Origin: Methanospirillum hungatei JF-1
GTDB lineage: Archaea; Halobacteriota; Methanomicrobia; Methanomicrobiales; Methanospirillaceae
DNA length: 64,000 nt
Assembly: GCF_000013445.1 (NCBI RefSeq)
Contig: NC_007796.1
Location: 2,764,936 to 2,828,935 of the forward strand
Direction of reading: 5' to 3'
Positions 1-64,000 of the stretch are shown piece after piece. The notes beneath the pieces are model-generated. The model made no database searches. It was not told the origin of the DNA and saw nothing but the letters and a program-made list of their open reading frames with translations. Each line of letters begins with the position of its first letter. Position 1 is the first letter of the stretch. The position numbers and the translations under genes are program-made.

Positions 1-305
1 GGGTCTCTTGTCTGCCCGTTTATTACCTGGCTAATGGTACTACTGATAATTCGATATCCTGCACAGGCACCTGTATTTTTCAGGTGAATTATGAGTTCTT
101 TTTTTATCTCATCACTGATATCAGACTCTTTGGAACAATCCCAGATGATAACCTGACGGAGATCATCCAGGGTGACATAAAAACAGGATATACTGTGATT
201 ATAATCTTTGATGATGAGATTTCTCTTTCTCAGGGAACAGATATTATCTAAAAAGCCTGCCTTCCTGATTACCTGAATGCAATCCTGGTGAATGTCAGGA
301 ATCAT
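1..305 (-). CDS. hypothetical protein, partial (C-terminal part lies off the left edge)
   Basis: From an ATG at 305-303 the minus strand stays open to the window edge, giving about 101 codons. The translation is hydrophilic with ordinary composition (for example DYNHSISCFYVTLDDLRQV near residues 35-53) and looks more protein-like than the plus-strand frame, which is also open. I do not recognise a family and see no signal peptide or membrane segment in the visible part. It begins 24 nt downstream of the initiator tRNA on the same strand, so the two may share a transcript. The strand choice rests on composition only. Confidence 0.5.
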   Translation of the reverse strand, partial: MIPDIHQDCIQVIRKAGFLDNICSLRKRNLIIKDYNHSISCFYVTLDDLRQVIIWDCSKESDISDEIKKELIIHLKNTGACAGYRIISSTISQVINGQTRD

Positions 306-329
306 ACGAAGAATACCTGAAAAGAAGTA

Positions 330-404
330 TAGCGAGGGATGGATTTGAACCATCGGTCTACGGGTTATGAGCCCGTCGGGATATCCTGACTACCCCACCT
401 CGCT
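330..404 (-). tRNA. initiator tRNA-Met (CAT)
   Basis: The minus strand folds into a full cloverleaf. It has a 7-bp acceptor stem (AGCGAGG with CCTCGCT), discriminator A at 330, anticodon loop CTCATAA giving CAT, and a TTCAAAT T-loop. The A1-U72 pair and the run of G-C pairs in the anticodon stem (ACGGG/CCCGT) are hallmarks of archaeal initiator tRNA rather than elongator tRNA-Met. No CCA is encoded and no intron is seen. Confidence 0.9.
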
Positions 405-464
405 AAAAGTGGATATGAATGTCTCTCGGATGAAGATATATATCTATCGCTTCTCTGATGCGAA

Positions 465-472
465 TTTTTAAA
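465..472 (+). promoter_or_regulatory. TATA-like box before the thioredoxin gene
   Basis: TTTTTAAA lies about 25-32 nt upstream of the ATG at 497. That is the spacing expected for a leaderless archaeal transcript, and it favours the ATG at 497 over the in-frame ATG at 458. Confidence 0.4.
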
Positions 473-496
473 CCAACACCAAGCCAATCATCACCT

Positions 497-922
497 ATGG
501 ATGAGGAACTTGAGCGGTTACGGGCAAAAAGAATGGAGGAGATCAAACAGCGCATAATGACCCCGCCATCGGCCCATGAAGGAATTCTTATCGTCACGCA
601 GGAAAATTTTTCCAGGATAATCCGTGAAAACCCGAATCTTATCATTGATTTCTGGGCTCCCTGGTGTGGCCCCTGCCGGATGCTTGCTCCGGTTATCGAA
701 CAGCTGGCGGCAGAATATGCCGGAAGAATCCGGTTTGCCAAATGTAATACCGATGAAAATCAGCAGATTGCATATCAGTTTGGAATATCAGCTATACCAT
801 CCCTGTTTTTCTTTCAGAATGGTACGATTATTCATACAGTTTCAGGAGCTCTTCCAAAAGAACATCTTGAGATGCAGATTCGTTCGGTGTATACTATTCA
901 AGCCCCCCACCGGAGTGATTAG
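497..922 (+). CDS. thioredoxin-family protein
   Basis: A 141-residue protein. A charged helical N-terminal stretch of about 35 residues (MDEELERLRAKRMEEIKQR) precedes a thioredoxin fold with the active site WCGPC at about residues 55-59. The cis-proline loop is GISAIPSLFFF. It should act as a cytoplasmic dithiol-disulfide oxidoreductase. There is no signal peptide. The N-terminal extension makes it longer than a classical thioredoxin of about 105 residues. An in-frame ATG at 458 would add 13 residues, but a TATA-like box at 465-472 sits downstream of it, so 497 is preferred. The gene is convergent with the S8-protease-like gene. Confidence 0.85.
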   Translation: MDEELERLRAKRMEEIKQRIMTPPSAHEGILIVTQENFSRIIRENPNLIIDFWAPWCGPCRMLAPVIEQLAAEYAGRIRFAKCNTDENQQIAYQFGISAIPSLFFFQNGTIIHTVSGALPKEHLEMQIRSVYTIQAPHRSD

Positions 923-955
923 GGTATACTATGACAATGAATCATAGAAGCTTGT

Positions 956-2344
956 TTACTGATTTCTACCTTCCAACAGGAACTGAAACGCTTTTACAGC
1001 ATCGATCAACCCATATCCATAGGTTGGGTCCCAGCCAGGTTCTCCCAGGTCAAACGCATTTGAATACAATGCTTTCAAGAGGTCATCCCGTGACACATCA
1101 GGAAAAGAGCTCAATAATTGTGCGATGACTCCGGCAACATGGGGTGCTGCGGCACTTGTACCGGGGAATGGAACCGGAAAACTTCCGGCACCGCTGACCT
1201 GTACATTTGTCGGTGCACAGATATCCGGTTTCCACCGTCTGGATGGTTCAGGTATCCGGATAGTAACCGGCCCCTGGGATGAATCCGGTGAGACAGAATA
1301 CGGTGTTCCAATCCCGACTGATCCTACCGTTACCACTTCTTCTAGTGCCGCGTGGCCAAAAATGGAATCTACTGGATCCTTTACGACCTCTGATTCAACC
1401 TGGCGTGGATCGATATTCCTGATATACATTTCAAGAATATTCGGTGTGATATTTTCACCGTTCCGTATAATTGACAATGATATCCGCCTGGATTCGTTCA
1501 TCTCATTTCTGTAGACCAGATGTTCAAACGGTTCTCCGGTATCTTCCTGAATATTCATACTCGTTGCAACGACCTCACCCTTTGCAGGATCGGTGAGGAA
1601 GAGGTCATAGTCATGAACCGCACCTCCCCATGGGTCATCCCACTGTAAGGTAATTATAACCTCGTCATCAGGTTTGAGGACAATAGGAATTGCAGAGTAT
1701 CCATCACCAAAGTCATGGACCGTCTGCTCTGGTCCGATACTTAAACCCGGTTCCCAGGACTTCTGATAATGAAGTGAGGCAAAATTGCCTGAAACGGTAA
1801 CATAGATGCAATCCGGATGAGATTTCAAGACCTCCCTGATATGATCTGCAACGTCACCATCTTCGAGAAATGGCTGCTTGAAAAAATAGAGGTCATCACA
1901 GATGATCCGGCATCCGGCAGCAGCCAGTGTTGAAACTGCTCGTTTAAAATCGTCTGAATTTCCTCCATACGCATGAAAACAGAGTTCTGCATCAGGTGCA
2001 ATGTCATGGATGATCTCAAGCATTGCCGTCCCTTCATCTCCAGTCCCTCTCTCATACAGGGTTACCGGTCCCAGTTCTCCCATCTTTTGGGACAGTTCCA
2101 GGGACTCTGCTCCGTTTCCGATGACTCCAACTTTGATACCTTTTCCTGATGCACCGAATACTTCTCGAATACCATTACTTCTGACCAGAAGATCCCCTTC
2201 GGTCTGCAAAGATCCAACGCAGGATACTATGGTTGAGTTATCAGAAGATAATGTCAGGGATGTAGTATCTGTCTTCATAGCGCATGAGCTCAGGCAGATA
2301 TACCCAAGTACCACACACAAAACAAGTACCTTCATGCACCCCAT
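956..2344 (-). CDS. secreted subtilisin-like (S8) protein with altered catalytic positions
   Basis: A 462-residue protein with an N-terminal hydrophobic segment ending LSSC at 18-21, which is lipobox-like or a signal peptide. The S8 fold is recognisable. The catalytic Ser is in GTSAAAPHVAG (Ser about 397) and an oxyanion-type SGN motif is present. The block that normally carries the catalytic Asp reads VGVIGNG (72-78), and the block that normally carries His reads DEGTAMLE (103-110). Two of the three triad residues are therefore not the standard ones. It could be a Glu-using variant, as in some S8/S53-like families, or a non-catalytic binding protein. A G-rich ribosome site (GGGGGGATC) precedes the start. 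A TATA-like stretch near 2423-2432 gives a leader of about 60 nt. Confidence 0.75.
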   Translation of the reverse strand: MGCMKVLVLCVVLGYICLSSCAMKTDTTSLTLSSDNSTIVSCVGSLQTEGDLLVRSNGIREVFGASGKGIKVGVIGNGAESLELSQKMGELGPVTLYERGTGDEGTAMLEIIHDIAPDAELCFHAYGGNSDDFKRAVSTLAAAGCRIICDDLYFFKQPFLEDGDVADHIREVLKSHPDCIYVTVSGNFASLHYQKSWEPGLSIGPEQTVHDFGDGYSAIPIVLKPDDEVIITLQWDDPWGGAVHDYDLFLTDPAKGEVVATSMNIQEDTGEPFEHLVYRNEMNESRRISLSIIRNGENITPNILEMYIRNIDPRQVESEVVKDPVDSIFGHAALEEVVTVGSVGIGTPYSVSPDSSQGPVTIRIPEPSRRWKPDICAPTNVQVSGAGSFPVPFPGTSAAAPHVAGVIAQLLSSFPDVSRDDLLKALYSNAFDLGEPGWDPTYGYGLIDAVKAFQFLLEGRNQ

Positions 2345-2497
2345 TTGACAGATCCCCCCGGATCTGAAGACCAGACAGGAGCCCCTCTTCAGGACGCTTT
2401 CCTGTTTGATGAGCTATGTATCCATGAAATATAAGGTTCTCAGAGTCCTCCCTCTGGTCAATCAAATCTTCTATTATCTGGCCTGACGAATACTGAT

Positions 2498-3808
2498 ATG
2501 TTCAATATGCAGATTTATGTGTTTCAGAGTTCTAGAATTTGGTTTTCATTATTTTGTATCTGTATGTGTTGTCTTCTGTTTCCCGCTGCAATGGCGGAAG
2601 AGAAGACAGGATATTTTGAAGTGACATCAGTTCCTGAGGGGGCAGATGTCTTTATCGGCTCACAGTTTATGGGAGAAACTCCGGTTCTGATACCTGCCCG
2701 TAATCAGACAGATGGAACACGGATCCGGGTTATGATGCAGGGATTTGAGATATGGGAACAGAATATTGCAGGAACCCCTGCTGCCGGTCAGGTAGTTCCC
2801 ATAAAGGTCTCATTAATCCCGATCTCTCCATTTGGAACACTTGAAGTTACATCTTCTCCTTCAGGAGCTTTAGTCACGGTGGATAATGGCATGGGTCAGA
2901 TGACTCCCTGGACTTACCGGGATATCAGTACCGGGACACATCTGGTCTCTCTTTTTCTCTCCGGATTTGAGCCGTATGTGGTCAATATTGATGTTCTTCC
3001 CGGCCAGGTAACCAGGCTTCATGCGAATATGACGATCCGTTCCGGAGCGGGATCCCTGCAGGTCAGTACAACCCCCGGTGGAGCATCGGTGTATGTGGAC
3101 GGGGTTTTTTCCGGGACCACGAACACAGTGATAGGAAATATCCCGCCTGGAAAACGCCGTGTCCATATTACGAGGGCGGGGTTTGAAGATTATGAGCAAT
3201 GGGTAGTGGTCAGTAACCGTCAGGTAACAGTAATTGAAACTGCCTTAAAGCCGGTGACAAAAACATCTGACGGAGCACTTGTCATCACATCAGATCCTCC
3301 CGGAGCCTCAGTATTTGTGGATGATCAGTTCAGAGGAACGACAGAGACCGGCAGGCCGCTTGAACTGACCGGTATGAGTCCGGGCCAGCACAAAGTTTAC
3401 ATGAGTATCAGAAATTACGAGGACTACTCAACAATGGTTGATATACGGGCAGGTGAGGTAACGCCGGTTTCAGCCAGACTGAACCCGAGCCCCATGCCCC
3501 AGGACTGTGGAAAACTTATCCTGAATACCGAACCGGCAGGCGCAGAGGTATATATTGACGGTTCACTTGTTGGGGTTACGCCGGCAACCATAGACACAGT
3601 CTGCACAGGGAAACATACTTACCGGTTGTTCCTTGCAGGATACCACGACTACTCATCACAGGTAGAACTGATCCCTGGTCAGGTTCTGCAGGTAAATACT
3701 GTCCTCACGCCCGAACCGGAAAAGGCAGAAGGGACTCCGGGACCGGCGATTCCAGTGATCATCGCAGTTCTGGCTCTTGTACTGGTCATCTTCTCAAGAA
3801 GAGTATGA
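2498..3808 (+). CDS. PEGA-repeat surface protein with C-terminal membrane anchor
   Basis: A 436-residue protein. A signal peptide spans about residues 10-33, ending AAMA. About five tandem PEGA repeats of 70-80 residues follow, each with the pattern of a strand, then PxGAxVxxD/G, then GxTP, and a second half ending in Gxxxxxxx(V/L)xPGQV. A C-terminal hydrophobic segment (PVIIAVLALVLVIF) is followed by RRV, as in a membrane-anchored archaeal surface protein. PEGA domains are thought to bind cell-surface components; no enzyme is predicted. A TATA-like TTCTATTATCT at about 2469-2479 lies about 20-29 nt before the ATG, which suggests a leaderless transcript. The internal repeats are diverged at DNA level. 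Confidence 0.85.
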   Translation: MFNMQIYVFQSSRIWFSLFCICMCCLLFPAAMAEEKTGYFEVTSVPEGADVFIGSQFMGETPVLIPARNQTDGTRIRVMMQGFEIWEQNIAGTPAAGQVVPIKVSLIPISPFGTLEVTSSPSGALVTVDNGMGQMTPWTYRDISTGTHLVSLFLSGFEPYVVNIDVLPGQVTRLHANMTIRSGAGSLQVSTTPGGASVYVDGVFSGTTNTVIGNIPPGKRRVHITRAGFEDYEQWVVVSNRQVTVIETALKPVTKTSDGALVITSDPPGASVFVDDQFRGTTETGRPLELTGMSPGQHKVYMSIRNYEDYSTMVDIRAGEVTPVSARLNPSPMPQDCGKLILNTEPAGAEVYIDGSLVGVTPATIDTVCTGKHTYRLFLAGYHDYSSQVELIPGQVLQVNTVLTPEPEKAEGTPGPAIPVIIAVLALVLVIFSRRV

Positions 3809-3937
3809 ACAGATCCCTTCTCCTTCTTTCCGTGATGATATATACCGTGCCGGGCAATATGTAGAGAGTTTAGATCAGGGCATGGGATATGAGGAAAATA
3901 TCGACTCCTCATTACACCTGAAATATCGGAGTTTTTC

Positions 3938-5455
3938 ATGCAGGATAATCCATCTATTCAGTTTGATGATCAAAGACTGGCGAAACGTCAGCAACTCATC
4001 GAGGCCGGGGTACCGATGTACCCTCATGAGTTCAGGCGTTCACACACAATAGCAGAAATCAGAGCAAAATATTCACAAGCAGGGCATGATCCGTCATCAG
4101 ATCAGGTGATCACGGCAGGCCGGTTATATGGTGTGCGGGATCATGGAAAGACGTTTTTTGCAGACCTCCGTGATGAGACTGGAAGAATTCAGTTGTATAT
4201 CCGCAAGGACGCTCTTCCTGAAGGGAAATTCCAGATGTTTAAATCCTCAATTGAGAGGGGGGACATCATCGGGGTAACCGGGAGAATTTTCAAGACTAAG
4301 GTAGGGGAGATTTCCATTTTTGTCGATGATATTATCCTTCTTACCAAGACACTCTGCTCCCTGCCGGAGAAGTTTCATGGTCTGACCAATCTTGAGAAAC
4401 GGTACCGGCAGCGGTATTTGGACCTCATCGTCAATGAAGAGAGCCGGGAGACATTCAGGACACGGAGCAGGATCATATCGCTGCTGAGAAATTACCTTAC
4501 CGGGCAGGGATTTCTTGAGTTTGAGACCCCGACTCTCCAGCCCCTCTATGGAGGAGCAAATGCACGGCCCTTCACAACTTTTCATAATTTCCTTGGCCAG
4601 AAACTCTATCTCCGGATCGCTCCCGAATTATACCTGAAAAGACTGGTTGTAGGTGGCTTTGAGAAAGTCTTCGAGGTTGCGAAAAACTTCAGAAATGAGG
4701 ACATTGATACCAGTCATAACCCGGAATTCTCTATGGTTGAGATATACCAGGCATATGCTGATTACACTGATATGATGAAACTGACCGAAGGTATTATCAG
4801 CAGCATTGTCCACGAAGTGACCGGGTCATATGAGGTGGCATTTGAAGAAAATACCATTTCATACAAAGCACCCTGGACGGTCATGAGCATGGAAGAGGCT
4901 GTGAGGACCATTGGGAAGGTTGATATCTTTGCTCATGATCTGGAGAGTCTGAAAAAGATCGGGAAAGAGAAAGGCGTTGATGGTATTGACGATGTCCACA
5001 CACAACGTGAGATGCTGGTCCTCTTTTTCGAAGCTCTTGTCGAGGATAAACTGATACAACCGACCTTCATCACCGACTTTCCTGTTGAAAACTCACCACT
5101 GGCAAAGTCTCATCGGGAAAAAGAGGGATTTGTCGAACGGTTTGAACTGTTCATTGCCGGAATGGAGCTTGCCAACGGGTTCTCCGAGCTGAATGATCCC
5201 CTGGATCAGATGGAACGGTTTGAGGCTCAGGAAGAGAAGCGGAGGCTTGGTGATGAAGAGGCCCAGATGCATGATTACGATTTTGTCAATGCTCTTGGGT
5301 ATGGCATGCCACCGACGGGAGGTGTCGGGATTGGTATTGACCGGCTTGTTATGCTGATAACAGGAAATACCTCAATCAAGGAGGTGATCCTCTTCCCATC
5401 CATGAAGCGGGAAGTTACCACTCCGGCTGACGAAGAGGAACCATCGTCTGTTTAA
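3938..5455 (+). CDS. lysS: lysyl-tRNA synthetase, class II
   Basis: A 505-residue cytoplasmic enzyme that charges tRNA-Lys. An N-terminal OB-fold anticodon-binding domain (about 55-160, with FADLRDETGRIQLYI) leads into the class II core. Motif 2 is near FEVAKNFRNEDIDTSHNPEF, the motif TDFPVENSPLAK follows, and motif 3 is GVGIGIDRLVML. The length is normal for bacterial-type LysRS-II. The start is set by GGAG six nt before the ATG at 3938. It is preceded by a 129-nt gap after the PEGA gene and followed by a 300-nt intergenic region. Confidence 0.97.
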   Translation: MQDNPSIQFDDQRLAKRQQLIEAGVPMYPHEFRRSHTIAEIRAKYSQAGHDPSSDQVITAGRLYGVRDHGKTFFADLRDETGRIQLYIRKDALPEGKFQMFKSSIERGDIIGVTGRIFKTKVGEISIFVDDIILLTKTLCSLPEKFHGLTNLEKRYRQRYLDLIVNEESRETFRTRSRIISLLRNYLTGQGFLEFETPTLQPLYGGANARPFTTFHNFLGQKLYLRIAPELYLKRLVVGGFEKVFEVAKNFRNEDIDTSHNPEFSMVEIYQAYADYTDMMKLTEGIISSIVHEVTGSYEVAFEENTISYKAPWTVMSMEEAVRTIGKVDIFAHDLESLKKIGKEKGVDGIDDVHTQREMLVLFFEALVEDKLIQPTFITDFPVENSPLAKSHREKEGFVERFELFIAGMELANGFSELNDPLDQMERFEAQEEKRRLGDEEAQMHDYDFVNALGYGMPPTGGVGIGIDRLVMLITGNTSIKEVILFPSMKREVTTPADEEEPSSV

Positions 5456-5752
5456 GATGAATGTAAAGGAAAAATTTTATCCATTATCTTTTATTTCACA
5501 AAGCATTTCAAATCTGCAAATCTTTTTGTTCGCACCACCTGTTTTGCATGCTCTTTAATTCTGCATAAACGCACCGATGCTCTAATATTTTTTAGAAAAT
5601 ATTATACGTCAATAAAAAATATCCTTGTCATATTGTACATGGCATAAAACTGGTGTCTTACGGGAGAACTGACCCTGCATAATCCAGTGTTTTTATCTGA
5701 GGCGGGATTCTCGGATAAATGCTGAATTAAAAGAATATGCAGGAGTTTTACC
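5456..5752. other. intergenic region upstream of the SBBP/PKD/dockerin gene
   Basis: About 300 AT-rich bases without a supported gene. They hold an inverted repeat at 5583-5604 and several AT-rich TATA-like stretches (for example GTGTTTTTATC near 5690). The promoter of the downstream secreted-protein cluster probably lies here, but no single TATA box stands out. Confidence 0.5.
5583..5604. repeat. perfect inverted repeat, 9-bp arms
   Basis: TAATATTTT and AAAATATTA are separated by TTAG. It lies about 130 nt after the lysS stop and about 150 nt before the leader ORF of the secreted-protein cluster. It could be an operator, a weak terminator hairpin, or only AT-rich symmetry. Confidence 0.5.
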
Positions 5753-5791
5753 ATGGGGTCAATTATGGACTTGGGGGTTAGGATGCGATGA
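5753..5791 (+). CDS. possible 12-codon leader ORF coupled to the dockerin-protein gene
   Basis: AGGAG followed by a seven-nt spacer precedes an ATG at 5753. The frame encodes MGSIMDLGVRMR and stops at TGA 5789-5791. That stop overlaps the ATG (5788) of the 1531-residue protein in the ATGA arrangement used elsewhere in this genome for translational coupling. Its ribosome site is closer to consensus than the AGGA site of the main gene. It may be a coupling leader peptide or an accident of the G-rich 5-prime end. Confidence 0.35.
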   Translation: MGSIMDLGVRMR

Positions 5792-8700
5792 ACCGGAACA
5801 TATCTAAAGGAGTGCTTGCTGCGCTCTTATGTATTCTCTTATGCTGCATTGTGATGGCAGATAATCAGGAAATAAATTATACTGATATTTCTGCACATCC
5901 GGTGCAGTTTATCGAAAATGCCGGACAGGCACACGAAGATATTCTGTATCAGGTGAAAAGTTCTGAATTTTCATTTGATTTTACCAAAGATGCTCTTCTG
6001 GTAAGTGGTCCGTCCGGTGACTGTGAGGAGTGTGGAGAGAATGTCACTACTCCGGTGATTGTAACAGTTGCAGATGCTGAAGAGAACGTCACCGTTGAGG
6101 CATTTGACAAACTTGATGGATATGCAAACTTCCTCATCGGGAAGAATGAGTCAGACTGGCAGCAGTATGTTCCCTGGTATGGGGGCATCCGGTATCGCGA
6201 AATACTTCCTGGAATTGATCTCTCCTATTCCGGAAAGCAGGGTGTTCTCAAACGGGAGTTCACCGTCCGGGAAGGCGCCGATCCCAATGCCATCCGACTC
6301 ATTTATGGAGGAAACGAGGGGTTATCGCTCACAGAAGATGGTTCCCTGCAGGTAGTTACGTCGTTTGGTAATCTGACCGAACGGTCTCCTTATTCTTATC
6401 AGATAATTGAAGGCAATACTATTGAGGTTGAGTCTTCATACCAGATTTTTGAAAATGGTGAGGTCGGGTATACTATTGGAGAATATGATCCTGCCTATCC
6501 GCTTATAATTGATCCGTACCTAGAATATTCCACCTTGCTTGGGGGAAATCTCGAAGATTATGGTATGGATATTGCCAGGGATTCTTCGGGGGATGTGTAT
6601 GTGACCGGATATACGTCGTCGTGTAATTTTCCGTTACGAGATCCAACGGTCATTAATACTGCATATCTTAAATTTAATGGTTCATATTGTCATAACAGTC
6701 GGGATGCATTCATAACGAAAATTGGGATCAACCAGACAACTGGAAATGCATCCATCATATTTTCAACGTATCTGGGTGGAGATAAGGCAGACTTTGGCAG
6801 GGGAATAGCAGTTGACTCCCTGAAGAATATTTACGTGACTGGAGACACATTCTCTGAAGACTTTCCAATAATGCTTCCGTTTGCCTATGGTGACAGGCTT
6901 CATGGGTCAAATGATGCATTTGTTATAAAATTGGATCCGACCGGCACAATTATCAGATGGTCTGATTATCTTGGAGGAAATTTTGCCGATCAGGCGAATG
7001 ATATCGCCCTTGACAGTCTGAATGCGGTGTATCTGACTGGTCAGACGGTTGGGAACAGTCCTTACAAGAAACTGGAACAGGTCTTCCCAACAACCCCGAA
7101 TGCGTATCAGACTGCACCAAATCCGGATGCTGTGATGGGTGATGCATTTGCAGTAAAAATCAGCCCGACTGGTCAGGTTCTGGAATACTCTACATATATT
7201 TCAGGTTCCGGGCAGGACTATGGAAATGGTATTGCGGTTGACGGTCAGGGCATGGCATATATCACCGGAACAACAAGTTCAACAAATCTGCTCCCTACCG
7301 GAGTCCCAGGGTATCAAAAATCCATCAAGGGAGGGCAGGATGCATTCCTCTTTAAAATGAACTTCCAGGCAGGCATTCCGCCAATCTACGCGACTTATCT
7401 GGGTGGATCAACCGGGTATGACTATGGTGAAGCGGTTGCTGTTGACTCTGCAGGAAGTGCATATGTTACCGGAGCGACAGCCTCTACTGATTTCCCAGTC
7501 ACGAATATGGCATTACAGACGGTAAAGGGGTGGCCATATGATGCATTTGAGAAAGATGCATATGTAACGAAATTTGGTTCTGATGGAACTGGCCTTATCT
7601 ATTCTACCTATCTCGGAGGAAGTATGGATGACTGGGGATATGATATCAAAGTTGATTCCTCATTCCGTGCGTTTGTCACTGGTTATAGTCGCTCATCCCA
7701 GATCCCCCGGAGTGGACTCATCAATACCATTAAACAGGCATCTGGTGGTCAGGACGGATTCCTGACGGTGATTAAGAGTGACGGCCGCTCTGCTGAGTCA
7801 TCAACCCTGTTCGGAGGGTACCGCGATGATGTCAGCAGGGGTGTTGCGATATCTCCTGATGGAAATACCAGTTTTGTTACCGGATACACCAGTTCTCCAA
7901 CAATGCTTAACCTGGTATGCGGAAGCGATTGTGAACGGGAAGCATTCCCTGTGTACAAGTGGATTAACCAGACGGTTTATGGTGACAGACTCTATATTGG
8001 GGGGAACTTTAGTGGAGATTTTCAGGGCAGCTTTGATGCCTTTGTCATGAAATTCGGACAGCCATCACTTGTTCCTTCATTTAGTGCCAGCCCTGTTTGT
8101 GGGACGGGAGAGCCTAATCTGACTGTAACTTTCACTGAAACGACAACCGGTTCAGGAAATATTCTGAACAGGATATGGAACTTTGGTGATGGCACTCCGG
8201 TAAATGATACCGGAGCAATACCGATGGTGGTAAGCCATAATTATACTAGTCCAGGGACGTACCAGGCAACCTTAACACTCTATACATATACGAGTATACT
8301 CGTGAGCGATCCGGTTAGTATTACCTTCTGTAATCCATATACAAGTGCAAACTTCACCGTAGCAGGGTATAATAACACAGCGGATCCGATTGATGTACCT
8401 ATAAACACAGACATAACTTTCAGTGGATATGCAGTGAATTACACGCCCACTTCCTATAATTGGCATTTCGCTGATGGTTCTGCAAACCAAACAGGGCAGA
8501 CGACTCATCACCTGTTCTCTCAGCAGGGAACATACACGGTAAATATGACCGCTCCTTCGGGAACCTGTTGTGATAATAATACGAATATCGTCGGTTCAAA
8601 ACGGATTCGGGTTCTCGCTCCTCCGTTAGCAAGGTTTGTGAATAGTACAACCACTCCACGAATCGGGTGTCTTCCACTTACCGTGACCTTTAATGATACT

Positions 8701-10383
8701 TCCCCTGTCGGTACAGTTGATTATGGGGTTCCCACCGCATGGCAGTGGAATTTTGGCGATAACTCTTGGAATGGTACTACCCAGAACGTAACCCATACCT
8801 ATCAGCATGCTGGAACATACACAGTTAGTCTGACAGCATCAAATGCTGCTGGTTCCAATACGTACACCCAGCCTGGTTATGTTCTGGTTAGTGGAAATGT
8901 GACTGCCGGGTTTACGGCTTCACCCAGAGCTGGCACAGCTCCACTGGGTGTTCAGTTTACTGATACCTCTGCGGGAGTGCCAACATCCTGGGATTGGAGA
9001 TTTGGTGATGGTGGTTCGAATACCTCTCAAAACCCCTATCATGTATATAACACCGCCGGGACATACACGGTGAACCTTACCGTTACTAATGATTGTGGTC
9101 ATGTCGCGAGTGCGAATTATACTGATTGGATAACCGTCAATGGAAACATGACACCCAAAATATTATTTGGGAATAGCACGTTTCCCCCGACATCAGAAAA
9201 TCCGGTTAATGGCACTCCGGTTCTTAATGTCACGTTCCTTGGTAATACCACTGATGGCACGCTGATTGATTCAGCCGTATGGAGTTTTGGCGATTCGAAT
9301 ACAACAACTCAGACCAGAGCAGCCGGGTGGCCGGCTGATAATACCTGGTTCAATACATCACACAAATACTACACGGTCAGAGATTACACGCCAGTGTTGC
9401 AGATTACCAATACTACTTATGGTTCCGGAACAACTGGTGGGTTGTATACCGACTGGATAGGTGTATACCCCCCGATCATTGTGAACTTTAGTGCAACCCC
9501 GCCCTCGGGGATTGTCGGACAGAGTATCCTGTTTACTGATCAATCTTCAGGTTCTCCAGTCAATTGGAACTGGCATTTCACTGATGGCAGTCAGAATGTC
9601 TCAGGGCTGTCATCTGTGAGTCATGTATTCAATTCTACTGCAGTGTGGAATGTCATGTTGGAAGTCTGGAATAAGTATGGGGCAACCGGAATCGGGTATC
9701 GGTATGTAAATATTACATCTGCAGATTCATCTGGTCAGGTTTACTTCATTCCTCAAAATATTACTCTTATTACTGAGGATCTCAACTACCGGGTTCTGAA
9801 TGTTGTTTTAAGTAAAGCAGACTACGGGCTTTCTTCGTATACGATAAAAATCGATCTGAATAATTCAGCACGGGCACATATCCGGAACTGGGCAACATCT
9901 CCATCATGGGTAGATCATTTCACGTATTCAGTAAGTCCGGCGTTTGATTCGATTACCTTGTCAGGGTATAAGGATAGTGGAATGCTTCCAGCCGGTTCCA
10001 GAAATATATCATTAGGAAATATCAGTCTGACTGGAATTTCTGCAGGAGATGCAGATTTGAGGCTGAATGGAACATCGATTGCTCAGTATGGTTCTTCTTT
10101 TATGTCTTTGACAGGAGTCCCTGCTGATATTCACGTATATGCTGTCAGTCCTCTCCCTGGATACTCCAATAAGCCTGCTGATATCTGGCCTCCTGGTGTG
10201 CATGACGGACTCATCGATGACTTTGACGGCAACGGGGTTGTAAACACCGCAGATGTTACCGTGTTCTTTAACACCTGGGTTTCAGGAGGATTTACCGGCA
10301 TGCCGGTTCCGCCATTTGACTATAATCACAACAACCGGATTGATACCGATGATATTGTTGAGTATTTCAATCTCATCTGGTAA
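5788..10383 (+). CDS. secreted SBBP beta-propeller / PKD / dockerin protein
   Basis: A 1531-residue protein. A signal peptide (1-24, ending VMA) is followed by an N-terminal beta-rich domain of the type found before SBBP repeats (about 30-245, with FIENAGQA). Next come seven SBBP repeats (about 245-755, each YSTYLGG...VDS..YVTG), enough for one seven-bladed propeller. Six PKD domains follow (about 765-1300, with W-x-FGD cores). A beta-sandwich of about 130 residues is next. The last 59 residues form a dockerin-like duplex with two calcium loops, DFDGNGVVNTAD (about 1478-1489) and DYNHNNRIDTDD (about 1511-1522). There is no membrane anchor. The next two genes carry cohesin-like modules, so this is probably the docked component of an extracellular complex. 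Confidence 0.88.
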   Translation: MNRNISKGVLAALLCILLCCIVMADNQEINYTDISAHPVQFIENAGQAHEDILYQVKSSEFSFDFTKDALLVSGPSGDCEECGENVTTPVIVTVADAEENVTVEAFDKLDGYANFLIGKNESDWQQYVPWYGGIRYREILPGIDLSYSGKQGVLKREFTVREGADPNAIRLIYGGNEGLSLTEDGSLQVVTSFGNLTERSPYSYQIIEGNTIEVESSYQIFENGEVGYTIGEYDPAYPLIIDPYLEYSTLLGGNLEDYGMDIARDSSGDVYVTGYTSSCNFPLRDPTVINTAYLKFNGSYCHNSRDAFITKIGINQTTGNASIIFSTYLGGDKADFGRGIAVDSLKNIYVTGDTFSEDFPIMLPFAYGDRLHGSNDAFVIKLDPTGTIIRWSDYLGGNFADQANDIALDSLNAVYLTGQTVGNSPYKKLEQVFPTTPNAYQTAPNPDAVMGDAFAVKISPTGQVLEYSTYISGSGQDYGNGIAVDGQGMAYITGTTSSTNLLPTGVPGYQKSIKGGQDAFLFKMNFQAGIPPIYATYLGGSTGYDYGEAVAVDSAGSAYVTGATASTDFPVTNMALQTVKGWPYDAFEKDAYVTKFGSDGTGLIYSTYLGGSMDDWGYDIKVDSSFRAFVTGYSRSSQIPRSGLINTIKQASGGQDGFLTVIKSDGRSAESSTLFGGYRDDVSRGVAISPDGNTSFVTGYTSSPTMLNLVCGSDCEREAFPVYKWINQTVYGDRLYIGGNFSGDFQGSFDAFVMKFGQPSLVPSFSASPVCGTGEPNLTVTFTETTTGSGNILNRIWNFGDGTPVNDTGAIPMVVSHNYTSPGTYQATLTLYTYTSILVSDPVSITFCNPYTSANFTVAGYNNTADPIDVPINTDITFSGYAVNYTPTSYNWHFADGSANQTGQTTHHLFSQQGTYTVNMTAPSGTCCDNNTNIVGSKRIRVLAPPLARFVNSTTTPRIGCLPLTVTFNDTSPVGTVDYGVPTAWQWNFGDNSWNGTTQNVTHTYQHAGTYTVSLTASNAAGSNTYTQPGYVLVSGNVTAGFTASPRAGTAPLGVQFTDTSAGVPTSWDWRFGDGGSNTSQNPYHVYNTAGTYTVNLTVTNDCGHVASANYTDWITVNGNMTPKILFGNSTFPPTSENPVNGTPVLNVTFLGNTTDGTLIDSAVWSFGDSNTTTQTRAAGWPADNTWFNTSHKYYTVRDYTPVLQITNTTYGSGTTGGLYTDWIGVYPPIIVNFSATPPSGIVGQSILFTDQSSGSPVNWNWHFTDGSQNVSGLSSVSHVFNSTAVWNVMLEVWNKYGATGIGYRYVNITSADSSGQVYFIPQNITLITEDLNYRVLNVVLSKADYGLSSYTIKIDLNNSARAHIRNWATSPSWVDHFTYSVSPAFDSITLSGYKDSGMLPAGSRNISLGNISLTGISAGDADLRLNGTSIAQYGSSFMSLTGVPADIHVYAVSPLPGYSNKPADIWPPGVHDGLIDDFDGNGVVNTADVTVFFNTWVSGGFTGMPVPPFDYNHNNRIDTDDIVEYFNLIW

Positions 10384-10404
10384 CCTTTCATTTCAGGTGA
10401 TCTC

Positions 10405-11802
10405 ATGAAAAACAAATTCCTTACAAGCATTCTGACCATATGTATGGTTTCATTGTTCCTTTGTGGAACAGTATGTGCTGATAAGGTATCCCTTGAGGAT
10501 ATCGGAATCAGTACCGTCGGACAAAAAGTTGAACTTCCCGTTCTTCTGGATTCAGCTCCTGGAGGAATTGCCGGTTATAAATTTACCACGTCATTTGCTC
10601 CAGCCGGGATTGCACAGGTATCTTCAGTAACCATGCCTGAATGGGCTGGAATTAAAGTTGTAGAAGGAGCACCTGGTGAAAAGGTGTTAGTATCTGCATT
10701 GGATCTTGAGATGAAGGTTGAGGCTGGGACAGGGCAGGTACAAATCTGTACACTTGGCATTGAAGGATTGTCTGAGGGTGTCGCAACCCTTACACTCAAT
10801 ATCACCGAAATCACCGATGATAATGGGAACCCCATTTCTGTAGAACTTACTCCTGCAACCATCACAGTCGGGAGCCAGACCGCAGCACCAGTCCCGGTCC
10901 AGACGCCCCAGTCCTCCTCTACCCAGGTACCTACCCCTGAAGTAACTCCGGAAATTCAGGAAAACACTCCGGTAGTTGAAGTAACACCAACCGTGACCCC
11001 CACACCGGTTCCGACGGTCGTTGCAGATTTCACTGCCCAGCTTCAGGAGGGATCTGCTCCCATGACCGTTTTCTTTACCGATAACTCCACTGGATACCCA
11101 ACGAAATTCATGTGGAACTTTGGTGATGGTTCGAGTGACAACACATCTCCTCTTCAGAATCCCCAGCATATTTATCGGATTCCCGGAGTGTACACGGTAT
11201 CTCTGACGGCATCGAACAGTGAATATACCAATACCACAGAAAAAGCCGGTTTTATCACGGTAAAGCCGATGCACCTTCCTGTTCGGGGAGCAAAAAACAA
11301 TGTTACGATTTTTTCTGTACCTGACGGAGCAGAAGTATACCTGAACAATGCGTATCAGGGTGTAACTCCTGCATTTCTCACCAATCTTACGTCCAGGGAT
11401 TATCAACTCCGGCTTCATAAGGAGGGCTATTACGATGTTGTCTCTCCGATATCGATCCTTGATGATGTCCTTCCAACCTTCATCTCCGGGTTTGTGATGA
11501 TGCCACACCTCGCCGAGATTGGAGAATTATCTGCAAATCCGCCACAGACCGGTGCAGCATACATCGTTTCATATCCGGAGCTGGTGAATGTCACAATTGA
11601 TGATACCCCGGTTGGAAAGACGGATATCATGGTTATGAACCTCGCTGTCGGAATGCATAACCTGACCTTACAAAAGGAAGGGTATGAACCATGGAATGAC
11701 ACCCTTGAGATCAAGAATGGCCTTGCAGTGATTCAGACCTATCATTATGAAGAGCCATACTTCTCTCTGAACAGGACGGTTGAATATGTTCAGTATCCCT
11801 GA
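10405..11802 (+). CDS. secreted cohesin-like / PKD / PEGA protein
   Basis: A 465-residue protein. A signal peptide (1-25, ending VCA) precedes a cohesin-like beta-sandwich (about 26-160). That module has the typical sequence of an early strand about keeping value, then GIAGYKFTTSF, then a late EITDDNGNPISV strand. A Pro/Thr linker (about 163-205) leads to a PKD domain (about 207-290, WNFGDGSS) and two PEGA-type domains (about 297-370 and 385-455). There is no C-terminal membrane segment. AGGTGATC stands just before the ATG at 10405, and the gene begins 22 nt after the dockerin-protein gene, so the two are likely one operon. The first domain is clearly paralogous to that of the next gene. The cohesin assignment is from sequence pattern only. 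Confidence 0.8.
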   Translation: MKNKFLTSILTICMVSLFLCGTVCADKVSLEDIGISTVGQKVELPVLLDSAPGGIAGYKFTTSFAPAGIAQVSSVTMPEWAGIKVVEGAPGEKVLVSALDLEMKVEAGTGQVQICTLGIEGLSEGVATLTLNITEITDDNGNPISVELTPATITVGSQTAAPVPVQTPQSSSTQVPTPEVTPEIQENTPVVEVTPTVTPTPVPTVVADFTAQLQEGSAPMTVFFTDNSTGYPTKFMWNFGDGSSDNTSPLQNPQHIYRIPGVYTVSLTASNSEYTNTTEKAGFITVKPMHLPVRGAKNNVTIFSVPDGAEVYLNNAYQGVTPAFLTNLTSRDYQLRLHKEGYYDVVSPISILDDVLPTFISGFVMMPHLAEIGELSANPPQTGAAYIVSYPELVNVTIDDTPVGKTDIMVMNLAVGMHNLTLQKEGYEPWNDTLEIKNGLAVIQTYHYEEPYFSLNRTVEYVQYP

Positions 11803-11877
11803 ATTATCTTCCCTTTATGAGAAGATTTTTAGCAATTTCAGCACCATCTTGCACGATGGGACGGACAGGTGAATGAA

Positions 11878-13002
11878 ATGAAAGGACAAAATTTTGGTAT
11901 CTGTGTTCTCGTCCTCCTTCTCTCTCTGGGGGCCGGCGTTCACGCAGCTACATTATCTGCGACAGATCTGACTCTGGTAACTTCCGGTTCTTCCGGGAGT
12001 ATTGATATTATGCTGGATCAGGCTTCCAGTGGATTAGCGGGATATCAGCTTGAGGTATCCATGAACCCTGCAGGTTCTGCAGAATTTTCATCGGTTAATT
12101 TTCCTGCAGCCTTTAGTATGAATTCTGCGTCAACGCTCCCTGCTTCTACAGTCAGTATTGTTGCAGTAGACCTTACTGATCAGATTAAAGCTGGAGCAAG
12201 TTCGGTAAAATTGGCCACCCTGAACGTACAAGGTCTGGCAGATGGTTCATCCGAGGTTCAGATTGCAATAACCGAGCTGACGGATGATAATGGAAATCCT
12301 GTATCTGTAACCATTCAGCCCGGCCATGTCACTGTGGGCTCTGCGATTCCGACACCTACACCAACCGGTGAACCGACCCCTGCTCCGACAACTCCGGTCC
12401 CGACACCTACACTAACTAGTGGGCCGACTCCTGTTCCAACGACTCCAATCCCAACACAAACCGGTGAACCTACTCCCACCCCGACTGAGGAACCAACCCA
12501 TATCCCAACAGTAGAGCCTGAACCGCTTATTGCAGCCTTTACTGCACAGCCTATGACCGGGACACCACCACTAACCGTGAACTTTACAGATCATTCCACG
12601 GGAACTCCGAAGAAGTGGAGATGGGACTTTGGAGATGGAACACTCTCAACAGTTCAGAATCCAACCCATGTGTACGGTGGTATCGGCCGGTATACGGTAA
12701 CCCTTGAAGTAATCAGTGATAATTACTCATCGGTTGAGAGAAAACCGGAGATCATCCGGGTCGTTGGTGACTACCCGACAGGCCCGTCCGGATTTGTCAT
12801 GGTGACCTCACAGCCATCCGGAGCTGAGGTGCATATGGGTGACCTTTATCTTGGAACGACCCCTGCCACCCTGATTGTGCCGGCTGGTTCCCGTTCGCTC
12901 ACATTCCAGAAAGAAGGGTATCAGAAGAAGACCGTAAATGTGACGATACGTCCGAATGAGATGAAGCTGATTCCAAAAGTTATGCTGAAACCAGTCTCAT
13001 AA
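11878..13002 (+). CDS. secreted cohesin-like / PKD / PEGA protein, paralogue of the preceding gene
   Basis: A 374-residue protein. A signal peptide (ending VHA, about residue 23) is followed by a cohesin-like module (about 25-160). It shares with its neighbour the pattern GLAGYQLEVS and ELTDDNGNPVSV followed by a VTVGS end. A long Thr-Pro linker with repeated PTPT units comes next, then one PKD domain (WDFGDGT) and one PEGA domain at the C-terminus. No anchor is visible. The ATG at 11878 is chosen because AGGTGA stands five nt before it; a GTG at 11869 in frame would place that ribosome site inside the gene. It overlaps the end of hypF by six bases, tail to tail. Confidence 0.8.
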   Translation: MKGQNFGICVLVLLLSLGAGVHAATLSATDLTLVTSGSSGSIDIMLDQASSGLAGYQLEVSMNPAGSAEFSSVNFPAAFSMNSASTLPASTVSIVAVDLTDQIKAGASSVKLATLNVQGLADGSSEVQIAITELTDDNGNPVSVTIQPGHVTVGSAIPTPTPTGEPTPAPTTPVPTPTLTSGPTPVPTTPIPTQTGEPTPTPTEEPTHIPTVEPEPLIAAFTAQPMTGTPPLTVNFTDHSTGTPKKWRWDFGDGTLSTVQNPTHVYGGIGRYTVTLEVISDNYSSVERKPEIIRVVGDYPTGPSGFVMVTSQPSGAEVHMGDLYLGTTPATLIVPAGSRSLTFQKEGYQKKTVNVTIRPNEMKLIPKVMLKPVS

Positions 13003-15222
13003 AATCTCTTTTTTGCCGGCATATACACATTGACCAAAGGAGATACACCCGTCTCCAAGTGGCATATCATGGTTTGTGCACAATTGGTATCCGTTTTTAT
13101 GCACCGTCTCCCGGATAGTATTCCGGATCATCTCGTTATATGCAACGCCCCCGGATAACGCAATGGTTTGTAGTCCTGCACTTGCAGCGGCGTTACAGGC
13201 AATTACTCCGATCCCTCGTGCCAGGTTATACTGGATAGATGCTGCGATCTGCTGAATATTTTGAGAATCTTTTGGATCAGACATAAACCGATCTCTGGCT
13301 TGTTTAAGAAGTGAAGGTGTATCAAGTACCTCAGCCGTACCAATTCTGGTAAGCGGAATCTCCCAGGTCTCCGGAGATGCTCCATAGGCGGCTGACTCAA
13401 GTTTCATCGCAGGCTCTCCGTCGTATGTCTTTTTCCTGCAAATTCCCAGGAGTGCAGCTGCCGCATCCAGGATCCTGCCAGTACTTGAGGTGACAGCGGT
13501 ATTGAACCGTTTTGAGACTTGTTTCTCTAATATGGAAAGATCCTGTTCTTTCCATCCCCGTGACAAAAGTAACTGATGGGTCTGTTCATCAGGAAGAATA
13601 CCATACAACATCCGTTCAGGCCAGATAGTAGCCAGATCCCCTCCCGGCATCAGCACCGGCATAAGGTGCCCTACTCTGGAATAGTGCGGAGCAGAACCCT
13701 GGAATATCTCACCGCCCCAGATCGTCCCGTCTGTTCCGTACCCCACCCCATCGATTGCGATTCCGATACACTCTTTCTGACATGATGCAGCGATGTGAGC
13801 CTCATGGTGCTGGACCGGAACAAGAAGGGCCCCGGTCTCGTCACTCAATTCTTTTGCATATCTGGTTGAGAGGAACTGCGGGTGAAGATCATGAGCGATG
13901 ATTTTGATATCAGGCTGCATCAGATTACACAGGCAGGAAGTTGTCTCTTTCAGGTATGCATAGGTCCCTGGATTTCTGACATTGCCAATGTGGGGTGAGG
14001 TTATACAAAACCCCTGGGTATAGAGGGTTACGGTGGCGTTCAGTTCTGGTCCGGTTCCAAGGATGGCGGTATTACCAAGATCTATCTTTGTTCTCTTCGG
14101 TGCATATCCCCGTGAAAGACGGATTATATGTCCTTTTCTGATGACCGAGTCATCACAGCGGTTCATGATATCACGGGTATGGGTGAGGTAATAATCGGTG
14201 ATTCTGGAAAGTTTACTCAATGCCTCGGCTAATGTCGTAATCATCGGATAACCGGGTGCATTAGCACTGGTCATGATAAGATATGGTGCTGAAAGATAGG
14301 AGAAGAGAAGATGGTGCAGACCGGTATAAGGTACCATGCACCCGATAGTGTGAAGATTACTGACATTATCCAATGCGTTGGGATCTTTTTTATCCAGAAC
14401 TACGATTGGGGAGATCTCACTCTGCAGGATCTTTTCTTCATCGGGAGATATGGATGTATTATCAAGAATCCATTCTTTTCTGGCCATGATGGCAAAGGGC
14501 TGTTCAGTTCTGCCAAGACGCTCTTTTAATGTCCTGGCCATATCGCCGGTGCATGCGATATGAAACCCGCCGATTCCCCGAATAGCAATAATGGATCCCT
14601 GATCAAGGAGTTGTGCAGTTCTCTTAATCGGGCTTTGTTCTTTGATCACTGCACCGGTTCCAGAATGAAGAACTAGTTCTGGCCCGCAGATCTGACAGGC
14701 GATCGTCTGGGCATGATGTCTGCGGCTGAAGGGATCTGAATACTCCTCTGAACAATCTCCACAGGGTGGAAACTCATCCATTGCCGTTCTTTCCCGGTCA
14801 TATGGCAGGGTTTTGATGATTGAATACCGGGGTCCGCAGTTCACGCAGGATGTCGCAAAATATCCTTCATACCTCCCGTTTGGGGTGAAGATATCTTTGA
14901 TACAGTCCGGGCAGGTGGCAATGTCCGGAGGAATAAGACCTGTCCTGACACCATCATGACTTTTCAGTATATGAAAGGATTTCGGTGAATCCCCTGAGAG
15001 CGGGTGCACTTCAACTGAGTCGATGGTGGAGAGTGGCGGACCTTTTCTCAGATCACTCAGAAAATCGTCAAAATTATCTCCCCAGGCATCTATCTGAACT
15101 TCTGATCCGGTGTTACAGACTGAGCCGCGGATTCCATGCGCAATAGCCCGGGCGTACACGAACGGACGGAAACCAACCCCCTGGACAATCCCCCTTATAA
15201 TGATATGACCCTGTTTTGGCAT
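12997..15222 (-). CDS. hypF: [NiFe]-hydrogenase maturation carbamoyltransferase HypF
   Basis: A protein of about 741 residues that transfers a carbamoyl group from carbamoyl phosphate to HypE for the cyanide ligands of the [NiFe] centre. Domains in order: acylphosphatase (GIVQGVGFRPF), a zinc-finger region with paired CxxC motifs (CPDC, CVNCGPR, CGDC, CQICG), a YrdC-like domain (AIRGIGGFHIACTG), and a Kae1-like C-terminal domain (HHEAHIAA, DGVGYGTDG). A TTG at 15255 would add 11 residues. The ATG at 15222 is preferred because homologues begin a few residues before the acylphosphatase motif and because the TATA palindrome at 15259-15268 lies just upstream. It is divergent from an HTH regulator. 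Confidence 0.95.
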   Translation of the reverse strand: MPKQGHIIIRGIVQGVGFRPFVYARAIAHGIRGSVCNTGSEVQIDAWGDNFDDFLSDLRKGPPLSTIDSVEVHPLSGDSPKSFHILKSHDGVRTGLIPPDIATCPDCIKDIFTPNGRYEGYFATSCVNCGPRYSIIKTLPYDRERTAMDEFPPCGDCSEEYSDPFSRRHHAQTIACQICGPELVLHSGTGAVIKEQSPIKRTAQLLDQGSIIAIRGIGGFHIACTGDMARTLKERLGRTEQPFAIMARKEWILDNTSISPDEEKILQSEISPIVVLDKKDPNALDNVSNLHTIGCMVPYTGLHHLLFSYLSAPYLIMTSANAPGYPMITTLAEALSKLSRITDYYLTHTRDIMNRCDDSVIRKGHIIRLSRGYAPKRTKIDLGNTAILGTGPELNATVTLYTQGFCITSPHIGNVRNPGTYAYLKETTSCLCNLMQPDIKIIAHDLHPQFLSTRYAKELSDETGALLVPVQHHEAHIAASCQKECIGIAIDGVGYGTDGTIWGGEIFQGSAPHYSRVGHLMPVLMPGGDLATIWPERMLYGILPDEQTHQLLLSRGWKEQDLSILEKQVSKRFNTAVTSSTGRILDAAAALLGICRKKTYDGEPAMKLESAAYGASPETWEIPLTRIGTAEVLDTPSLLKQARDRFMSDPKDSQNIQQIAASIQYNLARGIGVIACNAAASAGLQTIALSGGVAYNEMIRNTIRETVHKNGYQLCTNHDMPLGDGCISFGQCVYAGKKEIL

Positions 15223-15258
15223 TTTTGTACAAGTAACCTTTAATTTTTTATCCAACGT

Positions 15259-15268
15259 TATTATAATA
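15259..15268. promoter_or_regulatory. palindromic TATA element between hypF and the HTH gene
   Basis: TATTATAATA is its own reverse complement. It can place a TATA box on both strands: about 37 nt before the hypF ATG (15222), and 23-32 nt before the GTG at 15291 on the plus strand, which would give a leaderless message. Confidence 0.45.
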
Positions 15269-15290
15269 GGGTTTTGAATTGACGGGTCAT

Positions 15291-15785
15291 GTGCGGATTG
15301 TGAATGATCCGGTAGAGCTGGTTCCCCTTTTCGTGGTATTTAATAATACTCATTATAAGAAAATTCTCGAACTCCTGAATAAGAACTGGATGACCCGTAC
15401 GGAGCTGGGTGATGTAGTCGGAACAGATTACGTCAGAGATGGGCTGCTCCTGCTTCGGAAAGGAAATCTTATAGAGGAGAAATGGAGAATGCCTGAACCA
15501 GGTAAGAAGCCGGAGAAGGAATACAGAGCGAATTATTGTAAGGTCCGTGCTAACTTTCAGTGTAATTTTTCAGATCTCGGGGATCTTCTTGCAATTGCAT
15601 TCACGAATGGGGATGATCTCAAAATGAAAGGTGATAGTGTGGAAGCTGAACTGTTACGGGGAAATTGCTCCATAAATGACATTGCGAGAAAATTCGGAGT
15701 CTCACCTGTGATTATAAAAGGGATCGCGAAGAGAATTCCACATCTGGATGTAAAAGGTCAGGGTCTGGTCGTTTTGGATGAATGA
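15291..15785 (+). CDS. HTH-domain protein, ArsR-like
   Basis: A protein of about 164 residues. The first 60 residues resemble a winged-helix fold (HYKKILELLNKNWMTRTELGDVV...LLLLRKGNLIEEKW). A second short helical HTH-like segment lies at about 130-155 (SINDIARKFGVSPVIIKGIAKR). It is probably a cytoplasmic DNA-binding regulator; the ligand is unknown. The GTG at 15291 fits the upstream TATA palindrome as a leaderless start; a TTG at 15279 would add four residues. It overlaps the next gene by eight nt (ATGAATGA), so the two are co-translated with the helicase that follows. Confidence 0.65.
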   Translation: MRIVNDPVELVPLFVVFNNTHYKKILELLNKNWMTRTELGDVVGTDYVRDGLLLLRKGNLIEEKWRMPEPGKKPEKEYRANYCKVRANFQCNFSDLGDLLAIAFTNGDDLKMKGDSVEAELLRGNCSINDIARKFGVSPVIIKGIAKRIPHLDVKGQGLVVLDE

Positions 15786-16581
15786 GAATGATCCAGGATA
15801 CACCATCCTAAAAAATAAGCGTGATGTTACCAGATTTCAAATCCTGGTTGATATCGCAGCACATCAGCCTGCAATACGGCAGCAGGAGATAGCGGCAGGT
15901 CTCGGGGTTACTCCCCAGGCGATCTCGGAATATGTCAGGGAACTGACTGAAGAAGGTATGCTTAAGGCACCAGGCCGGGGCAGGTATGAAGTCACAAGGG
16001 AAGGTGTTGAGTGGATCCTGCACCATGCAGAAGTTCTTGAAACATATGCACGGCATATCCGAAATGATGTCATTAAACAGGTTTCGGTCTGGACAGCCAT
16101 TGCAGCGGAGGATTTAAAAAGAGGTGATCCCGTCGGAGTGTATATGAAAAATGGTCTCCTCTATGCCTCAAAGCAGCCTCAGTCAGCGAATGGCCTGTCA
16201 GTTTCCGATACACCAAAAGGTGAAGATGCAGGGGTTTCCGGTCTTGAGGGAATCATAACCCACCGGGAGGCGACTGTTCTTGTCTGCAAGGTTCCCAGGG
16301 TGGAACGGGGCGGCTCGCGAAAGGTCAGGTTGGATCTTCTAAGGGATGTTATCAGCAGGGTTACCGTGGTTGCCTGTGTTGGTCTTGAAGCATGGGTCTC
16401 TCTAAAAAAAATTGATCGCGTTCCAGATCTCTATTTCGGATCACGTGAAGGATCGGTTGAAGCAGCCCTGCATGGTATCCCGTGTGCCATTGTGATTGTA
16501 GATGAATTTTTCACAGATTTTCTCAAACAGCTCGAGCAGGCGGATCTTAGTTACGAGATCCATGACCTGGTGTCTTCATGA
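15778..16581 (+). CDS. winged-helix transcriptional regulator with C-terminal sensor-like domain
   Basis: A 267-residue protein. An N-terminal winged helix (about 14-75, with QQEIAAGLGVTPQAISEYVRELTEEGML) precedes a C-terminal domain of about 150 residues. That domain has no membrane segment, and its late part (YFGSREGSVEAALHGIPCAIVIVDEF) reads like an alpha/beta ligand-binding or effector unit. Orthologues appear restricted to methanogens (recollection, not checked). It lies between an HTH gene (8-nt overlap) and a helicase gene (4-nt ATGA overlap), so the three are one transcription unit. The function is not known. Confidence 0.7.
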   Translation: MNENDPGYTILKNKRDVTRFQILVDIAAHQPAIRQQEIAAGLGVTPQAISEYVRELTEEGMLKAPGRGRYEVTREGVEWILHHAEVLETYARHIRNDVIKQVSVWTAIAAEDLKRGDPVGVYMKNGLLYASKQPQSANGLSVSDTPKGEDAGVSGLEGIITHREATVLVCKVPRVERGGSRKVRLDLLRDVISRVTVVACVGLEAWVSLKKIDRVPDLYFGSREGSVEAALHGIPCAIVIVDEFFTDFLKQLEQADLSYEIHDLVSS

Positions 16582-18683
16582 AGGCGATAATCCAGCCGAC
16601 GAAGAAATATTACCGGGTTTTATACATCGATACGCATCATATCCGGATAACGGGGATGCTTGAGCTTGTTGATACTCCTAAAGGCATCAGACCGGTAAAA
16701 TACCGGATCCGGCATACGAAAAGCGGGGGATACCGGAACACTCCCAGTAAGGATCTGGTCACTCATCTCCGCCGTTCCCGTCTTTACCTCACGGCGAAGG
16801 ATAAACCCTTTGAATCATTTTTGCAGGATCTTCAAATCCCGTATTCGTATGTGTCACTCTGCAGGTTCTGTCTGATGGATGACCGGGTCACAGAACTTGA
16901 CAAAAAGAACGCTGTAGGGTTTGGAGAGGAAGAGCAGATCTGCATGGATTGTGCCCGCAAGGAACTGCGCAGGGAGCTGGTGCATATGGGCCGGCTTGGA
17001 AGATCCGCTCTTTCCCATCTTGATGAACTTCTGGAAAAGTACAGGAGTGTTGACCGGGTACTTGCAACGATAGAGCCAGATAGGCTGACAGTCGGACATA
17101 CGCTCTATGATCGTCTTGAAGCTCACCCAGTTGTGCAGACAGCCAGGATTGAAGAGCTTCCATTTCCCCGTGAGTTTGTAACGGCATGTGGCGTTGAGTC
17201 ATTAATGCCGGTTCAGCAGCTGGCAGTAGAGGCAGGGTTGTTGTATGGCAAGGATCTCCTGGTGGTTTCGGCTACAGCCAGTGGGAAGACCTTTATCGGT
17301 GAGATGGCAGGGCTGAAAAATTACCTTGAAAAGAGGGGCAGGGTTCTGTTTCTTGTTCCTCTTGTTGCCCTGGCTTATCAGAAATATGAGCGGTTTTCAC
17401 AGAAATATGGTCATCTCACTGATGTGTCAATTATCACCGGGGCCAGCAGGATTCTGGTGAAAGATAACCGAAGGCCAGCTAACCGGAACAGGAATGCTGG
17501 GATTCTTGTTGCTACCTATGAAGGGATAGATCATCTCATGAGACTGGGAGAGTCCCTGACAAACATTGGCACGGTGATCATTGATGAGGTCCAGATGCTT
17601 GAAGATCGCGACCGTGGTCATCGTGTTGATGGTCTGATCGCACGGATGAAGTTTGCATCTCCGAAAGCACAGTTTTTATACCTCAGTGCAACCATCGGGC
17701 ATCCAAAATTACTGGCTGCAAAGCTCGGTTCAAAGTTGGTCAGGTATGATGATCGTCCGGTCTCACTGGAGCGGTATCTGATATTTTCTGAACGAGAACA
17801 GAAGATTCCAACAGAACGTACCCTTGTGGCAGAGGAGTATAATCATGTATCAGACAAGGGATATCATGGGCAGACCATCATCTTCACAAATTCCCGTGCC
17901 CGGTGTCATATTATCGCAGAGAAGATAGGAGAGGGCGTTGCTCCCTATCATGCCGGGCTGACACAGGCAGAACGTCGTCAGGTTGAGGAAAAGTTTGAGA
18001 AAGGGCAGCTTCGTGCCGTCGTTACCACGGCAGCCCTTGCAGCAGGCGTTGACTTTCCTGCATCCCAGGTAATTTTTGACTCTCTTGCCATGGGTATTGA
18101 ATGGCTTACTGTGCAGGAGTTTTACCAGATGTCAGGAAGAGCTGGGCGTCCTGATTTTCATGATCTTGGTAAGGTGGTAATCCTTGCAGAACCTGGTGGG
18201 AGTTATATAAGAGGTTCACGGCTCACTGAAGAAGAGGTAGCCATGGGTCTTTTAAAGGGGGAGATGGGAGAGGTGGCCCCCCAGTACAATCTTGAGCAGA
18301 GCTCTGAACTGTATGTTGCAAATGCGGTGATATGCAAAGGAGATGTGAGTTCAATTGAGAAGATCGAAGGGTACCTTGTTGGTGAATCTGAACCGGTTGA
18401 AGAGCTTCTTATAAACAGGAATCTCATCTCCAAAGAGAACGGACTCATTCGTCTGACTCCCCTGGCCAGGGTAATGTCTGAACATTTTATCGGTGTTGAG
18501 CGGTTATCCCGCATCATACGTCTGGTCAATGAGATGAAAGATCCGCTCGACATCCTGGCAGATCTTGAATGCGCATCAGATGAAGAGGCTGCAAAGGAAA
18601 AGATCCGAAAAGAGAATGAGAAGGGTGATAGCCACCGGAAAAAGAAAAAAAGACATGGAAGAAGGATGAAAAAGAATTCTTAA
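16578..18683 (+). CDS. DEAD/DEAH-type superfamily 2 helicase, Ski2/Hel308-like core with N-terminal zinc-finger region
   Basis: A 701-residue protein. The N-terminal 200 residues hold a putative zinc site (CRFC at about 95-98 and CMDC at about 116-119), which is not part of a standard helicase core. The core has motif I SATASGKT, motif II DEVQ in place of DEAD/DEAH, motif III LSATIG, and motif VI QMSGRAGRPDFHDLG. The C-terminal tail is lysine-rich (KKKKRHGRRMKKN). It should be an ATP-driven nucleic-acid translocase in the cytoplasm; substrate unknown. It is translationally coupled to two HTH regulators, so expression is probably self-contained. Confidence 0.85.
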   Translation: MKAIIQPTKKYYRVLYIDTHHIRITGMLELVDTPKGIRPVKYRIRHTKSGGYRNTPSKDLVTHLRRSRLYLTAKDKPFESFLQDLQIPYSYVSLCRFCLMDDRVTELDKKNAVGFGEEEQICMDCARKELRRELVHMGRLGRSALSHLDELLEKYRSVDRVLATIEPDRLTVGHTLYDRLEAHPVVQTARIEELPFPREFVTACGVESLMPVQQLAVEAGLLYGKDLLVVSATASGKTFIGEMAGLKNYLEKRGRVLFLVPLVALAYQKYERFSQKYGHLTDVSIITGASRILVKDNRRPANRNRNAGILVATYEGIDHLMRLGESLTNIGTVIIDEVQMLEDRDRGHRVDGLIARMKFASPKAQFLYLSATIGHPKLLAAKLGSKLVRYDDRPVSLERYLIFSEREQKIPTERTLVAEEYNHVSDKGYHGQTIIFTNSRARCHIIAEKIGEGVAPYHAGLTQAERRQVEEKFEKGQLRAVVTTAALAAGVDFPASQVIFDSLAMGIEWLTVQEFYQMSGRAGRPDFHDLGKVVILAEPGGSYIRGSRLTEEEVAMGLLKGEMGEVAPQYNLEQSSELYVANAVICKGDVSSIEKIEGYLVGESEPVEELLINRNLISKENGLIRLTPLARVMSEHFIGVERLSRIIRLVNEMKDPLDILADLECASDEEAAKEKIRKENEKGDSHRKKKKRHGRRMKKNS

Positions 18684-18783
18684 GCTTATTTTTTGCCTAT
18701 TCATTATTCAACAAATATTTTACCTTTTTATCTGATTCTGCGGTATGTTACTGGGTTTTAATTTTAGTATAGCTACAATTAAT

Positions 18784-18809
18784 TTTATATATGGTGGAAG
18801 ATAACTTCT
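18784..18809 (+). promoter_or_regulatory. TATA box with adjacent NrpR-like operator upstream of amt
   Basis: TTTATATATGG (18784-18794) is a good TATA element. It is followed at once by GGAA-N6-TTCT (18796-18809), one mismatch from the GGAA-N6-TTCC operator bound by the nitrogen repressor NrpR in methanogens. Repression at this spot would block the transcription start of the ammonium-transporter operon under nitrogen excess. The site identity is inferred from position and sequence. Confidence 0.5.
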
Positions 18810-18891
18810 TACTACCCATGTGGACTAGACCCACTGGGGATGACTGAAATTAGCAGTTCAATAGTTGATCTTGAAAAAGGAGAGGATAATC

Positions 18892-18939
18892 ATGGGCTGC
18901 TACGAGATCAGCAATACTGGTGATCAATCAGGTGATTAA
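18892..18939 (+). CDS. possible 15-codon leader ORF upstream of amt
   Basis: A strong ribosome site (AAGGAGAGGA) stands seven nt before an ATG at 18892. The frame encodes [15 protein letters not shown] and stops at 18937-18939, two nt before the amt ATG. Its own 3-prime end contains the CAGGTGAT ribosome site used by amt. The arrangement suggests translational coupling or a leader peptide; peptide production is unproven. Confidence 0.45.
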
Positions 18940-18941
18940 AA

Positions 18942-20135
18942 ATGACGCTAGATAGTGGTGCAACTGCGTGGATACTTGCCTCTACCTGCCTGGTCATGCT
19001 CATGACTCCAGGGGTCGGGTTGTTCTACGGAGGATTAGTGCGGAGGAAAAATGTCATCGCAATGGTGGCACTAGCATTCCTCAGTTATGCTCTCGTGAGT
19101 GTACAGTGGGTCTTTTGCGGATATTCAATCGCATTCGGCTCAGATATTGGTGGATTTATCGGTGGTCCTGACTATATCGGCCTTTCCGGAGTCGGGATGG
19201 AAGCTTCAGCTCTTCCCATACCGGATATCCTGTTTGCAGCATTCCAGCTGGTATTTGCTGCACTGACACTGGCAATCCTGACATCAGGAGTTGCAGAACG
19301 GATACGGCTTTCGGCCTTTGTGGTGTTCGGGCTGCTCTGGACAACGCTGGTCTATGATCCCCTTGCACACTGGGCCTGGGGTGGTGGCTGGGCTGCGTCG
19401 CTTGGAGCTCTGGACTTTGCAGGAGGAACTGTCGTTCACATCAGTTCAGGATTCGGTGCCCTGGCCATTGCACTAGTGATTGGAAAACGGATGGGCTTTG
19501 GAGAAAATTCGATAGAACCCCATAATATTCCGATGACTCTGCTTGGTGCGGCGTTGTTATGGTTTGGATGGTTCGGATTTAATGCCGGAAGTGCCATAGC
19601 AGCTGACGGTCTTGCTTCAAACGCCCTCATGGTCACCAACACCGCAGCGGCTGCCGGAGCACTGACATGGCTGCTTGCAAGCAGTATCCGTGGGAAACCA
19701 AGTTCAGTCGGCATGGTGTCAGGAGCCATTGCCGGTCTCGTCGGTATCACACCGGCAGCCGGATTTGTCGATGTTCCGTCATCCCTTGTCATCGGTGGTG
19801 TAGCCGGTCTCATATGTTATGGGGCACTGCTCTGGCGCCTGAAGAAAGGATTTGATGAGAGTCTTGATGCATGGGCCATTCATGGTGTTGGTGGTCTGTG
19901 GGGTGCAATCGCTACCGGTATATTTGCAAGTGTTGGTAAGACCGGACTTCTTGCCGGTAATGCGTATCAGTTTGGGATCAATACCATTGATGCCCTGATC
20001 GCTGTCGGATATGCCTTCGTGGTGACCTATATCCTGGCGATGATCATAGACAGGACAATCGGACTTCGGGTATCGGAAGATGAAGAATATGTCGGACTTG
20101 ACATCTCCCAGCATGGAGAGCGGGCACGATCATAA
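18942..20135 (+). CDS. amt: ammonium transporter (Amt family)
   Basis: A 397-residue polytopic membrane protein of about 11 helices. The N-terminus faces outward without a cleaved signal peptide ([21 protein letters not shown]). The twin pore histidines are in [12 protein letters not shown] and [12 protein letters not shown]. The short cytoplasmic tail ([18 protein letters not shown]) is the usual docking region for GlnK. It imports ammonium under nitrogen limitation. It is followed after 12 nt by glnK, the standard amt-glnK pair. CAGGTGAT precedes the start. Confidence 0.97.
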
Positions 20136-20144
20136 CAGAGGTGA

Positions 20145-20480
<336 letters not shown>

Positions 20481-20560
20481 ATCTTGTCGGAATTCATGGG
20501 TTCCTGCCAGAGAAAAAATTCCTCCCCCTTTTTTAGAAAGGGAAGAAATGTTCCTGTTCC

Positions 20561-21397
20561 CTACTCTGAATAACAAATCCACCGGTCATATATCGGATCT
20601 GCATCCGATTCAAATATCTCCGCTTTTTTTCCGGTGTCAAAAACCCAGTCTTTTATCTGATTAATCTCGTGTTCTGTGCCAGCGGTGAAAAGAACCCTGT
20701 CTGATGCCATACATGCAGCACCAATGATCTCCTGCCATATATGTGCATTAAATGAATGAATTTCACCGATCATAAATCCACATATCAAGGAAGCCTGTTT
20801 CTGAATGAACCGGTTTATCATCCGCCCATCTATCCACATGGTCCGTTCTGGTTTGAGCCGTCCGGCTTTCATTCCCCGGACAAGGAGGGATTCGTCATTA
20901 TCATAGGCTATCGGATGCATTCCACAACTTTCCATGACCATTGAGCCTACACCGGTCCCACAGCAGCAGTCCAGACAGAGCCCGTGCTGATCAATTCCTA
21001 CGGTGTTTCGTAAAAGAGTCTTAATGCTTTGAACCCTGGCTGGATTGAGATCATCAGGTCCGGGGAGGACAGAATCACACAGCAGGGTACTGTAATATTC
21101 CCTTAATGCATCGAGGATAGTCTCATTCTCCTCCTGATACATCTCCCATTCAAACTGCTCGAAAAGATCGATGAGTGCCAGTGATGGCTCACGGAACATG
21201 GTTACACACCCGTTCCACGCTCCTCCGCTGTCAGTTTTAGCAAAAAGAACCGGGTTCTCATCTTCATTAACCAGTATCTTTCCGTCCTTTCCTGGGGAAC
21301 CGGTCATAAAATCATCCATCTCCTGATATATCAGATCAGAAAATGTTGGTTCAACAAGAGAGATGGTTTCAAGTTCCAGCATTTGTGCAATTTTCAT
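20561..21397 (-). CDS. putative SAM-dependent methyltransferase-like protein
   Basis: A 278-residue protein. The N-terminal half has no recognised domain (MKIAQMLELETISLVEPTF...). From about residue 140 there is a Rossmann-type methyltransferase signature: CLDCCCGTGVGS (motif I), then PIAYDNDES (motif II acidic residue). Helix-strand alternation continues to the C-terminus. It is soluble, with no signal. The substrate is unknown. It is convergent with glnK, and about 95 nt separate its start from the end of serS on the same strand. Confidence 0.55.
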   Translation of the reverse strand: MKIAQMLELETISLVEPTFSDLIYQEMDDFMTGSPGKDGKILVNEDENPVLFAKTDSGGAWNGCVTMFREPSLALIDLFEQFEWEMYQEENETILDALREYYSTLLCDSVLPGPDDLNPARVQSIKTLLRNTVGIDQHGLCLDCCCGTGVGSMVMESCGMHPIAYDNDESLLVRGMKAGRLKPERTMWIDGRMINRFIQKQASLICGFMIGEIHSFNAHIWQEIIGAACMASDRVLFTAGTEHEINQIKDWVFDTGKKAEIFESDADPIYDRWICYSE

Positions 21398-21493
21398 ATT
21401 TCAAGTCAGAACCTGTTAGGACTATGAAAAAAAAGAACTATCGGTTTGAAATGCGCAGGTCAGGCAAAAAGAATACAATTGAAAATTCTGCTC

Positions 21494-22771
21494 TTATAGA
21501 AATTCTTTGTCATTCATGTAGGGCCTGAGTACCTTTGGAATCACTACAGAGCCGTCTTCCTGCTGATTATTTTCAAGAATTGCCCGCATGGCCCGTGAAG
21601 TTGCAATAGCAGTAGAATTCAGGGTATGAACAAACTGTTTTGACTCAAAATCCTCTTTGTCCCTGACTCTGATATTTAACCTGACCGCCTGATATGTGGT
21701 GCAGTTTGAACATGAAACCACTTCACGGTATTCGTTTTCACGGGGCATCCAGGCTTCAATATCATATTTCTTTGCTGCAACCGTTCCGATATCACCAGTG
21801 CAGATATTTACAACCCGGTACGGGATCTCAAGTTTCTGGAATATCTCCTCAGCATTTTCACGAAGTTCTTCATGAATCGTCCATGAATCATCCGGATGAC
21901 AGTAGACAAACTGCTCTACTTTATGAAACTGATGAACACGGAAGAGGCCCTTTGTATCCAGACCATGAGATCCGATCTCCCGTCTGAAACATGGTGAGAG
22001 TCCTGCAAGTCTGAGTGGTAGATCCTTCTCTTCAAAAATTTCATCCTGGTACATTGCTGCCATCGGATGCTCACTGGTGGCGATCAGGTATGCATCATCA
22101 TCCTCAATTTTATACATGACCTTCTCAAAATCATCAAGATCAGTAACTTCCTCGTATGATTTCCGGTTAATCATGTATGGAGGTATGATGGGCGTATACC
22201 CTTTTTCCATCAAAATATCAAGGGAAAATCTCTGAAGGGCGAGATCAAGAAGCACCAGATTTCCTTTCAGAAAATAAAAGCCCGCTCCGGATGTTTTGGT
22301 AGCACGTTCAAAATCAGCCCAGTCATTATCTGCAGCAAGTTGCCCGTGGTTTTTAAGTTCAAAGGTAAAGGTCCGGGGTGTGCCATATCTCTTCACCTCG
22401 ACATTCTGGGTATCATCAGCACCAACCGGTACGCTCTCATGGAGAATATTCGGGATACGCATGAGGTAATACCGTATCTTTTTCGAGATCTCCTCCATCT
22501 CAGCTTCATTTTCTTTTATGCGTCCAGGGAGCCCTGCAGCTTCAGCGATGAGTGCAGATGCATCTTCTCCGGCTTTTTTTGCACGGTTTATGTCATATGA
22601 GATGGAATTTCGTCTTCGCCGTAATTCATTGGTCTGACCAATAAGTTCACGGTGACGGATATCCTGAACAAGCAGGTCATCTATCCATGCTAACTTCTCC
22701 ATATCATTTCGTTTCTTTAGATCTTCCCTGATGGCATCCGGATTTGCCCGGACAAATCGTATATCAAGCAT
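21494..22771 (-). CDS. serS: seryl-tRNA synthetase (bacterial-type class II)
   Basis: A 425-residue enzyme charging tRNA-Ser. An N-terminal long coiled-coil arm (about 1-105) precedes the class II core. Motif 2 lies in FRREIGSHGLDTKGLFRVHQ, and motif 3 lies near the C-terminus. It is the common SerRS, not the rare zinc-dependent form of some methanogens. AGGTG lies nine nt before the ATG. It is the last identifiable gene of a minus-strand run that starts at rps15. A gap of about 150 nt separates it from rps3ae. Confidence 0.95.
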   Translation of the reverse strand: MLDIRFVRANPDAIREDLKKRNDMEKLAWIDDLLVQDIRHRELIGQTNELRRRRNSISYDINRAKKAGEDASALIAEAAGLPGRIKENEAEMEEISKKIRYYLMRIPNILHESVPVGADDTQNVEVKRYGTPRTFTFELKNHGQLAADNDWADFERATKTSGAGFYFLKGNLVLLDLALQRFSLDILMEKGYTPIIPPYMINRKSYEEVTDLDDFEKVMYKIEDDDAYLIATSEHPMAAMYQDEIFEEKDLPLRLAGLSPCFRREIGSHGLDTKGLFRVHQFHKVEQFVYCHPDDSWTIHEELRENAEEIFQKLEIPYRVVNICTGDIGTVAAKKYDIEAWMPRENEYREVVSCSNCTTYQAVRLNIRVRDKEDFESKQFVHTLNSTAIATSRAMRAILENNQQEDGSVVIPKVLRPYMNDKEFL

Positions 22772-22923
22772 TACAGTACACCTGGATTCTGGTAATAAGA
22801 CCCTGATCTATTTTGATTGCCAGTACCTTTGGTCTTCCCCCTACATCACGATGATCACCGGATCTGCTGATGTATGGGAACAGGTTACGTTCAGCGATTG
22901 AGAGATCGAAAATAAAAAAAGTT

Positions 22924-23520
22924 TCAGGCAGAACTCTTCGGGAGCTCAACCTTGGTTTTGATTACTTCAACACGACGAACCGGGTGAAGCTCTTTTACTT
23001 TCTTAAAGAGTTCCTTTGCAAGATCGCCGTTGATGATATTGTTCACAAAAACACCGAGTTCATTCTCTTTGCCAAAGGTCAGAACATCATCGGTAAGAAT
23101 TTTTCTTATCTCGTGCTGCTGACTCTGGTCTGCACGGGTGAGCGTGAAACAGGTAACTGTTGCACGGACCTTGCAGCCATCCTTGCTGACAAAGTTTACC
23201 ACACAGTCAATCCTTGAGGTACGGCGTTTTACCAGTGATCTGATGAAATCACGCGCAAGTTCATGACCAATGAATGAGGTGTATGCTGCATCACCTGCTA
23301 CATTCGTGATAGCAAACTTCATCTTTACATTCTGCTTGGTATAGTCATTTACCAATTCTGAGAGCGGTGCCTGCATGACCCGTCCCATAAGTTTGGACGG
23401 ATCATCTGCCACGGTGTCACCAAGGTATACTTTTCCCACATTGTCAGGGCTGTACACCTTATACCAGGATTTTGCTTTCCATCCGTCGACTCTTCTGCCT
23501 GTTGGTTTTTTCGCTGCCAT
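22924..23520 (-). CDS. rps3ae: 30S ribosomal protein S3Ae
   Basis: A 198-residue protein of the eukaryote-like small-subunit set. The N-terminus MAAKKPTGRRVDGWKAKSW and the run CVVNFVSKDGCKVRATVTCF are typical of archaeal S3Ae. It lies downstream of pcc1 on the same strand with about 70 nt between them, where an archaeal A/T-rich stretch may hold its own start site. It is part of a translation/tRNA-modification neighbourhood. Confidence 0.93.
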   Translation of the reverse strand: MAAKKPTGRRVDGWKAKSWYKVYSPDNVGKVYLGDTVADDPSKLMGRVMQAPLSELVNDYTKQNVKMKFAITNVAGDAAYTSFIGHELARDFIRSLVKRRTSRIDCVVNFVSKDGCKVRATVTCFTLTRADQSQQHEIRKILTDDVLTFGKENELGVFVNNIINGDLAKELFKKVKELHPVRRVEVIKTKVELPKSSA

Positions 23521-23590
23521 TATTCACACCTTTTTTCATTATGATGCATATGTTCTGACTTCCTGTATTGATGTCAAATAATTCAACCGG

Positions 23591-23851
23591 TTAGTTTCTC
23601 CCGGTATTATTGTGAAACTCCTGATTTGATGTTTGTGAGGATTTTTCACAAACTTCTTCTGCTACGGTGAGATTCATAAGATAATCGTCCATTGAGGCGA
23701 TGACTGACCGGATTTTGGTACTTGTGATCTGTGTGATAACATAACTCCCCTCAGCATTCGTTTTCATCTCTGACAAGTTATCGACAGATATCGAATCCGC
23801 AATACATTGTGCATGGTCATGAATTGTCCGGATGATACCCTGAATATTCAT
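23591..23851 (-). CDS. pcc1: KEOPS complex subunit Pcc1
   Basis: An 86-residue protein. The fold pattern (one long first strand/helix, then GSYVITQITSTKIRSVIASMDDYLMNLTVAEEV) matches Pcc1, the dimerisation subunit of the KEOPS complex that makes t6A37 in tRNA. It overlaps the DHH gene upstream by four nt (ATGA) and lies next to rps3ae, a position common in archaea. The assignment is based on size, sequence pattern and context. Confidence 0.75.
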   Translation of the reverse strand: MNIQGIIRTIHDHAQCIADSISVDNLSEMKTNAEGSYVITQITSTKIRSVIASMDDYLMNLTVAEEVCEKSSQTSNQEFHNNTGRN

Positions 23852-25074
23852 GAGCTGAAGGCCTCAACAACCTTTGATGAAAATGTGTCAAGATATTCAC
23901 AAGCAACGGTCGCTCCTGCCCTGTTCTGATGGCCTCCTCCATATCCTCCGTATTCAAGAGCCAGCTGACGGACTATCTCTCCTGCATATTTTCCACTCCT
24001 GCCGTCTGTTCGTATGGAACAAGAGCACGTCCCGTCATTTTTTTGCACTGCAATAATTACGGGGGAACTGTCCGGTATATTCCGAAACACGGTATCGGCA
24101 AGGTCACTGGTGAGATGTTGATCGCTGCACATGATCGGGCCTTTTTTATCATCCTGTGAACTTGCAAGGAATCGGTTCATCTCCTGAATGAGGGCCAGAC
24201 GATGTGTTCGTGCTATCTCATAGGCCTTTTCAGTCAGTTTCGATGAACGAAGACAGAGTGAAACTGCAATGCTTCCATGACCTGCTTTTCCACATGAATC
24301 CACTATAAAGGCCATATTATGCGCATGCTCAATCACTTCCCGTTCCAGCATCCACATATCTCCCCATATTGAATCCAAGGTTTCAGGTCTGCACCTCTCT
24401 GCGGCCTGCAGAACAAGGAGTGAGCAGAGTATATCTCCCTGAAGGGTATCATCAATCGTTGATGTTCGAATAATATTGAGGGATTCCTCCTTTGAGCCGG
24501 AAATCCCATAGAGAAATGGTTCTGTTGAGAGCTCAATCTGCTCGGCAGGCGTTCTGCCTGGAAGAATAATTCCCCTCTTTTTACTGATGATCCCGTTCCC
24601 CAGGGCATCAAGATAGATATCCTGGTTTTTGCCGGTCAGGGTCTGCCCGTCTCCGATGACGCCAAGGAGTGTCAATCCTGCCAGATCACGGTTATCTCCA
24701 AGAGCATTTGCGACCAGATATGCAGTTCCCGCTGCGCAGAGGTCGGTGTCTCCATCGATCCCGTCATATCTTGGGTTCACATGATGCGGGCCCTCAAAGA
24801 AAGGGAGGTGATGATCAATGACCATCGTCTCTTCAGGTAATCCGGCAAGACCTGCACCAAGATCACAAAGAAGTAATGGCCTGGTCTTTGGGATATTATC
24901 TTCAGACAACCGGTGAGTTATCCGAAGTCTGAATGGAATGCCTGCCCGGTACAGAGCCATCGCCATGATCGATCCTGCTGCTATGCCGTCTGCATCATGA
25001 TGACAGAGTATTTCAACAGAACTCTGTCTGGATAATTCATATGCAAGGTCTTTTGCAGCAGTTTCTATGGACAT
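23848..25074 (-). CDS. DHH-family phosphoesterase, archaeal RecJ-like (GAN-type)
   Basis: A 408-residue protein. DHH motifs run in order: HHDADGIAAGS (motif I), LLLCDLGAG (II), MVIDHHLP (III, the DHH box) and GVIGDGQT. The C-terminal DHHA1 substrate-binding motif is GGYGGGHQNRAGA. It should be a manganese-dependent single-strand nuclease of the RecJ/Cdc45 clan. Archaeal members bind GINS at the replication fork. It sits directly after rps15 and is coupled by ATGA overlap to pcc1. Confidence 0.85.
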   Translation of the reverse strand: MSIETAAKDLAYELSRQSSVEILCHHDADGIAAGSIMAMALYRAGIPFRLRITHRLSEDNIPKTRPLLLCDLGAGLAGLPEETMVIDHHLPFFEGPHHVNPRYDGIDGDTDLCAAGTAYLVANALGDNRDLAGLTLLGVIGDGQTLTGKNQDIYLDALGNGIISKKRGIILPGRTPAEQIELSTEPFLYGISGSKEESLNIIRTSTIDDTLQGDILCSLLVLQAAERCRPETLDSIWGDMWMLEREVIEHAHNMAFIVDSCGKAGHGSIAVSLCLRSSKLTEKAYEIARTHRLALIQEMNRFLASSQDDKKGPIMCSDQHLTSDLADTVFRNIPDSSPVIIAVQKNDGTCSCSIRTDGRSGKYAGEIVRQLALEYGGYGGGHQNRAGATVACEYLDTFSSKVVEAFSS

Positions 25075-25087
25075 TTCAACCGTAGGA

Positions 25088-25546
25088 TTATTTGGACAGG
25101 AGAATTTCTGCAGTTTCAGGTTTGTAAACCCAGTCTTTTGGAAGCTTTTTACTGCTTACATAGTATTTGACCAGTCTGCGGACTTTTGATTCAGTCAGCA
25201 TGAGCTGGCGTTTATTATGAATGTCCCGCTTGTTTTCTGCGAGATGCTTGCGCATTCCAAGGGCTTTCTCTATCAGATTGCGGAGGTCTTCAGGGATTTC
25301 TGATGCAAGATCATTGTCACGCAGGATCTGGGTGATCTTTTTTCCGGTTGCGAGCTTGACGCTGGGAACACCATATTTGTCTCTCATTACAAGCCCGATC
25401 TCGGCTGTTGAGCTTCCTTGTCTGCGCAGGTCTACTATCTGCTTGATGATGGCTTCCTTGTCCGTGTTCGACCACTCCGGAGCCTGTGTCCGGTACGGTC
25501 TGACTGAACGTGAAATACCTCTTCTACGGGCATGCATTCGTGCCAT
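25088..25546 (-). CDS. rps15: 30S ribosomal protein S15
   Basis: A 152-residue archaeal/eukaryotic-type S15 (eukaryotic uS15) binding the central domain of 16S rRNA. It starts MARMHARRRGISRS, the usual archaeal N-terminus. AGGAGG lies seven nt before this ATG. The conserved C-terminal helices include SKVRRLVKYYVSSKKLP. An upstream in-frame ATG at 25573 would add nine atypical residues and was not used. A structured leader and TATA box precede it. It is the first gene of the minus-strand run through DHH, pcc1 and rps3ae. Confidence 0.95.
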   Translation of the reverse strand: MARMHARRRGISRSVRPYRTQAPEWSNTDKEAIIKQIVDLRRQGSSTAEIGLVMRDKYGVPSVKLATGKKITQILRDNDLASEIPEDLRNLIEKALGMRKHLAENKRDIHNKRQLMLTESKVRRLVKYYVSSKKLPKDWVYKPETAEILLSK

Positions 25547-25632
25547 TTCTAAATCCTCCTGTAAACAGAGCAAAATCCTGAGAGAGAAAAGAGTCAGATA
25601 CGACTAATCTGCTAACTCTCTGCAATCCCAAA

Positions 25633-25695
25633 GCCCAGAACGGGCAGTGATGAAAATCACGTCGGACTTGCGTCTGCCAGCACTATAAAAAGTGC
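25633..25695 (-). promoter_or_regulatory. promoter and folded leader start of the rps15 run
   Basis: On the minus strand a TATA element lies inside an inverted repeat (GCACT-N6-AGTGC, 25680-25695). About 25 nt downstream, where transcription should begin, stand two consecutive hairpins: GTGAT-N4-ATCAC (25647-25660) and GCCC-N5-GGGC (25633-25645). About 85 nt then run to the S15 ATG. The placement suggests a leader with r-protein-responsive structure, which is unproven. Confidence 0.45.
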
Positions 25696-25733
25696 GGTAT
25701 AATATGATTCGTGTCAGGTGATAAGGATACCCG

Positions 25734-26960
25734 TCAGGAGCCCCACTGGTTTATGAGATTGATAAGTGTGCGGCACCCCTCCAGTTCAAGAGCCAGAACC
25801 TCATCCCTGGTCATTCCCATTGATGTCTCACCATCAGCAGTGAGCATATCCGGTCCACGAATGACAATTCTTGATCTTCCATCTGCAGAGAGCACTTTTT
25901 CTGCTTCAGATATATGAATGAAAGATCTCCCCGGTAAAATAATCGTATCCGGCATGGTGGAGAGATCCAGTTCCTGAATATCATCTATGGTAATGAGATC
26001 CGCGATCTCTTTTTTCACCATGAAGATGAGATTCTCACCTCCTCTCGCTCTGAGGATCTGATCCAAAAAAGGACCTGCTATTGCACCGGTAATGACTCCG
26101 GCACACTTTGAAATCATTGGAAGGGTTTGAAGATGATCTGGTTCATGGGCCAGAATGAATGGAGAACCAAGATCTGGGTCATACAGGGGCGTTCCAGAGA
26201 TTCTTATACTGGTAATCTTTTGTGTTTCCTTCACCAGATCGGCAAATTCGAGAGGGGTATGGATTCGTTGTCCTGGAATGATAGGTGCATTCTGTAGGAT
26301 AAGGCCCTGCTCCGGAGTGTTTGCAAAGCGCATCAGAATAGCACCTTTCACTCCGGCTTTCTCCAGCCATCTGATGGTATCAATCAGAACCTTGCCGTCA
26401 TTCACTCCAGGCAGAATTACCAGCGCGGCATATACCTCAATTTTTTGTGCAAGCCTGTGGAGCGTTTCCAGCGAAGCTTCTGGTGTTGGATCTTTCATAT
26501 ATTTCCGGCGAAGTTCAGGGTCATGGGCAAATACTGTAAAAGAAATCTCCCGAAGGCCGTTCTCTATCAAAAATTCTGCAATATCCGGATTATCAAATCC
26601 CTTTCCGCTGGTATATCCAATGTGGATAGGTGCTTCAAGAGAGGATAAAAGTTCCATCAGGTCTGTAAATTCCGGGTAACAACTGGGGTCTCCACCACCA
26701 GAAATCGTAATCCTTGTCAGGTCACCGGTGAGCATCTGAAGGTCGGCAAGTACTTTTCCCGCAACCTCCTGCAATGGGATAAAGCCCGAATACTTCTCCT
26801 GGACACTCCGCGAACAATAATCACAGCCTTTCGTGAAAGGAAGACAGTATTTGCATCCAAATGCAGGGAGATCCTGTGCGTGTTTGAAATAGCAGTATGC
26901 ACAAAATCCTCGGCAGTCTATCCCTGGTCTGCCTCCTATGTCCACGGTCAGCTGTACCAT
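25734..26960 (-). CDS. mmp10: methanogenesis marker 10, McrA arginine C-methyltransferase (radical SAM)
   Basis: A 408-residue radical SAM enzyme. Near the start, Cys16/Cys20/Cys23 form the CX3CX2C cluster motif within GIDCRGFCAYCYFK. It is followed by CxxC pairs at 36/39 and 46/49, which are characteristic of Mmp10. TISGGGDPSCYPEF is the SAM-binding GGE-like motif. The C-terminal half matches the domain that binds cobalamin in this family. Mmp10 methylates an arginine near the active site of methyl-coenzyme M reductase, so this marks the genome as methanogenic. Upstream, a TATA-like GGTATAAG is shared with the divergent tRNA-Thr region. Confidence 0.88.
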   Translation of the reverse strand: MVQLTVDIGGRPGIDCRGFCAYCYFKHAQDLPAFGCKYCLPFTKGCDYCSRSVQEKYSGFIPLQEVAGKVLADLQMLTGDLTRITISGGGDPSCYPEFTDLMELLSSLEAPIHIGYTSGKGFDNPDIAEFLIENGLREISFTVFAHDPELRRKYMKDPTPEASLETLHRLAQKIEVYAALVILPGVNDGKVLIDTIRWLEKAGVKGAILMRFANTPEQGLILQNAPIIPGQRIHTPLEFADLVKETQKITSIRISGTPLYDPDLGSPFILAHEPDHLQTLPMISKCAGVITGAIAGPFLDQILRARGGENLIFMVKKEIADLITIDDIQELDLSTMPDTIILPGRSFIHISEAEKVLSADGRSRIVIRGPDMLTADGETSMGMTRDEVLALELEGCRTLINLINQWGS

Positions 26961-27043
26961 TCCTGATTGGTCTGTACCAGAGCAGGAAAAAGAAACCGAT
27001 CAAACATCACCTTTAAGTGTTGAGAGGTATAAGTTGTTCCCGC

Positions 27044-27116
27044 GCCTCAGTGGCTTAGCTGGCAGAGCGGTTGACTTGTAATCAACAGGTCCCGAGTTCA
27101 AATCTCGGCTGAGGCT
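27044..27116 (+). tRNA. tRNA-Thr (TGT)
   Basis: A full cloverleaf: acceptor stem GCCTCAG with CTGAGGC (seven perfect pairs), D-loop GGCTTAGCTGGCAGAGC, anticodon stem GTTGA/TCAAC around loop CTTGTAA (anticodon TGT), T-arm CCGAG TTCAAAT CTCGG, and discriminator T. No intron and no encoded CCA. A short T-rich stretch follows. Confidence 0.95.
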
Positions 27117-27637
27117 TCCCTTTTATTGACAACCCATCCTGAATTTTCTTCAAAATTAGGACTCTTGTTCTAAAGAGACTCCCATCAGTCTGATTGAACC
27201 AATTCACTGCGTTCGTAGCATGGATTGGTCAGTGATACCTACTCTCGATCTATAGAATAATCATGCCGGATGGGGCAGCGGTATGCGAATGACTTGATAG
27301 ACCGGATCAACGCGCTCAGATACTGACCGCTCTGGCGCTGGTTGATTCTGAAAAAAGAATTATGAGTTTTAGGTCTTTTCACAATATATTAAATACTTTC
27401 TCTGACCACTTAAAATAGGAAATATATTTGAGTATTTTCAGCAAAGTGGCTCTCTTTATCGGATTTTACTCCCTGACCCTCTCTGTGATTCAGCTTTTAG
27501 CCACAAAACGGATCACAAGAATATAAAATATACCAGACAACTAAGTAATGATACTTCGGAGTTACTCTCGGAGTATTCCATATCTTCATACATCAGGATA
27601 GATAGCCGGTTGTGTGAGGTATGGGTTGTATTCATTC
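27117..27637. other. long intergenic region / 5-prime leader before the S-layer gene
   Basis: About 520 bases without a supported gene. The first half (27180-27350) has ordinary composition and alternative hairpins (ACCAAT/ATTGGT and CACTG/CAGTG). The second half is AT-rich with several TATA-like runs. The best placed is GAATATAAAATATACC near 27520-27535, which would give a leader of about 95 nt. That leader contains a TACTC-TCG-GAGTA hairpin near 27562. A long, structured leader fits a very highly expressed surface-protein gene. Confidence 0.5.
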
Positions 27638-27643
27638 GGAGGA
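27638..27643 (+). promoter_or_regulatory. strong ribosome binding site of the S-layer gene
   Basis: GGAGGA lies six nt before the ATG at 27650. It decides against the upstream in-frame ATG at 27614. Between site and start the sequence ATGTAATG forms a start-stop pair overlapping the true ATG. Confidence 0.7.
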
Positions 27644-27649
27644 CATGTA

Positions 27650-30193
27650 ATGAACGCACGATTTGCAGTTGTCATGATGGTGCTTGTCGCACTTGCAATC
27701 ATGGCATTCCCCGCTACTGCAGCAATCAACAAGATCCCCGCCGGAGGAGAAGTTTTCCTTGGTGAGAAGGGACTTGATGTCTCTGCAGCAACCGGTGGCT
27801 CAAGCCAGATTGCATGGTGGCAGCCAGGTACCAACACTGAGACTGAGCAGCCTGCAGATATTCAGCAGGTTACCAACGCACAGTCATTTTATGTTTCTCC
27901 TGATATCTTCGTCGGAAAGACCGGCAACTGGTATCAGTGGAACGGCAGCGTAAAAGGCCCGCTCGCATTTAACATCAAGGAACCATCCCTTAACCTTAAG
28001 GTCTGGGACGGATCTGTAAATGAAGATGTGACCGGCAAGGCAATTCCAGTAGGCAACTACGGGAACTTTGTCGTTGAGACCAACATGCAGAGCATCATCA
28101 CCCGTCCAGGGTACCAGCCTGCAGATGCACCTTTCAAGATCAAAGTAAAGAGTGCAGATGGTGGTGTCTACACCAACCTTGTTGGAAACAACGGTAAGGA
28201 AATCTCGCTGACGAATCTTGCTGTCAACCAGCAGCTCTGGTACTGGGTATCCCCAGACGAGAAGCACACTGAGCCGGCATCCAACGATGGATGGAACACT
28301 GCAGCCGAGGACAAGTATGGCAACCGCATGTACAAGGCAGGTACCTATACAGTCTGGGCAGAGTGTAACGCCAACAAAATGAAGGATCAGTACAAGTCAC
28401 CAGACGGTTCAGACTACACCGGAAAGACCATCTCTGCAGTAAAGAGTGTTCAGATCGCCACCGACCAGGTGAAGATCGAAGCCAACAAGGACACTGTAGT
28501 CCGTGGCAACCCATTCTCTGTCACCATCACTGGTGTCCCGAACGCTGAGTACTATGTCTGGGCAAAGGGATCCGGCTCAATGACCGGCCAGCCTGATGAC
28601 CAGCCACCGATGATTCTGTCCACCCAGGCTGATGTCAAGCAGGACGCAGCTGCAGGACCATACGAGATCGGTAAGTACCAGTACGAGGGAGGAGCAGGGA
28701 AGAGCATCAAGCAGGATGTCCCCGATGATCCCGAATTCCATGGAACCAAGTTCTACGCACTTGTAAAACTTAACTCCAGTGGAACCAGAACCGTTGAGTG
28801 GAAGACCTCCAAGGACACCAAGGACAAGAAGTACACTATCCGTGTAGAACGCAAATCCGGAAGCCAGTACAAGTCTGATGAGGTCGATGTCAAGGTAGAG
28901 AAGGGCGATGTTACCATCGTTGCATCTGGAGACCAGAGCTACTACCTTGGTGAGGAAGTCAAACTCTCCGGTACCAACTCCGAGACTGACGTTACCTATC
29001 TGTTCATCACCGGTCCAAACCTCCCGAACGCAGGTGGTATGCTGAAATCCCCACGTAAGGAAGTCAACAACGACCAGCCGGCATCCTTTGACCAGGCTGA
29101 CGTTCAGGATGACGACACCTACGAGTTCAAGTGGCAGACCGCCAACCTTGAGATGGATGCAGGTACCTACACCGTTTACGCAGTCAGCGCTCCGCGCGAC
29201 AAGGATCACCTCAGTGACGCACAGTACGACACTGTCTCACTTGTGATCAAGAAGCCGTACATCCAGGCAACCGCTTCAGCAAGTGTTGTTGCAAAGGGTG
29301 ACAAGATGTACCTCCGTGGTACTGCAGAAGGCGACCCGTCCAAGGGTGTCGCAATCTGGATCCTTGGTAAGAACAAAGTTCTCTACGCAACTGAATCCGT
29401 GAACGATGACATGTCATTCGAGCATGAGATTAAGAGCGCAGAAACTGCATCTCTCTATGCAGGGCAGTACTTCGTTGTTATCCAGCACCCAATGTACAAC
29501 AATGAGTTCGATGTCTACCCAGACAACCCACTCGAACCACAGAAGATCCTCGGTGCATACCCGACCCGTGACTCTGAAGTCTTCAGAATCGGCGGTGCAG
29601 GTGCACTTCAGGGAACTGACGCAGCAGAGGCACTTGTAAGAGCAATTGACTCAGCTATGGTAGATGATATCTACACCAAGATGCAGTTCCTCGTTGAGGA
29701 GCCAAAGGTCTCCATCAATCCGATTGGAGAACAGGCTGTAGGTTCCAAGTTTGAGATCACTGGTACCACCAACCTCATGTATGACGACAACGATCTGCTG
29801 GTCGAGGTCACTTCATCCTCATTCAAGCCGACCGACAAGTCACAGAGTGGTGAGTTCAACGGTGCAACCGGAACTATCAAGGTTCAGCAGGGCACCGATG
29901 GTCTGAACAAGTGGAGTTTCACTGTCGATGCAAGCACCTTCAAGCCGGATGAGTACATCGTCCGTGTCTCTGGTGTTACCACCGATGTTGTCGAGACTGC
30001 TCTCTTCAACGTTGTTGAGGCTGGCGCAGCACCGGTCGCCCCGGTTGTTGCACCAACTGAAGCACCCGTTGTTGAAGTAACTGCAGAGGCGCCAGCTGTT
30101 GAAGAACCAGTTGCAGAGGAAACCAACGCAACTGAAACCAACACAACTGAAGAAGCACCTGTTGCAGAAGAACCAGTCAACAAGACTGCGTAA
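27650..30193 (+). CDS. major S-layer-type surface protein (DUF3821 N-terminus)
   Basis: An 847-residue secreted protein. A signal peptide ends FPATA (about residue 24). It is followed by INKIPAGGEVFLGEKGLDVSA, the start pattern of DUF3821 found in Methanomicrobiales surface proteins. Long beta-rich repeats follow to about 790. The last 60 residues are a Pro/Ala/Val/Glu/Thr-rich acidic tail ending NKTA, with no membrane helix or sorting motif. Codon choice is unusually uniform (for example ACC, AAC, AAG and GGT), unlike its neighbours, as in very highly expressed genes. A strong GGAGGA site, a long leader and its own terminator agree. It is probably a principal cell-envelope or S-layer subunit; N-glycosylation sites (NxT) are present. 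Confidence 0.82.
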   Translation: MNARFAVVMMVLVALAIMAFPATAAINKIPAGGEVFLGEKGLDVSAATGGSSQIAWWQPGTNTETEQPADIQQVTNAQSFYVSPDIFVGKTGNWYQWNGSVKGPLAFNIKEPSLNLKVWDGSVNEDVTGKAIPVGNYGNFVVETNMQSIITRPGYQPADAPFKIKVKSADGGVYTNLVGNNGKEISLTNLAVNQQLWYWVSPDEKHTEPASNDGWNTAAEDKYGNRMYKAGTYTVWAECNANKMKDQYKSPDGSDYTGKTISAVKSVQIATDQVKIEANKDTVVRGNPFSVTITGVPNAEYYVWAKGSGSMTGQPDDQPPMILSTQADVKQDAAAGPYEIGKYQYEGGAGKSIKQDVPDDPEFHGTKFYALVKLNSSGTRTVEWKTSKDTKDKKYTIRVERKSGSQYKSDEVDVKVEKGDVTIVASGDQSYYLGEEVKLSGTNSETDVTYLFITGPNLPNAGGMLKSPRKEVNNDQPASFDQADVQDDDTYEFKWQTANLEMDAGTYTVYAVSAPRDKDHLSDAQYDTVSLVIKKPYIQATASASVVAKGDKMYLRGTAEGDPSKGVAIWILGKNKVLYATESVNDDMSFEHEIKSAETASLYAGQYFVVIQHPMYNNEFDVYPDNPLEPQKILGAYPTRDSEVFRIGGAGALQGTDAAEALVRAIDSAMVDDIYTKMQFLVEEPKVSINPIGEQAVGSKFEITGTTNLMYDDNDLLVEVTSSSFKPTDKSQSGEFNGATGTIKVQQGTDGLNKWSFTVDASTFKPDEYIVRVSGVTTDVVETALFNVVEAGAAPVAPVVAPTEAPVVEVTAEAPAVEEPVAEETNATETNTTEEAPVAEEPVNKTA

Positions 30194-30224
30194 ATTAAAT
30201 CAGGTTTAACATCTGATTTCCCTG

Positions 30225-30248
30225 GAAACCCGGGGTTTCTTTTTTTTT
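30225..30248 (+). terminator. hairpin plus T-run terminator after the S-layer gene
   Basis: GAAACC (30225-30230) pairs with GGTTTC (30234-30239), followed by a run of nine T. It lies 31 nt after the stop codon. Confidence 0.7.
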
Positions 30249-30342
30249 ATAAAATTCTTCCGGAATATTTCAGATTATTTTCCGAATTGACCATTTCTCT
30301 ACCAAAATCATCAAAAGGGATCCTAACGATACGTAAGAACCA

Positions 30343-31536
30343 ATGAATTATCGTTTTGCAGATCGGATGAGAAAAACTCCCCGTTCGTTTATTCGCGAAA
30401 CACTAAAAGTTACAGAACATCCTGATATCATCTCATTTGCAGGCGGTCTTCCGAATCCATCAGTTTTCCCCGTCCAGGAACTTGCGAAGACAGCTGAGGA
30501 GGTAATCAGGGAAGATGGCCCGGCGGCTCTTCAGTATGCAACAACTGAGGGATTTCTGCCATTACGAAACTGGATTGCAGAAAGGTATGCTCACAGGTAT
30601 GGGATTTCGGTTACGCCAGATGAGATCCTTATTACCCACGGTTCCCAGCAATGTCTTGATTTAATTGGTAAGATATTCATTGATAAAGGCACTCATATCG
30701 GGATTGAACGGCCCGGGTATCTCGGAGCAATTCAGGCATTTTCTCTGTATGAACCTGCATTTGTACCGATCTCATTAGAAATGGATGGCCCCGCTCTTGA
30801 TGATCTTCAGAATTTTCTGCAGATAAAGAATTGCGGGTTTTTTTATGGGGTTCCAAATTCCCAGAATCCCTCAGGAATCACCTGGTCGGATGAAAAACGC
30901 AGGGCAGTGGCAGATTCTCTCCATGATAATAAAGGGATTTTCATCGAGGATGATGCATATGGGGAGATCAGATTCCGGGGCGATATCCCGCGTCCGGTGA
31001 AGACAATGGTTCCTGATCAGGTCGTCATGAATGGCTCTTTTTCGAAGATTATTACCCCCGGAATGAGGATGGGGTGGATCTGTGCTCCAAAGCCTATAAT
31101 GGATCAACTTGTTACGGCAAAGCAGGGCACTGATCTCCATTCAAGCATCCTTGCCCAGCGGATTATATACCGATATCTTTCAGAATATCCCATTGATGCC
31201 TACATCAAAAGGATTTCAGATACCTATAAATGCCAATGCGACTCTATGGTCCGCTCTATTCAAGAACATTTTCCTGAATCAGTTTCATATACCATTCCTG
31301 AAGGGGGGATGTTTCTCTGGGTGACCCTTCCGGAGAATATATCCTCAATGGAAGTATTTGCGAGAGCATTAAAGGAGAAAGTTGCGGTGTTACCTGGTAT
31401 TCCTTTCTATACAGATGGAGGCGGGTTTAATACGTTACGTCTCAACTTTACAAACTCATCACATGAAAAAATTGAGGACGGGATTATTCGATTAAGCAGG
31501 GTACTGAATAGGTTACTTGAAAAATCCGAAAGATAA
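30343..31536 (+). CDS. PLP-dependent class I/II aminotransferase (2-aminoadipate/MocR-like)
   Basis: A 397-residue cytoplasmic enzyme. Markers are ISFAGGLPNPSVFP (start of the fold), the cofactor strand THGSQQCLDLIG, the Asp-binding strand EDDAYGEIRF and the Schiff-base Lys in NGSFSKIITPGMRMGW. The length suits the multi-substrate LysN/2-aminoadipate transaminase group; the exact donor and acceptor are not decided by sequence. A monocistronic unit with terminator sequence on both sides. No clear ribosome site precedes the ATG, so it may be leaderless. Confidence 0.85.
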   Translation: MNYRFADRMRKTPRSFIRETLKVTEHPDIISFAGGLPNPSVFPVQELAKTAEEVIREDGPAALQYATTEGFLPLRNWIAERYAHRYGISVTPDEILITHGSQQCLDLIGKIFIDKGTHIGIERPGYLGAIQAFSLYEPAFVPISLEMDGPALDDLQNFLQIKNCGFFYGVPNSQNPSGITWSDEKRRAVADSLHDNKGIFIEDDAYGEIRFRGDIPRPVKTMVPDQVVMNGSFSKIITPGMRMGWICAPKPIMDQLVTAKQGTDLHSSILAQRIIYRYLSEYPIDAYIKRISDTYKCQCDSMVRSIQEHFPESVSYTIPEGGMFLWVTLPENISSMEVFARALKEKVAVLPGIPFYTDGGGFNTLRLNFTNSSHEKIEDGIIRLSRVLNRLLEKSER

Positions 31537-31621
31537 ATTCAATTTATTCGGATTTTTATGCAACGATAACCCAATTTTTGTATAAGTAATTCTTAATTAT
31601 TTATGTAAGATTCTTCATGAA

Positions 31622-32521
31622 CTAGTTATTGACTACGGAATTCTTTTTTGAACTTATCACTGCTGTAAGTCCGCTTTGTGGAGGTATTGTCTTTTCCGGA
31701 CCTATTGTATAAGTTGATATAACCATTGGTTCCGGTTTCTCAACGATTATTGAAAAAATTTTATCAAAAATTATGTTATTTTCAACATCGCTAAAAACCA
31801 CTGATAACTCTTTATTCTTTGTTGCCTGGAAGGTATATGATAGATTCTGAGCTCCTCCCTTAGATACATGTTTGTCTGAAAGAGTTCTCCCTTTCTCCTG
31901 TATTGACATCTCTCCTGGAATATTTGTGTTATTACACACGATCTCAAATTTAATTATCTCTCCAGATTGAACCAGTATATTATTGTCTTTATTCTTATTT
32001 GAATCAAAAATGAGAGTTCTTCCAGATAATATCTGAATATTTATATTTACAGAAGGCTCCTCCTGACCAGATTTATCAGATTTAGCAATGTGAGAATTGT
32101 CTGTTATAATCATTTGAATTGGTTTTGGAGTAGAAACCGGCGATGGTTCAGGGATGGAGTTTGGGTTTTGGTTATAAGAATATGGGATGTAACCCTTGCA
32201 AGGGCATGAACATTTTTTTCTCCCCTTGACTATTACTTCTTCACAGCCATCATACATGCAGTAAGGATCATAGTCACTCGGGTTACAGATACAGGATTCA
32301 TAATCTGGATTAAATTCACATGAACGACCTGGTGGGCAGCACGCAGTAGTACCTGAATATGAAGAATATTTCTGAGTCTCAATTTTTTCGTTATAATTAT
32401 CCGATATATTCTTTGAAAAAGTGGAGGCTTTTAATGAATCAGGGGTATCAGCTGGAGATGTGCTGATAATAATACAGAGGATAAGCACGTTCACAATAAT
32501 GAGAAAACATTTTATATTCAT
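31622..32521 (-). CDS. secreted Cys-rich hypothetical protein
   Basis: A 299-residue protein. A signal peptide (about 1-25, LIIVNVLILCIIIST) precedes a disordered Ser/Asn region, then a dense cysteine cluster at about 60-110 that includes CCPPGRSC, CICNPS and KKCSCPCKG. A beta-rich domain of about 130 residues without Cys follows and ends before the C-terminus. No catalytic motif is seen and I do not recognise a family. The DNA is clearly more AT-rich than the flanks and codon use differs, which suggests recent acquisition or relaxed selection. It is separated by 56 nt from the DUF6125 gene on the same strand. Confidence 0.65.
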   Translation of the reverse strand: MNIKCFLIIVNVLILCIIISTSPADTPDSLKASTFSKNISDNYNEKIETQKYSSYSGTTACCPPGRSCEFNPDYESCICNPSDYDPYCMYDGCEEVIVKGRKKCSCPCKGYIPYSYNQNPNSIPEPSPVSTPKPIQMIITDNSHIAKSDKSGQEEPSVNINIQILSGRTLIFDSNKNKDNNILVQSGEIIKFEIVCNNTNIPGEMSIQEKGRTLSDKHVSKGGAQNLSYTFQATKNKELSVVFSDVENNIIFDKIFSIIVEKPEPMVISTYTIGPEKTIPPQSGLTAVISSKKNSVVNN

Positions 32522-32577
32522 AAAGATTGATGGTTCCGAGATCTCTTATTCATGATGGTTCCCTAATAAGACAGGTA

Positions 32578-33072
32578 TTATATAGTAAACCGCCATCCAC
32601 AATGATAGGTTCGGATCATGGTATCAGGTGGACATGCGATACATTCAACATTTATCTTCGGGTCAATGGTACGAGCAAATATCTTGTAATCAATCAGACC
32701 AATTCTCTTGCAAGGAAATAACGGGAGGCCTTTTCTGTCACGTGCCGCCTGGGTTCTGCATGAGTTCATAAATAACTCCAGAACTCCTGGGACAGGTTTT
32801 CGTATTTCATAGGTGTTCAGGAGGGAGAAGAGCCGATGGTGCAGGGCAGTTTCCAATACCTCCAGTCCGCCACCGGAAGGAAGGGCTAGACGGGTCATGA
32901 TTCGATCCGCTTCTATCCTCGAGAACTCTTTCCAGACAGCAGCATCACACTCAAGAGCGATATCAAGCCCAAACCGTTTTTCAATCTCTAAAAACCATAG
33001 TCCGTCGATTGCAAGCCAGTTCTTTGCCGCATCAATCAGTTCTTTTTTCAATTCTATAGAATTATCAGTCAT
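32578..33072 (-). CDS. DUF6125-family protein
   Basis: A 164-residue soluble protein matching the DUF6125 pattern. An alpha-helical first half (DGLWFLEIEKRFGLDIALECD) is followed by RTQAARDRKGLPLFPCKRIG and a C-terminal IDPKINVECIACPPD block ending in CGWRF. The conserved Cys and CPPD residues suggest metal or cofactor binding, but no reaction is established to my knowledge. It overlaps the ABC permease gene by four nt (ATGA), so it is translated with the exporter. Confidence 0.7.
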   Translation of the reverse strand: MTDNSIELKKELIDAAKNWLAIDGLWFLEIEKRFGLDIALECDAAVWKEFSRIEADRIMTRLALPSGGGLEVLETALHHRLFSLLNTYEIRKPVPGVLELFMNSCRTQAARDRKGLPLFPCKRIGLIDYKIFARTIDPKINVECIACPPDTMIRTYHCGWRFTI

Positions 33073-33860
33073 ACAATGAGTCTCCGTTCAAAGAGCCGGA
33101 TAGCCAGCACTGAAAAGACTATGGTTCCGAGGACTATCCATGTGATGTTCAAAGCCCATAATGGGTCAGTGCTTTCGGTAAGAAGTCCCCTAATCAGACT
33201 GACCACATGGGTAAGTGGCAGGAATATGAGGGCCAGAATCTGAACAATCCAGGGGAGGAGGTGCAGAGGAAAAAACGTCCCTGAAAAGAGAAACATCGGT
33301 GCGATGAAGAGAGTAGCCGGGTATGAAATGGTATCTATTGAGGGTGAAACCGCAGAAAAACATGCGGCAATACCGGAGAATAACAAACCTGCAACGAATG
33401 AGAGGGGGAGTGCAAGGAGTAACCCGACTGGAGAGGCTAGTCCCAGCAGAAGGAGAATGATGCTGATTGACAGAGCAGAGATCAAACCCCTGGTTGCTCC
33501 CCAGAATATCTCTCCCAGGATAACTTCATGAATGGTGATCGGTGTTGCAAGCAGTGCATCAAATGTCTTCTGATAATACATGCGAACATATGTCCCATAC
33601 GCACATTCAAAGAAGGATGCATTCATCACGGATGCTGCAAGGATTGCCGGTGCAATAAATCTGACATATGGGAGCCCCTCAATATCGGTGATATATGCTC
33701 CGATTCCAAACCCGATCGCCCCAAGGTACAAAAGAGGTTCGATGAACGGAGGAAGAAGGTTGACACGAATATTTTTACGAAATACCAGAGCATTCCGAAG
33801 CCAGACATGGTATGCACCAATAAAAAGGATCCTGAATTTTTTACCCGTCTTCCTCCTCAT
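33069..33860 (-). CDS. ABC-2 type transporter permease (NodJ-like)
   Basis: A 263-residue membrane protein with about six helices and the ABC-2 signature region near FDALLATPITIHEVILGEIFWGATRG. The length and topology are those of NodJ/DrrB-type exporters. Four-nt ATGA overlaps join it to the ATPase gene before it and the DUF6125 gene after it. The substrate is unknown; the pair should export a small molecule or lipid-linked compound. Confidence 0.85.
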   Translation of the reverse strand: MRRKTGKKFRILFIGAYHVWLRNALVFRKNIRVNLLPPFIEPLLYLGAIGFGIGAYITDIEGLPYVRFIAPAILAASVMNASFFECAYGTYVRMYYQKTFDALLATPITIHEVILGEIFWGATRGLISALSISIILLLLGLASPVGLLLALPLSFVAGLLFSGIAACFSAVSPSIDTISYPATLFIAPMFLFSGTFFPLHLLPWIVQILALIFLPLTHVVSLIRGLLTESTDPLWALNITWIVLGTIVFSVLAIRLFERRLIV

Positions 33861-34789
33861 TCACGAATCCTCCTTCCGGTCAGCATTAAGAATACATCTT
33901 CGAGTGATCCTGGCCGGGTGATAACCCGTATTCCCTGGAATTTGTCCATCAATATGTTAGCCAGTTCACGAGGTTTATCGGTTCGTATCTGTATCGTCTC
34001 TCCGCCAATCTCAAACGAGATATTCATCAAATTCAGATACCTGCTAACCTCATCAGTATTGTCTGTCTCGACAATATCCATACCGATATAGGCTCTGACC
34101 AGTTCATCCGGAGATCCTTCAACCAGAATATTCCCATGATCCATGATCACCAGCCGGTCACAGAGACGGGCTGCCTCATCAAGATAGTGTGTCGTCAGAA
34201 CGATGGTGTGCCCTTCCGCACGTAATTTCAGAAGTTTCTCCCAGATGTGATGGCGGGCCTGTGGATCCAGGCCGATGGTCGGCTCGTCAAGGATGAGAAG
34301 ATCCGGATTGTTCATGAGAGATCGTGCAAGGTGCAGTCTTCTTTTCATCCCTCCAGAGAGTTTCTCGATTATAGTGTCCATTTTAGCCTCAAGTTCAAAA
34401 AATTCAAGAAGGCTTAGAGCACGTTTTTCAGCATCGGACTTTGGGATATCAAAGAATCTTGCATACATCACGAGGTTGTCAAAAACTGACAGGTCGGGAT
34501 CGAGATTTGTCTCCTGTGGGACAACACCAATTCTCTTCCTGATGTTTCTTCCTGAAAACTCCGGATCCTCTCCGAATATTTTCAGTTCTCCTCCGGACCG
34601 GGGAGAGACACATTGCACCATCTTCATGGTTGTCGTCTTTCCAGCTCCGTTCGGTCCGAGAAATCCGAAAAGTTCTCCTTTTGTTACAGAAAAAGTGATG
34701 CCATTTACCGCAGTCAGCTCGCGGTATCGTTTAATAAGGCCTGTTGCCTCAATTACCTGGTTCGGAAGAGAGGAGTCTGATGTATTCAT
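33857..34789 (-). CDS. ABC transporter ATP-binding protein (NodI/DrrA-like)
   Basis: A 310-residue ATPase. Walker A is GPNGAGKTTTMKM, the signature is LSGGMKRRLHLARSL, Walker B is LLILDEPTIGLDP and the switch His is in TTHYLDEA. A C-terminal extension of about 80 residues is typical of DrrA-like exporters. It is paired with the downstream permease. One nt separates its ATG from the stop of the presenilin-like gene. Confidence 0.93.
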   Translation of the reverse strand: MNTSDSSLPNQVIEATGLIKRYRELTAVNGITFSVTKGELFGFLGPNGAGKTTTMKMVQCVSPRSGGELKIFGEDPEFSGRNIRKRIGVVPQETNLDPDLSVFDNLVMYARFFDIPKSDAEKRALSLLEFFELEAKMDTIIEKLSGGMKRRLHLARSLMNNPDLLILDEPTIGLDPQARHHIWEKLLKLRAEGHTIVLTTHYLDEAARLCDRLVIMDHGNILVEGSPDELVRAYIGMDIVETDNTDEVSRYLNLMNISFEIGGETIQIRTDKPRELANILMDKFQGIRVITRPGSLEDVFLMLTGRRIRE

Positions 34790-34790
34790 A

Positions 34791-35714
34791 TTATTGTGTC
34801 AATAGAAACCAGCCGATAAGAAATCCCAGTATCGCTCCGCCGTTCAGTGGTGGTAGTCCTGCATGAGGCCGGCCTGAATGTACTGCATAAAGAAGGATTC
34901 CAAGTCCTGCAAGAGATCCCAGTATCACCCCTATTGCCGGAAGGTTCAGTATTCCCATTCCACCTCCCGGAATAAATACGGCAGCCGATGTCACGAGGAT
35001 TGATGGCATGATGAGATCCCCAAGACCCATCAGATATGCAGCACGGTCATGTTTCGGACTATTGTTATTGGATATACCCGGATCAATACTGCCCCCGATT
35101 CCGTCACGAATGAATGAGTATCCCTCCTTCTTTGGTACCACAACCATGATGGGCATTCTGCCTTCAATAACACCGTTTGCGAGGGTGAGCATATGTTTTG
35201 TTTTGTATACTGATATTGCATCATATACCGAGAGGAGGATAAGGAGCAGAATGACCGGTACCGGTTCGAGTGATATACCAAACATCGATGCAATTCCTGC
35301 TGCAAGAAGGACACCCAGAATGTCTACAACATACCATTCGGGGTATTTCCATAACAGGAACGTTGCCGCTCCGGCACAGGCTGTTCCTATAACCAGTCCA
35401 GACTCCGCTGACATGATGAGTCCAAGAAGTCCTGAGAATACATAGATATATGCGATAAACAGGGATGCCCGGATTATCCAGCCCAGCACTCGTTTGAATC
35501 TGTATTGTATGAGGATAAGAAGAAATGCCGTGAATACCAGGAGCATCACGATAAACCATACCGGATTTGAAAGTGACTGTGGGTCTTCAAAGACCGCATA
35601 TCCGGAGGCGTTCATGGGCATTGCAAGGAGAACGGATCCGATTTCCACAGCAAGGAGCATTACCGGCATTGCAAGGATGGCAAAAAACTCCCGGATTTGT
35701 TCCTTCGATCTCAT
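34791..35714 (-). CDS. presenilin/SPP-type intramembrane aspartyl protease (PSH family)
   Basis: A 307-residue protein with about nine membrane helices. The two catalytic aspartates are D165 in VYDAISVY and D233 in GLGDLIMPS, the presenilin YD and GxGD motifs. The C-terminal PAL position reads PPLNG. A soluble loop of about 60 residues separates helices six and seven. It would cleave membrane-spanning segments of substrate proteins. It leads directly into the ABC exporter genes (1-nt gap), and a small membrane-protein gene is divergent. The protein lies in the cell membrane. Confidence 0.85.
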   Translation of the reverse strand: MRSKEQIREFFAILAMPVMLLAVEIGSVLLAMPMNASGYAVFEDPQSLSNPVWFIVMLLVFTAFLLILIQYRFKRVLGWIIRASLFIAYIYVFSGLLGLIMSAESGLVIGTACAGAATFLLWKYPEWYVVDILGVLLAAGIASMFGISLEPVPVILLLILLSVYDAISVYKTKHMLTLANGVIEGRMPIMVVVPKKEGYSFIRDGIGGSIDPGISNNNSPKHDRAAYLMGLGDLIMPSILVTSAAVFIPGGGMGILNLPAIGVILGSLAGLGILLYAVHSGRPHAGLPPLNGGAILGFLIGWFLLTQ

Positions 35715-35758
35715 GATAACCAGTACTTACATCATGGGAGAACTACCTATCTGAATAT

Positions 35759-36073
35759 ATGGATGATCGGATCCTTCTGGCTGGTATTATCCCGCTCCTT
35801 CTGGTTTCATGCGGGTGTATCCTGATCGGATTTGCATACAGGTTCCCTTTTGAAGCGATTATCGGACTTCTCCTGATGACACTTCCCATTATCTTTCTTA
35901 TGTGGTATACTCTTGTCAGAGTTGAAAACCTTGCAGCAGGAGTAAAATATCAGGGCAGAATTATCCATCGGGCAGTCGATGATCAGGCATCGGATATGAA
36001 ACGAAGATATGAGGAGTCTATGCGAAAGATGATGGATGTCCATACAGAACTGACCAGAAGGGTGTACCGGTAG
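35759..36073 (+). CDS. small two-helix membrane protein, unknown
   Basis: A 104-residue protein. Two hydrophobic helices (about 5-27, [20 protein letters not shown], and 33-52) are followed by a charged, helical cytoplasmic tail ([23 protein letters not shown]). I do not recognise a family. It is divergent from the presenilin-like gene and lies seven nt before fen, so it is likely in one operon with fen. Confidence 0.6.
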
Positions 36074-36080
36074 GCTAACC

Positions 36081-37082
36081 ATGGGTGTAGCACTCAGAGA
36101 TATTCTTACTGACCTGAAACGGCCGGCTGAAACCGATGAACTGAAAGGAGTCGCGGCAATCGATGCATTTAATGCGCTGTATCAGTTCCTCTCTATCATC
36201 AGACAGCCGGATGGTACCCCCCTTATGGATGATTCGGGAAGAATCACCTCACATCTTTCCGGCATCTTCTTCAGAACTGCCAACTTTCTGACTCAGGGCA
36301 TCCGTCCGGTCTTCATCTTTGATGGAAAATCACCGGAGATGAAAGGCAGGACCATCCAGGAACGAAGGGATGTCCGCGAAGAGTCGAAAGAAAAATGGGA
36401 CCAGGCAAAAAAAGAGGGTGATCTCGCCGGGGCCTTCAGGTATGCCATGTCCAGTACGGCCATCGATGCCTATATTCTGTCTTCGGCACGTCAGCTGATC
36501 CAGCTGATGGGTCTGCCTGTTGTTGATGCACCATCAGAAGGAGAAGCTCAGGGGGCATATATGGTCCTGAAGGGGGATGCTGACTATGTTGTCTCTCAGG
36601 ACTATGACACCCTCCTCTTTGGTACTCCGGTCCTGGTCAGAAATCTTACCATTTCAGGCAAGCGTCGGCTTCATGGGAGACAGATAACCGTCCAGCCTGA
36701 GCGAATTGTCCTGTCTGATGTTCTCAGTACCCTTGATATAACCAGAGAGCAGCTTATCGAGATTGCCATCCTGACCGGCACCGACTTTAATCCCGGAATA
36801 AGGGGGATTGGTGCTAAAACCGGATTAAAGAAGATCAAATCCGGAGAATTTGATTCAATTATCCGTGAGAAACTTCCTGATTTTGATCCTGAACCTGTTC
36901 GTAGTTTTTTCCTGAATCCCCCTGTCACCGATTCATATACTCTTGATCCCGGACGGATTGATCGTGACGGAATCAGGGCATTTCTCTGTGGTGAACATGG
37001 GTTTTCCCAGGACCGGGTGGATCCGGTTCTTGATAAGATATCAAAGAAGGAGAAGCAGAAAACTCTTGAGAGCTGGTTCTGA
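36081..37082 (+). CDS. fen: flap endonuclease FEN-1
   Basis: A 333-residue nuclease that trims 5-prime flaps in replication and repair. The N-terminal block starts MGVALRDIL with [11 protein letters not shown]. The internal block is [13 protein letters not shown] with [10 protein letters not shown], and [16 protein letters not shown] is the helix-hairpin-helix. The C-terminus QKTLESWF is a PIP box for the PCNA clamp. All acidic active-site residues visible in these blocks are kept. Full-length for the archaeal family. Confidence 0.96.
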
Positions 37083-37140
37083 CCTCTTTTCGTCACTTAT
37101 TTTTATACTTGAAGTGCCTACAGGTACCTGATTTTTACTT

Positions 37141-39738
37141 ATGGCAGAGTATTCTGGTCAGATGCAGAAATGCGTGGGTTTCCGGCTATTATGTGTTTTC
37201 GTATTCTGTGTGTGTATCTCTGGGGTTCTAATATCCATAACGCATGCTGATGAGCCGGAGGAGAATATCACGAATAATACCAGCAATCTGTCAGCTGAGT
37301 GGGTCGTGGATTTTACCGCCTCTCCATTTGAAGGGTATCCTCCTCTTTGCGTTCAGTTTACTGTTTCAGGCCCGAATGGTGAATATGTATGGGATTTTGG
37401 TGATGGAACAACGTCATATGTTATGAACCCGGTCCATTGCTATAAACAGAAGGGATCCTACTGGGTTAAACTGAAATATTCCTATGGCACAATCGCCGGG
37501 GAAGTTTCAAAACCTGACTGTGTGAAAGTCGGAGATCCTGATATGTATGTTGATTATTTCGCAGAACCCTCCTCTGGACCAGCCCCGCTTACTACTCAGT
37601 TTTCAATAATCGGCAATCCTACAAATATCATCTGGCATTTCGGAGATGGAAGTGATGATAGTACTGACCTTAGCCCACGGCACCAGTTCAGGGAACCTGG
37701 AAATTACAGCCCCACCCTGACATATTGTATTGCAGGTTCCTGCAACAAGATCTCAAAATTCAATTATATCGAGGTTGCACCGGGCAACAAAGTAGATTTT
37801 CTTGCCGAACGACAGAATGGCACTGCCCCGATCTGCACCAGGTTCATCGTCTATGGGGAGGCCGACTCATTTCAATGGGATTTTGGTGATGGGAGTGTAT
37901 CATATGAAAAGAGTCCGGTCCATTGTTACCCTGAACCGGGTCTTTACACCGTCTCCATGACCTATACGATTGATGGTGCTCCGTATACCATCACTAAAAA
38001 CCGGTACCTGAAATATGTTCCAGCAGGAACTCCTGATTTTACCGCTACCCCGGTTGAAGGGATTGCTCCTTTATGTGTTGCATACAGTGTCATCAATCCC
38101 ACTCAGTCATGGGAGTTTAATTTTGGTGACAACAGCACGGCGACCAGTGCACAGGCAACCCATTGTTATGGGACCAGTGGGAATTATTTCCCATCTCTGA
38201 CCTACTGTTCCAATAATTTATGTGACACGGTGGAAGGAAAAGAGCCCATACTCGTTCATCAGCCCCGGATTCTGATTGCCCAGGGGAGTGCTCTGAATGA
38301 ATACAAATTCAGTACCGATGCCCCAGAAGGACTGAAATATTCCTGGGATTTTGGAGACGGGACACGGGCAGAGGGGCCTGCTCCCTCACACCGGTTTGAT
38401 ATGGAAGGAACATACCGGGTATCACTGGTGGTCACAGGTACCTGTGGATGTAATGCCATAGCGGTAAAGGAACTAAAGATGAAACCCAAAGGGAAACTTG
38501 ATTTTACTGCGACCCCATTGGCCGGCTGTGCACCCCACTGTGTACAGTTTAATGAAAAATCCCCCGAGATACCCCTCTCCCGTGTGTGGGACTTTGGTGA
38601 TGGTGAGACCAGCTCCGAGAAAAATCCCTTCCACTGTTTCCGGTTCCCTGGTCCTTACACGGTGAGTCTGACTGACACATTTCCGAACGGCACACAGCAG
38701 GAGGTAAAGGAGAACTATATCACGGCTCATGCGGTTCCGAAACCCTCATTTACCATGTTCCCTCCCCACGGCGATGCACCTCTCACGGTCAAGTTCACTG
38801 ATACGACTGTTGATTACGCTGAGAAACGGTACTGGAGCTTTGGTGATGGCACGTCAGATTCAGGAAAAATTGTAGAGCACCGGTTTGATGAACCAGGGAA
38901 TTATAATGTGACCCTGACCATATGGGGGGCCGGCGACTGTTTTGGATCAAAATCACAGACCGTCCACGTCTTAAAGAAGGTAGATTCCCCATATGACTTT
39001 TCCGGTCTTCCAAGGCGTGGCCTTGCTCCTCTCTGTACCTCCTATAAAGTGACCGGTCAGATTCAGCAGTCAGAGCTTGACTTTGGTGACGGACAGAAGA
39101 CAAATGAACGAAATCCGTTCCATTGCTATGAGACCGCCGGGATATACTCACCCGCTCTTCAGGCATGTGATTCAGTTTCCGGGTGTGAGGATATCAGAAA
39201 ACCAGCATATATTGTTGCAGTCTCTCCCTATTACCTGAATATTACTCTCCTTCATGGCTGGAATCTGGTCTCTGTTCCAGTAACCCTTGAACCAGGTTTC
39301 GACACCATGGATATTCTCTCCGGTGTTGATACCGCAGGACATTCCATTTTTACATGGAACAGTACATCAGCTGCCTGGATGAGATCAGCACGATCTGATC
39401 CAATCTCCCCCTTGTCAGCCTTCTTTATATACTCATCAGATATGGTGCAGGTTCCGATCAGGATATCAGGTGAAGGTCCGGAGTATAATCTGACCAGGGA
39501 TCTGGATGAAGGGTGGAATCTTGTCAGCTTTGCAGATATCATGATGGTATCTGCTGATGAGGCTTTCCGATCAATCGAAGAATTCTGGAGTTATGTTATC
39601 GGGTATGATGCAGAAAAGCAGAGATTCTCTGCCCCTATTACGAATGGAGTTGAGAGTAGGGACGTTTCTCTTGACCCGAGACAGGGATACTGGATATTTA
39701 TGAATTCTTCGGCCCAGATGGTTGGGAAACAGCTATAA
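37141..39738 (+). CDS. secreted multi-PKD protein with GWNLVS-type C-terminus
   Basis: An 865-residue protein. A signal peptide (about 12-36, ITHA) is followed by eight PKD domains (to about 690), each with a W/F-x-FGDG core. Domains 1, 3, 4, 6 and 8 carry a paired cysteine pattern: P-L/I/H-C in the second strand and H-C-Y/F before the last strand, likely a disulfide. Extra Cys pairs occur near domain ends. The last 160 residues hold two copies of a GWNLVS unit, a motif common at the C-terminus of archaeal and bacterial surface proteins. No membrane helix. A TATA-like ATTTTTATAC near 37101-37110 precedes it. Probable adhesion or scaffold role. Confidence 0.82.
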   Translation: MAEYSGQMQKCVGFRLLCVFVFCVCISGVLISITHADEPEENITNNTSNLSAEWVVDFTASPFEGYPPLCVQFTVSGPNGEYVWDFGDGTTSYVMNPVHCYKQKGSYWVKLKYSYGTIAGEVSKPDCVKVGDPDMYVDYFAEPSSGPAPLTTQFSIIGNPTNIIWHFGDGSDDSTDLSPRHQFREPGNYSPTLTYCIAGSCNKISKFNYIEVAPGNKVDFLAERQNGTAPICTRFIVYGEADSFQWDFGDGSVSYEKSPVHCYPEPGLYTVSMTYTIDGAPYTITKNRYLKYVPAGTPDFTATPVEGIAPLCVAYSVINPTQSWEFNFGDNSTATSAQATHCYGTSGNYFPSLTYCSNNLCDTVEGKEPILVHQPRILIAQGSALNEYKFSTDAPEGLKYSWDFGDGTRAEGPAPSHRFDMEGTYRVSLVVTGTCGCNAIAVKELKMKPKGKLDFTATPLAGCAPHCVQFNEKSPEIPLSRVWDFGDGETSSEKNPFHCFRFPGPYTVSLTDTFPNGTQQEVKENYITAHAVPKPSFTMFPPHGDAPLTVKFTDTTVDYAEKRYWSFGDGTSDSGKIVEHRFDEPGNYNVTLTIWGAGDCFGSKSQTVHVLKKVDSPYDFSGLPRRGLAPLCTSYKVTGQIQQSELDFGDGQKTNERNPFHCYETAGIYSPALQACDSVSGCEDIRKPAYIVAVSPYYLNITLLHGWNLVSVPVTLEPGFDTMDILSGVDTAGHSIFTWNSTSAAWMRSARSDPISPLSAFFIYSSDMVQVPIRISGEGPEYNLTRDLDEGWNLVSFADIMMVSADEAFRSIEEFWSYVIGYDAEKQRFSAPITNGVESRDVSLDPRQGYWIFMNSSAQMVGKQL

Positions 39739-40326
39739 CTGTTTCCACACATGCCAAAACCGCTGGGCTGCGGTAATATGACCAAAGATGCCAAAAATCA
39801 ATAACACCCATGCAAAGAGGGACAGTCCTATGATGAGTGCGGATGAGATTATAGAAGCAACTCCTGCTCCTATAAGAAGAATGAGCCGGTCAGCCCGTCC
39901 CAAAAATCCCCCATAAAACCTTCCAATCCCGACCGCCTGTGCCTGGGTTCCAAGGTATGATGCCATCAGAACGCCGGTCAGTCCGAAAACACCTATCTGC
40001 CAGGGACAGAGCGGACCGGCGAAAATCCCGCATATCATAAAAATATCTGCGTACCGGTCAACGGTGTGGTCCAGGAAATCTCCTTTCAAACTCTGGATAT
40101 CCATGGCCCGTGCAATTGAGCCGTCGAGGGCATCAAATATTGCATTGAGAAGAATGCAGGCGGTACCGATCCCGATCTCGTAAAAATAGAATCCTATACC
40201 TGCTCCTGCTGCAGCGATGAGGGAGAGGACCGTACAACTGTCCGGAGTTATTTTCATTCGGATACATGTGGCAACAACCGGGTCGATGATCGGCTTTACC
40301 TGCTCACGATATGAGTCAAGGGTCAT
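39733..40326 (-). CDS. CDP-alcohol phosphatidyltransferase, archaetidylinositol-phosphate synthase-like
   Basis: A 197-residue membrane enzyme. The CDP-alcohol transferase signature D-x2-D-G-x2-A-R-x8-9-G-x3-D-x3-D is seen as DALDGSIAR and GDFLDHTVD. About six hydrophobic helices. The start MTLDSYRE resembles archaeal archaetidylinositol-phosphate synthases (family knowledge). It would join CDP-archaeol to a polar head group. The ATG at 40326 overlaps the adenylate-kinase stop by four nt; the in-frame ATG at 40341 is less likely. Confidence 0.78.
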   Translation of the reverse strand: MTLDSYREQVKPIIDPVVATCIRMKITPDSCTVLSLIAAAGAGIGFYFYEIGIGTACILLNAIFDALDGSIARAMDIQSLKGDFLDHTVDRYADIFMICGIFAGPLCPWQIGVFGLTGVLMASYLGTQAQAVGIGRFYGGFLGRADRLILLIGAGVASIISSALIIGLSLFAWVLLIFGIFGHITAAQRFWHVWKQL

Positions 40327-40835
40327 AACATGTCTCCGCATGAGATAAGCCAGTCAACAATTCCGATTGACGGCTGTGCAGTTCCTCTGATTATTTCCTC
40401 AATTTTATCTGCACATTCTGCAATATCCATGTGTGTTGTGTCAATCTCGTAGAGCTTCTCCTCATCATGGATATCAAATGCTTCTGCCAGAGTAACATCC
40501 AGGATTTCTGCTTCTATGTTCTCCTGGATCTTCACTTCTGAATATCCCCGTTTTTTTAGTCTGTCCTTGAGGATACTTGGATGACACCGTAAGATAATGA
40601 TCCGGTCTGCCGGGAGGAGATGTGTCAGATGCCCCTCTACGATCCCATTAACCGGCGTGAACTCTGAAACCCAACGCTCATCATCGATGATATCGGTGTC
40701 CCGATCAGGATCTTCACCAATACGATATGGTCCGACCGTATCTGTAGCATAGGTCACCGGGACTCCCCTCTTCTGAAGTTCCCGGGCAACGGACGTCTTT
40801 CCTGTTCCGGGTGTTCCGGAAAGAGCGATCATCAT
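40323..40835 (-). CDS. adenylate kinase, AK6/Fap7-like archaeal type
   Basis: A 170-residue nucleotide kinase. Walker A is SGTPGTGKTS at the start. Middle elements are TDIIDDERWV and a lid-like arginine stretch, RCHPSILKDRLKKRGY. The fold and size match the AK6/Fap7 family, which links to small-subunit rRNA maturation in eukaryotes and archaea. Coupled by ATGA overlaps to hisC upstream and to the CDP-alcohol transferase downstream. Confidence 0.85.
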   Translation of the reverse strand: MMIALSGTPGTGKTSVARELQKRGVPVTYATDTVGPYRIGEDPDRDTDIIDDERWVSEFTPVNGIVEGHLTHLLPADRIIILRCHPSILKDRLKKRGYSEVKIQENIEAEILDVTLAEAFDIHDEEKLYEIDTTHMDIAECADKIEEIIRGTAQPSIGIVDWLISCGDML

Positions 40836-41908
40836 AATCTTCTGAATACCTCAATGAACCGGTTGTTCTCCCATTCTTCTCCTATGCATACCCTGATATA
40901 ATGATCTGCAAGACCGGGAAAACTCCGGCATGACCGAACCAGAACCCCGTTCTGTGCAAAGAAGTCTGTAGCCTGATCACCAGTGAGCGGCGTAACATCA
41001 ATCATCACAAAATTTGCCCCGCTTGGAAGAATCGTTTTTCCGCTCTCCTTTGTAAATATGTCACGCCATTTTTTCACATAGGCGATGGTCCGGTCGATAT
41101 ATTCATGGTCCTCAAGGGCACCTACAGCTGCAGCCGCTGATATGGTGTTCAGCGTGAACGGGGTTGCTGCCTTTTCATACACCGGTCTGAACCAGTCCGG
41201 AACAAATGCATATCCGACTCTGCATCCTGCCAGTCCAAAGACCTTGGACATGGTTCGTCCGATGATCAGGTTATCATACCGGTTCATAAGATCCCGGTAG
41301 TCCACCGGTGAAAACTCCACATATGCGTTATCCAAAAAGAGGATGCCATCTATGTTCTTCAGGATCTCCTCAATATCTGAAACCGGTGTTACTGTCCCTG
41401 AGGGGTTGTTCGGAGTACAGAGGAAGGAAATCTTTGCCTTTCTGGCTGATGCAATAAAAGACGGAATGTCTACAGAAAAATCAGGGTTTCTTGGAATGTG
41501 GGTAACGTCTCCTCCCTGGGCAGCAGCTGCAAGACCATAAAAGGAGAAGGTTGGAGTTGAGATGGCAACCTGATCACCGGGATTTATCAGTACTCTGATA
41601 CAGGTCTCAATCACTCCGTCCATTCCCACACCGGTAACAAAGGAGTAGTCACCGTGATATCTTCGCAGAGCACTGATAAGGTTTGTATGAGTGGTATCAG
41701 GGTACCGGTGCATGGAACAAAGGGCTTTTTCTGCCTCTTTTAATGCACGGGGTGATGGTCCGAAGGGGTTTTCATTACTGGCAAGCCTGGCTACCTCTGC
41801 AAACCCGAACTCCTTTGCAATCTCCTCTGGCTTTTTTGCAAATACGTAACCCGTATCCTGCCGGTAGAGATCACGGATCAGATCAGCAGATCGATTCGAT
41901 TGCTGCAT
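40832..41908 (-). CDS. hisC: histidinol-phosphate aminotransferase
   Basis: A 358-residue PLP enzyme for histidine synthesis. Markers are RLASNENPFGPSP near the start, CTPNNPSGTV, the Schiff-base Lys in GRTMSKVFGLAGCRVGY and RVCIGEEWENNRF near the C-terminus. The ATG at 41908 is chosen because GGAG stands six nt before it; an ATG at 41953 would add 15 residues inside argD. It overlaps argD by 26 nt, so the two are co-translated. Confidence 0.9.
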   Translation of the reverse strand: MQQSNRSADLIRDLYRQDTGYVFAKKPEEIAKEFGFAEVARLASNENPFGPSPRALKEAEKALCSMHRYPDTTHTNLISALRRYHGDYSFVTGVGMDGVIETCIRVLINPGDQVAISTPTFSFYGLAAAAQGGDVTHIPRNPDFSVDIPSFIASARKAKISFLCTPNNPSGTVTPVSDIEEILKNIDGILFLDNAYVEFSPVDYRDLMNRYDNLIIGRTMSKVFGLAGCRVGYAFVPDWFRPVYEKAATPFTLNTISAAAAVGALEDHEYIDRTIAYVKKWRDIFTKESGKTILPSGANFVMIDVTPLTGDQATDFFAQNGVLVRSCRSFPGLADHYIRVCIGEEWENNRFIEVFRRL

Positions 41909-43022
41909 GAATGACTCCGCATCCCCTGTCGATCTCCTCAGCACTGATGACAAGAGGCGGCACTAACCGGAGATTGCCATGTGCAGCACAATTGACGAGG
42001 ACACCGTTTTCCCGGCATGCCTGCTGGACGGCCGGACAGGAATCACCGATGGTCATTCCTGCCATGAGGCCGGTAATCCGTATTTCATGTGCGGAGAGTG
42101 CTTTTTTCATCTGCTCACTCTTATGTGCCACCGATGGCAGTACCTCATTAATGACATCAAGGGTTGCAAGAGCTGCAGCACAGGCGACGGGCCCGCCGGC
42201 AAAGGTGCTTCCATGTTCTGACTTTGAGAACTCAAGACCGTCGCGGGCTATGATTGCTCCCATCGGAAATCCGCTTGCGATCCCTTTTGCCAGTGATACG
42301 ATATCTGGCTGGATCTTTTCATGCTGGTATGCAAACCATCTCCCGGTCCGTCCGATCCCGGTCTGTACCTCATCTAGGATCAGGAGGACGTCCTTTTCAT
42401 CACAGATCTCCCTGACTTCCCGGAGATAGCCCTTCGGTGGGATGATGACTCCGGCTTCTCCCTGGACCGGTTCAACCATCACTGCGGCGGTATCTTTGGT
42501 AATTGCCTTGCGGATGACATCTGCATCACCATAGGGAACAAAGGTGCAGCGGGGATTTAAGGGCAGGAATGGCTCTCTGATGGCAGGTTTGTGTGTGCAT
42601 GCCAGAGAGGCCATTGTCCGTCCGTGAAACCCGTCTTCACAGGCTATGAACTCTTTCTTCCCGGTTCTGACCCGTGCAAGTTTGATCGCCGCTTCATTCG
42701 CCTCTGCTCCGGAGTTGGAGAAGAATGCCTTCTTTAATCCAGAATATTCAACCAGCCGTTTTGCAAGGGTTCCCTGGTGAGGGACATAGTACAGGTTTGA
42801 ACAGTGAATGAGTTCTGCAGCCTGTTCCTGAATAGCCTTTACCACCTTCGGATGACAATGCCCGGTGCTGCAGACCGCAATTCCTGCAACAAAGTCAAGG
42901 TATGATCTCCCTTCTGCATCAGTGACGGTGCAGCCTGATCCCTTCACCAGCATCATGTCCCGGCTGAATGCAGGCATATAATATGACGATTCAAGTTCTC
43001 GATAATTATCTTCGTATTTCAT
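41883..43022 (-). CDS. argD: acetylornithine aminotransferase
   Basis: A 379-residue class III PLP aminotransferase of arginine synthesis. Markers are GRSYLDFVAGIAVCSTGHCHP, FSNSGAEANEAAIKLAR, LILDEVQTGIGRTG and the cofactor Lys in SLAKGIASGFPMGA. GGAG is five nt before the ATG. It is followed by hisC with an overlap and preceded by guaAB after 19 nt on the same strand. Confidence 0.92.
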   Translation of the reverse strand: MKYEDNYRELESSYYMPAFSRDMMLVKGSGCTVTDAEGRSYLDFVAGIAVCSTGHCHPKVVKAIQEQAAELIHCSNLYYVPHQGTLAKRLVEYSGLKKAFFSNSGAEANEAAIKLARVRTGKKEFIACEDGFHGRTMASLACTHKPAIREPFLPLNPRCTFVPYGDADVIRKAITKDTAAVMVEPVQGEAGVIIPPKGYLREVREICDEKDVLLILDEVQTGIGRTGRWFAYQHEKIQPDIVSLAKGIASGFPMGAIIARDGLEFSKSEHGSTFAGGPVACAAALATLDVINEVLPSVAHKSEQMKKALSAHEIRITGLMAGMTIGDSCPAVQQACRENGVLVNCAAHGNLRLVPPLVISAEEIDRGCGVIHAAIESIC

Positions 43023-43041
43023 GATTTCTCCAATGGTATGG

Positions 43042-43959
43042 TTATTCGTATTCTATCGTTGCAGGGGGTTTGGGGGTTACATCATAAACAACCCTGGCTA
43101 CACTTGGTATTGAGGAGGTGATCCGCGATTCGATCTCCTGAAGATCCTGAAATGATATTTCAATGGGATCTGCAGTCATCCCGTCGCGTGAATTGACTGC
43201 ACGGACGGCCACGATCCATCCATGGAGCCGGTTATCGCCTTTCACTCCGGTTCCAAGTCCCACCAGGGCCCCAAGGCATTGCCATGGCCGGTATTTCTCA
43301 ACCAGAACCTCCTCGATGATGGCATTTGCCTCTCTCACCACGTCGATTGCTTCTCTTGTCACCTTTCCTACAACCCTGACCGACAGACCTGGACCAGGGA
43401 AGGGCATCCGGTGAGCAATCTCCCGGGGAAGGCCGAGCGCCTCTGCGACCTCCCGTACCTCATCCTTATAGAGATCCCGGAGTGGTTCGATAACGCCCTG
43501 AAACTGCATGGTGAGGGGCAGCCCGCCGACGTTATGGTGACTTTTAATTCCTCCTTCACTTTCGATACAGTCCGGGTAGATAGTTCCCTGCAGGAGATAT
43601 TGAGCTCCGGTTGCGGTAGCCTCCCGCTCAAAGACACGAATAAAACGTTCTCCAACGATTTTTCGTTTCTTTTCAGGGTCACTCTCTCCCTCAAGGGCAT
43701 CCAGGAACTCATCAGCGGCGTTCACAACCTTCAGACCCAGATGACCGAAGATCTCTGATATCCGCTTTGTTTCTCCTTTCCGCATAAGCCCGGTGTCCAC
43801 ATAAATTGGGATCAGCCGCTCACCTATAGCCCGCGATGCAAGTTCTGCACAGACAGAGCTGTCTACTCCTCCGGACAATGCAATGACTACCTTTTCACCG
43901 TTCGATTCTTCTTGTATCCGGTGAATGGCCTCTTTGATGAATTTCTCTGTGTTTACCAT
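43042..43959 (-). CDS. guaAB: GMP synthase, ATP-pyrophosphatase subunit
   Basis: A 305-residue subunit that activates XMP with ATP. The P-loop is [11 protein letters not shown]. The GMP-synthase C-terminal dimer domain ends in [11 protein letters not shown]. In archaea the glutaminase is usually a separate protein; none is seen next to it here. The ATG at 43959 shares its first A with the TAA of pyrG (TAATG), and AGGAG lies just before it, so the upstream in-frame ATG at 43989 is rejected. Confidence 0.95.
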
Positions 43960-45542
43960 TATTCTCCTTTCCCCCTGTTCTTCAGGCATGCCTCTACAAA
44001 ACCCAAGAATGGCGGTGATGGGCTTGTTGGCCTGGATCTGAACTCCGGATGGAACTGGGTTGCAAAGAAGAAGGGATGATCTTCAATCTCTGCTATCTCC
44101 ATCCGATTCCCGTTTCTCCCTGAAAAGATGAGGCCTGCATCCTCCAGCCGGCTGATGTATGCCGGGTCAACCTCATACCGGTGCCGGTGACGTTCGATGA
44201 TCTCATGCTGCCGGTAGAGTTTGTATGCAATCGTACCGGATTTTATTTCAACCGGACAGTCACCGAGCCGCATGGTCCCTCCCAGGTTTTCAACACCTTC
44301 CTGTTCAGGCAGGATGGTAATGACCGCCGTGCCGTCTCCGCATTCACTGCTGCAGGCATCGGCGATACCCAGGACATTTCTTGCAAACTCAACGACTGAT
44401 AGCTGGAACCCAAGACACAGGCCAAGGAGCGGTATCCTTTCTTCCCTGCATAAGCGGATCGCATTAATCTTGCCTTCAATGCCCCTGACACCAAATCCTC
44501 CTGGTATTAGCACCCCGTCACATTCCCGAAGGTCTGCAGGCTCTACCCGCTCTGCATCAAGCCACCTGATCGATACTTCGGTCGAGAGTTTCCTCCCCGC
44601 ATGCCTGAGTGCTTCCTTTATGGACAGGTATACATCTTCCTTTCCATATTTGCTGACGATGCCGATGGTAATCCGGTGGGTATATTCACGGGTGACAATC
44701 CGGTACCATTCAGGGTCAGCACCATCCTTCCGCAGTTGAAGAAGTTGACATAAGACATCGGCCATTCCCTCCTTTTCCAGCTCCATCGGAACCTGATATA
44801 TATCCGGAGCGGTTGCCGCACTGATGATCCCGTTCTGTGGTATATCACAGAGTGATGAGAGTTTCTTCTTCGTATGGGAGTTTAACGGTCTCTCACTCCG
44901 GCCAACAATGATGTCGGTAAATATTCCCAGCTCACGAAGTGCCTTGATCGAGTGCTGGGTTGGTTTTGTCTTCAGATCCCCCATGGAGTCCGATGGCATG
45001 AGGGTGACATGAACCAGAGCCCGATCTGCCGTGGCAAGTTCACTTCTCATCTGCCTGACTGCTTCAAGGAACGGCATGCTCTCAATATCACCGACTGTTC
45101 CACCGACTTCAACGATGCAGATGTCAGCCGGTTTCCCGTCAAAGACCTTCTCTTCTGCAGCAGATCTGATACAATCCTTGATCTGGTCGGTGATATGCGG
45201 AATTATCTGAACTGTCTGACCCAGGTAGTCACCACGACGTTCCTTGTCGATGACCATCCTGTACACTTTACCGGTGGTGATATTATGGGAGGAGTTGAGT
45301 TCGATATCTAAGAAACGCTCATAATTCCCAAGGTCCAGGTCAACTTCACCACCGTCATGCAGGACAAAAACTTCTCCATGCTGGGCCGGGTTCATGGTCC
45401 CCGCATCAATGTTCAGGTATGGATCAATTTTTACTGCAGTAACCTGGTATCCTCGGTTTTTTAAAAGCCGGCCGATGGATGCTGCGGTAATACCTTTTCC
45501 AAGACCACTCATAACACCCCCGGTAACAAAAATATACTTCAC
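43959..45542 (-). CDS. pyrG: CTP synthase
   Basis: A 527-residue enzyme making CTP from UTP and glutamine. The synthetase half begins [18 protein letters not shown]. The glutaminase half has the nucleophile Cys in [10 protein letters not shown] and the FATQFHPEF His-Glu pair. Full length. It shares one base with the GMP synthase gene downstream, a purine/pyrimidine pairing that is transcribed together. Confidence 0.97.
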
Positions 45543-45588
45543 GTGACTCCTCCGAAAACCTGCAGAAAAGTTAACCCTTATCCCTCAT

Positions 45589-46011
45589 TTACCCTGTGCC
45601 AGTACCCTGCCTGACTATAAAAGAAGCGGTGCACCGTGCGAGCAGGTTCCCATCTTTCGCATTAGTGATGGAGGCTTCGGCATAAATCATTGTTCTGCCT
45701 TTTCTGACCACGGTGCCATCTGCAAAAATGGTACCCTCCCTGACTCCCCTGATGAAATGAGTGGTGCAGGAGACGGTTGCAATGGTCTCTCCTTCCGAAA
45801 GCAGCGTATAGATAGCAAGGGCGATTGCCTCATCACCAAGGGCGGTGTATAATCCTCCCTGGAGCCATCCTTCACCGTTCTTCATGTCATCCCTGACCGC
45901 CATACTTAACCGGGCTTTTCCATCTCCGAACGATTCAGGCTCGATACCCATGAGACAGAAGAATGGGTTTGCCTTCTGGCCCCTATTTTTTATCTCATTC
46001 AGATAACTCAT
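45589..46011 (-). CDS. PaaI-type hotdog thioesterase
   Basis: A protein of about 140 residues. Markers of the PaaI/YdiI hotdog family are LMGIEPESFGDGKARLSM, then GWLQGGLYTALGDEAIALA, then TVSCTTHFIRGVREG. The usual HGG motif is replaced by LQGG here, with the family Asp/Glu present in GDEA. It should hydrolyse an acyl-CoA thioester; substrate unknown. The start at 46011 is preferred over 46038 because a TATA-like TTTTTATC lies close upstream, but this is uncertain. Confidence 0.78.
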   Translation of the reverse strand: MSYLNEIKNRGQKANPFFCLMGIEPESFGDGKARLSMAVRDDMKNGEGWLQGGLYTALGDEAIALAIYTLLSEGETIATVSCTTHFIRGVREGTIFADGTVVRKGRTMIYAEASITNAKDGNLLARCTASFIVRQGTGTG

Positions 46012-46120
46012 ACATACATATGCATGGTACAGGTGCATGAGATTGACGATAAAAATGGGGAATGCATATGAGTATTTCAGGTGAACCTGTTAGGGTACGA
46101 ACTATTCATTCTCCAGCATT

Positions 46121-46816
46121 ATGAATCATCCATCTGTCAGTATTGTTATCCCCGCATATAATGAATCAACGCGTATCAGGCCACTTTTGTCAGAATTAAC
46201 CGATTCTGACCTTGAGTTTATATTTGTCTGTGATGGTACCGATGATACTGCTGATATCATTCAGGATTACAAAAAAATTCATCCTGATCTGAGCATCAGG
46301 TGCCTGACATTTCCACACCGGCTTGGGAAAGGTGGAGGGGTCCGGGCAGGATTTACAGTCGCATCAGGACCTCTTGTCGGGTTCATGGATGCTGACAACT
46401 CAACGAAGGTGTCAGAACTGGTCCGTCTCTCCCGCCGTATTGGAGATCATGACGGGGTCATCGGTTCCAGGCACCTTCCCGGTCAGGTTCTTCAGAGAAA
46501 ACAACCCCTGTTCAGGCGCATCCAGAGCAGGATATTCAACGGCCTCATTCGACTCTTATTTGGACTTCCCTTTTATGACACCCAGTGTGGCGCAAAAATT
46601 TTTAAGAAACAGGCTCTTGATGCAGTTCTTCCACATCTTCGCTCAACTGGATTTGAATTTGATGTGGAACTTCTCTGGCAATTGTCAAGAAAAGGATACT
46701 CGCTTATTGAAGTCCCGGTCATCTGGAATGATACTCTTGATTCACGGCTTCGGCTATCAGATACACTCTCAATGCTGGTAACACTCTTCCGGATACGTTT
46801 CCATTTATTATCGTAA
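46121..46816 (+). CDS. family 2 glycosyltransferase (dolichyl-phosphate sugar transferase-like)
   Basis: A 231-residue GT-A protein. Markers are SIVIPAYNESTRI (nucleotide site), FPHRLGKGGGVRAGF, the metal-binding GFMDADNST, DTQCGAKIF, and the GFEFDVELL acceptor-side acid with the WQ motif region. No membrane helix, as in soluble dolichyl-phosphate glucosyl/mannosyltransferase-like enzymes. It likely makes an activated sugar carrier for glycosylation of the surface proteins that abound nearby. Monocistronic, divergent from the thioesterase gene. Confidence 0.85.
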   Translation: MNHPSVSIVIPAYNESTRIRPLLSELTDSDLEFIFVCDGTDDTADIIQDYKKIHPDLSIRCLTFPHRLGKGGGVRAGFTVASGPLVGFMDADNSTKVSELVRLSRRIGDHDGVIGSRHLPGQVLQRKQPLFRRIQSRIFNGLIRLLFGLPFYDTQCGAKIFKKQALDAVLPHLRSTGFEFDVELLWQLSRKGYSLIEVPVIWNDTLDSRLRLSDTLSMLVTLFRIRFHLLS

Positions 46817-46840
46817 GACAAAAAAGGAAAAAGATTTTTT

Positions 46841-48100
46841 TCACCTTGGAGAGGAACGCCTTATCCGAACTGAATCTGCATGAGCTGACAGCCCCTCTGC
46901 CTCTGCAATCGTCTCCACAATATCCCCAATCATCTCAAGACCCTCACGGTCAATCATCTGGATCGTGGATGTCTTTGTGAAATGTGCAACATTCAGACCA
47001 GAGTAGTACCGGGCATTACCTGCGGTCGGGAGGACATGGTTTGTACCTGATGCATAATCTCCACAAGCAACTGCTGCGTAGGGGCCGATAAATATCGATC
47101 CGGCATTCTTAATTTTTCCGAGCAGGGAGAAGGAATCACTGACCTGTATTGCCAGGTGTTCAGGAGCGATTTTATTTGCTGCCTCTGCTGCCTGGTCTAG
47201 ATCCTTTACGATAAGATATCCTGAGCGCTCAAGAGATTGTGAAATTATCTCTTTCCGATCAGCCTCTGCAGTCAGTCGGGCAATCCACTTCCCCACCTCA
47301 TCAGCGAGCTGTGTACTTGGGGTTATGAGCATGGACGCTGCAAGCGGGTCATGTTCAGACTGGGCAAGGATGTCAGCAGCGATAAAGTCCGGTCTGGCAT
47401 CCTCGTCGGCGATGATAGCGATCTCAGACGGTCCTGCCGGAAAATCTATCTCGACGGTATGGCGAACCATCATCTTTGCTGCGGTCACGTACCGGTTCCC
47501 CGGACCGACGATCTTCTCGACCGGAGCCATACTTTCAGTACCATATGCCATGGCAGCAACCGCCTGTGCTCCTCCGGTCAAATACACCTCGTCAACTCCG
47601 GCGATATCACAAGCAACCAAAGTCAGCGGGTGAACCGGTGGGGGTGTGCAGCATATGACCTCCTGTACCCCGGCTACTTTCGCTGGAATAGCACACATGA
47701 GAGCAGTTGAGGGGTAACTTGCCCTCCCCCCCGGAACATAGATACCAATCCGTGTGAGAGGGGTTGTCTTTACCCCCAGGGAGATCCCCGGCTCTGTTTC
47801 TGTTATCCAGAAGTCCTCACGGCGCTGGAGTTCGTGGAATCTGCTGATTCGTGCATATGCTTCAGATAATGCCTCGGCTAACTCTGGCGATACGTCCTCG
47901 TATGCTGCATCCCAGTCCTCTTCGCTCAGTCTGACTGCTTCTGGACGGACTTTGTCGAACTTTTCAGCATAATCAAGGAGCGCTGCATCGCCACGAGCTC
48001 TGACTTCCGAAATGATCGCCTCAACCGGCCCCCTGACTTCATCAAGCGTGTCTTTCTGTCTTATCAGCCAGTTCTCGAGTGTTACCGGACTCCAGCTCAT
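46841..48100 (-). CDS. hisD: histidinol dehydrogenase
   Basis: A 419-residue enzyme for the last two steps of histidine synthesis. Markers are GIYVPGGRASYPST, VEKIVGPGNRYVTAAK, IAPEHLAIQVSD, and GNARYYSGLNVAHFTKTSTIQ. The ATG at 48100 begins MSWSPVTLENWL, as expected; the upstream in-frame ATG at 48199 would add 33 unlike residues. It is convergent with the glycosyltransferase gene and downstream of cheW on the same strand. Confidence 0.95.
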   Translation of the reverse strand: MSWSPVTLENWLIRQKDTLDEVRGPVEAIISEVRARGDAALLDYAEKFDKVRPEAVRLSEEDWDAAYEDVSPELAEALSEAYARISRFHELQRREDFWITETEPGISLGVKTTPLTRIGIYVPGGRASYPSTALMCAIPAKVAGVQEVICCTPPPVHPLTLVACDIAGVDEVYLTGGAQAVAAMAYGTESMAPVEKIVGPGNRYVTAAKMMVRHTVEIDFPAGPSEIAIIADEDARPDFIAADILAQSEHDPLAASMLITPSTQLADEVGKWIARLTAEADRKEIISQSLERSGYLIVKDLDQAAEAANKIAPEHLAIQVSDSFSLLGKIKNAGSIFIGPYAAVACGDYASGTNHVLPTAGNARYYSGLNVAHFTKTSTIQMIDREGLEMIGDIVETIAEAEGLSAHADSVRIRRSSPR

Positions 48101-48171
48101 GGGTAGTACATGGATGTATGGCTCAAAAAAGTGATATGACAGAGCAGACCGGAATGGGTGCCAGACCAATA

Positions 48172-48702
48172 CTAGGGGGATGCAATCCCGCTGTCCCATC
48201 TCCAGATGTAAAAATCAGGTGCAGGACGCGCAATTTTTCCACGTAACAGGTCGGTAAGCATTTTGTAAAGATTCAGGTAGAGGAGAAGTAGTTCCTCTGT
48301 TTTCCCTTCAGACTCTGTTTTCAGCCGGATCAATCCTTTTACATACTCTTCCATCCCGTCACATGCCGATATATCGGCTGGCATGATATCAGACGGATTG
48401 ACATTCCTGACATTGAATACATCATCAACCGAGACCGCCATTTCTGTTTCACTGACTGCTCCTTTGTGGATGATAAGAGTTCTCCGTCTTTTATTTTCTG
48501 CCCTGTCCATGCCAAGAAGGGGTGCAATACTGATGACCGGTATCATCTCCTCACCCCATTGTGCCATCCCTTCGATGTACGGGGGAGCATCATAGACATC
48601 GATGGTCTGAAGGGGACGGACAAACTTGTCGATGATGTCTCCATCAATAAGATAGTGATCCTTTCCCAGTAATATCTCAACGAGTGTCAGATGTTCCTGC
48701 AT
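48172..48702 (-). CDS. CheW-like chemotaxis coupling protein
   Basis: A 176-residue protein. The CheW fold starts EHLTLVEILLGKDHYLID, with VPIxx-like EEMIPVISIAPLLGM and TEMAVSVDDVFNVRNV. The usual length is about 150-170. It links chemoreceptors to CheA. The ATG at 48702 is preferred; an in-frame ATG at 48891 would add 63 residues that overlap the divergent cheW gene. The second CheW gene lies divergently 162 nt away. Confidence 0.82.
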   Translation of the reverse strand: MQEHLTLVEILLGKDHYLIDGDIIDKFVRPLQTIDVYDAPPYIEGMAQWGEEMIPVISIAPLLGMDRAENKRRRTLIIHKGAVSETEMAVSVDDVFNVRNVNPSDIMPADISACDGMEEYVKGLIRLKTESEGKTEELLLLYLNLYKMLTDLLRGKIARPAPDFYIWRWDSGIASP

Positions 48703-48864
48703 GCTAGTAAAATCCGTTCTGTTTTTTATCTTATCCGTTCCCTGTATATACTCTTTGGTATCTGTCTTCTTCTGCTGCAAAATATATCCATATCCTGAAC
48801 CAACAGTACTCCTATGATAGACCGGGCCTGAATGTATGCCGGTCAGTCCCGGGGGTTTAATGGG

Positions 48865-49461
48865 ATGACGACAAAAAATGATGTACTTCATCGGTTATTG
48901 CTTTTTGCCCTTGGGGATGGTCTGTACGGGGCACAGGTCTCATATATCCGCGAGATAGTGCCTGACCAGGTGAAAAATCCCCTTCCTGGCGCACCGGATT
49001 TTATCCCAGGTATCATACATGTCAGATCTGACGTCATAAAGGTCATCGATATCAGAAGAATCATCCCGCTCGGAAAGGAACGGGCCAAAAAGAAGATCAT
49101 CGTCTTCGTCCCTGAGGATGCACACAGTACGCGTTTTGGTATCCTGGTCGATGATGTGTATGGAATTATGGAGGTTCCTGATGCTGTTGTATCCCATCTT
49201 GACCGGTCTGATGCAAAAATTCAGAATAATTTCATGCTCGGGTTTATGAAAATTTCACTTGATACATTCCTGCACCAGAATGGACGACAGTTCGCGGCTG
49301 GCGAAGATGACCTTGTCTGGATCGACTTTGAAGATCTTATCCGTACGATCATTGACGGGGACCAGGCTGATTCTATTGTCTTCCGTCTCACTGCTCTTTT
49401 CAATCCGCAATATCTGCTCTCTGGAGAATGGAAAAAGAATACCGGAAAAATGAAAGCATAA
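48865..49461 (+). CDS. CheW-like chemotaxis coupling protein, second copy
   Basis: A 198-residue protein. CheW markers are LLLFALGDGLYGAQVSYIREI, the central PGAPDFIPGIIHVRSDVIKVIDIRRI in standard CheW order, and GILVDDVYGIMEVP. The ATG at 48865 gives a normal N-terminus; an ATG at 48832 would add 11 residues. No CheA or receptor is seen nearby. It shares the intergenic region with the other, quite different, CheW. Confidence 0.85.
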   Translation: MTTKNDVLHRLLLFALGDGLYGAQVSYIREIVPDQVKNPLPGAPDFIPGIIHVRSDVIKVIDIRRIIPLGKERAKKKIIVFVPEDAHSTRFGILVDDVYGIMEVPDAVVSHLDRSDAKIQNNFMLGFMKISLDTFLHQNGRQFAAGEDDLVWIDFEDLIRTIIDGDQADSIVFRLTALFNPQYLLSGEWKKNTGKMKA

Positions 49462-49465
49462 GGGA

Positions 49466-50392
49466 TTAGATCACAAGTTTCAGTTTTGAGTCTTTTCCTT
49501 TCAAGATTCCCAGTTTTTTCATGTCATTGAGGACCGATTCAATATATGCCGGCGAGAGGTGAAAGTCGATAGTGAGTTTATCATTTTCAATCGGCAGGGT
49601 CTTATGGATAAATTCAGACATCAGGTGCTCTTTTGATGCCCGGCCATCCTTTTGAATAATCCCCAGAATCTCTCCGACTAATACCTGTTTCACCTGAAGG
49701 TTGGCGAAGAATTTATCTGTTTCCTCCTCATTATCAGTCTTTTTGAAGTACTCTTCCAGTTCTGTCAGATCTTCCAGGTATATGACGTCAGGCCCTGTGG
49801 TGACGACATAGGTATAGGTTTGCCGTGCCTCAAGGCTCCGGATGATCTCCCATTTTTGTAATGCCTCCTCCCTGAATGGGGGAATTTCATCACCGAACAG
49901 GGACATGACCGCGTCATCAGGAGAGATGGTACGTGTCAGAATCATGCCCTCCTCATCTATGTCAAGGAGATTATTGAGCCCCAGAATTTGTGTAACTGTG
50001 GCTTCTCTTAAAAATGCCTCCATATCTTCTTCGGTTTCAGGCATCTCACCGTCACTGATAAGGACATTGAAAAGCTTCGTGTTGATGTGATCTCCAGGTT
50101 TATGGCTGATAAATGTCTGCTCCAGGTAGTTTCTTTCAGTGATGAGATCCTGTAAACCCTCTTCAAAGGCCTTTACAAACTCTTCAAATCCTTCCTCCCC
50201 GGCATCACGGATACGGGCTATCTCTTCTTCAAAAACTCCCTTTAACGCTCTGAAGGGTGCTTTGTATAACACCCTGCTTTCCAGTTCCACCTTGGTCTTC
50301 AGACTGGCAGAGATGTTCAGATTTCGAAAAATCTTTACACAACCCTGTGCTTCTTCTTCCGAAGAAAACAAGATCTCTTCTTCAAGTACCAT
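49466..50392 (-). CDS. conserved hypothetical protein with C-terminal helical region
   Basis: A protein of about 308 residues that is soluble, acidic and mostly helical (many Glu runs, for example EEAQGC, EEEIARIRDAGEEGFEEF). No signal or membrane segment. The last 70 residues (ASKEHLMSEFIHKTLP...VLNDMKKLGILKG) resemble a winged-helix arrangement. I do not recognise a family. It is convergent with the cheW gene, four nt apart. The ATG at 50392 is chosen; a GTG at 50401 is also possible with GAGGT close to it. Confidence 0.6.
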   Translation of the reverse strand: MVLEEEILFSSEEEAQGCVKIFRNLNISASLKTKVELESRVLYKAPFRALKGVFEEEIARIRDAGEEGFEEFVKAFEEGLQDLITERNYLEQTFISHKPGDHINTKLFNVLISDGEMPETEEDMEAFLREATVTQILGLNNLLDIDEEGMILTRTISPDDAVMSLFGDEIPPFREEALQKWEIIRSLEARQTYTYVVTTGPDVIYLEDLTELEEYFKKTDNEEETDKFFANLQVKQVLVGEILGIIQKDGRASKEHLMSEFIHKTLPIENDKLTIDFHLSPAYIESVLNDMKKLGILKGKDSKLKLVI

Positions 50393-50453
50393 GACTAGCA
50401 CATACCTCAGCCCGGTACCTGATATGTTAGCTGGTCGGTGGGAAAAAAAGGAT

Positions 50454-51029
50454 TTATTCAGCGATCCGTTTGAGAAGCCAGGTCATATTGACCCCAAGGG
50501 TCTCCATGCATTCCAAACCTTCCTCGTCTGAGTCGACCTCCCCTGGAAGCCTTCCAAGGCCCATGTTCCAGTAGGATGATCCGGGCACTATCATCTGACA
50601 CATCAGGAACAGATGGTTGATGGTATCAAACGCATGGATGGCTCCTCCTCTTCTGACCGATATGATCGCAGCACCTACCTTAAATTTGAGAAAGTCACCA
50701 CCTGACCTGCTTAACATACCGGTCCTGTCAATGAGAGCCTTCATCTCGGCGGTGACGTCTGCAAAGTAGGTTGGTGACGCGAAGATTATCCCGTCTGCCT
50801 CCCGCATCTTCTCAACATATTCATTCAGATCATCGGTCTGATTTGCACATTGTCCATTTCTGGTTTCGTAACATTTCATACAGGCAAGGCATCCATGCAA
50901 TGGTTTTCCACCGATTCGAACCATTTCTGTCTCTATCCCGTTTGATTCCAGAATATCAAAGACACGACGGACCAGGTGCTCCGAATTTCCATCCGGACGG
51001 GGGCTTCCAAGAAATGCAACTACTTTCAT
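50454..51029 (-). CDS. iron-sulfur flavoprotein (ISF) family / NADPH-dependent FMN reductase
   Basis: A 191-residue flavodoxin-fold protein. The start MKVVAFLGSPRPDGNSEH binds FMN phosphate. The compact cluster motif Cys47, Cys50, Cys53 and Cys61 (CX2CX2CX7C) is that of methanogen iron-sulfur flavoproteins. The strand FASPTYFADVTAEMKALIDRT is the flavin site. It probably reduces oxygen or peroxide or transfers electrons between ferredoxin and flavin partners. Single gene, with no obvious partner beside it. Confidence 0.87.
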   Translation of the reverse strand: MKVVAFLGSPRPDGNSEHLVRRVFDILESNGIETEMVRIGGKPLHGCLACMKCYETRNGQCANQTDDLNEYVEKMREADGIIFASPTYFADVTAEMKALIDRTGMLSRSGGDFLKFKVGAAIISVRRGGAIHAFDTINHLFLMCQMIVPGSSYWNMGLGRLPGEVDSDEEGLECMETLGVNMTWLLKRIAE

Positions 51030-51090
51030 AAATCATACATGAGTGAGGGAGATTGATAAAATCCACTCAGGGATTTTTCTATGCTCCGTC

Positions 51091-51717
51091 TTAGAAAAAG
51101 CCACTCAAAGATCCGAAGAGGATACCAAATGCAATGAGTGCCACACCTGCGAAGATGACCGGGTTCCAGCTGAGGATCTTAGCCCCGTCCAGAGGTCCGA
51201 CTGGGAGTAAATTAAATGCGGCAATCATCGCATTGACTTTGACGCCCACGAGGCCGATGATCGCAAGTAAAGCTGACCCTGCTGACTGACCAATTACTAT
51301 CAGGGCAGCAAAGGGTATTAAGAGGATGAGATTGCTCACCGGCCCGGCAAGTGATATTTTTCCATTCTCTTCCCGTGAGATATAATTTCCATATATCATG
51401 GTAGCTCCCGGAGCTGCAAAGACAATCCCTGCGAGTGCAGCCATGGCAACGGCAACTACCAGCATCATACTGTTCATCTGAAATTCAGCCCAGTATCCGT
51501 ACTTCATTGCGGTAAATTTATGGGCCATTTCATGTACAATGAAGGCGATTCCTGCTGTGACGAGGGAGATTATAAAGAACTGTCCGATAATGAATGGATC
51601 AAGTCGCTGCCCCCACACCATCGCGAGGGTAAATGCTGCAGAAAGAGCGAGCCAGGCAACCAAAAGGTCACGTCTTTCATGGGGGGGGATTTTTTCCCAT
51701 ATATACATGGCATACAT
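51091..51717 (-). CDS. M50-type site-2 zinc metalloprotease, membrane-embedded
   Basis: A 208-residue protein with about six helices. The zinc motif is HEMAH (His62, Glu63, His66) in a helix, followed by the third ligand region LLPVGPLDGAKIL near residue 169. The length matches the compact archaeal S2P group without PDZ domains. It would cut within membrane helices. The ATG at 51717 is used; the in-frame ATG at 51708 also fits, and no ribosome site decides. Confidence 0.85.
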   Translation of the reverse strand: MYAMYIWEKIPPHERRDLLVAWLALSAAFTLAMVWGQRLDPFIIGQFFIISLVTAGIAFIVHEMAHKFTAMKYGYWAEFQMNSMMLVVAVAMAALAGIVFAAPGATMIYGNYISREENGKISLAGPVSNLILLIPFAALIVIGQSAGSALLAIIGLVGVKVNAMIAAFNLLPVGPLDGAKILSWNPVIFAGVALIAFGILFGSLSGFF

Positions 51718-51722
51718 GTATG

Positions 51723-51736
51723 TTGTAATACTACAA
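51723..51736. repeat. inverted repeat in the promoter of the M50 gene
   Basis: TTGTA and TACAA are separated by ATAC. It lies just upstream of the M50 start, where an operator could sit; no regulator is identified. Confidence 0.35.
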
Positions 51737-51854
51737 TGGTTTGACGGATACCAAGATTCACATTTACAAGATTGCTTCAGTGGATTAATCCTGAATAAAA
51801 GGTTTCATTATGTGGGTGTAAAAATATCCATAGTAAAATTATCAATGGAATAAA

Positions 51855-52771
51855 TTGGAAACAACCAGTGTCGATCACTATTCTGATAATATTTTCAGGG
51901 ATTCTTTATTTAGCGTTGGGCATACTCCAGAAATTCCTGAAATTCGATGGAACGATGGGAAAGGTTCATACATTATCTGTGGTGATGGACTCACAATATT
52001 GGAAAAATTGCCCGATTCTTTTATTCAAACTGTTATAACGAGTCCCCCATATTATGGGATGAGGGATTATAGAATCCCTGGACAGATCGGTGCCGAAAGG
52101 TATCTTGATGATTATATTGCCCATCTTGTTGCCGTATTCAGGGAGGTGAGACGGACTCTTACAGACGATGGAACGATATGGATCAATATTGGTGATACCT
52201 ATACAAGTGGTAACCGTAAAACCAGGGATTCTGATAAGAAAAATCCTGCCCGAAAGATGGATTATAGGCCACCAACACCTGAAGGTCTGAAACCTAAAGA
52301 CCTCATTGGTATCCCATGGAGATGGCCCTTGCTCTTCTCGAAGATGGTTGGTATCTCCGGTCGGACATTATTTGGCATAAACCAAATTGCCAACCTGAGT
52401 CTGTAAAAGATCGTCCTACGAGATCACATGAGTATGTATTTTTGCTTTCAAAAAATGAAAGATATTATTATAATCATTCTGTTATGAAAGAACCGGATTC
52501 GAAAGGTGATGGCCTTCGAAATCTTCGTACAGTATGGTCAATACATACTGTTCCGAATGCGTATGATCATTCCGCAATTTTCCCTGAAGGATTAATAGAG
52601 CCATGTGTGTTAGGTGGATCAAAAGAAGGTAACATTGTACTTGATCCCTTTTTTGGGACAGGGACAGTAGGGATCGTAAGTCGAAGATTAGGTCGGTGTT
52701 TTCTAGGAATTGAATTGAATCCCGATTTTATTAATATTAGCTTGAATAGATTATCCCAACAAACACTATGA
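51855..52771 (+). pseudogene. DNA methyltransferase (SPPY type, N4-cytosine-like), frameshifted
   Basis: Two overlapping frames together make one methyltransferase of about 305 residues. The first (51855 to about 52322) has the catalytic TSPPYYGMRDY and the target-region acids. The second (from about 52322) continues ALLEDGWYLRSDIIWHKPN and the SAM-binding FFGTGTVG. The break fits one missing base near 52322: the frame reads TGG AGA TGG where AGA ATG GCC would continue the protein. The only start is a TTG without a ribosome site, so the N-terminus may be lost too. It overlaps the next ORF by four nt (ATGA), the arrangement of a restriction-modification operon. The gene looks inactive unless this is a sequencing error. 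Confidence 0.7.
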
Positions 52772-53220
52772 GTGATAGATCTCTTATTGTACTATCTCCA
52801 GACCTTCAGTTTTCCTTTTATAATCAACTAAAGATAATTTCTGAACAGTATCTTTCCAAAGCTCTCACTGATACGATATTGAAAATGGATATTGAAAGAA
52901 TTGACGGGGAATTACTACAGCTTGTATCAAAGGATAAAATTAGGAAAGTTGCAGGTTGGGGTCTGCGTGGAGAAAGAATTTTCCCCATACCATGTATTTT
53001 AGTGGCAAATCCGTTTTTATTAGGCTATTATCGTTTATTATTTGGTTTTTCTCAAAAACAGTTTTATCAATCGAATATTTTTGGTAAATTTGGAATATTC
53101 TCATCCCATGGCATGAGCTTTTATACCTTAATCATGAAATTATTTCTTATCGTATATGACCGCCTGTATGGCACATTGCAGTTTCGGGTTGTATCAGCTT
53201 ACCTTTCGCTGATCTTATAA
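52768..53220 (+). pseudogene. truncated gene, probable restriction endonuclease remnant
   Basis: The frame starts MSDRSLIVLSPDLQFSF and overlaps the methyltransferase stop by four nt. The segment FLLGYYRLLFGFSQKQFY is reminiscent of XcyI/XamI-type type II enzymes (my recollection, low certainty). Residues after about 115 lose that character. At 53193-53197 an insertion sequence begins, and the frame ends within it at 53220; without the insert it would end two codons later (GAA TAA), so it was already short. The product is probably non-functional. Confidence 0.55.
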
Positions 53221-55013
53221 GGTAAATGTTAAATTATAAAGCTTAACTTTATATCTGAGAAGTGTACATATATATGGGATGATCGCTCCGACACATCAAA
53301 TTGAACACATCGGCGGAATCCCATATATCTTTGAAACATTAAAAGAACTTCAAATCATACGAATTTTGAATGAGGTATATTCGCCTCACAGAAACTGGGT
53401 GGGTTTGCCGATTGGTGAAACGATTGCCATTTGGATCTGCTACTGCCTGACCGAAAATGATCATCGTATGTGTCCCTTGGAGAAGTGGGTTACTACCAAA
53501 AAAAATTTACTGGAAAAATTGATTGGTTTTCAATTTAGTCCAAAATGCTTTACTGATGACCATTTGGCTCGTATATTATCTCTATTGCACAATAATGAAC
53601 TTTGGAACCGATTTGAATCTGAATTAAATCGTTCTACACTGCGTATATATGGTTTAACGGATGAAAACATCGTCCGTCTTGATATGACAACAGTAAACAG
53701 CAATGGAATTATCGATAAAAACGGATTAATACAATTTGGCAACTCAAAAGATGACGCCTCCCTCCCTCAAATAAAAATCGTACTTTCAGTGCTTGATGTG
53801 CTGGGTTTGCCCCTCACCGTTAGTGTAGTCCCTGGAAATTGTGCTGATGATCCTCTCTATATCCCTGCAATGGAAAAGGTGAAAAAATCTACGGGACAAT
53901 CTGGATTACTTTTTGTGGGAGATTGCAAAATGGGTGCCATAGCAACTCGTTTGTATACGACTATCAATAATGACTTTTATTTATGCCCGTTATCAGAAGT
54001 CTCTCATCCTACTCAGGAAATTTATTCTGCAATCATAGCACATCAGGAGTCTAATCTTTCCTTCACACAAGTTTCACGATCGTACTATGATGGAAGCGAT
54101 GCGATTATAGCCGAAGGATTTGAGAAAAAAATATCTCATTCAATGGAATATGAGGGGAAAATCATAACCTGGGAGGAACGGCTAATCTACGCAAAATCAT
54201 TTGCTCATGCAAATAAATTCAGATTATCACTTGAAGAGCAAGTAAAAAAAGCTTTCTTTGAGATAAATTCAATGAATAAAAGAGGAAAGGGAAAGAAAAT
54301 TTACCGAACAATCGAGGAAGCAAAAGAAAAAGTACATGCTATTCTTGGAGATAAGGGATTAACAGCGGTATTCGAAGTTGAGTATATCGAGCATATTAGT
54401 AATACTCCAAAACGAAAATACGGAAACAATCCCGCCAGAATTGAACAATCGACGAGAATTGAGGTTAAACCAACTATTAACTTGCAAGCCCTTCAACAAG
54501 CGCAGGAATTATCAGGATGGAGGGTATATGTAACAAATAAACCAGAAAATGAATTATCGATGCAAGATGTTGTTCTGACTTACCGTGATCAGTATATCAT
54601 AGAGCATCAATTTCATCGGCTGAAGGGAAAGGCACTTTCACTTGCCCCAATGTTTATTCAACGAGATGACAGAATTGATGGTTTAGTGAAGTTTTTGACT
54701 ATTGTAATGAGACCACTTGTTATTATTGAGAAAAAAGTCAGGGATTCGCTGAAAAGTAGAGGTCAGGGTTTGAGTGGTCTTTTCGAATATAATCCAACGA
54801 AAATAGTAAATAATCCTAAAACTGAAAGAATTATTGAGTTTTTCAAAGAGATTTATTTGTTAGTTTCATTTTATGGTGAACAGGTTTTTTACACAATTAC
54901 TGGGATAAATCAAAAGCATCGAGAGATTTTAAATCTGATGAATGTTGATATTAGTGTTTATACTCAATTGGGATCAATTCAGGAATCTGAATTTAAGATC
55001 AGCGAACGGTGAG
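53198..55013 (+). mobile_element. insertion sequence, IS1634/IS4-like, 1816 bp
   Basis: The ends are imperfect inverted repeats of 19 bp: CTTACCTTTCGCTGATCTT at 53198-53216 and, reverse complemented, CTCACCGTTCGCTGATCTT at 54995-55013, two mismatches. A 5-bp direct repeat, ATCAG, flanks the element (53193-53197 and 55014-55018), as expected of target duplication. The transposase stop codon lies inside the right repeat. The whole element is more AT-rich than the chromosome around it. Flanks and repeats being intact, insertion appears recent. Confidence 0.9.
53279..55012 (+). CDS. IS1634-like DDE transposase
   Basis: A 577-residue transposase. The catalytic acids lie in DMTTVNSNG (first Asp), LLFVGDCKMG (second Asp) and the Y-x2-... 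signature YRDQYIIEHQFHRLKG (Glu). The length suits the long transposases of the IS1634 group. No frame interruption is seen, so the element may be active. The ATG is at 53279, 81 nt from the left end. TGA at 55010-55012 overlaps the right inverted repeat. Confidence 0.9.
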   Translation: MIAPTHQIEHIGGIPYIFETLKELQIIRILNEVYSPHRNWVGLPIGETIAIWICYCLTENDHRMCPLEKWVTTKKNLLEKLIGFQFSPKCFTDDHLARILSLLHNNELWNRFESELNRSTLRIYGLTDENIVRLDMTTVNSNGIIDKNGLIQFGNSKDDASLPQIKIVLSVLDVLGLPLTVSVVPGNCADDPLYIPAMEKVKKSTGQSGLLFVGDCKMGAIATRLYTTINNDFYLCPLSEVSHPTQEIYSAIIAHQESNLSFTQVSRSYYDGSDAIIAEGFEKKISHSMEYEGKIITWEERLIYAKSFAHANKFRLSLEEQVKKAFFEINSMNKRGKGKKIYRTIEEAKEKVHAILGDKGLTAVFEVEYIEHISNTPKRKYGNNPARIEQSTRIEVKPTINLQALQQAQELSGWRVYVTNKPENELSMQDVVLTYRDQYIIEHQFHRLKGKALSLAPMFIQRDDRIDGLVKFLTIVMRPLVIIEKKVRDSLKSRGQGLSGLFEYNPTKIVNNPKTERIIEFFKEIYLLVSFYGEQVFYTITGINQKHREILNLMNVDISVYTQLGSIQESEFKISER

Positions 55014-55056
55014 ATCAGAATAAATTTTAATTAATTGCATTGGTAGGGGATAGATA

Positions 55057-55368
55057 ATGAGATTTACAGGTCTTGAAGAATTGCTCAAAGCAGAGATAGG
55101 CGAAGATGAAAAACTGAAAATACTTGCTGCACAGTATATAGAACGCCTGAAAGAGCAGAAATTACTCCTGGATTCTACACGCATCCTCGGAGATACATCA
55201 CTCAGTCTCAAGGATGCTATCCGCCGTGTCCTTCGGGATATCCCGGATGCATTCCAGTACCCTGAGATCTGTGAAGCATCTTTTGAATATACAACTCTAT
55301 CTCAAGAAAGGGACATTCTCAGTCCGGCTGACGGTAAACAGAGGCGGACAGGCAAGTACGGTTTATAA
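55057..55368 (+). CDS. hypothetical protein, 103 residues
   Basis: A small, soluble, strongly helical protein (LKAEIGEDEKLKILAAQYIERLKEQKLLL). No signal, membrane segment or known motif. AGGGGAT nine nt before the ATG is a fair ribosome site. It begins 44 nt after the right end of the insertion sequence, so its native upstream region has been displaced and its promoter is unclear. Composition is chromosomal rather than IS-like. Function unknown. Confidence 0.55.
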   Translation: MRFTGLEELLKAEIGEDEKLKILAAQYIERLKEQKLLLDSTRILGDTSLSLKDAIRRVLRDIPDAFQYPEICEASFEYTTLSQERDILSPADGKQRRTGKYGL

Positions 55369-55372
55369 ACAG

Positions 55373-55400
55373 CGGTTAATAACCGTAATATAACTTTTTT
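55373..55400. terminator. short palindrome and T-run between convergent genes
   Basis: CGGTTA-A-TAACCG (55373-55385) is followed by a T-run near 55395-55400. It lies between the 103-residue gene and the convergent RPA-associated gene; a weak terminator is plausible. Confidence 0.35.
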
Positions 55401-55410
55401 CAGCAAAAAA

Positions 55411-55986
55411 TCAGAGTTGTATAGAAGCAAGTGCTTCTTTTACTTTTGGTCTCCAGGATTCAAATGGCCGCTGATATATTTCAGCAGCTTTCTGATGATC
55501 GGGATCGTCATTATTCTTCTCAATCCGGTCCAGCGTAAGCCGGGCAGTATCCAGAATCCAGCAGTCAACCACAGTTTTATCAACGGCGGTAATAGATTCT
55601 GCCCTGATTGATACCAGGTTTCTGCCATCAGGGGCCTGAAACACCCCAGGCTTTCCAATAATGACTACATAGGATGGTGATTCGATCGATGAGATCTGAT
55701 GAAGCGCTTCGGGTTGGTAGCTCCCGGCACTCACAAAAAAGATTCCGGTGGGATCCATGACCCTGATCTGATAAAAGACCGCCTCTCCTTCAGACTTCTT
55801 CTTTTCAGTCAGAGTTCCGGCGATGAATACACGATTACACCGTTCTCCAGTTGGAAGCAGTATATAGGTCGGGCTTTTGTCATCCGTCCCTTCTCTGAAA
55901 TGATGGTGAGCTTCCCGAAGTTCTGCCGCAAAGACTCTTTTCGCTGACTCGCGTTCAAATCTTCGGTTTGCTGAGTTGTCACTCAT
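55411..55986 (-). CDS. RPA-associated protein (archaeal RPA small-subunit family)
   Basis: A 191-residue protein. An N-terminal basic helix (RRFERESAKRVFAAELREAHHHF) is followed by an OB-fold (VFIAGTLTEKKKSE..VFYQIRVMDPTGIFFVSAGSYQ) and a C-terminal helix. It matches the archaeal proteins that always follow RPA and form its complex. The ATG at 55986 overlaps the end of rpa by eight nt (ATGAGTGA). The in-frame ATG at 56004 is less likely. Confidence 0.8.
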   Translation of the reverse strand: MSDNSANRRFERESAKRVFAAELREAHHHFREGTDDKSPTYILLPTGERCNRVFIAGTLTEKKKSEGEAVFYQIRVMDPTGIFFVSAGSYQPEALHQISSIESPSYVVIIGKPGVFQAPDGRNLVSIRAESITAVDKTVVDCWILDTARLTLDRIEKNNDDPDHQKAAEIYQRPFESWRPKVKEALASIQL

Positions 55987-57808
55987 GTGATCCACCCTCC
56001 GCACGGTTCATCAGTTCGGCCAGCATCCCAGCATCAAAAGCCTGAAATTCGCAATTATAGGCAACCAGGCGATTATCAAACACTTTGCCCCGGCAGATAA
56101 GATACCGCCCCAGAATCTGTTCATTGACATGATAAAATACGGTATCAAGACCAAGAGGGTTATTCTCTGCCATCTCCTGTGCCGTGATGAGGTTTAATCC
56201 GGTCAGTTCTTCAACACCCTCCCGTGAAATTATCGTATCATAGGTCTTCTGACCGTCATCAAGCCACCCTTTAACCCTGAGATCATAGATATAATTCGGC
56301 TGAATTTCATGGATCGGACAATAATTCTGCCTTGAGAGGACACGACCACATCCCTCAACCGGACATCGCTTGATAAGACCTGATCCTGGAGACAGGTGGA
56401 CAAATGCCCCCTTTACTTCCTCATTCGGAGATCTCACCTGAATAGTGGCGCCTTCGTCTGGAAGAAGGGTTGCCCCGTTCAGGGTTACAGATAACCGGCC
56501 GTTGAACTCATCAACTGATGCATAATAGATACTATAGACCATGTCCGGTACCAGTCTCTGGGCCATATCATCCTTCCAGGTGACGAACCGGATAGTCCCC
56601 GACTCATCGCCCAAAAGGCCGCTCTGGAAGATGCGTTCTGAAGTATTTTCATATTCCTGGACAAGTTTTACCCGCAGACAGACGATTCCCGGCCCTGCCT
56701 GGGCGACCGGAATGATATTTGGTCTGATACTCCGGTCCTCCAGAAGTGGTGTCGCTGTACCAGGATTTATCTGCATGCTTAATGCCCCCCGGTACCGATC
56801 CACAACTGCCCCCTTTATTGCGTACCACTGATTTTCCATCAGGGGTTCTGCTCCCGGACTATTTCGGATGATAAACCTGACCGCTCCGGAATCATCAGCA
56901 AAAACACCCCGTTGAAGTATTTGATCAGAATATTGCTTCTCAATCGCCACTACCTTCCCCTCAACCAGGGCGACACCAGGTGATAATTCTCCAACCGGGG
57001 TCTTTTCGATGTCAGGCATTTCATCTCTGGATATGGGGGTGATTTTTGTCCCGCTATGAATTTTTATTGATAATTGCCCGTTAAACTCGTCTGATTCAAC
57101 AAGATCCAGCCGGTACCAGTGCCCTTGTTCAAGGAGCGGAGCATTGGCAGAGGCCCAAACGGTGAACCGGATAGTACCTGAATTATCTGCAAATATTCCA
57201 GACTGTGCAATTGAAGGAGACCGGGGTGGAAAGATGGTTGTGACCTCACCTTCAACAGATATCCATTGTTTTGGTTTTATCTCTGATAGCGGTGTGATCA
57301 CCGGTTCAGGAACAGAATCCGGAGAAAGTTCAGTTATGGTGGTTCCCGAATGAACTTTCAGACTTACCTGACCATTATATTCATCCGCTACCGCAGATTC
57401 GAGCCTGTACCATTTTCCCTGTTCCATGACCGGTGCATTTGCCTTTGCCCACACGGTAAACCGCATAGTCCCGCTTGAGTCCATTATTACCCCGCTTTGG
57501 GCTACTGATGGAGAGCGTGACGGGATTAAGGTAACTATCTGTCCTTCGACCGTTACCCATTGTTCGGCCTGGATCTCTGATATCGGTATTACAGAATCAG
57601 CATCCTGTTTTGACGGACCTGCTGATGGAAGTTCCATCCCAAATTGCCGGGCATAATCACCAATTATTGATCGTTCCGCTTCGGCTGGTGGGACAGAGAA
57701 TTCTTCTACAAACCGGTTGATCTTTTCCTCAAGTTTTGCCCGGTCAATTGGATGACCTGCTGCTGCAAATTTTTCGGAGATCCTGTCTGCGATTTCTTTG
57801 AGTTCCAT
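55979..57808 (-). CDS. replication protein A large subunit (multi-OB-fold, zinc finger)
   Basis: A 609-residue single-strand DNA-binding protein. An N-terminal helical domain (about 1-60) is followed by four OB-folds. The first two are strikingly similar to each other (each with VAQSG or IAQSG, SGTxRFTVWAxANAP, WYRL and LKVHSGT or IKIHSGT). Near residue 460 a Cys4/His-type zinc finger (CPVEGCGRV and YCPIHE) is placed before the last OB-fold. The ATG at 57808 is chosen because GGAG is five nt before it; 57856 would add 16 residues. A TATA-like box lies at 57841-57849. Confidence 0.9.
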   Translation of the reverse strand: MELKEIADRISEKFAAAGHPIDRAKLEEKINRFVEEFSVPPAEAERSIIGDYARQFGMELPSAGPSKQDADSVIPISEIQAEQWVTVEGQIVTLIPSRSPSVAQSGVIMDSSGTMRFTVWAKANAPVMEQGKWYRLESAVADEYNGQVSLKVHSGTTITELSPDSVPEPVITPLSEIKPKQWISVEGEVTTIFPPRSPSIAQSGIFADNSGTIRFTVWASANAPLLEQGHWYRLDLVESDEFNGQLSIKIHSGTKITPISRDEMPDIEKTPVGELSPGVALVEGKVVAIEKQYSDQILQRGVFADDSGAVRFIIRNSPGAEPLMENQWYAIKGAVVDRYRGALSMQINPGTATPLLEDRSIRPNIIPVAQAGPGIVCLRVKLVQEYENTSERIFQSGLLGDESGTIRFVTWKDDMAQRLVPDMVYSIYYASVDEFNGRLSVTLNGATLLPDEGATIQVRSPNEEVKGAFVHLSPGSGLIKRCPVEGCGRVLSRQNYCPIHEIQPNYIYDLRVKGWLDDGQKTYDTIISREGVEELTGLNLITAQEMAENNPLGLDTVFYHVNEQILGRYLICRGKVFDNRLVAYNCEFQAFDAGMLAELMNRAEGGSHE

Positions 57809-57897
57809 TTCATCTCCATAAGAAAGGTCAACAACAAGGGTATTTAAAGAAGACACCCGCGGGGTGAAAGTGAAAACATCAATAAATTATAGATATT

Positions 57898-58809
57898 TTA
57901 GAGAGTTTTGGAATATAAAGACTTTAATTCAAGTAAAGTGGCTTCAGGATTTCTCAAAAGATGGCTGGTTACCAATGGGTGGTGATTTAATAAACAGCGG
58001 GTGCATGCCCAGACCGGTGCCCGTTCAGATTTTAAAATCCAATCACCAAGGGTTGTATCTCCACACGGGTAGAGCGGACAGTAACACAGATCACATCGCT
58101 GCCCCTGATAATGACACGGATAATAGGGGCAATGCTCTTTCTCCCATAATACCCAGTGAGGTCCGCCGATACCTGAACGGATAAAAAATGAGGGCTTTTT
58201 CTTCTTCGTATCAGACTGGCGAAGCAGAGCTTTTGTTACACCTGTATACACTGTTTCATGAATCCGCTGTCCGGTTTCTGTTGCACTCCCTGCGTACCTG
58301 ATGGTCCCCTGGCCTTCAGATGCGATGATGACCGCGTCAGTGACCGTTCCTGCAAAATCATAACCGGCATCACGAAGAGCGAGGACTTTTGCTTCGGTCG
58401 TAGTAATTACCGCATCGACCAGAGCCTGATCATGAAAATCCCGGGTCAGGACAATAATATTGATCGTCCCGGGAGCAGGATTTGGTACATCCTCCGATGC
58501 CGGTACTGATGACTGCACCGGATCAGGGTGGGTTATCCCTGCCGTTACAAAGACCATCATGGTATCCCAGGAAAGAATACAGAGCGTATTCATATCAACA
58601 GCCGTCAGAAGACCAGCAGTGTCCGTATATGAAAGACCCAGAGAATATGAGAGCAACTCCAGCTCCTTCTCCGGATCATGAGAAAAGTCGTTTTGAACCT
58701 GATGATTTATCAGCGTTGTACAATTTCGAATGCCACCATGAGGTCCGGAACTGCAGATTCGAAACTTCCCACGTACGATAAGGGAATTTGATCTGAGGAA
58801 ATACCTCAT
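57898..58809 (-). CDS. cbiZ: adenosylcobinamide amidohydrolase CbiZ with C-terminal Cys-rich domain
   Basis: A 303-residue protein. The first 215 residues match CbiZ, which cleaves adenosylcobinamide to adenosylcobyric acid for corrinoid salvage; seen in VFVTAGITHP, TINIIVLTRDFHDQALVDAVITTTEAK and a TGTxTDAVIIAS-like segment. The last 80 residues hold a separate Cys-rich domain with CPYYPCH, CDLCYCPLYPC and CTRC, which probably binds zinc or an iron-sulfur cluster. The start is set by the ATGA overlap with the upstream glycyl-radical module gene. It is cytoplasmic. Confidence 0.87.
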   Translation of the reverse strand: MRYFLRSNSLIVRGKFRICSSGPHGGIRNCTTLINHQVQNDFSHDPEKELELLSYSLGLSYTDTAGLLTAVDMNTLCILSWDTMMVFVTAGITHPDPVQSSVPASEDVPNPAPGTINIIVLTRDFHDQALVDAVITTTEAKVLALRDAGYDFAGTVTDAVIIASEGQGTIRYAGSATETGQRIHETVYTGVTKALLRQSDTKKKKPSFFIRSGIGGPHWVLWEKEHCPYYPCHYQGQRCDLCYCPLYPCGDTTLGDWILKSERAPVWACTRCLLNHHPLVTSHLLRNPEATLLELKSLYSKTL

Positions 58810-59168
58810 GTGATGCTATAACGCTGACGGTCTTTTAATTCCTGTTGTTTGCCTGCATTCCAGCCGGACACGTCCTGCAGGTATCCGGTAACCCTGCTAA
58901 TCTGCACAACGTCATGACATCCACATTCAGGGCAGACCGGTTCACCACAGAGCGGGCAGTATTCTATTGTTGCAGCAATCTCATGTGAACAGTCACAGTT
59001 GTCAAGGGGGCACATGATCTCCAGGTTCACATCACCGCAGACAGGACACGGACTTTCATCAACAATCAGGTGGCAGGTGTGACATTTATATCTTCGTTCA
59101 CTTTCAGGGATCTCCTCCTTGCAGGAGTACTTCTCTGAAAGAGCCAGTTGTTCCTTGGTCCAGTTCAT
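58806..59168 (-). CDS. standalone NrdD-type C-terminal module (zinc ribbon and glycyl-radical motif)
   Basis: A 120-residue protein. Two Cys-pair units (C29/C32/C41/C44 and C71/C74/C79/C82) precede SRVTGYLQDVSGWNAGKQQE, whose VTGYL and GWNAGK segments match the glycyl-radical end of class III anaerobic ribonucleotide reductase (radical Gly95). The catalytic 600-residue body of NrdD is not in this gene or this window. It could be a spare radical domain, the split part of a two-gene NrdD, or an NrdD-derived protein with another role. It ends with a four-nt overlap into cbiZ and starts 17 nt after pyrF. Confidence 0.8.
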   Translation of the reverse strand: MNWTKEQLALSEKYSCKEEIPESERRYKCHTCHLIVDESPCPVCGDVNLEIMCPLDNCDCSHEIAATIEYCPLCGEPVCPECGCHDVVQISRVTGYLQDVSGWNAGKQQELKDRQRYSIT

Positions 59169-59184
59169 ACTAAGTGATTGCCTT

Positions 59185-59862
59185 TCATTCCCTTAATGGA
59201 TAGGGAAGATGAGGGTTCGTTCCGCGAAGACTTCTGAACTGTGCATATTGCTGCGCCGCACCGGCAGGATCTGCAGACTCGTAAATTGCTCTACCAACGA
59301 TAATTCCATCCACGATTCCTGCTATTGCTGATGGATCCCCGCCCTGTGCACCAACACCGGGTGACAGGATCTTTCTGGTGCCGATGAGAGTGCGCAACAT
59401 CTGTGTCCGTTCAGGTCGTGTAGCTGGAGCAATAATCCCATCCGCCCCGGTTTCGCAGACAAGTGCAGCAATCCGCTCGGCAATGCCCCCATGGAAAAAG
59501 TCTACCGCACCAGGATGGCTCATCTCAGTGACGACATAGCACTCTCCCCCATGATCATGAGCAGTATCTACACAGGCGAGCACAGAATCCCTGCCGACAA
59601 AGCCGTGACAGATAATTCCTGAAAACCCATGAGAAAAAACTTCCTCGGCGATAAGCCGGCTTGTATTAGGAATATCAGCCACCTTGAAATCGGCAATAAG
59701 GGGAAGTCCCCCGGCTGATAATTCGTCAGCTATCGTAAGACCTGCTGCCAGAACCAGGGGATAGCCTATCTTTATCGCATCCAGATATGGTCCAGTCTTC
59801 TCTGCAATCGACACCGCTGCATCACGGGTGCCTACATCCAGGGCAAGGATTACTTCGGTCAT
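59185..59862 (-). CDS. pyrF: orotidine 5-phosphate decarboxylase
   Basis: A 225-residue TIM-barrel enzyme of UMP synthesis. The catalytic DFKVADIPNT (Asp-x-Lys-x2-Asp) is complete. ILSPGVGAQGGDPS and IIVGRAIYESADP bind the phosphate. Full length. Directly follows dys (TAA then ATG with no gap), so both are on one message. Confidence 0.96.
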   Translation of the reverse strand: MTEVILALDVGTRDAAVSIAEKTGPYLDAIKIGYPLVLAAGLTIADELSAGGLPLIADFKVADIPNTSRLIAEEVFSHGFSGIICHGFVGRDSVLACVDTAHDHGGECYVVTEMSHPGAVDFFHGGIAERIAALVCETGADGIIAPATRPERTQMLRTLIGTRKILSPGVGAQGGDPSAIAGIVDGIIVGRAIYESADPAGAAQQYAQFRSLRGTNPHLPYPLRE

Positions 59863-60783
59863 TTATTTCTCCAGAACTGCTGACATGATAAGTGGGAAGG
59901 TTATCGTTGCATCACCATACACCGTAACCGTCTGTGCATCCTCGTCAACCTTTCCCCAGGATCTGGCTTCATCAAGAGTCGCACCAGAGAGACCACCAAG
60001 ATCAGGCCGGTCTCCGGTCAGTTGCACGGCATAGGTAAAACCTTTTGGTGTCATGAGCATGCTCTGGAGGATATAATTCTTCGGAACACCGCCTCCGACA
60101 AAGAACGCACCAGCGATGTCTGCTGAAAAACACCGGTCCATGATTTTATCCATGTCACCAAATGCGTCAACGACTATCTTGTGGGTCTGACGGTATAACC
60201 AGAACTGCAGCCCAATCATCGAGTCCTGAACTGCAGGACAAAACACCGGGATCTTCTTTCTGGCCGCCGTCGCAAGGATACCTGAATTGAGGTGAGAACC
60301 GATATGGGCAAGGAGATCCGTGATCGATATGACGGTACCATCAGGAATTTTTGAGAGGATGTCCTGCATAAACTCCTCAAATTTTATGAATGAATCATTC
60401 GGGAGATAGACATCATAAATCCGGTTAATCTCATCATGCCGCAGCTCAATATCGTTGCATTTCTCCGTTCCCCGGAAATGATGGCATCCGATTGCTTCTA
60501 TAATATCATGAGTCAGGTTGGCACCGGTTGACACCAGAACATCAATGTATCCTGCTTCCATAAGGTCAGATACAATACCACCCATTCCAGCGGGAACCAT
60601 CGCTCCGGCAAGACCAAAAAAGCGGGTTACCCGTTTATCCTGATACATCGTACCGGTTATGCTCACCGCCCGTGACAGGGCACCACCATTATACGCTCCA
60701 GCCTGCTCCATGGCACTGATGAGACTTTTTACTGTCATCCCAGGCTTAAGATGGACCTGTCGTACCGGCACATCACATTCCAT
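59863..60783 (-). CDS. dys: deoxyhypusine synthase
   Basis: An enzyme of about 306 residues that modifies the lysine of archaeal initiation factor 5A with spermidine. Markers are MTVKSLISAMEQAGAYNGG, LVSTGANLTHDIIEA, the substrate region of HLNSGILATAARKKIP, and FFVGGGVPKNYILQS with the active-site Lys. The ATG at 60783 gives the usual length; a TTG at 60804 would add seven residues. It is downstream of tiaS. Confidence 0.93.
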   Translation of the reverse strand: MECDVPVRQVHLKPGMTVKSLISAMEQAGAYNGGALSRAVSITGTMYQDKRVTRFFGLAGAMVPAGMGGIVSDLMEAGYIDVLVSTGANLTHDIIEAIGCHHFRGTEKCNDIELRHDEINRIYDVYLPNDSFIKFEEFMQDILSKIPDGTVISITDLLAHIGSHLNSGILATAARKKIPVFCPAVQDSMIGLQFWLYRQTHKIVVDAFGDMDKIMDRCFSADIAGAFFVGGGVPKNYILQSMLMTPKGFTYAVQLTGDRPDLGGLSGATLDEARSWGKVDEDAQTVTVYGDATITFPLIMSAVLEK

Positions 60784-60852
60784 ACTATATGTATGGGTGG
60801 TCAACTCCCAAGTACCTGACGTGCGAGGAAATGCGATCCCACCAGGTGAAAA

Positions 60853-62127
60853 TCAGCACCCCTTCTTCCGTGATGAGGGAAGGTAGGAAGGATGAGGCTC
60901 AACATAACCCCGGACAATAGGTCGTGAGAGATGACGTCGTGCTCCGGGGGGAACTTCGTACCAGCCTGAAGAGATGGTCCGCTTTTCAATGATGTGTTCA
61001 GGGTTGGTTGTGCGATTCCCGCACCGGCGGCATTTATACCCTTTTCCTGACCCTGCACTGGTCATCCGCTTCTGACATGCCGGGCAGATGGGTGCCCGTA
61101 CTGATATATATGGTTCAGCAGAGAATACGTACATCTTCTCAAGGTTCAGGGTATTTTTCAGGTAACTCCCGGCCACCAGGATCTCATCACCAGGCCGTAA
61201 TGATCGGACAATATCCCTGAATTTCTTCGTCGGTTCAAAGGCCATACAGTGAATCTGATGATCACAAATCTTGAGCGGGAAAATGACATGGCCGCCTTTT
61301 CCGGTTTTTGGTGTACCATGAACCCTGCCCCTGATCAGGTATGATATCCCTTCAGTCAGAAGGCTCCCTGCATAAAAGACCAGGTGTGCATCAGTCCCCT
61401 GGTTTGTCTTCCAGATACGAGCCAGATCCGCTCCTTCTGATCTGACCATCGACACTGCATGGGCTACAGAAAAGGGAGAGTCACCCCTGATACCAAATAA
61501 CACCGGATCCGGTGTATGAGGGACACAGACCGGGCCTTTCATATCCGTATCCCAGGTATCCCAGGTGTGAGGACTGGTCTGTTCCTCTGATAATCGAAGA
61601 CTCTCGGCGTCAACCTGACGGGGAGTATACAGCCGACCGGGATGCCGGTATGCCAGATACTCCCAGGTAAAATCTGGAAACTCACTACACACCGCAGCAG
61701 TCGCTCCAATAAGACCTCTCCCAAGTTTATACCCTAGAAATCGCAATGCATATCTGGCAAGGAAATCCCTGGCTTCATCAATCCTGCAATGACTCTGAAC
61801 CGCTTTCCAGTAAAAATCAGCGGGTGGCTTTTGAAGACCGACCACAATACCGGGATGTGTATTCTCACAGGAGAGCGCAGCGAACTTTTCCACAAGACCT
61901 GATGCGATGCTGAATGCATAATCCGGATCGCCTCTGACACAAAGAGAGATCGCAGCATTTCCGCGTGTTTTATAGGGCACAGTCGGGTTGAGTCTGACCA
62001 GTCTGGAAGAAAATACCTTCATTCCTGACTTTTCAAGAATTGTGGCCAGCACTGCTCCAAGCCAGGTCGTACACATTCCATCCGGAGCATCCGTATCATC
62101 AAGGCCAATTAAAAACCAGGTGTTCGT
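60853..62127 (-). CDS. tiaS: tRNA(Ile2) 2-agmatinylcytidine synthetase
   Basis: A 424-residue enzyme that adds agmatine to C34 of tRNA-Ile(CAU), so that AUA codons are read correctly. Markers are FLIGLDDTDAP (ATP-binding start), LGRGLIGATAAV, FGIRGDSPFSVA, and a C-terminal OB-fold with a zinc ribbon (CPAC then CRRCG). The ATG at 62127 is used; an in-frame ATG ten codons upstream is possible. Divergent from an HTH regulator; followed by dys after about 70 nt. Confidence 0.94.
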   Translation of the reverse strand, partial: TNTWFLIGLDDTDAPDGMCTTWLGAVLATILEKSGMKVFSSRLVRLNPTVPYKTRGNAAISLCVRGDPDYAFSIASGLVEKFAALSCENTHPGIVVGLQKPPADFYWKAVQSHCRIDEARDFLARYALRFLGYKLGRGLIGATAAVCSEFPDFTWEYLAYRHPGRLYTPRQVDAESLRLSEEQTSPHTWDTWDTDMKGPVCVPHTPDPVLFGIRGDSPFSVAHAVSMVRSEGADLARIWKTNQGTDAHLVFYAGSLLTEGISYLIRGRVHGTPKTGKGGHVIFPLKICDHQIHCMAFEPTKKFRDIVRSLRPGDEILVAGSYLKNTLNLEKMYVFSAEPYISVRAPICPACQKRMTSAGSGKGYKCRRCGNRTTNPEHIIEKRTISSGWYEVPPGARRHLSRPIVRGYVEPHPSYLPSSRKKGC

Positions 62128-62231
62128 CATCAGCTTTTCATCCGTATATTTCTGCAAATCTCATGCAAATCAGGGAGCATCCAGATTATCTGCTAATTAT
62201 GAATCTGCGCACCAAATTCCTTATGTACAGG

Positions 62232-62239
62232 AATTATAC
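62232..62239 (+). promoter_or_regulatory. TATA box of the HTH regulator gene
   Basis: AATTATAC lies 19-26 nt before the ATG at 62258, giving a leaderless transcript. It supports this ATG over the far upstream frame that would run through tiaS. Confidence 0.45.
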
Positions 62240-62257
62240 AAGTACCTTCTACGGTAC

Positions 62258-63178
62258 ATGTCCCAGGATCGTCTGCTCCGTAATGTCATCAGTGTGATGA
62301 TCATGGCAGGATATGAAGTATCCGAAGTTTTCGCAATGAGACCGAAGAGTTTTGACATCATTGCAGGAAATGGTGAACGGATAGTAGTCCTGAAAGTCAT
62401 CTCACATATCGATAGCATTAGCGAAGAGAATGCACGGGATCTTGACAGAATCGCACGTAACCTTGACGGTACTCCCCTTATCGTCGGTGAACGGGCCCGT
62501 GATGCTGAACTTGAACGTGGCGCAGTATATGTCAGGTACGGAATATTCGCGATAAATTACCCGACCTTGCATGATTATTTTGTAGAAGATTCCCCCCCGC
62601 TCATTTATGCATCACCCGGTGGTCTGTATGTGAATATCAGCGGGGAACGGCTGCGTGAACTTCGTGAGACCAGAAGCCTCTCTCTCGGAGACCTGGGGCA
62701 GATTCTGGGTGTTTCCAGACGGACGGTGGCAAAATATGAGGCAGGCATGGGAACAACGATTGAGATAGCGCTGCGTATCGAAGAGACTTTTGACTCAGGA
62801 GTAATCGAGCCGATCGATCTCATTCAGTCAAAATCACAGTTCACAAAACCTGAAATGCCAGAGGTTCCGGAGGAGATACCGATTCAGGCTGCAATAGAAG
62901 AGATGGGTATGCATGTCCAGCCCATGTATCATGCACCATTTCAGGCCCTTGTCAGGTATGATTCACATACCATACTCACCGGATATGGATCGGCACAAAA
63001 AGTCGCACGACGTGCCGGGATCATTGGCAACATTTCTCAGGTGACGCGGACACATGCCATGTGTGTGATGACCGATGATCAGCGACAGCGCAGAATAGGC
63101 CGTACCCTGATGATTGGTGAGGATTCTCTTCTTTCTCTTGATGAGCCGGATGATCTCATCAATCTGATCCTAAACTGA
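62258..63178 (+). CDS. archaeal HTH-type transcriptional regulator (Cro/C1 domain)
   Basis: A 306-residue protein. An N-terminal domain of about 115 residues resembles a restriction-like or ligand-binding fold (RPKSFDIIAGNGERIVVLKVI). A Cro/C1 HTH at about 125-180 (RLRELRETRSLSLGDLGQI..SRRTVAKYEAG) follows, and then a C-terminal domain (ILTGYGSAQKVARRAGIIG). This order is known from one archaeal regulator family conserved next to thermosome genes (recollection). It is followed after 53 nt by the thermosome gene, whose promoter overlaps its end; it might regulate that gene or itself. Confidence 0.8.
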   Translation: MSQDRLLRNVISVMIMAGYEVSEVFAMRPKSFDIIAGNGERIVVLKVISHIDSISEENARDLDRIARNLDGTPLIVGERARDAELERGAVYVRYGIFAINYPTLHDYFVEDSPPLIYASPGGLYVNISGERLRELRETRSLSLGDLGQILGVSRRTVAKYEAGMGTTIEIALRIEETFDSGVIEPIDLIQSKSQFTKPEMPEVPEEIPIQAAIEEMGMHVQPMYHAPFQALVRYDSHTILTGYGSAQKVARRAGIIGNISQVTRTHAMCVMTDDQRQRRIGRTLMIGEDSLLSLDEPDDLINLILN

Positions 63179-63180
63179 TA

Positions 63181-63190
63181 TTTTTATATA
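63181..63190 (+). promoter_or_regulatory. TATA box of the thermosome gene
   Basis: TTTTTATATA lies just past the HTH stop and 42-51 nt before the ATG at 63232, which gives a leader of about 20 nt with the GGTGAT ribosome site. Confidence 0.55.
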
Positions 63191-63231
63191 GAACCACTAA
63201 ACAACCTTATCCTACAACGTGGTGATATTTT

Positions 63232-64000
63232 ATGGCTACACAACTTGGAGGACAGCCAATTCTCATCCTTAAAGAAGGAAGTTCCCGTACCCGCGGGCGC
63301 GATGCACAGGGCATGAACATCGCCGCAGCAAAGGCCGTTGCCAATGCAGTCCGGACTACACTCGGACCAAAAGGCATGGATAAGATGCTGGTCGATACCA
63401 TCGGTGATGTCGTCATTACGAACGATGGTGTAACCATTCTCAAAGAGATGGACATCGAACATCCTGCTGCAAAGATGATGGTAGAGATCGCAAAGACCCA
63501 GGATGATGAGGTCGGCGATGGAACCACCACTGCAGTAGTTATCGCAGGAGAGCTCCTGAAACGCTCAGAAGAACTCCTTGAACAGGATGTTCACCCAACG
63601 GTTATCGCCCATGGATACCGGATGGCAGCTGAGAAGGCACAGGAACTTCTTCAGAAGATTGCCATTGATGTCAAGCCGAGAGATACAAAGATACTCAAGA
63701 AAATAGCCGAGACCGCAATGACCGGAAAGGGCGCAGAAGCAGCAAAAGAAAAATTCTGTGACCTTGTCGTCCAGGCAGTCACCATGGTTGCCGATGATGA
63801 TGGAACGGTTGACACTGAAAATATCAAGATTGAGAAGAAAGTCGGTGGTTCAATCGAAGATTCAGAGATCGTCCTCGGAATGGTCATTGACAAGGAACGT
63901 GTCCACCCCGGCATGCCAGAAAAGGTCACCAAGGCAAAGATCATGCTCCTGAACGCTGCAGTCGAGTTCAAGAAGACTGAAGTTGACGCAGAGATCAGCA
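63232..64000 (+). CDS. thsA: thermosome subunit (group II chaperonin), N-terminal part
   Basis: The first 256 residues of a protein of about 550, cut by the window edge. Markers are the start [24 protein letters not shown], the ATP-binding [14 protein letters not shown], the GDGTTTAVV motif, and the beginning of the apical domain ([19 protein letters not shown]). It refolds proteins in an ATP-driven double ring. GTGGTGAT stands six nt before the ATG. Confidence 0.97.

Follow-up and report, generated by a model that had tools for sequence, protein, structure and literature searches.

A free-standing NrdD-type glycyl-radical protein as the probable detached radical subunit of a class III ribonucleotide reductase in Methanospirillum hungatei

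Glycyl-radical enzymes are cut at their glycine upon exposure to oxygen. Small proteins of ~120 amino acids that copy the radical domain of a large enzyme are known from cells, i.e., GrcA (YfiD), and from viruses, i.e., Y06I of phage T4, and such spare parts have been validated for pyruvate formate-lyase (PFL) only, their existence for other glycyl-radical enzymes being posed as a question by the authors (PMC8683613). Ribonucleotide reductases (RNRs) encoded in pieces have also been described. The class II RNR of P. aeruginosa is split into NrdJa and NrdJb, with its C-terminal cysteine-rich domain on a gene of its own (PMC5704485, PMC9669993), and RNR genes of phages, including nrdD as well as nrdA, are broken by introns and homing endonucleases (PMC3653736). 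Within the class III enzymes, a QCCR/A motif in the finger loop marks the NrdD3 subgroup, i.e., the M. barkeri type (PMC9669993). The searchable literature, which mostly excludes subscription papers, yielded no report of a class III RNR split in cells, nor of a free NrdD-type radical domain. A first-pass annotation of this DNA had noted that such a gene seems little described.

In the current study, we analysed a window of 64,000 nucleotides of the genome of Methanospirillum hungatei JF-1 (C1:2764936-2828935), and the whole genome (3,544,738 bp, one contig) was searched. A minus-strand ORF at positions 58806-59168 of the window (ATG start, stop codon included) encodes a protein of 120 aa, the final ~45 residues of which are an NrdD-type glycyl-radical segment. 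Residues 63-117 of this standalone protein match positions 503-562 of the 562 in the Pfam family NRDD (PF13597; E 8.5e-14, above the curated cut-off), and residues 69-117 match positions 540-581 of the 581 in TIGR02487 (NrdD). In a profile search of the PDB, the best match was to the P. copri NrdD (PcNrdD), of which chain residues 697-736 align with residues 77-115 (E 2.4e-8). This alignment places Gly95, followed by Tyr96 within RVTGYL, opposite chain Gly715, which would be Gly711, the experimentally known radical glycine of PcNrdD, if the 743-residue chain has a 4-residue tag, an offset deduced from the chain length. The codon of the predicted radical Gly95 (within SRVTGYLQ) lies at 58884-58886 on the minus strand, and the residue is invariant in 30/30 aligned standalone proteins. 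A GWNAGK motif is also present, and the separate NrdD-type radical segment recognized by the first-pass annotation from these two motifs is thus confirmed by PF13597, TIGR02487 and the PcNrdD alignment.

The glycine loop and C-terminal tail (residues 78-117, GWNAGKQQELKDRQRY; 58818-58937, minus strand) match the ends of both PF13597 and TIGR02487. Immediately before the radical loop lies a putative zinc site, CPLC-x4-CPEC (residues 71-82; 58923-58958, minus strand), with invariant Cys71, Cys74, Cys79 and Cys82 in an arrangement unlike that of the fused NrdDs. A first CxxC...CxxC ribbon (residues 29-44; 59037-59084, minus strand) is conserved in Methanomicrobiales and not in Methanosarcinales-type relatives. 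Instead of the two Cys-pair units noted earlier, we counted four CxxC pairs (C29/C32, C41/C44, C71/C74 and C79/C82), plus further cysteines. Homologues occur across the order; that of one M. hungatei MAG is 97.5% identical, and pairs of Methanospirillum copies give dN/dS values of about 0.02-0.08 where computable, dS being often saturated. Since strong matches are present in 135 of the 149 genomes of the order that we compared (each at least 85% complete), and dN/dS is low, the standalone gene is not a product of chance.

Exactly two NRDD matches were found in the M. hungatei genome, one covering profile positions 1-513 and the other, in the standalone protein, 503-562. The former belongs to a 732-aa NrdD body encoded outside the window, about 260 kb away (C1:3083858-3085582), which scores over the cut-off with both PF13597 (447 bits) and TIGR02487 (476 bits). 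The coverage of TIGR02487 is complementary, 1-531 in the body and 540-581 in the standalone protein. The body retains the barrel and the active-site cysteines and terminates (...GYFAFTRDLTVCLHQFSEWDGK...) just short of the zinc site and the glycine loop, at the point where fused relatives continue into the zinc site and SRVTGY. Its own chain has no C-terminal glycyl-radical domain, which is found on the second gene, and the M. hungatei genome thus encodes two complementary pieces of NrdD. A frameshift or a hidden radical domain past the body stop was ruled out by the lack of a third NRDD match in the genome. The same profile search detected no full-length NrdD that retains its radical domain, which was part of what the first-pass annotation had named as refuting its reading. 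Because the only other NrdD in the genome has no radical segment, the earlier suggestion that the standalone protein is the second piece of a split NrdD holds for M. hungatei at the level of sequence.

The same truncation is seen in related bodies, all 31 C-termini that were read stopping about 27-32 residues past GYFAFTRD[LI]TV[CSA]. Split bodies keep 228 of the 253 columns that are invariant across 35 fused NrdDs, and 18 of the 25 lost columns fall after residue 699. The lost invariant residues S, R, T, G, Y, Q, V, G, W, N, K, E, L, R and Y are all found in the standalone protein, and the Cys at position 700, invariant in fused NrdDs, is Ser in most split bodies. Both QCC[AR] (QCCA at 411-414 in the M. 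hungatei body) and TPAE are retained in 31/31 split bodies; TPAE includes the equivalent of PcNrdD Glu581, the partner of Tyr712 that follows the radical Gly711. The AF2 model of the body is well defined up to about residue 696, the tail beyond being disordered, and the finger loop holding the active-site cysteines (402-421) is poorly ordered. In a Foldseek search, the best 36 PDB matches of this model were all class III RNRs. Besides, the body shows similarity to an ATP-cone, below the cut-off, and is adjoined by a gene for a Grx-like protein, with a weak Pfam match just under the cut-off. The first-pass annotation had proposed to look for nrdD and nrdG elsewhere in the genome; in addition to the body, the activase NrdG2 is encoded at C1:1931796 (over the cut-off). 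The M. hungatei body thereby resembles NrdD3 in its NRDD core, its QCCA loop, the NrdG2 in the genome and the adjacent Grx-like gene, and differs from it in that the radical domain forms a second chain, to which an N-terminal zinc-ribbon part belongs and whose cysteines are arranged differently. No PF02867 large subunit of class I/II RNRs was detected by profile search of the genome, and the split enzyme is the only RNR detected in this cell at the level of known families.

We conclude that the standalone protein very probably serves as the subunit bearing the radical in a split, anaerobic (class III) RNR. In the theoretical scheme that we propose, the 732-aa body would supply the nucleotide-binding barrel and the active-site cysteines, and the standalone protein would dock at its open C-terminal side and insert the glycine loop into the barrel. 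Such a complex is suggested by conserved residues on both sides, as Tyr96 would meet Glu582 of the body in a pair equivalent to Tyr712-Glu581 of PcNrdD. The radical-SAM activase NrdG2 would generate the radical on Gly95, and catalysis would involve its transfer to the active-site cysteine of the body in each turnover. The Grx-like protein encoded beside the body may deliver the electrons, a guess by analogy with the class III RNR of M. barkeri, for which electron delivery is reportedly of the Grx type.

The points weighing against this assignment are the extra N-terminal zinc-ribbon part, which has no place in the scheme, the low confidence of the modelled loop, and the position of the gene, which is not beside nrdD or nrdG. 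Alternatively, the protein could act as an accessory or regulator of the zinc-ribbon kind, similar to the radical domain but devoid of a radical. The N-terminal half, long and conserved, has similarity to a double zinc ribbon, and the AF2 model gives the glycine loop a pLDDT of only about 41-57. However, the most conserved stretch of the standalone proteins is the radical loop itself, including SR[VI]TGY and GWNxxKxQELKDR, and the genome offers the body no other NrdD-type radical domain, which makes such an accessory function unlikely. An explanation of the similarity by the zinc ribbon alone, foreseen in the first-pass annotation, does not hold either, as NrdD ranks first among the hits and the alignment covers the glycine loop. 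A fold search with the standalone model returned no significant match, which we do not weigh against a radical function because the loop is of low confidence in the isolated chain.

The standalone protein could also be a spare part of the GrcA/YfiD type that stands in for the radical domain of a complete NrdD after cleavage by oxygen, rather than an obligatory subunit. Most of the matches across the phylum lie inside frames of 760-830 aa, i.e., fused NrdDs, and the standalone family occurs beside a full NrdD in Methanococcoides, in MAGs labelled ANME-2 and Alkanophaga, and in others. The full NrdD of Methanococcoides has 803-804 aa and is mostly accompanied by a second NrdD of 610-624 aa. The Methanococcoides standalone gene is under purifying selection (dN/dS about 0.06-0.24), and the copies of this genus, like those of Methanospirillum, behave like functional genes. 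The family is also encoded at 13 IMG/VR loci (L231-L239 and L241-L244), and no NrdD body was detected in the 12 IMG/VR records searched whole, which span 5-70 kb and may be fragments; a standalone protein in a virus without the body recalls T4, which carries Y06I for PFL. At least L243 and L235 are genuine viral contexts, because the gene lies between the terminase and portal genes in the former and near baseplate genes in the latter. In phage and plasmid isolate collections, NrdD-type hits were partial or weak and none was demonstrable as this standalone family; those inspected from Enterococcus and Oceanotoga phages were ordinary long NrdD genes. One further homologue (L134, genome G195), with a full NrdD in the same genome, is degenerate at the C-terminus past the Gly loop and resembles a decaying copy. 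Homologues were also observed in MAGs labelled WOR-3, unnamed bacterium and Ratteibacteria (L156, L157 and L158), where contamination or viral contigs are possible.

For M. hungatei itself, on the other hand, a spare-part function is quite improbable, as neither its genome nor its order offers a complete partner to repair, and the body is devoid of a radical domain; with no complete partner in the order, the standalone protein cannot be just a spare part there. The idea of a GrcA equivalent for NrdD, also raised in the first-pass annotation, is thus plausible for relatives with a full NrdD and for viruses, and hardly so for M. hungatei. The two systems also differ in that the present family is of the NrdD and not the PFL type, no PFL-type family being among the profile matches listed. 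A complete, repairable partner, as GrcA has, is present in Methanococcoides and others and absent from M. hungatei; the Methanomicrobiales partner no longer has a radical domain of its own, and the standalone protein would, judging from these sequences, be an obligatory subunit.

Within the order, NRDD matches were detected in 136/149 genomes, the body in 135 (some cut by contig ends) and both pieces in 134, weak standalone matches (E about 1e-4) in three members of the genus g25 being left out of the counts. NrdG2 is present in 134/149 and missing from genus g25 and two drafts. The 13 genomes of g25 encode no body, no standalone protein and no NrdG2, and have NrdJ-type PF02867 proteins; this co-loss, seen in one genus, was probably a single event. 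The two further genomes without a complete pair of body and standalone protein (G079 and G114) are drafts. In other genera, many NrdD bodies were found in open frames of 1200-2000 aa with an interrupted NRDD match, probably owing to inteins. PF02867 proteins are absent from 29 genomes, none of them in g25 and all in genera with the split NrdD, and in these the split enzyme is the only detected RNR because no PF02867 protein is present. The remaining 120/149 genomes match PF02867, i.e., most genomes of the order have NrdJ, so the split enzyme may be dispensable there, and this could be taken to mean that the body is dead or repurposed and that another, unrecognised pathway or reductase provides the deoxynucleotides. 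With no other detected RNR in 29 genomes, including M. hungatei, and 228/253 invariant columns retained, we regard such a scenario as highly improbable.

The gene order around the standalone gene is deoxyhypusine synthase (59863-60804), pyrF, coding for orotidine-5'-phosphate decarboxylase (59185-59862), the standalone gene, and cbiZ, coding for CbiZ with a cysteine-rich domain (57898-58809), all minus-strand genes with hardly any gap between them, with the cbiZ start codon and the standalone stop overlapping by 4 bases. The standalone gene, with pyrF directly upstream, sits in a pyrF/cbiZ operon, away from nrdD and nrdG; that pyrF and the standalone gene share one operon is probable. The order pyrF-standalone-cbiZ recurs at 45/50 loci, cbiZ being unrecognised in the remaining five, and the adjacency to a corrinoid gene noted in the first pass is thus real and conserved. 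A functional link to corrinoid salvage was also considered, the conserved gene order being its sole support. Nothing was found in favour of an artefact, i.e., a frameshift, misassembly or recent gene break, and with the same split in 134/149 genomes and the same gene order at 45/50 loci its probability is negligible. Elsewhere in the window, an archaeal RPA-like OB-fold protein is encoded downstream of the operon (55411-57856, minus strand), overlapped by a partner gene that has no Pfam match, and an N4/N6 DNA methylase is split over two overlapping frames (51855-52771 and 53279-55012) beside a DDE transposase.

Truncated bodies form one clade (support 0.94) nested within full-length NrdDs, with a family having a fused NrdD as its sister (support 1.0). 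In a tree of the radical domains (42 columns), 56 standalone and 53 fused domains part on a single branch (99/96); the interior is not resolved at this length, and the differing Cys pattern adds to the separation. A single origin of the standalone family is therefore likely. Compared with NrdJa and NrdJb, where NrdJb bears a terminal-reduction domain, the separated piece in M. hungatei would carry the radical, and compared with the sporadically broken phage genes, we observe one old split with the pieces about 260 kb apart and the small subunit re-made. Tentatively, these free-standing NrdD-type radical proteins of methanogens, their relatives and viruses may be one family that began as a spare part for oxygen-damaged NrdD, was borne by viruses as a means of maintaining or commandeering the host reductase, and turned into an obligatory subunit in the ancestor of the Methanomicrobiales once NrdD had lost its radical domain.

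Overall, a radical placed on a small, replaceable chain could make the reductase cheap to repair. The split into two proteins separates steps that a single chain makes difficult to study, and the family gives a testable case of a spare part for a reductase. The virus-borne copies further suggest a control of the DNA-precursor supply of the host via the radical piece.
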